Shown here one piece after another: positions 1 through 64,000 of a stretch of 64,000 nucleotides of DNA. The notes beneath the pieces are model-generated. The model made no database searches. It saw only the letters and a program-made list of their open reading frames with translations, and was not told the origin of the DNA. Made by a program: the position numbers and the translations under genes. Positions within the stretch are counted from its first letter, which is position 1, and every line of letters begins with the position of its first letter. The DNA is from Xiphias gladius (taxonomy: Eukaryota; Chordata; Actinopteri; Istiophoriformes; Xiphiidae), in assembly GCF_016859285.1 (NCBI RefSeq), contig NC_053421.1, positions 5,895,600 through 5,959,599 of the forward strand, written 5' to 3'.

Positions 1-3000
1 ACAAGGGTTCAAAACTCTGAATAATGTTTTGCTTTCAACATCACCAGTGACATATGGTTGTGTGCTTGCTGCTGATGCCAAATATGCTAACCTCTGCGTC
101 ATAAACTGTCAAGCAATGTTGACTCCACACAGGATAACAGAGCACAGGTCTCAGTACTGGGTGAGTGGTTAGACTCTAATCTGTTAATGCCAACGACGAA
201 ACGTCTGAGCAACTCAATACAGTAACAAACTGTACAGACGCGTTTTGTTATGGCCATCAATAAAATTTTAGTTTAATTTCAATTTTACAAGGAATTTTTT
301 TCTGTCTGCCTAGTACGTCAAACAACTCTAAAAATTACAGTACTGTGGCCTCATTGCCTGTTGCTAAGTAGAAGATGCCAGCCAGAGGCACAAGTCACAG
401 TTATAGAATTTTTTACTGTCAACTTTGGCACAAGTTGCTGCAGTGATCCAAAAATAATCCAGATAATGGAATAATAAATATTGTATTTCCAAGGTTAAAA
501 AAGATCTTCAGAGTAACATAATTTTATGCTCAGTCATTGGATGTTTCTCAGATGAATGCTCCTTGTCTTAACAATTAACCTTTTTTTCCAGAATAATATC
601 TACTTTTTGTAGAGATGATTCAATCAGGAGTGTTTCATGCCCATCTATCCCACAGAAGTACTCCATCAGCCAGAAACCTAATACTGTCCATGCAGAAAAT
701 AAATAGAACTTTTACCTCTGGAACCCAACATCTCAACACCCAATACAGCCACAGAAAATATCTCCTCCTACCTCAACACTATATTGCAAAAAAAGTCAAG
801 CAAGCCACTCCAGCATTTACAATGCCTGTTCTAGTTTAAGAATAAGTGTAATGGATAATATACCGAAAACTATACATTCAAGGATTGCTGTTAACTTTTA
901 ACACAGTCTGCTCTATCCTTTTTCAAAGTGTTCACCCTAATTTAATTGCTTGGCTATTGTGGTTCATTGGAAATCTGCAGCGCAAACAATGAAGAAGGTA
1001 ATTGGACATTTATTTCCTAAAGATTAACCTTCCACACTCGCATCAAATACAGAATGACAATCTTCTTTATGACAAACTGGCACCTGTTCTGATGAATGCC
1101 CTCATTCAACCTCAAATGAAAGGACATCAACAAATGCCAAAAGGCATTTTGGAATGCAAGGCAATTGCATTCTTATCTGACTGCAGAAAACTCATCTCTA
1201 GTCGTAAGTGTAAATGCTTTACGGATCAGGCAAGAAGAATTTAAATACAATTAACATGTTAATGTCGGGTCTAAACATAAAAATATTGTTACAAATCTTA
1301 CTGATGAATGCACAAAAACAAGAGACAAGTTCTTAAATTATAAGCACTGCCCCTGTTACTTTCCTCTGGATCACTGTGGGTGAGATACAAATGGTACAGG
1401 AAAATAGAATTGGCCATTCCACTGTGCTAAACTAATGTGTCTAAGCAAACTTCAGTTAGGTCAAACAAACCACTATCATTTGGTTGAGGAAATCTGATCA
1501 GATGTACATGCCAGGCAAGTGCTTCTAATGAGCCAAGCTGGACCAACCCTTTTTATTTCAGATAGAAACACTTATCTGCTCTGACAACTGCAAGTTCCTT
1601 CATGGGGAAAAGAGAGAAGGGGGCCTCCCAGCAGCACATGGTGATTGGGGCATGCAAAGGCATGCATGCCTGGGGATGAAACAGCCATGACCTCTTCAAG
1701 GAACCGATGGGTCCACACCATCAAGATGTATGAGTGGCATTTTCAATAAGTAATCAGCAGTGTAAACTGAGCTTTCCTTACATCCAGACCAAGGCTGGTC
1801 CCCCAGAGTTAAATAGCACACCAACCTGCAAAATGGTTCAAATATTCTGAGCCTATATCCAGTTCTTAATCTCAAGGTCATTCTAAAAAAACACTGACTT
1901 CTCAACCTCTTTGTCTTTAAGTAGAACGGCTCATTAATCAGTTCAATCTCAATGGATGATATAAATAGGTTTATCATAAAATCAGGTTCTTCTAAAATAC
2001 AGGTCGCACACAATTTCCTGGACCTTTCCATCAACTACTACTGACTAATGATCTCTTCAGTTTTTACATTTCGGACAGAAATCCCATTTAACGCAGCGTG
2101 ATGCACGCCAGAAGCATGTCACTACTAACAATACTGTGTGCAATCAAATTTACTCTGCGTGTATGCTGTAGCTACTTGGTGTCTGGGTAATGATGAAAAA
2201 AATAATTAAAACGTGATCACGTGAACCCTGAAGAATCCAGCATCCATCTTACACACTTTATAAGCCTTGACTTGTCTCCTTATTAAAGTCGATAACAGGA
2301 TTAATGGGAATGCAGTGTTGCTAACTCTGCTTCACTTCATATTTTAGACATTTATCTCCGTGTGCAATGTTAAAAACGGACAAATGAGGTAATCGTTTGC
2401 GATTATGTTAGCAAGTCAATTGTATCATTAAACTTTCAGAAACATCCTGTCATGAAAGACCCTGGAATACAAATATTTGGCTTTGTCAAGAGCGTGGTAG
2501 CGAATTAGCTTGCTAGCATTAGCAGCTAGCTATCAGTTAGCTGACGTTAGCTACTTCATTGATCATGATAATCAACGAGACGCCCACAAAACAAAAACTG
2601 ACACATGTCAAATGGGTGTATGTGCAATTTATACACGAAAACTCGCAATTTTTTTTAACAACGTTGTGTTTTACGACCTTTATTTCCCTCTCTTTTCCCC
2701 ATCCCCCAACCCGCATTGTCTATCTCAACTTTGACTGAGAGCCAATCCTTCTACACAACCAAGGAAACAGTCTGTTAGTGTTAGCTATCCGACCAATAGC
2801 CAGTTAACGGGCTAGCAACTAGCAGTGGATCGACTGTTTAGGTAGCAGCAAGCTAACGAGGATTGTTCAAGATGCCGGGCCTTGTTTCAACCCTGGGGGT
2901 GGTCATTTAAATAATTAAAACCCGAATCCACACGCATGACAATGTCAACATCGTTGATAAATACAGCATAACCCCTATATACCATAACTCGCACATAAAT

Positions 3001-3042
3001 ATTGATATAAATTCTTCTTTTCCACGGGCCGTAACAAAATAC
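1..3042 (-). other. ubr5 intron 1 (5' part)
   Basis: Intronic on the minus strand, starting at the donor at 3042. I looked for the expected second UBR5 exon and did not find it. The part next to exon 1 (about 2500-2860) is rich in GCTAGC/GTTAGCT motifs, as also seen near the azin1 first exon. The remainder is AT-rich unique-looking sequence. The short open frames at 615-839, 1002-1244 and 1696-2034 resemble no protein I know and have no splice context. Confidence 0.6.
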
Positions 3043-3104
3043 CTGTCATTGAGCTGATCCTCGGTCCCGGGCAACGGGTGAACCACGAAGTGTATAGATG
3101 TCAT
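3043..3104 (-). CDS. ubr5: UBR5 E3 ubiquitin ligase, first coding exon only (partial gene)
   Basis: The minus strand reads [20 protein letters not shown] from the ATG at 3104, then two bases (AG) before a donor (AG|GTATTTT) after 3043. This 20-residue start matches the UBR5/EDD N-terminus I know, and the split AG codon fits the next residue, Arg. UBR5 is a large HECT-type nuclear E3 ligase with UBA, UBR-box, PABC/MLLE and HECT domains. None of those is in the window, because exon 2 was not found in 1-3042 and must lie further left. The frame stays open to 2907 on the intronic side, but that extension is intron read-through. Identity rests on a short but exact match plus synteny with klf10 and azin1. 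Confidence 0.88.
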
Positions 3105-3244
3105 GGGGTCAATCCAAAATCACACACAAACGTGTGGAAGATGTGGAAATTGTTATTCTTTCGATAACTGTATATATGTGGATTCATAGGAATCGTTTAA
3201 TGGCGAAAAACCTCGAGTTCAGATCCCAGCCTCCTCACCAACAT

Positions 3245-3255
3245 GCCGCCATCTT
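3245..3255 (-). promoter_or_regulatory. YY1-type site in the ubr5 leader/promoter
   Basis: The minus strand reads AAGATGGCGGC, a full match to the YY1 consensus in its downstream-promoter orientation, about 140 bases before the ubr5 start codon. In vertebrates this orientation is typical just downstream of transcription starts of housekeeping genes, so the ubr5 start site probably lies near 3255-3300. The motif is seen directly; start-site placement is inference. Two short upstream AUGs follow: one inside the motif (stops after five codons) and one at 3244 (15 codons, stop at 3197-3199). Confidence 0.55.
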
Positions 3256-6200
3256 AACTCTACCAAGCTTCTTCTCTGTGTGTTGATTAGTACACATGCA
3301 GCCCCTCCGCTGGTTGGACCTCGAGCGCAAACAGGAAATGTGTTCAATTGGACGGGACTGGCCTCAAGAAGAAAGGCAAGACTAGTGCAATCACAAATAC
3401 TACACTTTGACACTCCAGAGTCTTTGTTTTCACGCAGTTCATCCGATGCATCTTTGTTTATTTGCATTTGCAAGCACCTGCAGTAATTTGCAGGTCAGCT
3501 GCTGCACTATGAAAGGGTTAAATATTGCTAGGTTGTCTCTTTACAAGCTAAGACAATAGAATACAAAAAGCTAAGACAATAGGAATCAAAAAACAAGCTT
3601 GATTGATTATGCAGGGGTCGCAAGACTTAAGATATCTACAAAAAAGTGTGCTTTTCGTGCATTAACAAAAAAGCGCAGTAAACAATTCCACATGCTATTT
3701 CACCAGTCAAAACTTGAAATAATGCACCAATTTATTTAGAATTGTTCTATTATTCTGTGCTTCCTTTTTACGCAATTTGTTTTTATTAGTTAAATTACCG
3801 AGGAGGTTACATTTTTTCATTTTTATTTTTATTCTGTTTGATACATTTTTTTACACAAAGTAATCTTGCAGGATATTTCATATTACAGTTTTATTAGCTT
3901 TTACAGAACAATCAGGCTCGTGCATTAACATTTCATATATACATGGATAAATAATACTATGATGACAGCCATATTGTTATAGGATAAACAATTAGATTAT
4001 CAGTTTATATGTAATGATGCATGGGGACGTTTCTGGCTAAAAGTAAGTATACAAAAACCACAATTCTTTGACCAACCAAGATATTAGTAATTATATTAAT
4101 TGGTATTATGTCACCAAATCTTGAGGGAACAACATGTTTTTTGGCATATAATCAGCACCACTCAGGGAATGGCAAAATTCATGTGGGACCATCATATGAT
4201 ACTGCTAGTCTTACACTAGAATTATATTTAAAACTGAACCAACTTAAATCTGAGCTCTATGAATGGAAGAGAACTGTGTTCGTGTTGGGCTCCCTACCAT
4301 GAAAAATTCTCTCAGGATGTAATGTGCCCACATTATTTAAACCCTGTGAAGCTCAGGGAATTATTGAAACAACAGTGATGCAAGCGTGCTCCTCTTGTTC
4401 AGGAATTAAAAAAGGTAGGGCACACAGAAATGTGGGCTCAAGGTCAAACTCAAATTGACTAAAGAAAAGTCTTTGAGCAGTGCTTGATTCTTGGCCTGCT
4501 GGATGTGAGAAGGGTTACTGGCCTAGATATGGCAGCCATTAGGAAGAGGAGGGGACGCCACACAGCATGGATTAAATGATGATATCTGATAGCTCCAATA
4601 TACTGAAAATCCAGAGTTTTATGTCCTATGCTAAAGTATTCTTCAATATAATGCCCTTTTGTAAAAAAATAATAATAAAAAAATAAAAAAAATATGTTCA
4701 TCTTTATGCTGATACCATTGACAAATGGTAGAGAAAATAAAAAGCAGTCTCAAAAGATAGTTCTTTAGACTGCTCTAATTAAGTGTTTTGATGTAAATCG
4801 AAATCAAAAGGATATGGAGCTAATCTTTTGGTTTTCTTTCTCATCTACAGGCTAATCCTATAAAGCTTTTGTCTTTTTACACCAGCAGATGGCAGGGTTT
4901 ACCTTTATAATAAGATCAGAATTAGTCCCAGAGAGCCATACAAAACTGGAAAGTATCTTGTTGCTTTCCTGCACTGCTACTCAGAGAAGGCTATTTGCCA
5001 TAAGAGAAAATTGATGTGTGCGCGTGGAGACATATACACACAGAGAGAAACAGCGGTAGATAGCTCCAGAGCTCAGTAACTTGCTGGGATAACCTATTGT
5101 AAAATATCTTTAAATCAAAATACGCTGTTAAAATCTGAAATGAAGTATTATACAGAAAAAAAAACCTTTTTCACTGGCCCATTTCTCGTTCCTCATTTAT
5201 CTGTCATCTGCAGCACAAGTTCCCACTTAGATAAAGCAAAGAGAATTTGAACCAAATGACTTGTTGTTACACTATTCCTGCATGCTGACTTGCAGTCACA
5301 TTGTCATGACTTCAACTGAACTAATGTTTAGTAACCTTTCAAGTGTAGATGTAGAATAGAATGAGAAAAATGTTACATAAACTGAAGATCTTTTTCATTA
5401 AACAATCTTTATTTAAATAAAATTGAACCAAATTGTATGTGTTTTAGTTTTTTTTTTTACACAATACACAATTTTAGGCAGTGTCATTTATATGAGAAAT
5501 GATGTTTGAGTGTCTAGTGACTTTCAATATTAAGTTAAAATAAGGATGTTGTTAGTAACAAGTTTAAATATAAGGCAATACAGCAGATATCATTATTTGA
5601 ATAATGTGTATAGTGTATAGTTTCATTAGTTCCACTGGTCTTACTTTCTTCTGCAATTGCCACATGTCATGTAACCAGCAGAGACAAAAGTCTAGGATTT
5701 TTTTCTCTGTTTACTGAGTTCAACACAGAGGTTAATGAAGCCAGTTCCGTTACCCTCCATAAAACCCTGTAAACTTGTTTCAAGAGTGAAGTCAAACAAA
5801 ACCCCCAGAAATCTCCAGAGCTATTTTTAGGTAGCTGGGCACTGGGTTATCAAATAACCTCTGGTGTTGTTAGATATGGGTACAAAGATTCAGAGCCAGG
5901 AAACTGCACTATCATCAGAGCAAGGTTAGTGGATTTGGAGAGTTTAGGAAATGAGTACATTTCAGGCTGAAATTTGTAATTTAATTCAAGTATGCCTTCA
6001 AAACAGATAAAACATACAAGGTGAAGAGTTTCTATTTAATAAGGTGAATAAAGTGTTTGAGCTGTTTCTCTTTTTTAAAATCCATTTTAATTCAGTGTCT
6101 TACATTCCACCAGAGAGACCCAAGTCTAAACCATCACCACTGATTGGTTATTGAACAATCTTCCACATTCATAGATCGGTGGAATCGGCACCGGCTCCTG

Positions 6201-6983
6201 TCAGTCAGGTCCCAGCTACGAGTATATGTTATTCTCAGTGAGGTAACACGATCACTAGCTGGAGAGTAAGACTTTAAAATAACTCCTCCTAGTGCTGGCT
6301 GTGACATATCTGTACAGGTCCTGGGCAGCACCGTGAGGGGGTAATTCTCCAGGCCCTGGGCACAAACCCTCTGCTCCAAACGCCCAGTCACAGACGCTGA
6401 ACAGCTTAAAGGGCATTATGTTGGTCTGCAAGCATATGAGGAATATGAAGTGCTGAGCTGTTCCTGGCTGCTGTCTTTTAAGAGGCTTTTACTTTTTGGA
6501 AAGAGACAAACATCCATTCCTGTATTGGCAAAAGCAAAGAGTGAGTCTGCGTTGGCGCCGTCTCACTTGCCATTCAACAACAAAACTGGCTGATGTATGG
6601 GCAGCTGTAACTTCTGGGGCCACACTGCCACTAAATTCTAATAAAATCCATTGGTCCATTGCACAATACAGTGAGGATGTTGTAAAGTTCTGCTCAAAAG
6701 GGCATGGCTATTTTAACAACTGACCAAGAAACTGGGTCTCTGTTGCGTCATTCTAATAAAACTAGGGCAACCTGATTGGCCAAAGACCAGTAACATGGCA
6801 CAGAATCCATGGGTCGTGACCACTCACTTTGCAATGTTGTTAGCTTGATAATCCAGTTGAAAGAGATAAAGAGACTGAACCATACTAGACCGAAGCCATT
6901 ATTGCAGAGGTCATTTCATAATTTATTTTACATAATCCATTGTAAAAGAAAGATCTACAATACGAAGTATTATATTTTTTGGT

Positions 6984-7117
6984 TTAAAGCAGCACAAATC
7001 AGTATTTCAATAAGCCTTTTTCCACACCTGTAGAGGGTGATAAAATGTCAACTGTCTGACCTCAGCTAGTTCTGCTGCCCCCAAGTGGCCAAAGAAAATC
7101 AATGAATGCAACTTTAA
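6984..7117. mobile_element. Short MITE-like element, internally deleted copy
   Basis: Starts TTAAAGCAGCACAAATCA and ends AATGAATGCAACTTTAA, so the ends are imperfect inverted repeats. Both ends resemble those of the 511-base element at 54637-55147 (TTAAAGCTGCACTAATCA at the start; the inner 3' segment CCCCCAAGTGGCCAA here against CCTCCAAGTAGCCAA there). This copy is 134 bases, best explained as an internal deletion derivative of a non-autonomous DNA transposon. No transposase is encoded. Confidence 0.6.
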
Positions 7118-8887
7118 GCCTGCGCATGCTTTCACTGAGGTTTTGTCAGTAGCAGAGCCAAAGCCATTCTTTATAGTAACACCAGACACAAATCAAGGTA
7201 AGACATTTTCAGATCCTACACATGGTAGCTTTAAATATGCCTCAAGGAAATGAATACATTAATTTGACATTTTAATAATTCCCATCCTCAAGGCACATCA
7301 GATAAGGGGAACTCCAGCAATTTAGTATTGCGCTTCCATAAAGTTGGGAGACATGCAAGAGACAGACTGAAAAAGAATGAAGTGTAGCAGAGGCTCATCT
7401 CATCTTTCATTAGATCTTCCTTGCCTGTTAAATGGCCACATCTTTCAAATTGTATGCCCCCATTTTATAACACAAGTTTCCTGACATATATTTTAAGAAT
7501 CATGCCTAATTCAAGATAAATCAGATGACCTTTTCTACCATTTTAGAAAGGTACCACCAGAGTCACAGAAGCCTCTGTACAGCTGTTTACACAGGCCAGT
7601 GCTCTCCATGGTGAGCAAACTGACCTTTATGTGTAAAAACTGGTGTTACAGCAGCAGCCCCTTTAATTGCTGCTGTAACATGATAGAATATGATGTATAA
7701 GTCAATTCAACACTCCAACATGTTACGTACAGAGGTATGAACAAAGTGTTGATGACAGCTTTATGAAAACTGGCAAAATCAGCGGAACTTAAGGAAATAG
7801 AAAAAATAACATTTAAAATATTTGGTATGAGAATAATAACACATAAAACATTTTTAAAAGCGACATTCTCTGAATGTTACATTCTTTGATCTTTGGTTTT
7901 AAACTACACATTTTAGAAAAGCTATAACAGAAGAAGTAGGTACAGAAAGTGTCTGAAAATAGAAGAAGAATTACATTGTAAAAGATGTAAAAAAAAAAAA
8001 AAAAAAAAACTGTTCCAAAAAGCATTTAAGCAAGCATTTTTCATTTAAAGAGATAATGTTTCTGCACAATGCACTGTACTACATAATATAAATATCAATT
8101 AGGGGCCTTTTGAATAGTAGATAAATTGCCTACAATTTGTGATAAGGGGCACTTCCTCAACAAAGTCTAAACAAAGGTTTCAGTTTAAACTTAAAGCTGG
8201 AATTAAGATGTAAAGATGTTTAAGATGTTACACTTAACATTTAAGGATATATGGATTGTAAAAAACAAAACAAAAACATAAATAAATACTGAATTATTTC
8301 ATTTTCTCACTTGCACCCAGACTTTTCTCTTTTACCAACTCATTCCTTGATATGCTTTTGAGGAACATCCCACAGTGCCAGACACAGTCAGTGTCTGTGT
8401 GTGTGTATTTCACCATTGTGTGTCTACAGCCGGCCTTTTGTTCTGGTCCTCTGTGCTGTGCAGGAAGGTCTAGACAGCTGACACTTACCTAATCCACAGG
8501 GCTGCCTGAGGCCATCTCCTGTTGGCTGACCTCTTTCTCCCACAAAGGACAAGAGGGCTGCTAACTGAGTAGCATTCAGAGTAAAAAGGAAAAAAAAAAA
8601 GCAAAGGCAAGAAAGTGAGGTCTAATTCAACTTCAGCAATTTTGTCACTTGCATCTTCCAATTTACCAGAGGAGGAATGGATGCTCAAAGGAAATTCTAA
8701 ACGAAGAAAAGAAATCCCTCTCGTATAAACCAAAAATAAAAAATGAAGTCATTACCACGAGCAGTGTTTATTAGGTTTAATTGCATCACGCGACCATTTT
8801 AAGCTAAAGTATCTATTGTTTCAAATCCATTAAAATATTTCATCCTTTTGTTATTACTCAACAAGGTTTGGTGCATTTCTCGTTCAT

Positions 8888-9175
8888 TCATCTCTCTTTT
8901 TCTCGCATGAGTCTTTTAACTTGTTTCAGTGCTTCGCTGTCTGCTATCATTTCATTGTTAAAGTCCTTTCTGTGACGCTGCTGAATAAATAAATGTAAGC
9001 TGTTGCCGACAAATATTGCTGGAGCGGCTTCATCCCTCTGAAGGAATGAGTTCAAGACCTGGTACATAAAAGCATCAAAAAGGTCTAGCAGCATCCGGGA
9101 GACCTGCAGACGCGCACCTCTACTTAGTATCCGCCAAAACTTGCAAACCATTTCAGAAAATGTTTGTTGGGACAA
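8888..9175 (-). CDS. Unrecognised 95-residue open frame, possibly chance
   Basis: A minus-strand frame of 95 codons with mixed, protein-like composition: a Leu/Phe-rich middle followed by a charged C-terminus (ADSEALKQVKRLMREKER). I do not recognise the family. It has an ATG, a stop and no obvious intron; the frame upstream of the ATG (toward 9240) meets a stop. It sits 300-600 bases left of the klf10 promoter. It could be a single-exon fragment of a decayed mobile element, a terminal exon of an unknown gene, or chance. No supporting promoter or poly(A) signal was identified. Confidence 0.2.
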   Translation of the reverse strand: MSQQTFSEMVCKFWRILSRGARLQVSRMLLDLFDAFMYQVLNSFLQRDEAAPAIFVGNSLHLFIQQRHRKDFNNEMIADSEALKQVKRLMREKER

Positions 9176-9539
9176 ATTCTGGCAGTGACTTACGACAAGT
9201 GATGATTTAGTCAGTTACGCACCAAACTTGATGGGAAATTTTGTCCAGGGCTGAACCCCTAATTTTTGAAGCCATGACCTCAAAATGGAGCCTTTTCTGG
9301 ACAATATGTCTAATTTTAAAGCTACAAAATATGATGTTCAGTTGGGAGTAACCTATGTTAAGAACCTTCACTTTGCTTACAGATGATCACAGAGCAGCTA
9401 GTTTAAATTTCATCCCTCCAAAATATGATTAGTCATAATAGAAGATGTGTGTCTGCTCTGGTGGGGGGGGGGGGGGGCAAGAATGTTTTTCACACGCCCA
9501 TGCGGTTGTGTACCACGCTGCCTCCATGGTGCCGTCAGC

Positions 9540-9700
9540 CCCCGATCACGCGCCGAGGCCCTCTCCCATTGGCCCGTGCCTAACACACCTTTGCGAAGTA
9601 TTGGGCGTCGCGTTAGGCCGCGCCCCTCTTTTCCCCACCGCGTTTGAAACGATGAATGGGAACTAGGTCGAGGGGAAGAGTGGGAAACATCCAATTTCAG
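9540..9700 (+). promoter_or_regulatory. klf10 promoter, CpG-rich with CCAAT and GC boxes
   Basis: A local CpG-rich block in otherwise AT-rich DNA. It contains an inverted CCAAT box (CCCATTGGCC near 9566-9575), a second ATTGG at about 9600 and a GC-box-like core (GGCCGCGCCCCTC at about 9617-9629). It lies just upstream of the first klf10 exon, whose best donor is CT|GTAAGT at 9787. The exact start site is not known; KLF10 is known elsewhere as a TGF-beta-inducible early gene, but no SMAD cluster is claimed here. Confidence 0.5.
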
Positions 9701-10451
9701 GTCTCAAGTGGTCGCACAAGACGTAGGGACGAGTAGTCAGCGGTTGAACCGGGGTCCTCAACTGTTCACGCAGACTTAAGTAAGCTGTAAGTAGATTTCT
9801 TAAAATGTCTTCGGCGTCTTATACGACATTACTTTTCTCCTGATAACGTGAAGTGCTTTAGCTAAGTTAAATGATGACAATTTTTTTTTTCTCTTTTTAA
9901 TATCAATGGTTGTCAAGCACTTTTAAAAAGCGGCTCGTCCAGGTAACACCACAAGCTCATTACTTGGCCCCCCAGCCTCGCACGTGATGGCTGCTGAGGA
10001 CCGTGGCCATAGCTGTGTGCTCTGGGTGTTTGTGGTGGTCAGGTCAGGGAGGGGGCGGTTGAGGTGCTGTGTGGCTGTTTGTGTAAGCGGAACAGTTGGT
10101 GCTCTTGTCCCCCGTGGAAGTAGGTGAAAGGGCCCCAGTGCTGAAGAGCAGCGGCTGATCATGCTCACTTCACATGCTCCTCTACATCCTCTGTATGTGT
10201 GGATGAATGGCAAAATCAATAGGCTTTAAAACATTGCTCGAATGTTGCTGAGATGCTGAGACGAGGACGTCTGCTTACATAATGTAAGGATAATTGTATG
10301 TAAATCCTCAAACCCAGCACAGTGACAACGGGTGTATTTAAGAAAAGTTCACTACAGGACTATATCGGGCTATGTATTGAAAGGCATCATCTGAATCTCA
10401 TGAAAGAACACTGCCCTGCGCTCATTTTCGCTCCTGTGCCAGATTTACAAC

Positions 10452-12395
10452 ATGGAATCTGAGGAGCTCCACTCAAACATCCCGAGTGAACTCCAGCCTG
10501 CTCCTATGGGTGCAGGTGACATGGAGGCTGTGGAGGCTCTGATGTCCATGACTAAGCACTGGAAAAGCAGGAACTTCAGACTCAGACACTTCAGACCCCT
10601 GACTCCGTCCTCAGACTGCTCAGAGGACGACTCTGTCCCCCTGGGGTCTGGTGTGCTACAGGATTCTCATTTGGTGAGTGACCCATACGGGCTACGAGTT
10701 GTCATGTTTGGGCAAAGTTTTTTGCGATCCTGTGGCTTTAAGCACAAGATTATTTTGAATTGTTGTCCATGCTATGCCGCTAGCTACGAAGGCCATATGA
10801 TAAGCGTTTTTTCTTTTTTCTTTTAGCAGCGATTTAAAAGAACATAACTATTTTTCAAGCTTGAGTTCATCAATAAAAAAATATAAAAAATGAATAACCT
10901 TCCTTTCCTCTCAGTGTATGACGCCACCGTACAGCCCACCCCACTGTGAGGCCACCCATCCACCCTCGGCAGCAACCTTGCATCAACTTGCACTAGCTGG
11001 AAGTCCGACCTGGCAGCCAGCATTAGAGACACATCTGCACACGCAGACTGCTGCTTCTCAGCAGAGGTTCCAGTGCACCAGTGTAATCCGCCATACCGCA
11101 GATGGCCGGCACTGCTGCTGTAGCGTCCATCCTGTCTCAAAAGAAGACAGACTCGGTCGAGTTCATACAAAAGACTCTAAAAGAGATTTGAACTCTGAAG
11201 ATGGGCAAAAAACTAGAGACTCTGAGAGGATTATTATAATGCACTCTGACTCTAGGGCTGCCACGCCACAGAAGCCTTTAACTGCGACTTTGCCAAATGT
11301 GGCTGAGGACAGCCAGACTCAGATGAGTCTTTCAGGCCCAGATGATGAATCAAACACACCTCAGTCTTGCGCCTCCGCCCCAGCTGGTGTTAATGGAGTC
11401 TCCCCCGTGCCCGTCTACTGCCAGTTTCTCTCTGTCTCTTCTCTTTCCGCCGCTGTTGTGCAAAAGCCCGTCACAGCCTCTGAGAGTCAGAGGCAACACA
11501 CACCGCAATGTGTAAGTGCCGCATCAGCAGCCTCAACTCTGCACACACATCAACAACAGCAGCACAAACAACAACTTGCTCTACTGCAGCCACAAACCCA
11601 AGCAGCTTCTTCTGCCCAGGTCTTCCTCCTTGGGGGTCAGGTTGCAAAAGGACCCCTAATGCTCCTTGTCCCTCAGCCGGCTATTCCTACTGTCTACGTT
11701 CAGCCAGCGCTGGTGACATCTGGTGGCACCAAGTTACCAGCCATCGCCCCCGCACCTGGTCGTACCCTGTTGGAGCAAAGGCAAAGTCCACTGCAGCCAG
11801 AGTTGTCCCGTGTTCGCAGTCACGTCTGTCCCCATGAGGTATGCAGGAAGACCTACTTCAAGAGCTCCCACCTCAAGGCCCACATGAGGACACACACAGG
11901 TATGAGATGAAGGATATGAATACGAAATTGTACTGTACTTGTAGCGTCAAGAAAGTATGTGGATTTTAATTATGTATTTCAGGCAATATCAGCATCTTGC
12001 GCAGACAACAAATTGAAAGAAGTAAAAATAATCCATAGTCATGAAAAGAGATGAGGCATCAGATGTTCCTCAGTGCACGGCTCAAAGTCCTCAATTTCCA
12101 CTTCACTGTCCTTGTCACACCAGGTGAGAAGCCCTTCAGATGCAAGTGGGAGGGCTGTGAGAGGCGATTCGCTCGCTCTGATGAGCTGTCTCGCCACCGA
12201 CGGACCCACACAGGAGAAAAGAAGTTTGTCTGCCCCATGTGCCTCAGCCGCTTCATGCGCAGTGACCACCTGGCCAAGCACACCCGTAGACACCTAGCAG
12301 CAAGGAAGACGCCCTGCTGGCAGTTAGGGGTCACCCAAGCTGCTGAGCTCACTGCTTCCACAGCACTCTGTCTCTCCATGTCAAACTCTCTGTGA
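10452..12395 (+). CDS. klf10: Krueppel-like factor 10 (TIEG1-type), complete coding region
   Basis: Coding exons 10452-10673, 10915-11899 and 12124-12395 join in phase to 492 residues (human KLF10 480). The acceptor before the ATG (AG|ATTTACAACATGG) and in-frame stops in the preceding noncoding exon support this start. Residues 24-37 ([14 protein letters not shown]) are the Sin3-interacting repression helix of TIEG proteins. [16 protein letters not shown] and [10 protein letters not shown] match conserved KLF10 repression segments. Three C2H2 fingers close the protein (about 376-467): CPHEVC...H, CKWEGC...H and CPMC...H, with the KLF linkers TGEKPF and TGEKKF. The intron splits the Gly codon of the first linker. 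It should bind GC/CACCC boxes in the nucleus and repress transcription. KLF11 is the alternative; synteny with ubr5/azin1 and the TSVIRHTAD match favour KLF10. Confidence 0.93.
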
Positions 12396-12920
12396 GGGAT
12401 CCAAATGAGACACCAAAGTTAAAACTGTGAAACTGTATTATTGAATGTAAGATTTCTTTGTGGCTGGGCCTCACAGCACAGAGGATTATGTGCCTGATTT
12501 GTACATGTCAGCGTCCAGCGGAACAGTTGCACAACACTGCTAAACCTAAAAGTAAATGAAAACGCATGTAAAGTCTTTGCTTTGCTGTTCCTTTATTATT
12601 ATTATAGCTGAACATGAACGAGGTGATGAGACTGTTTACATTTGACTCAACTACTCTATTTCCTTAAACCGAGCAATCACACTGAAAGTATCAAATGTAG
12701 ATAGTAATCTCTGAGTAACATTCATAACACTTTTACAACTCATGCTAAATTTTATGTTTACCTTTCAGTGATATTTGACCAAAGAATGCTGAATATTTAT
12801 ATATATAAATATATATGAGAATATACAAGAATCTATTTGTTATGCAACAGTTTTGCACAATGCGGTTTTCTTGGAGGGAAAGTAGAATTCTGAATTAAAC
12901 TTGAACACATGTATTTTCAT
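12396..12920 (+). other. klf10 3' untranslated region
   Basis: AT-rich stretch after the klf10 stop, with AU-rich pentamers (GAATATTTATATATATAAAT near 12789) of the kind found in unstable early-response mRNAs. A variant poly(A) signal ATTAAA lies at 12894-12899; no AATAAA was seen nearby, so the 3' end is provisional. The convergent azin1 3' end begins about 0.45 kb further right. Confidence 0.45.
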
Positions 12921-13361
12921 GGTCATTATTCAGATGTGTCCAGATCTCTTTATACCCCAAATACACCCGGCATTGAAGTGTGATCTCTATCTGGTTATCA
13001 TTTGGATAAGGAAAAATGTATGTCAATGCCAGGTGTAAGGCCCATGGATCGCATGTCATTAATCATAACATAGCCAGAAAGATAACATTTCACATGCATA
13101 GACTTGGAATAACTCGTCTTGTTGTTCAGTAGTTCCTAACTGGTTTTGACCCCGGTAGATTTAGCTCCTCAGACCAAATCCCCTTTAGCCTGTGATCACG
13201 TTATCTAGGATGAGAACTGGATTACGAAACTATTGGAGAGAGAGGTATCAATTATTTGTCTGTTCAGCAGCAGCAGCAGGGTGCCTCTAGGTACAACATA
13301 TATGGTGTATTTATGATATTAAAACACAGACACAGTGATTCACAGTCCAGTCAATGAGGTG

Positions 13362-13367
13362 TTTATT
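13362..13367 (-). terminator. Probable azin1 poly(A) signal
   Basis: TTTATT on the plus strand reads AATAAA on the minus strand, about 1.15 kb after the azin1 stop codon at 14523. It would give a 3'UTR of roughly 1.2 kb ending near 13345, tail-to-tail with klf10. Another AATAAA-like signal could be used; transcripts would settle it. Confidence 0.4.
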
Positions 13368-14522
13368 ACTGCTCATGTTGACAAGCACAGCTACAAGTTA
13401 ATAACAGGCAAATGCTCGATAATTCATCACGCTTTACACAGATTGGAAGACAATTTCACCGATATGATACACACTTTGCAAGTAGACTTGCAGAGTCAGA
13501 AAATGCCGCAATATTTTTTCAACAGTCATAAATGTTGAAAAAATATTCTCAAACAAATACAACAGAAATAGTAAAAAACTAAGGGTTCTACTATTTTAAA
13601 TGATGCTTTCTTTAAAAAAAAAAAAAAAATCCCATTCCATGACAGCTGTTCGTTATCCATCAACACTTCCCTTGTTCCATCTGCAGCACATGCTGTCTAA
13701 AAAACCTTCTTCGCTATGCTGTGGCATAGAAGTTACCTGCTGGTCCTTCACTAGTCTGGGAGCAAGCTACTCAGCACCTCAGAAAAACACTGAAACACCA
13801 GTTTACTGGTGACAACTGAGCCATTAGATTTCCGACCACACCAGAGCAGACTGAAATACTCATTTTTCCAGGGGTGGGTTTCACGGTGACACTGCACGTT
13901 GACTGCATCAAACAGATGAGTAAATGCACGTTCATATGTGCAGCAATGTAGTGCTGCAAGCCTCCAGTTTAAAACACTGCGAAGGACAACATATTTTAAA
14001 TGTAATAATGGCATCAAGCTTTTATCACACACACAATAAACTATACAACCCATTAAAATCATAAAAAAAAAATCTTGAGGCAAAGCACCCTATAGGTCTC
14101 ACAACTGTGTTTCTGTTTAAATAGATTGCTTCACTCTGGGATACATATTTTACTTTATAAGACTGGCAACAGCAGTGGAGATATAGATAATACATCTAAT
14201 CAAATATAATTATTTAAAATCATGTCTACTGTATGATTGTAAACCATAGTGCCATGGGTTGCCCAAAGCAAAGGGAAGAATGAATCTGTCTTTTCAGAGT
14301 CATCCATTTTGTTGCATACTAATTAACACCTACTTGGGTTTTCCAGGTCTAATCACATAATACACTGTACATTGTGGCGTGTGAGATGAATTCAATCTGG
14401 TCCCAGCAATTTCAAGCACTATCTGCACTGTTAATTCAGTTCATCCCAGCGGAATGTAGACCAGAGAAAGCTAGCAGCAGAAACCAGTAAGGATATTTAA
14501 AGCCTTCCTAGTCTGATGATCG

Positions 14523-17500
14523 CTAAGCTGGGACAGAGAGTGCAGCTTCTGTTTGGCAGGAATTGAGGAAATAAGGGACCAATGAGAAGTTCTTCAGTGT
14601 AGCCTCCTGTGTGACACCGCTGTCCTGCATCTCGAACCTGGTGGAGGGAAATTAACGTGAGTCAAGTGCACATTTAGACACAGGAAACAAGGTTTCTTTC
14701 AAACTGTGAACTTCTTAATGCACTCCAAATTTAAAAATATGTCATGTGTCCTTACCAGTCTCTAGAGGAGATGACATAGTATACAGGGGGTGGAGGGGAG
14801 TCTGTGGCGGTGCAGAGTGGCTGACCCAGACTGTAGGCCCCGGCATGGGTGAACACGAGCCAGTCGCCGATGTTGAGCTCGGGTAACAAACAGTGCTCCA
14901 CTACCTGGTCCAGGTCATCCCCAGAGGGACCCCACAGGCTGCTGCTGAACACTGGAGCATCCAGGGATGTGTTCTGCTAACACAAAAAGAAGAGATCATC
15001 TGTTTGTACATGTATCGCAACAATCTTTTTTAATAAAAAACTGAGGTGAGTTGTGTTTCAAGAACCAAAAAAGGCAAACGTTACACAAGGATAACCAAAC
15101 CCTTGGTATGGCCATGAAAATAAGGGAAACTCAATTAACATGTCTGTCTTATATTAATGAACATCATAAATAAATAAATATAATCTACAGGCAGCAAAAT
15201 TTTGATCTTCACAATTTTTAATTCACTTTATACAATAAAATGTATTTATTTGTATTTTTATGTTGATAATTTTGATGATTGACTAGTTTAAGGTATGGTA
15301 TATGAGTAAGCTGTGCTTTTATTGTCCTGTATACACAAGGTGCCCATGCAAGAGTCAAGAGCTCTCACCAGACCACACTATACAAATGAAGTTTGAATGA
15401 ATGGATGAACTATGGTTACATGTTGACCCAGAGAATTTATGAGACTCACCTTGTGAACAGATGGAGTAGCAATCAGTGTTTCAGAGAGTTTGCAAGCAAA
15501 TGATCCATACACTCCCTCGTTCATGTAGTACTGGAACTCTGGCTCATCGTTGGGAGATGGATCATCTGTTCAGAGAGACAGTGCACAAAATCTATTAGTG
15601 TAATAGATGTATTTTTAATTTCAGTTTGTGATTGACACATTTGTGTAGTTATCTTTGGCACAGCAGCTGGGTTGCCTTTACTTAATGCATTTTTCATATT
15701 ACAGCCATATTCCTCCTTGTTTGTCGGTAAATGAGCCATTGAAAGTGAATTTCAGGCCACTGACCGTGTCCCTGGTCCTGCCGATCTCTTGCCACCACCT
15801 CCTTTGAGATGACGTTAACAGCCAGGGTGAAAGCAGAGGACACAAAGAAGCTGCCAGGCTCAGCAATAATGGAAACCCCAGTAGAAAGAGGGAAATATAG
15901 GTCCACCATAGACATGACTGCACTATTGATCTGCAAAAACGATGACAGTGTTAAAAAGTGGGAACCAAAATGGGTAGGCCTTGAAAGAAATCACATTTAA
16001 GACATTGTAATTAATCACACTGTCAACCTTTGAATCAGACCCCTCACTAGCAGAAACAGTGTTGACTAAAGTGTGTCCTATGGCTGGGCAGCACAATGTA
16101 AAAAAAACATAACACGGCACATTTTGAAAACTGGATGATAATGATACATTGTATTTCACAAGATGATTTCTTTCTCCTCATAATTTCAAAAGAATGTAAT
16201 TCAAATTCAATACGAGTGACATTGTTGCGATGCAGTAAAAAAACATTGACAAAGGTTAATAGCCAAATCCATATCATGGCACATTTCTCTACCAGTGCAT
16301 TGTTTACCCACACCTAGCGCATCCTTAAATCAATGTCATGTGAAGAGCAGATAGACATACACTGACCAGCTCCAGCTGAGTCTCAGAGCCACTGAAGCCG
16401 CCTCCAATGTCCAGGATTTTCATGTTGAAGCCAATTTCCTCCTGAGGGAGACAAAGGCTTGTAAATGTGTAACCAAAACACAAGTGATTGCCAAAGAACT
16501 GAGTGTTTTTGGAGCGATTACAAGTCTCCAAAAGTCAACAGTGTGTGATAGAAGGGAACAGAAATGGTAGTCGCTGAACGGAACAGTGTAACAAGCTACA
16601 TAACAATATTTAAGATTACTTACTCCCATATCAAAGACACAGCGGGCATCAGAGATGGCATGAACATACACCTGGTCATCGTCACAGGAGCTGGAAATGT
16701 GAGACCTGTGGGGTGGTGGGGTGAGGGTTAAATGGTCAATCTGACACCTTACTAATAAACTATATTTTATCCTGTAGAATGGTGGGTGGTTAATTCAAGA
16801 GGGAGTTGCTGTGGTCCTTGTACACAATGTATACTTCCATTTCTTCAAACTGCTTGATAAGCAGTCACAGTGCATTTCTGCAGGCCTCACCTGACACCCA
16901 CTACCTGCACACCCAGTTCCTTAGCTCTCTCCAGCAGATGCCTGCAGTCCTTAAGGGAACAGCCGAATGTCATGCTTATCTCATCATCTGGGTTGGATGC
17001 TTCTGTTGACACCTGCACCAGCAGCCTGAATTAACACACAGGAAACAATGAACATTGGTAACCGTTTCGGTGGGAGAGAAAGTGATCTGGATGAGTTATA
17101 TTAGGAAGCAAGCAACGAATCACAAAATTTCTGCCACCAAGAATGAATATTTTTACAACTTGATTTGATATAAGCGTATTTGTTGCTCATACGAAACAAC
17201 TGAAATGCTGTAACAAACGAATAGTAAGTAATACTGATAACAAAGCCCATTATTAAAGAACATAGACATGGCAATTTTCACGTTACGTGATCACTGGCAC
17301 TGGGACTAATACTAATACAATCAAGCACTTACTTGGCATTGGGGTGGCAGCGAGAAATCTTGCGTAGCTCCGCTTCATTATCACACACCAGAAGGTCAAT
17401 GCCGTTTTTAGCAGCATATTTAATCTGAGAGACCTGCTTGCAAACACCACTGTAGATGATATCTTCAGAGGGAATACCATGGCTCTGCACAAGCTCAAGT

Positions 17501-18446
17501 TCGGACTGACATAAAAAAGAGAAAAAGACAGAACCTCAATTAATATACAGTATGTGGGCTAGGAAACAGACATTTTATCATATCATGTCCATCCTACATG
17601 GTTCACCATAAAAAAATACATGATAAACAGTAATTAAAAGGTGAGCACTGAGGTCCACTGACCACTTGGTGGTGCCTTTATAACTACTACAGCTTGTGGA
17701 CCAAGAGTTGTGCAATATTATTCTACATAAATGTACTAGTACTTGCTGGGAGGGTTAGTATATAATGGTCTGAATTTAGTACCCTATAAAATAAGGGTAG
17801 TAAAGTCCTTTAAAACACTTGATACTGAGCAATTTTCCACTAAGTATGCAAGACTGTACAGCCTAAACCGTGCATACTGCAACTGTGATTATTTTTTGTG
17901 GAGAAACCTGAACTGACATCAGTTATCTAATGTGTTTGTGAGAGTACCTTGTTGGTGCATATGAATCCAGTGCCAAGAGCAGCAAGAACTTCAATAACAG
18001 CTGGACTGCTGTTGGATCTGACAGTATAGTAGGGTCGAATTTGGGCCATGTGTGTTCGCCAGCGAACATGCTGCCTCATTATGACTCCCAGGTCTGCTAC
18101 AAAGAATGCATCCTTCTCAGACTGAGGAAGAGGGAAACATACATGTGGATGAGTCAGAAGAACATACACACACTGCAAGCTTCTGCCAAACGTGTCTGTA
18201 TGTAACATTACCACATAAACTAAACAATGCAATAACAGCAATACAATACAATTACAGGTGTTAGACAAAGTTATAAAAACAGTATGAAATCCAGGTTAAT
18301 ATGTTGGTGCTAAATGTACATGTTGCTACAGTGAGATTCCTTACCAGAGTTTGTTCATAAATGTGGTTGTCGATCACGTCACAGAGTGCCGTGCCTCCCT
18401 CCAGTAGGCCAACAGAATACTGTGGTTCATCAGCAATACCTTTCAT
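14523..18446 (-). CDS. azin1: Antizyme inhibitor 1 (ODC-like, catalytically dead), complete
   Basis: Ten coding exons: 18446-18345, 18121-17948, 17505-17333, 17025-16891, 16705-16624, 16441-16367, 15930-15765, 15565-15450, 14976-14756, 14637-14523; phases agree and give 452 residues (human 448). The start [18 protein letters not shown] parallels human AZIN1. AZIN1 mimics ornithine decarboxylase, captures antizyme and so frees ODC and polyamine uptake. The antizyme-binding element is conserved ([14 protein letters not shown]). ODC features are degraded: PLP Lys69 is Arg (YYTVRSNS), Lys169 is Thr (SMTFGCSL), Cys360 is Gly (WGPSGDDLD), and the EPGR motif is EPGS as in all AZIN1. ODC is excluded by these losses; AZIN2 is less likely given synteny and the N-terminus. 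Exon 9 has a tandem acceptor; the leader carries regulatory uORFs. Confidence 0.95.
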
Positions 18447-18450
18447 CCTC

Positions 18451-18480
18451 TCAACCGTTTTCCTCTAATCCGACAGGCAT
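18451..18480 (-). promoter_or_regulatory. Short AUG uORF abutting the azin1 start
   Basis: In the third leader exon (18555 inward) the minus strand has ATG at 18480 opening a nine-codon frame (MPVGLEENG) that stops at 18451-18453, four bases before the azin1 ATG at 18446 and in another frame. The only AUG between the long AUU uORF and the main start. Such close spacing would favour termination-coupled reinitiation by short backward or forward movement, or simple leaky scanning. Confidence 0.55.
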
Positions 18481-19820
18481 AAAGAATGTGGCTAATCTGA
18501 AGTGGTCTTGCTCGCTCGCTCTCAAGCCCCTGGGGTCCTAGACCTTTGCAACAAACTGTACAAGAAAAAGAGAAAGGTCAACATGAAGTTCAAGAAGCAA
18601 AACAATTCAGCCATATTTGGACAATACATATTTATTTATGTTGTCCAACTCTTGTTTATTCATTAGCTGGAATCTAAACCACTCTGATGTGATCCCCAAT
18701 CAAACAATTCATTTTCAGTGAGCATCCAATCAGAGCCCAGCACAGGTTCCATGTTATGGGACAGCTTTGTGGAAGAGACCTATTCTTCTGAAAAGCCACT
18801 GTGAAAACACAGAGTCTGGGGCACAGGGTTCATTTACTTTACCATCAATTACTCCCAACAATCACCATTAATCCCTGAGCTGGTGACCCGTAAAGGTTCT
18901 TTTTGATGGCATTAAGCAAGGTACAATACTGTCTGCGTCCGTGTCACAACTTCACTTTCAACAATGTTGCACAATACGTCAGAGAGGCACAGTAGTGACT
19001 GGATCAGATCTGAAATGACTGGTTTTGGGAGGTTAAATGGGGAGACTAAACAATGTGCCAATGTGTTTTAGACTACTATGACAAGGCTGAAACAAACAAA
19101 TAAACAGACAGAAGGACAAATTTGCAGTGCCTCTTTGGTTTCATTGTGAAAGAAAATCAAATGACTGCAGTTATAGATGAAATGTGTGGGTTTTAATTAT
19201 TAAGTTCTCTTCTGACACGTGTATAAAAAGAATGGGAGATGGCTCAACCCTATTATCTCTTTAAAAATCAACCACGACTTTATGTAACTTGGAAAAAGCT
19301 TAACTGTGTCACTCATACCGTTTCCCTCATAAAAGAAGTTGTGACATTAATGGGGGCATAAATGTACAGTTCTCATATTAGCAGGATTAATATCTTTAAC
19401 CAAATGATTCTCCTTTACTGCAGCTAAATCATAGCAAGAGAAAATCTACTGCAGATAAATCAGTCCAGAACACAGTGTCCTGTTATTTTAATAGAAGTGC
19501 CTAAAATAGATCTGAAATGGTAGATCTAAAATAACTATAGACTGTTTGTGATTTATCTGGGACATGCTGTTTGTTAATACACCTATTTATTTCTTCGTCA
19601 ACAGTTTCAGTGAAGCAATTTGCAACAGTGTATTTAAAATGACAATGACATTTATCCCTGGAATCAGACACACAGAGACAAATGCAAGAGAAAACATGGT
19701 TTTGTGTGCACATGTTTTTGCTATGAGAATAGCCACAATGCAATCAAGAGAATACATTAATACTTTAGTTCACACCTAATTTACTTACATGGATAAGTCC
19801 TGGGATGAACTCGTCCACTA

Positions 19821-20717
19821 TCAGCTAGGATCCCAAGGTGGCTCGGCGTTGAAGTCAAATGGCTCTCGGTATAGAGCTGCCCCTAAATCCTCTGGATAGT
19901 TGTTGTACACCTGCAAAGGGACAGATGAGGACAGGGCACATAGGAATCAGTCACTAACAATGAAACAACTCTGACGAGGAGAGCAACTTTCTCCACTCAC
20001 ACATGCTCCAATCTACCTTAACATTTATGCACTGTGCAATCACATCTGTTGTGGTAGAGGAAATACTGGTATGCGGTTGAGCAGGCGAAATGAGAGTGGA
20101 ATGTTAAAAGGATATAGGAGGAGAGCAAAAAAAAAATTCTTTGAAGAAATTTTTTTTTATGGTTTACTTTGTGTGTGATATTTTTTTTTCCTGTCATGAC
20201 TGGTCAATAAGTAAGGTAAATTGAAGTGATGCTATCGTGACTAGCACTTTCGAATGTATTGATTTACATTGGTATGTTAATAACAACAGTACGCAGTACT
20301 TTCACACCCTTCCCCGGCGTGATAAGCCAAATACCACACTTTCTGCTACTAATTCAAAACCACATTTAACATGTCTGACTTAAGTTACCTTGCTTGCTAT
20401 AGTAACAGGTAGTTTGCATTCATTGGTAACGTTAAGATTAGCTTTAGCTAGCAACCTAGCAACATACAATGTAAAAATTGTTGTACAGGAATCTGCTACT
20501 CATATTTCAATAATAATGCTACTGACTAATACATTATTTTCAATTTATTATAGCCAGCACCAATTTATTACACCCCGCGCTTGTGGATTACGCTCCGTTA
20601 CCCGGTTAATTTAACAACATGCTAATTAGCAAGCTAACAACGCGGTTAGCTAACGTTACTTACGTCTGCTGAAAACCCAAAAGAGGGGACAGAACGCTTT
20701 TTCTTTTTAGGCGGAAT
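19821..20717 (-). promoter_or_regulatory. azin1 upstream conserved coding region (AUU-start uORF ending PPW)
   Basis: Two leader exons join (20717-20664, donor GAC|GTAAGT; 19910-19821, acceptor GCAG|GTGTAC) into an open frame of 47 codons plus TGA. It starts at ATT (AAAAATTCC, A at -3); there is no ATG in frame between the preceding stop and this codon. The peptide runs Ile/Met-PPKKKKRSVPSFG...VYNNYPEDLGAALYREPF...AEPPWDPS-stop. Vertebrate antizyme inhibitor mRNAs are known to carry such a non-AUG uORF, whose Pro-Pro-Trp stalls ribosomes when polyamines are high. Queued ribosomes raise AUU initiation and shut off AZIN1. Length, AUU start, intron position within the leader and PPW all fit. Placement on the mature mRNA assumes these two introns are spliced as drawn. 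Confidence 0.88.
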
Positions 20718-20719
20718 TT

Positions 20720-20764
20720 TTAAAGATTGGTGGGGTTACAAAAAGAGAAAAGGATAACTGCCAT
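20720..20764 (-). promoter_or_regulatory. AUG uORF just ahead of the azin1 AUU uORF
   Basis: ATG at 20764 (CCATGG, good context) opens 14 codons ending at TAA 20722-20720, two bases before the AUU start at 20717. It is in the mRNA only if transcription begins upstream of 20764, which is unknown. If included it would feed or block ribosomes for the AUU uORF. Confidence 0.35.
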
Positions 20765-20900
20765 GGACGTGGTGGGTTAGGTCGACTTTCTGTTGTTCGA
20801 TGTTTAGAAGTTGCGAGCTACTTCGTGTCATTTGCAACGTCCGAGCGCACGGCAACAGCGGAGGTCGAGTGCCCGGTTAGACGGATCGACAGACAGTACG
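20765..20900 (-). promoter_or_regulatory. azin1 promoter / first-exon CpG-rich block
   Basis: A CpG-dense patch (GTTGCGAGC, CTTCGTGTC, GTCCGAGCGCACGGC, GACGGATCGAC, GTTGCGTCAAGCGC) in AT-rich surroundings directly upstream of the leader exon that carries the AUU uORF. It is the best candidate for azin1 transcription initiation. GTTAGC-type motifs lie just downstream (20420-20660), inside the first intron. No TATA box was identified. Confidence 0.45.
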
Positions 20901-23900
20901 AACCGTTGCGTCAAGCGCACCAAAATTAAAAGTAATATATCCGGTAAAAAGTATCAAAATAAAATCCGTATTAACCAACGTCTCAGCGTTTTTTGGGTTT
21001 TTTTTTTTTTTTTTGAGTAATAAAATACACTAATGTGCAAGTATTTCTGTAAAATATTGTTGTTTTCTCTCCGGGATTTTTTTTTCGCAGTTAATAAAAC
21101 TTAAGAATTACAAATTATATGAACAATTTCCCGCTGTGAATCTACTTAAGTGTGGAGGGTTTGATGAATCGCAAATGGGCGGAGTTTCGAGCTGTCAAAA
21201 CCAAAGACAATGATCTCAGTTTCCCGACCCGACAACAGATGACATGTGGAGCATTTATTAACAAAGCCAATGAATTACCACAGTAATTATCCCCGACTCA
21301 AAATCGCAATAATAAAAGTAACAATAATAATATTCTAATTTTAAATACACAATTTTGTGTAATGTAGATGAGTATGGTGTTTTCTTCTTCTTCTTTTGTT
21401 TTAATGTTTCACAATATTCAGTTTTTTTCTTACAACGCTATATTCCAGAAACAGTGAGAGTAAACTGTATCTTCACCAAAAAAAATCACACCTTTGTTGA
21501 CAAAAATCTATATCTGTAATAACCTTTATAGACGTTAAAAAGGCCAGTGTCAAATTTCTCAAAATTACCTTTGTTATGTCTTCACTGTGTCTCCCATGGC
21601 TCAGAAATAAGGACAAAATACTATCCAATAAAGTTTGCAGAATTTTCCTTTTTTCTCTGGCCAAAATCAACGGTTGCAAAACAAAAGTTCCATGAGTAAT
21701 GAGGAGATGGATGCATGTATTTTGTCTTCAAGTTCAAGTTCAAACTGGATTTTCCCGTCCCTTTGCCTTTGTTGTTGTGGCTTTGAGAAGTTGTGCCTGC
21801 CTCTGAAAATGCAGGTTCTGGGGCAGTGTTTTTTTCAAGGAGATACATTTGCATGTCTCCCTCCTCAACAGTGGAGGAGGAGGGTGCCAAGGAAAGCTCA
21901 GCTACTGTCAGCCAAACAGAAGGGAAATGTTTTCCCTGGGGCTAGTTTGACTCCACATCAATACTGACATCACCCTGGTATTAAGAGGTCCACATACCCG
22001 AGGAGAAAATATCATTAAAATATCCTTGTGTCTAATTGCACAGTTCAGGTGTTTAAAGCTTTTTTTATGGCACATGTTGGCATTGGTAACAATATCATTT
22101 CTTAATTGATTTTTTTTTAGAAATATTAGAATATATATCTATGGAAGTATTTCTATTATCAAGTTGGCCTTTGGGATTTGTGTTTGTTCCAACAATCCAC
22201 TCATGTATGTATCCTGGAGTCAAAGGCCATTGTCAGTAGCGTCTCAATGTTCCCTTAGTTCAGTGTTTTCAAGGAAATGTTAGAGAATGAGACGAACATA
22301 AAGTACAATTGTTATTAACTAAGAATACACCATCATTTGTGTCCTTGGAATACACAAAAGAACAATTATTTCCTCGCTTCTAATTTCTCTGCAGTCTGAG
22401 GTTTTCTAGGAATCAATAACCATTTTTTATTCTCATCACACACACCATACAGAAACCCTATTCCTCCATGGAGATCATATCATAACAAAGAATAGACCAA
22501 GATCACCTAAATTTTTACCATCCTCGGTGACCCACATCATGTAACAGTACATGATGTGTTGTTGTTTTTTTTTTTTACTGCTAGCCAGAACAGCTTGGAA
22601 TTCACATAACTATGAATTCTTCAGAGTTTTAGATGAGCTTTGAGTACTCCTCAGGGAAAAATAAACAATAGCAACAATTGTTGCACCAATAAAACTAATG
22701 CTTAGAGTCCATTGTAAAGGCTGGAGAGGCAGTGTCTTTTCCTCATACTGCAACACAAAAGCTGTTCCGTGTTTTGTGCCTGTTTTCTCCAACACTAAAT
22801 GAGCCTATGTATATATAAGTCTAATCGCACATAGCATCTAAAGTGGCTTCCAGTAAAGCACAATGTTTGATTTCCATTGTTTGGATCATAATAGCCATCG
22901 CAGCCACTGGGTATGCGACAGCGAGACATGTGTACCACCCACTGTGAGGGCAAATAGTCCAGTGGCTGCATTGTGCAGCAGGAATTCTTATTTGCAAACA
23001 TTGCAAACAGATTACATCAAGGCACAGACTTAGAAAGACCCAGCATAGATTAACCCTACCTGACCAAAAGTCACCGGACAAGTAGGAAAAACAACATTTT
23101 CCCACAACAAAAAATAAAACCATAAATCACCTTCAACAAATTGATTACCCTCTATATTTTAGGCATAAAATTTATGTTAGAAACAAAACCCAGTCTAAAT
23201 AAAATGTGTAAATCTACAGTATCTATCCATATTTGAATAAGTGACCGATAAAACCCACCATGGATTGGTCTTATGTAACAGACTCTAGCGTTTTAAGTGT
23301 TGTTAAATCACTCAGCAGTGGTTTCGGCTCTTTTTGCCAAAGAAGGTTGCTAAGTGAAAAGAACTCCAAACAAACTTTTCCTCACGCTGATCTGAATGTT
23401 AAGCAGGGCAATATAAAGCAACTGTCTGCAGGAATATAACAAATATGCAAAAGAAATCTCATCAAAATGATTTGCACCAAGAAAATGGTAACGAAAATTC
23501 AGTGCAACCTTCCTCAACACAATTTTTAGTGGTTCTACGCTGTAAAACAGAAAAAGCTGAGAAAACTCGAAATTTCAAGGCAACAAACGTCGGTAAAATT
23601 TTGAGTTGGGCAATTCAACTTAATTTTTTTAAGTTTAGGCTTCGAGTTCATCTAATTTAGAATATTTTACTTCTGTTGAGATAAACCAAGTTAGAGTAGT
23701 ATATCACATTAAAGAATTTTTACTTCTGTTAATTTACACAAAGTTGAATAAATTCAAAGCTATGTGCTATATACACTTGAAATTCTTGGATTTCAAATGA
23801 GCTCAGATTGGATTTCTTTTTTCTCAATTGATCGCGTTTTTATGTCCAGCTCTACCTCGTCAAAGCTTTTGCTGTTCTGCCAACAGTCACAATAAACCAA

Positions 23901-24860
23901 GGGGAAGTGCCTGGAGTGCATCACTATCTTCATCATGGTTTGCATTGTTTTCATTTTGATCAGAGAGAAGATCAGCGGACACCTCGGAGACGCGCATGAA
24001 GAGACACATAATGGTGGCCATCATGTCACATTTTTCATATGAGGAGAAAGAAGGATTTCTGGGGAATTTTTAACAAGAATGCAATGAATGTTGGAAGTAT
24101 GCAAATAAGCTGACAATGTTTTAAAATGATTTGATGACATTTAGTCGACTGAACTCATGATTTAATCTCTGCATTCCCAAGTGACGCACACGAGCTACCA
24201 GAACTTCCTCGCTTTGTAATGAATCACAGATGAAGATTTGACGTTATCATGACTCACTCGCTTTTGTTGAGTTTGTACTTTAAAGGCTGATAATTTAAGT
24301 TTCTAAGGCCTGACAACTTGTAGTCATTATTTATGCCAAAGAACATAAGTTGCAGTTTTTAGAGTGTACAATATGCCACCTAAAAGGAACTATCTTTATC
24401 TCTGGGCTTTCCCTCGACATGTCATTTTAAACAATAGTATCAAAGTGGTGGAGAGATACAGCAAGATATACCATTATGGTCAAACAATAACAGAGTCTAA
24501 AAAATGATGCACATTTCACCCTTGTTTCCTTTCTGCTAAGCCAGACTTCAGAATAATTCATTATAATAACTTCATAACATGACTGTGTGTCAGTAGTTGA
24601 GATCATTATATGTGATAACATGGTTTATTGTAAAAGTGCACTGTTTCTGAGAAAATCAGGTAGTTCCTATAAATTAAACTAAATATAGATGCTGATGGTG
24701 TTTTATCTAGTGATTTCTACAACATTTGATAAGTAAATCATATTTGAGAGTGCCTTGAGTGGTGCTTCTGCATGTGTGTGTGCAGACAAGCATAGATACA
24801 GCCTACACACTGCATCCTCCATATCCACACTCCCATATACACACTGGCCGGTATTTAGGC

Positions 24861-24909
<49 letters not shown>

Positions 24910-26950
24910 ATGCTTGCACATATCTGGAAGCAACAGGTCACTGTAGTCCGAGTAAAAAAAAAAGTGCAGGTAGTTGAAAGATGAAACAGGTGATGTACAG
25001 TGAGACAGCCTATAGAGGGCATTTAGAGCGACCTTCATTCCTGGAACGCAGGAGTGATTCAACAACAAACTAGTGTGATGCTTCACTGTGTTAGTACTGG
25101 AAGAGAAACAGGGAGCATTCTCTAAAAAGATGTGGAGGGAGAGAAGAGGGAGGTGGCAATGTGCCCATTCCAACAGTTTCAAATGTTTGTTAGATATTTG
25201 AATACTTCTGTTTTATTCTAACGCTTTAACACTTCCAGGCCTCATTCGGTAACCATAAACACAACTTTGAGACAAATCACAGGACATGTGTGAGAGAAGC
25301 TGTAATGGTTGTTTCCAGAGAGCTATGGGAGTCCATGCAAGGAGAGAGTGTTGAGCCGTGTGTGAGACGGAATAGAATTGAGTCTATAAATAGTCATTTC
25401 TCTTTTCAGTCCTATTTATTGCTAAAACAACACTTTTCTCTCTTATTGAACCTGAGGAGATCACACACCAGACTCTCAGCAGTAGCCTGCGCTCTGCAGA
25501 CTGACCGATTGTGGCGTGTGTGTGTGTCCTGATAACATCCTGGCAGACTGGCCTCTGGCCAGCCATGGGCAAACTCACCCTGCCGTTTGATGTCGAGAGT
25601 TGGCTCCAGGCAGACCAAGCATTGTGTCCTAAACAATGAACCCCAGACCCACTGAACTATAAACATGTCCCGTTGGGAGCGCTTTCCTCAGATTCTGTAC
25701 AGGAGACACCCAAAGCCAGGAAACCTGACCCGGCTTTTCCAAATTTAGTAGCTCTCAAGTCTCAAATGCTGCTGACTTGGCATCCAAGATTGTCTGTCTC
25801 CTTCTCTAATAATGTAATAATCTCTTTGGAATGTTGACTGAGGCTCAAGTCTAGGGTGGAGGTCTTGTAATGTAGGAAATTTGTTGAAATTATGTATCAA
25901 TAATAATAACAATAATAATTAAGAACAATCCTTCATTAAATTATCTTTGTTAAATTGGGATGGAAATGTCATCCCCATTCTAAAAAATAAAGTCTTAATT
26001 CATGGTTGTCCCTGAGCTCTGCACTGCTGCATAACAGCGGTCCAACCTTGATATGGTTGCTCCAGAGTGTGGGCTAGTTGTTGAGGCTCCCCTTTGCGCG
26101 GGGCCTTCTATCCCATATATTGAAAATCATCTGCCCCACATACATGTCCTCGAACATTGACTATTGATGACCCGCAGGAATCACAATGTCATTTTTGTCA
26201 AATTTACTTCTGCTCATCTATTGATTCTACATACATAAAGTTGACTTGGCCTGAGCACACTTGCTACAGTACCCCCTGTCCACCAGCTGTGGTCGCTGCT
26301 GAGTCTCCTCAGTGAGCAGGGGGTGTGAGAGGCCTTCCGGTTCCTCTGGCAGATCAGCTGACTCTGATGCTCCTGTCAGGAGACCTCACGAACTATACTG
26401 AATGGCAACTATGAAAATGATCAAGCCATAGAAACACGGCAAACAGCTATTTTTTAAGTGGCCACATTTTAATACACAGGTGAGTGAAATTGTTAAACAA
26501 ACACAATGACCACCTGTGTTGTTGTTGCGAGCCATGCTAAGGGGCTAACGGTAGCTAATCCCTGCTGGATGTTGCTTGACCTTAACCATCTTTTTTGCCA
26601 GCTTCGTTTGACAGACAGAAGAAATTTAACCATTGTTCGTTGCTTTCACACATTGTGTAACTATTAGAAAATAAATTCGAGTGCAAGAAAAACATATTGT
26701 CAGCTTGCAATGGATATTAACCCCCGATTGAGCTCCTACTGCTATTGTAGCATTATTTCATTAGCTTGCTCAGTGGTAAACACTGCCAGTATACTTCATG
26801 ACAACAGCACAAGCAGCTTTCTAGAGCTAACATTTAGCTAAAGGCAGGAGATATGTAAAAACAGTGCTTTACCTGTATTGTAGCCAAAGCAGTACTATTG
26901 ATAAAAAGACAGACTCAGTGGAAGGGGTGGAACAAAACCTCATAGTTTTA
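20900..26950. other. Intergenic region azin1-atp6v1c1, including undefined 5' end of atp6v1c1
   Basis: About 6 kb between divergent promoters. It holds homopolymer runs (T tract at 20999-21015), a (TG)n tract at 24863-24906 and no recognisable exon. GCTAAC/TAGCTA motifs recur at 26536-26560 and 26826-26842, as at the 5' ends of ubr5 and azin1, so the noncoding first exon of atp6v1c1 may lie near 26.5-26.9 kb. That is inference from motif distribution only. Confidence 0.45.
24863..24906. repeat. (TG)n microsatellite
   Basis: About 22 uninterrupted TG units, followed by TGCGCATGC. The coding frames seen across it are dinucleotide artefacts. Confidence 0.95.
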
Positions 26951-27038
26951 TTAACTGAATAATAATAACACAGACAGTCACATTAGTCTAAATTTAGTTT
27001 TCTTCCCAGTTTTCTCTAGCTGCACCAGTGCTGTAACC

Positions 27039-30000
27039 ATGACAGAGTTTTGGTTGATTTCTGCACCTGGAGAGAAGACCTGCCAGCAAACATGGGACAA
27101 AATGATGGCAGCCACCACACGTACCAACAACCTCTCCACCAACCACAAGTTCAGCATACCAGACCTCAAGGTTAGCATTGGATTTGTTCCCCGTTTCTTG
27201 TGTTTCATACGTTTTCACCTGTACAAAGCTATAACTTTGTGATAATGGACTTTACGCTCAAGTAGTTAATCGCGGGCAGTATTTTTTTTTCTTGCACAAT
27301 TCATGGATTTCTACTTAAAAAGAAGTTAGATAGTGGTTGTAGCTGTAGGCTAATGTCAAAATCACTCACCTTATATATCCACTGTCAAGAATAAGCTGAT
27401 TCTATGTATGGGAAGCCGCCTTTACACAGATCCGTCGCCTGCATGTTGAAGCGTTGGTTAGGTGAAGTTTTCATCCACAGAGCAGTTCAGCTCGTCTGGT
27501 TCCTCTCTGTGCTGAAGGTGAAGTAACCTCGCTGACCTTGCTGCCACATGGGGCTGCAATGTTCTCCTGGAACTGTTAGCGATGCATGAGCGGGTCCGGA
27601 CAAAGAGGCGCCGTCCTAAGCACATAGGGCCCCCTGGGTGTCACTGTAGGCTGATTGAACCCCAGATGTCACTGTTTAAACACAACCCCGCTGACTCAGA
27701 TCTCAGGACTGATGAGTCGAAAGTCATTATGATGTTTATTTGATGTTTTATTTTTTTTCCTTTTGTGTCCATAAAACAGGTGGGGACACTAGATGTCTTG
27801 GTCGGACTGTCGGATGAACTGGCCAAATTAGACTCCTTTGTTGAAAGGTAAGCTACCTTCAGTGTTCTGACTTGAACTGAACTTTTTTTAATTCTCTATC
27901 TCTGAGGGATTGTCATGTTAATGATTAAATTGTTACCTTATAGAGCTTTTACAATCGCATAAAATGAAGTCTGTATTTTAAATGGCATTAAAAAATCTCC
28001 CTTAACCTGTGCAGAACCCCAGACTCTGATGTAGCAAGTTTACCACTCCTTAATCCCTTCCATTACCTGGTAACAATGAGGAATTTCACAGGGGCACGAG
28101 GATAGCGAGCCTCATAGTCTAAACTTGGCAATTTACAGTTGGGTGACACACCAGCAGATCTTTCTTTAGTGATATTTATACCTGATGACTTCAGTGCCAC
28201 AAGTATGTTTGACTGTAATTTATAGTCTTTTGAAAATATGACACCAAAACTCACACACAGCCATTACTGCCCGATTCCTGCTTTGCTTCCTCTGTGGATA
28301 TTTCCAAGACTGTGAGAAAGACCAACTTTGCAACATGGTTTCACTTTTGTGTTTGTAGGCTGTGTTTGAATACAGTCTGTCTTTAATCTTGTTCCCTTTT
28401 GAAGTTTCTATCCGGCATATGTGGAAAAAGAGAATACCTAAACTAGCAAATTCTTCAAAATTGCACCCATTACGAGTTTTATAGTTTTTATCTGAGCTTT
28501 AAATGGATTAGGGTGTTTTCATTTGTCATTATATGAACGATAGAATGTATTATAGATAGTTAAAATTAAACCCATGTGGCAAATGTACTTTCTAATGAAC
28601 TTTTCAGGCATGATATGTGACTTGGTTGAGTCTTTCCTTGACCTCACTACTCTAGGCACAGTTCTGCATAACACTATTAATTCTATAAAAGTGGATATTG
28701 TTAGAATAATGTTTTTCATAGAATTGATCTGTCAGTGTTTAGGTTGGTTTGTTCAAGTTTGCATTCATGCTACTACCACAAAGAGTGGCGGCCTCTGTAG
28801 ATACAGTTCCTCTTTGATGTGCTGCTGAACAGTGTCATCAAAAATCCTTAACCTCTGAAAGTCTGCCATATTATACATTGCTTTGTCGGGAAATTACCTT
28901 AACAGGAATATGTGAAACTTTTTGATGTGTGTATATGTTTGTGTAAAATTTGGAGGATGAGGTCATGGTGTTCATGTGAGCAGGCGCAGGGTGAATGTGG
29001 GGTGTACTCTGGCTTTGTGCATGCAGTTTGTGTTGGCATGGTGTGTTTTTATGTCTCCTGGCTGTTCACAGTGTGGTGAAGAAGGTAGCTCAGTACATGG
29101 CCGACGTGCTGGAGGACAGTCGAGACAAAGTACAGGAGAACCTGCTGGCCAATGGAGGTACAGTGACGGTCACAACACAGTGCCTGTTGATTATTTTACT
29201 ACCAAAAACATGGTGATTACCCAGTGGACAGTCATAATATTTAGATAATATATCTTTCACATGGTACTCTGGGCAAACTCAAGACTCGGTATTTAACCAT
29301 GCAGATGGTAAAACTAAATCCCATTGACCTTTATTGTATTGTAATAGTGGCAGAATTTTCTGTGAAGGATATATCAAAATCTGGGCAAATAAACCTGAAA
29401 CTATTTGCATGAATAGGTACCCACAGGTAGAGGTGGACGAGAAATGATGTATTTATGTAATTTGGATGAAAACACTTTAAAGCTTTACATGACTTTTAGC
29501 TTACTGTAATGTCATAAAATTCAGATAGTAAGATCAGTCTTTCGCTATCTTTTTCAGTTGATCTTGTCACCTACATCACAAGATTTCAGTGGGACATGGC
29601 AAAGTATCCCATCAAACAGTCACTTAAAAACATCTCTGAAATCATCTCAAAGGTGGGTCTTTTCATTTGATTCGAAAATATATAAGCAATGGTAAAATAA
29701 GCATTTAGAGTGATTAGAATTTATACAGATATTTATGCAGATATGTCAAATTGCCTACTTGTTTATTTTTGTTGCTGAATGGGTAGTGGGGCTCTTACAC
29801 TATCTGGGTAGGGTTTTATTTCCTCTTGGGGAATCTTGGGTACAAGTGTGTCGTATATGCCATGTTACTCTGTATTTCAGTTATAAATCAGTTCAGCCTT
29901 GCATTTCATCTTTTACAGCAAGTAACCCAGATTGACAATGACCTGAAGACAAGAGCATCAGCTTATAACAACCTGAAAGGAAACCTGCAGAACTTAGAAA

Positions 30001-30082
30001 GAAAGAATGCGTAAGTAATCCACAGACACTAAAATGCATTTCTAACAACAAAGTTTTTCAAAACAAAACAAAACAAAAAACA

Positions 30083-30121
<39 letters not shown>

Positions 30122-33100
30122 TGCAACACCAGGAACAGTTAAGAAAATAAGTCACAAACACCAAAAATGAATGTTCCCCAGTCTTATCAATAGCAATATG
30201 ACTATTAGCAGAACTGACTTTTCTAAATGGCCATTTGCTGACAGCAAATCTATTGGTTATACCAGGCAGCTCCAAAATATAACACTTCCCCTTCAACTAA
30301 ACTCTCATACCAGAATATTTTGTCAAAAACCTCCTCAATAAGATCTGATCTCAATCCTGACAGTATCATTTTATTCCCTTGTTTTATTGATTTTACAGAT
30401 CTTTTCAATATATTTTCCGTTTACTGTCAGAGGAATCACTGTACCTGTTTTGTTTCTTCTTGGCCTGTGCTTATCCATCAGTCAAGCTTCAAGGATGACA
30501 GGGCATGTTCTATGACCATGTCAGCATGGTCTGACAGGTTACTGCACCGCTTTGTCAACACCAGGCACCTTCACTATGTCACATCCATGTTATTGTAACA
30601 CTGATGTGTGCCACTAGGGGGAGCCTGCTGACCAGAAGCCTGGCTGACATTGTCAAGAAGGAAGACTTTGTGCTTGACTCAGAGTACCTCATCACTCTGC
30701 TGGTAGTTGTTCCAAAGTGAGTATTACTTCACCATTCGACCACGATATTGCAATTTTTGAAATAGAAAGTAACATGCCTCTGCATAATCTTGGAGGAAGA
30801 CTTGCTTTATCCTGCTGTTCTGTTCTTTCAGGACGGCATACACTGACTGGCAGAAAACATATGAAACACTCGCTGAGATGGTGGTGCCTCGATCCTCAAA
30901 GTGAGTGATGTCCTCATACCAAATAAAATATCAAATGAAACAGACAATTTGTCAGAGAGACACCCATATCAAGTACCTGTATTTTTATCCACTATTTGTC
31001 TCACATTTTGATGTCCCCTGTATTATACCATCTGTATTATAGAGCTGTCTTACCGGTATCATCACAGCAGTATAACAAGTACCTGTCTTTGCTTCCAGTC
31101 TGCTATTTGAGGACAATGACAGTGGCCTGTTTAGTGTCACTCTATTTAGGAAAGCCATTGATGACTTCAGACACAAAGCCAGAGAGAACAAGTAAGCACT
31201 GGTCTATGCTTTACGTATTTGCACAACACTGCGCAAATCACAAAAAAAAGATGTTTACAAAGGAAAATTTGCTTAATTTCTAAAGAAGCCAGACTGCTAG
31301 GTAAATATAAATAGCTCTAACTATATATATACATGTATCAAACAGAGAGAGCTCCAGTGATCACAGGCGTTATAAAACAATTTTATTATTTTCACAAAGG
31401 TGGTACTCTTCACGTATTTTTAATATGTAAAGAATGTGAGCCAGTATCGTTACGAAAACAGAAATATTCACGATAAAATGATGTTGATTTCAGTCCTCTC
31501 CTCTCTGTCTTATTTCTAGGTTCATAGTGAGAGACTTTCAGTACAATGAGGAGGAGATGAAGGCAGACAAAGAGGAGATGACACGGCTCTCCACAGATAA
31601 AAAGAAGCAGTTTGTAAGTGAAATGGACACTGAAATTTGAAAAACGGATTTAAAGTTACTATTTGAAAATAGATCTAGATATCTCTTGGAGATTTGTTTC
31701 TGTAATGTCCTGATTGATATGGTTCAGTGCTGGCTGTGTTAAGAACTTCTTCTGATCTTGGAAGTTATAGTAAGAGCCATACAAGTGGTTTGGCATGTTT
31801 TAACCCGTTATCTACTGTACAAATGTGTGTACACATACAATACATTAATGGCAACCATTTCCCCAGTATATGTTTTTAGTTTGGTTTCCTACCTTTTACA
31901 TTATTTAGTTTTAGGGCATTATGAAAATAAACTTGCATCTAAACTGTGTTTTCACAAAACTCCAGAGGACAGACAAAAAACAACCATGGCGGCGTAAAAA
32001 GGTTCATGTATATTTGGCTGTTTTTCTAAATTTAGGAAACAACCAACTCACAAACTCAGACAACAAAACATCCTTTCACACATTAGCAGTACGAATGTTC
32101 CACAATCTCTGCTTACAAATGCATTACCTGACAACAACGGTACTTAAACAAAAAATAAAAGAAACACACTGTTCATTTTTATTAACCATTTAGAGGCAAG
32201 GTAACTACTGTCCTTAAATGAATGGAAAAGCATTGGCTGTCAGGAAGTCAATCAAAAAACGTGCGGGATGCTTGGGAAAACTGTTTACAGTAATGTGAAA
32301 TACAGGAATGACTGTTTTCTGGATTGTCACTGTATAAATAATTGAATCACATAATATCTAAGATGTAATTAGGGGGCAATGATACATAAACATGACTAGT
32401 TCAAAACCTAGTATATGGCTGGAACGCATTTTATCTGTTTACTTCTCTCCTACTCTCTGTGCTCACATTTACAGTAATTTGATACAGCCGAATTCTTCTC
32501 ATTTACATGTTTTTCTGTTTCACCATCTTCTCTGAGTTCGATAAGCTGTTTTTGATAAGCAGCAAACATTTGAGTCATTGGTTGCAAATTAGTTCAAGGT
32601 TGTAAGACTGCCACATCCAAAATAAATGGTTACTTTTAAAGAGCAGCCTTTCAAACCACAAGTTGCATTTCCTCTTTGCAGGGGCCACTTGTTCGATGGC
32701 TGAAAGTGAACTTCAGTGAAGCCTTCATCGCCTGGATCCACATTAAAGCACTAAGGGTCTTTGTTGAATCTGTTTTAAGGTACAGCAATCATATAGTACA
32801 TTCCTAAAAGCACCCATGTATATAACTACATAAAAGCGGATCACATAATCACTTGACACTGTTTTTTAGTGACAATAGTTAAAAGGTTGTTGAAACTGTG
32901 TGTTGCTCCTTTATGGTTGGTCTACATGTGTAATGTGATGTTCCTGCAGATATGGGCTGCCAGTGAACTTTCAGGCCATGCTGCTGCAGCCGAGCAAGAA
33001 GACCATGAAGAAGCTGAGGGAGGTGCTCAACGAGCTGTACAAACATCTGGACAGCAGTGCAGCAGCTATCATTGATGTGAGTACTTTGATAACAGTGTGT

Positions 33101-34371
33101 AAAGATCATTCTACTGTACTTACTGCAAAGTCATAGCATCAAGAAAAACACTGCACATCTTGAAGAAACATAGGCATGTTCAACTACAAAAACTTTATAG
33201 TATGATTATAATGGCTGAAGTTATGATATAAAATTCCTCAGCAAGTGTTTAATCCATAAACGACTTTAGAAAACATACAATGCCTCAGTACTTAAAAGAA
33301 TTATATCACAAACTATTAGAAACTGTAACTCCTCTATTATAAAATGCATTGATATGCTTTAGCTTTTCCAACAACTTCATATAATTCTTTGCAGTTATGA
33401 AAAAAAAGACATTCCAAGTTGAATTAGTATATGATGATAAAGTATGTTGATTTTTTTTTTTGTATACCAACTGCAAGTTACTATACTATAACAATTAGTA
33501 AATAGTGCATTCTGTATAAAATAAGTATGTTAATTAGTAGTATCGATTTGGGACCTACTGATAAAGAATCTCCACTGCTTCAACCTCTGCTTTTCCTCCA
33601 TCAATGTGTCAGAAAATAACAATAGCTCCCCCTCATGGCCATAGCTGGTTACTGGAAGAAAGACGGTGTGAAACCCATTTTATGGAGCGTGAACAATGTC
33701 CAGGCCTGAATTTCTAGTCTTGTGTCAAATACTGTTTGTTAGTGAGTGTATAGAATACAATTCCATCCTTTTGGAATGTGCTATGTAAATACTTTTAATG
33801 GTAAAGATGCTGGTGAAATTTAAAAAAAAATCTTTTTTGAAAGTTTTAAATTTCAATCTTTGAAGTTAATTGCAGGGGAAATTGGGATATAGGGTGAGAC
33901 ACATTTTTTGCATAGCATTAAAGGCTGTTGTGTTTTTTCACAGCTCAACTGACTCTATAGAGGATGCTGATTTTTTTTTTCCGCCATTTTGGCTTTAACT
34001 GTCGATGCTATACCAACTGCTATACCACAGTTACCCTTGTATAACTTCCAAACAAGCGGAGGTTTTAAATAATAAGTAATTATTTGGAAGTGTTGTTCAG
34101 TCTTTAAAGTGCTTAGAGTGTTGGCCTTGCTGCCATACTGTATTAGCGCCGTTTGACAGCATTAGTGAGATTTCATTTAGACTCACATTAAGGAGATGAT
34201 TCCAGATATTAAGTCATTCAAACTGCTGCTTACACACACTAACATTGCTGTCTCTTGTCTTTTTATTTCCAGTCTGCGATGGACATCCCTGGGCTGAACC
34301 TGAGCCAGCAGGAGTATTATCCTTACGTCTACTACAAGATCGACTGCAACCTGTTGGAATTCAGAGTTTAA
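27039..34371 (+). CDS. atp6v1c1: V-type proton ATPase subunit C 1, complete coding region
   Basis: Twelve coding exons: 27039-27170, 27780-27847, 29072-29157, 29558-29652, 29919-30010, 30618-30716, 30832-30900, 31099-31191, 31520-31613, 32682-32779, 32950-33076, 34273-34371; phases agree and give 383 residues (human 382). Diagnostic runs include [110 protein letters not shown] and [16 protein letters not shown]. Subunit C is a soluble stalk/collar protein that bridges the V1 ATPase ring's peripheral stators to V0 and is released during reversible disassembly; it acts on the cytosolic face of acidic organelles. The protein ends FRV rather than FK. The start ATG lies in an exon with acceptor TCTCTAG at 27019, so a 5' noncoding exon exists upstream. 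Introns hold only a (CA)n tract (30086-30120) and AT-rich sequence. Confidence 0.97.
30086..30120. repeat. (CA)n microsatellite in atp6v1c1 intron 5
   Basis: Roughly 17 CA units preceded by an A-rich (AAAAC)n stretch, 75 bases after the exon 5 donor. Confidence 0.9.
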
Positions 34372-34970
34372 CACTTTCCCTATGTTGTCTTGACGTTGAG
34401 TGTTGATCAGGTTATGTTTTTCCTGGTACAACCCCACCCCTTTCCACTGTCCCAGCTGTCTTTCTCCTCACACATCAGCTGCCTGAACAACAATGCTGCA
34501 TGTTCATTCCTTGTGGTGAAAAGGCTCATCAAAAAGCTTCTACCACTTTTACAACCGAGGGACAAAAAAAAAAGACTTTTAAAATATTGTTTTTGTTTAC
34601 AGTTTCCTTTTCTTTTCAAGCCACACAAATAATTGCTTTTTTGATGTGAAAAATTAATGAGGAAATCAAACTGGAGAGTTGTATATTTACTGGGTCATTC
34701 CACATGTGCTGGTGTGTATCGATAGCTACATCTTCTGTGTTGGTGTTCAGAGATTTGTGTTTACATATGTCCCCAATGGCAACCAGATCAGTGTGTTTCT
34801 GAGATTATGGGTTACCCCTGCAGACATTGTGAAGCAAAGATGTTATACGACTGTGTGGTGGTGTTTCATGTTATGTATATTTGCTGTCAAAAAGAGATCT
34901 ATATCTGAGTATTGTGTACGCCATTGATTGATTAAATATGATGGACAAATAAATCGTATCAAGTGTGTTG
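34372..34970 (+). other. atp6v1c1 3' untranslated region
   Basis: About 0.6 kb after the stop, without repeats. A canonical AATAAA at 34948-34953 should end the transcript near 34970, just before GT-rich sequence (GTGTGTTGTCGGTTTGTG) that fits a downstream cleavage element. Confidence 0.75.
34948..34953 (+). terminator. atp6v1c1 poly(A) signal
   Basis: AATAAA followed about 15-25 bases later by a GT-rich element; it is the last gene-proximal canonical signal before intergenic DNA. Confidence 0.7.
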
Positions 34971-35418
34971 TCGGTTTGTGAATGCATTAATAAGTATCAA
35001 GAAAAGTACATCATGTTTATCATTTCTTCTCTGCTTTGATGTTTGACTGTGCAGAGTATGAATGTGACATGATGTGAAGGTCATATGGAGATGTTCATGT
35101 GAGAGAAGTGAACATGAGACCTATAGCAGCGTCTGTGTGTTGCAGTAAAAAGTGTTTCTCTGTGAAGCCTCATGACGACTCATGATCATTCATAGAGCCA
35201 CCGGCAATTTCGAGGAGACTTCCTCTTTGAGCAGAAATCCCTTGGAATATACATAGCCGCAGCCGAAAAATGCTTAAGTTCCACCATGGAAGAGACCTGC
35301 TGCATATACCAACGGAAGAAGGCACCAAACATACACCTTAAATGAGGCCCCTCCCTGAAATTTGAATGTGTTGGAAGTGTTTTGGTGCAAATACATACAC
35401 ACTCCACTCTGGGCAGCT

Positions 35419-35545
35419 GCTTAATAAAGTGTAACAAGCACTTCATTAGAAACACCATACTAATACAGTGCCTCCCTTTTCTCTCAAAACAAGCTCTGTT
35501 CTTCGTGGCATGGATTCCACAAGAAGTCCGGGAAGTTTACTCGCC
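35419..35545. mobile_element. Fragment of a widespread short DNA-transposon repeat
   Basis: Includes CACTTCATTAGAAACACC followed by ATACTAATACAGTGCCTCCC and TTCTTCGTGGCATGGATTC. This resembles the common fish repeat that begins with a cactttattaggaacacc motif and continues with cttcgtggcatagattc. Divergence and the lack of a clear right end indicate an old fragment. Recognised from memory of the family, not from a search. Confidence 0.5.
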
Positions 35546-36266
35546 AACATTGCCTCATATTTTGTGAACGGATCATATGTTTTGTATATAAAATCTCATT
35601 CCGAAAAGCAACTAGTAGGTATAGCTGTTAAATAAAGTGGAATAACAAGTCGTTTCACTCGAAAATGCAATGCAGTATTAGTATAAAGTAGCATCAAATG
35701 GAAAAACTCTAAAGTAAAGTGAAGTGAAGTGGAGTACAAGTACCTCAAAACTCCTTAAGTACAGTAAATGAGTAAATGTACTTTTTGGTATACTTCCACC
35801 ACTGTATACATGTGTGTCTGTACTTTATGTATGTTGCACTTGCAGCTGGCTTTTAGTAATACAGGAGATCCGCACACTGTAGTTTTAGCTCCCTGTAAAA
35901 ATTTTAGAGAACAAAGTTTGGACGTATCTTTGTCGGGCTTTTGCCATTTGACAAGTCACGTATAGACATAAATGCGCTTGTCCCTCCAGTGTTTGTATTC
36001 TGCATAATTAGGAGTCAGTCAGTGCAGAGCTGTGTAACACTGCCTGAATCTACCTCCGGGGATGAACTAGGCCAACCGCCACAATAAAAATAGAACAATA
36101 CAGAAGAAAATTGTTAAGAGCCCTGCAATGCTACACCAGTGTTTTCAGTTGTGGCTGATTGGACCTCTGTGCGGGTTGACGATAGAGCCGTACTGTGAAT
36201 TATGTGATGCCACCAATCTCAAAACACCTATAAGAGTGATAAAAGTGGCTGTTGGTCTACCTTAAC

Positions 36267-36270
<4 letters not shown>

Positions 36271-36298
<28 letters not shown>
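36271..36298. repeat. (GA)n microsatellite
   Basis: Fourteen uninterrupted GA units. Confidence 0.9.
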
Positions 36299-36300
<2 letters not shown>

Positions 36301-37403
36301 TGAATCAACATGCCTGCTGTGTCCTAATCACAAGACTCATCAGGCAAATAAGTGAAAAGACCTGTTTGGGTGGACCATGGCTGTGTAAGGCTTTGAGTAT
36401 CAGACCAAAAGAAAGTAATGCGAGACATGAATACAACCTCAAGTGAAAAACAGTGAACGTTTTTGAAAAGATAAACCAGCCAAATAATTGATATAAAACC
36501 CAATCATACAAAAATGAATAAATAAGAAATAACACAACAGAGATGAAATAGGACTTTATGCAACCTGAAGGAATTTCTTGTGGTGAATATGATCAATACA
36601 TATAATAAAAATAATACTACAAAATACTATATTACTATAGTCTCATATACTATATAAGACATATGGTAAAATAAAATAGCCTACATCAAAAACTAGAAGA
36701 AGAAAGAAGAAAAAAAAGCAGAAAAATATAAAAAGAGGAGGAGCAAAGTGCAAACTAAGGGGCTTCACATTAAGCAGTATATTTACTGTGTCACAAAATA
36801 CAAGCAGTCAATAAACTGTACAGAAAGGTGCATCCGTGTTGCTACGGGACAATGTTAAGAAAAATGAAAATACAGCATGAAAACACATGTGAATTATAAA
36901 TAAAAAAAACCTACAAGCCAATAATTCACTAATAAGCTTTAAAAGATTCAAGTCAAATACATTATAGAGACACGAGAGTCTGGAGTTGAACAGTAATGTT
37001 TCCTGTAATGGTCATTGTACTCATGGCTGGGTTGACCAGGGCAAAAGTTCACTGGGGGCCAGTCTGCATTGTGTATGTACCCTGTAAGACCCTCAAGTTC
37101 CCCTCAGTTACCAGCTACTAGTATGTGGGGAGAGGGACAGAGGGATCCCCTCTGAGACACGGCGGTGTGACCAGGTCCTAATGCAGAACTCACATCGATT
37201 TATATTGCATTCGTGATCACCACCTCAAAACACCTGCCAGTGAGCCTGGGGATTGCTGTGCATGGCTGGGAATCCAGCTCTGCCTCCAGCAAAACAAATG
37301 TACGTGGTGCGAGGGAGCCCCGCGGAATGGGAAAAGGGGGAGCATGCGTCGATGCTCGACCGGTCTTTTCATCAACCCATCTCTGAGAAGCCAGGGAAAT
37401 AGA

Positions 37404-37534
37404 TGTGTGTGTGTGTGTGTGTGTGTGTGTGAGACGGAGAGAGGGAGAGAGAGAGAGAGATCATGTGATGAAGGAATGATCCTGGCTCGCTGTGTTCGGA
37501 TGTGAGTCACACACACACACACACACACACACAC
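37404..37534. repeat. (TG)n and (AC)n tracts facing each other upstream of spire1
   Basis: A (TG)14 tract at 37404-37431, a short (GA)n at 37437-37459, then an (AC)13 tract at 37509-37534. TG followed by AC forms an inverted repeat with a spacer of about 77 bases, 200-340 bases upstream of the spire1 start codon. Both dinucleotides are also Z-DNA prone. Confidence 0.85.
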
Positions 37535-37539
37535 ATTAA

Positions 37540-37748
37540 CACACGAACGCACACCGTCGTGTGACTGCTGGTATCGAACGCCGAACGAGGCGTCGGGGCG
37601 GGCGGGGAAAACAAGCACCGGCGAGCCGCTAGACTGCCCCTGCTTCCCGGGGAACAGGAGGGAAGCGTCAATGCCTCCAGCTCTCCTCTCGCACACCGGC
37701 CCGGACCTGTTCTCGTCGTCGGGCCTCCTGCACTGAGATAATGAGAGG
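37540..37748 (+). promoter_or_regulatory. spire1 promoter / 5' leader, CpG-rich, with overlapping uORF
   Basis: CpG-dense sequence (CGAACGCCGAACGAGGCGTCGGGGCGGGCGG split by eye into GC boxes such as GGGGCGGGCGG near 37595) leads into the first coding exon, and the high CpG density continues past it to about 38850. An out-of-frame ATG at 37741, eight bases before the main ATG at 37749, opens a 14-codon uORF that stops at 37783-37785 inside the coding exon. Scanning ribosomes would have to bypass it. No TATA box is seen. Confidence 0.5.
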
Positions 37749-63312
<25,564 letters not shown>

Positions 63313-64000
63313 GTGAGTAGAACTTAATGCACTTGATTTTTGGTCAGCAAAAATGGACCAGTGTGCTGTCTTTAAATCATTAAACATCTAGCTAGAAGAT
63401 GTAAAATCTGATGTAGTTTATGCAGTCACCATTCTAAATCTGAACTCAGATATCAAAATACTTTATAAGAAACAATATATTTAACACAAACAAACCAAAA
63501 TCCTTTTGACTAATTTTAGACTTTATTACTTTACTTTTATTGTTAGAGGATATACATCAGCTAGTCTTCTTGGGGTCTGTTACACTAAAATACAGTATAC
63601 TGGAAATAGTCTGTGTTACGGGACTATTTCCAGGTCTTTGAATTATACTCCAATTGATATTGGATTTTTGAGGCCAATGCTGATTTGAGAGTTTAAAAAA
63701 GACATAACGTGAACAAACATATTTGATAAGGAGACCTTAGATTTGGCTGTTAAAGAATTTTGACCAAGATGTGTAGTGAGTGGGACATTTAATGGTTGCT
63801 AGTGCTCTCTGGTAAGCTCTCTGACAAATGTTGTGGAATGGTCATGGGCAAAATGAACAACGCTGACTATTGGTTTCTCGTGGGAAACAAACAGCAGGCT
63901 CCTGTGTGAAAGGCCGGTGTTAAATTGACCCTTCCCTTCTTCAACTCCTCCTAACACAGACTTTGTCGCTACACGTCAACTTACTTCCCCCTTGTCCTTC
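63313..64000 (+). other. spire1 intron 7, open at the window edge
   Basis: Starts at the CCT|GTGAGT donor. No further spire1 exon was found before base 64000; the next expected segment (third and fourth WH2 repeats) must lie beyond the window. Confidence 0.6.

Follow-up and report, generated by a model that had tools for sequence, protein, structure and literature searches.

A split, putatively AUU-initiated upstream reading frame of the AZIN1 type in the leader of swordfish azin1a

The azin1a gene and its spliced leader

The window, i.e., the whole stretch of 64,000 nucleotides of Xiphias gladius DNA that was analyzed, carries on its reverse strand a gene whose coding exons, joined at splice sites picked by hand, yield an antizyme inhibitor (Table 1). 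The 451-aa ORF showed 100% identity over its full length to the X. gladius antizyme inhibitor 1-like protein (P0007, 453 aa), and identity to other proteins reached at most 96% among the matches listed (best 120 of 1297), several of which are named antizyme inhibitor 1a. Because of this full match to the swordfish protein and the names of its relatives, we regard the gene as swordfish azin1a. One exon offers two donors six bases apart (16355-16366), where the swordfish isoform X1 carries an additional Val-Ser, and the two extra residues of P0007, Val-Ser, fit the use of the donor six bases further on. Pfam analysis of the ORF revealed ornithine decarboxylase (ODC) domains, and the PDB sequence matches were led by the AZIN1 chains 4zgz_A and 3btn_A, followed by ODC. 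An identity as ODC or AZIN2 was rejected on the basis of this order and of the best-named matches, which are antizyme inhibitor 1 or 1a; the name check covered the best 120 of 1297 rows, many of them nameless and some named by the decarboxylase domain only. The azin1a residue aligned with the lysine of the ODC motif PFYAVKCN, which we take to be the cofactor-binding residue, is Arg (YYTVRSN).

Regarding the neighborhood, plus-strand frames lie beside azin1 at 10404-12395, with a C2H2 zinc-finger Pfam match in 12045-12392 and no Pfam match in 10894-11908; by the human neighborhood of azin1, they presumably represent klf10. A further plus-strand frame (37737-38132) contains a KIND domain and presumably belongs to a spire-type gene.

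Table 1. Features of azin1a and its leader, given as positions within the window.
Feature	Positions	Strand	Remarks
Possible 14-codon AUG uORF	20720..20764	(-)	CCATGG, strong context; ends 2 bases before AUU
uORF exon-1 part	20664..20717	(-)	18 codons, ATT to donor; IPPKKKKRSVPSFGFSAD
AUU start codon	20715..20717	(-)	A at -3, C at +4
uORF intron	19911..20663	(-)	753 bases, phase 0; GTAAGT...CCCTTTGCAG
uORF exon-2 part	19824..19910	(-)	29 codons; VYNNYPEDLGAALYREPFDFNAEPPWDPS
Leader exon 2	19789..19910	(-)	122 bases, GTAAGT donor
PPW codons CCA CCT TGG	19833..19841	(-)	codons from the sequence; stall function from the literature only
uORF stop TGA (19823-19821) and immediate in-frame TAG	19818..19823	(-)	from the sequence
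Leader/first coding exon	18345..18555	(-)	splice sites picked by hand
9-codon AUG uORF (MPVGLEENG)	18451..18480	(-)	weak context, T at -3; ends 4 bases before main AUG
azin1a coding region	14523..18446	(-)	10 exons, 451 aa

An earlier, sequence-only reading had proposed that two leader exons join in phase to a 47-codon frame beginning at ATT, and both the coordinates and the phase 0 junction were confirmed: the spliced frame reads IPPKKKKRSVPSFGFSAD up to the junction and VYNNYPEDLGAALYREPFDFNAEPPWDPS after it. Equally borne out were its claims of an in-frame stop 18 bases upstream of the ATT (TAA, 20738-20736) with zero in-frame ATG codons, of an EPPWDPS terminus directly followed by a stop codon, and of splice borders at 20663, where the GTAAGT donor starts, and 19911, where the CCCTTTGCAG acceptor (CAG) ends. 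The PPW codons had to be moved from the proposed 19830-19838 to 19841-19833, and the supposedly good context of the ATT is only half good, as the A at -3 is favorable and the C at +4 is not. Between the in-frame TAA and 20717-20715, the AUU is the sole near-cognate codon; the six codons from 20735 to 20718 read PHQSLK. After splicing, the main AUG of azin1a (18446-18444) lies 141 bases downstream of the uORF stop.

Homology to the human AZIN1 uORF

In human and mouse, the AZIN1 leader is said to contain an upstream conserved coding region (uCC), reportedly described by Ivanov et al. in 2008 (PNAS) and 2018 (Mol Cell). As far as the sequence can tell, the swordfish frame agrees with this uCC in its AUU start, in the lack of an in-frame AUG, and in the position of PPW near the stop codon. 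We compared it to the human AZIN1 uORF peptide as printed in the S5 Fig legend of PMC9648851, which revealed 60% identity over 53 columns (E 2e-19 as a single pairwise comparison). Both peptides open with IPPKK at the AUU-encoded Ile, and the alignment reaches PPW.

Single elements of such a frame arise easily, and an open frame, an ATT, splice-like sites, and PPW could in principle coincide without any meaning: between-stop frames of at least 40 codons are common (at least 261 over positions 5000-26000), and the PPW triplet by itself is not rare, occurring nine times when the window is read in all six frames. However, a six-frame search of the window with the printed human peptide identified exon 2 with 53.9 bits (E 2e-13) and runners-up of 17.3 and 16.5 bits, whereas the best score in 50 windows shuffled in two-base blocks was at most 25.4 bits. 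At the DNA level, a degenerate search pattern encoding FNAEPPW(D/E)P had a single match in the window and zero across 100 shuffles, and the peptide has 46 listed relatives with E-values from 2.5e-27 to 0.39. A chance frame is refuted by this homology, and we consider its probability negligible. Judged by sequence, the 47-codon frame is the orthologue of human AZIN1 uCC, and the swordfish azin1a leader very probably carries this non-AUG, polyamine-sensing uORF. The earlier assignment to the known AZIN1 type of leader uORF is upheld by the homology to human uCC from the first residue to PPW and by the complete azin1 ORF downstream.

Relatives of the uORF peptide were collected by protein searches, of which the first returned six matches and a subsequent profile search listed 46 matches (E cut-off 10) out of 75 candidates scored. 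The named sources comprise a goby, Pampus, Coregonus, two catfishes, a gadid, Albula, three rodents, a crane, and Branchiostoma. The motif EPPW[DE]PS was kept in all 46 listed relatives, from fish to rodents, bird, and amphioxus, though this retention is partly selected for, as the relatives were retrieved via shared words located mostly in the conserved end. DFNAEPPW was present in 45 of the 46, the exception being the amphioxus protein P0165 (DHNFEPPWDPS). Most relatives (35/46) end at PS; the other 11 continue with W, and nine of those end after a single W. This terminal W fits a TGA read as W and followed by a second stop, but may alternatively be a true TGG. All of this conservation was seen at the protein level; pattern scans for the relatives' DNA in viral and genome contigs gave zero matches. 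In the databases, the relatives stand as hypothetical, uncharacterized, or unnamed proteins.

Conservation of the beginning is documented by fewer sequences. IPPK was found in four of the 46 listed relatives (P0001, P0127, P0128, and P0129), and most of those without it are intron read-through ORFs or models stopping short of the exon-1 part. Six models carry the exon-1 tail, and two of them lack IPPK: P0137 from Arctogadus, which reads PAPDPRRRFSKSLWPLSH, and P0148 from Pangasianodon, in which only RPLSH remains after other sequence. Both count against an invariant start; both are gene models, which may be misjoined. Directly before IPPK, three of the four IPPK relatives have SLK (PHPSLK, PRHSLK, and PHYSLK), and the goby has STN. 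Because the swordfish frame is closed above this site, the SLK upstream of the AUU may reflect a nucleotide-level constraint on the context of the start codon.

Exon borders of the uORF

From the AUU-encoded residue to the junction, the swordfish uORF has 18 residues. Splitting the four IPPK relatives at the corresponding 18 residues places the border directly ahead of VY or separates LSH from G in every case, and in the printed human peptide the same cut likewise follows LSH, with the human border being deduced. Exon borders of the relatives were taken from gene models and from ORFs that read through introns; on the donor side, all four IPPK models agree, and the acceptor side is six codons off the human one. 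These data suggest that the two-exon uORF is probably the vertebrate norm and not a peculiarity of swordfish. The earlier claim that this fish keeps the full sensor including the exon-intron structure seems to hold for the two exons and the place of the donor-side junction; it has to be qualified for the acceptor, which is not at the apparent mammalian place, with a six-codon segment being absent.

A segment before VY, such as GKISDQ or GSPVSAQ, was identified in 33 of the 46 listed relatives, and a version of 6-7 residues is present in human, rodents, crane, catfishes, and the gadid. The 33 relatives of this long class comprise 26 matching QG....VY, a pattern that would be expected of reading through an intron ending in CAG, four gene models with LSHG, and three rodent models. 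As in swordfish, the segment is missing in eight relatives (P0001-P0006, P0128, and P0130), and five fit neither class; the class rule behind these counts was revised after a first try, which moved P0128 from the long to the short class, as it has no segment before VY. Within the short class, two models (P0001 and P0128) show the junction itself; P0130, with LSVQ before its VY, is a doubtful member. It therefore seems that the donor is conserved and that the acceptor differs by six codons, or by seven in comparison to the catfish. An exon 2 extended by 18 bases is impossible in swordfish, because the 40 bases preceding the acceptor contain no further AG (the nearest is at -45).

In search of a vestige, we further compared the in-frame codons at the very end of the intron with the segment of other relatives. 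Swordfish scored 7, P0002, P0005, and P0006 scored 6 each, P0004 scored 0, and P0130 scored 16, and nine other intron ends of this gene, which served as controls, ranged from -8 to 8 (a tenth was dropped due to a stop). The swordfish intron end thus shows no significant remnant of the missing codons (7 vs. -8 to 8). P0130, the sole outlier of this comparison, may still have the segment.

In the most economical scenario, one lineage came to use as its acceptor a CAG that had been a glutamine codon within the ancestral exon; a change in the reverse direction is also conceivable. The distance from the AUU to the second Pro codon amounts to 126 nt in swordfish, goby, and Coregonus, 141 nt in human and crane, and 147 nt in Pangasius. 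A more far-reaching proposal is that the acceptor of teleost azin1a was displaced in frame to a CAG that encodes Gln in other vertebrates, deleting six codons and shortening the distance between AUU and stall site from 141 to 126 nt, about half a ribosome; one of the duplicate azin1 genes of fishes would then possess a switch that differs in queue geometry and set-point. We put this proposal forward as a speculative one that is rather unlikely to be correct. The passages returned by our searches of the open-licence literature repeatedly describe the mechanism and do not mention that the acceptor differs. The swordfish uORF is a further case of the published switch with a small structural variant, and ordinary in kind.

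Translational control and comparison with known systems

The mechanism of the AZIN1 uORF has been described for mammals, and according to PMC9082881, PMC11058473, PMC7530721, and PMC11550727, polyamines hamper eIF5A, which leads to a stall at PPW, a queue of ribosomes back to the AUU, more initiation at this codon, and less AZIN1. The uORF is also mentioned in PMC8162569, and PMC4383229 deals with the same uORF and includes a figure of its vertebrate conservation. PMC9082881 places the AUU about 30 codons upstream of the stall, which disagrees with our count of 46 to 47 codons for the human peptide as printed. The alignments of the two Ivanov et al. papers (2008 and 2018) may well include fish, so the fish uORF has possibly been reported already.

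Three elements of the published account are present in swordfish, namely the AUU, the terminal PPW, and an AZIN1 ORF further downstream. With the AUU in exon 1 and PPW in exon 2, the switch can be encoded solely by a spliced leader, which agrees with the earlier claim that splicing is required to build the stall peptide. By analogy with the mammalian work, we infer that polyamine repression operates in swordfish as well. At low polyamine levels, few ribosomes would start at the AUU and AZIN1 would be made. At high levels, hampered eIF5A function would let ribosomes stall at Pro-Pro-Trp, the stall would produce a queue back to the AUU and hence more starts there, and the increased AUU initiation would lower AZIN1 synthesis.

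Two other roles of the frame have to be considered. In the first, the peptide is encoded, but control lies mainly with the upstream AUG uORF, the promoter, or the choice of splice sites; ribosomes would then rarely reach the AUU, and control by polyamines would be weak or lost. The AUG uORF has a CCATGG context and stops directly ahead of the AUU, and in the four IPPK relatives the gene-model frame is open upstream to an ATG. The swordfish AUG uORF would precede the AUU in the mRNA, and interfere with it, only if transcription starts upstream of 20764. A pyrimidine tract between AUG and AUU, CCTTTTCTCTTTTT, could hold the transcription start, and the end of the swordfish peptide is intact, which would be unexpected if the switch were lost. 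We consider this scenario very unlikely. Even less credit is given to a stable, functional micropeptide, instead of or besides a stalling leader peptide: the exon-1 start (IPPK and basic residues) is common to human and four relatives and thus extends beyond the stall motif, but the conserved end is already explained by the mechanism as published in the sources above, and the middle of the peptide varies in sequence and length among relatives. The reading as an AZIN1-type stalling leader peptide remains the preferred one.

In mammalian work, AZIN1 uCC lets cells cut the production of antizyme inhibitor when polyamines are plentiful. This published mammalian switch is recognizable as a whole in a fish genome despite having no ATG and being split by an intron. 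Because the ribosome-queuing model predicts an effect of spacing, the natural start-stall distances of 126, 141, and 147 nt also provide a ready means of testing it.

Compared to AZIN1 uCC of human and mouse, the swordfish uORF shares the AUU start, the first residues IPPKK, and the position upstream of the AZIN1 ORF, as well as the end VYN-YPE-LG--LYRE-FDFNAEPPW-PS with PPW near the C-terminus. Its division into two exons with the same donor-side junction is a further likeness suggested by the relatives. It differs from the human uCC in having 47 instead of 52 codons, lacking GELSDQ at the exon junction, carrying one extra Asn, and ending in DPS instead of EPS, and in a distance from the AUU to the second Pro codon that is 126 nt vs. 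141 nt. A more distant counterpart is the HOL1 uORF of yeast, which, according to PMC11550727, is likewise passed by leaky scanning and on which high polyamine levels likewise cause a stall and a ribosome queue; in contrast to the AZIN1 type, it belongs to a polyamine importer gene, and the stall occurs at termination after Pro-Ser and not at Pro-Pro-Trp.
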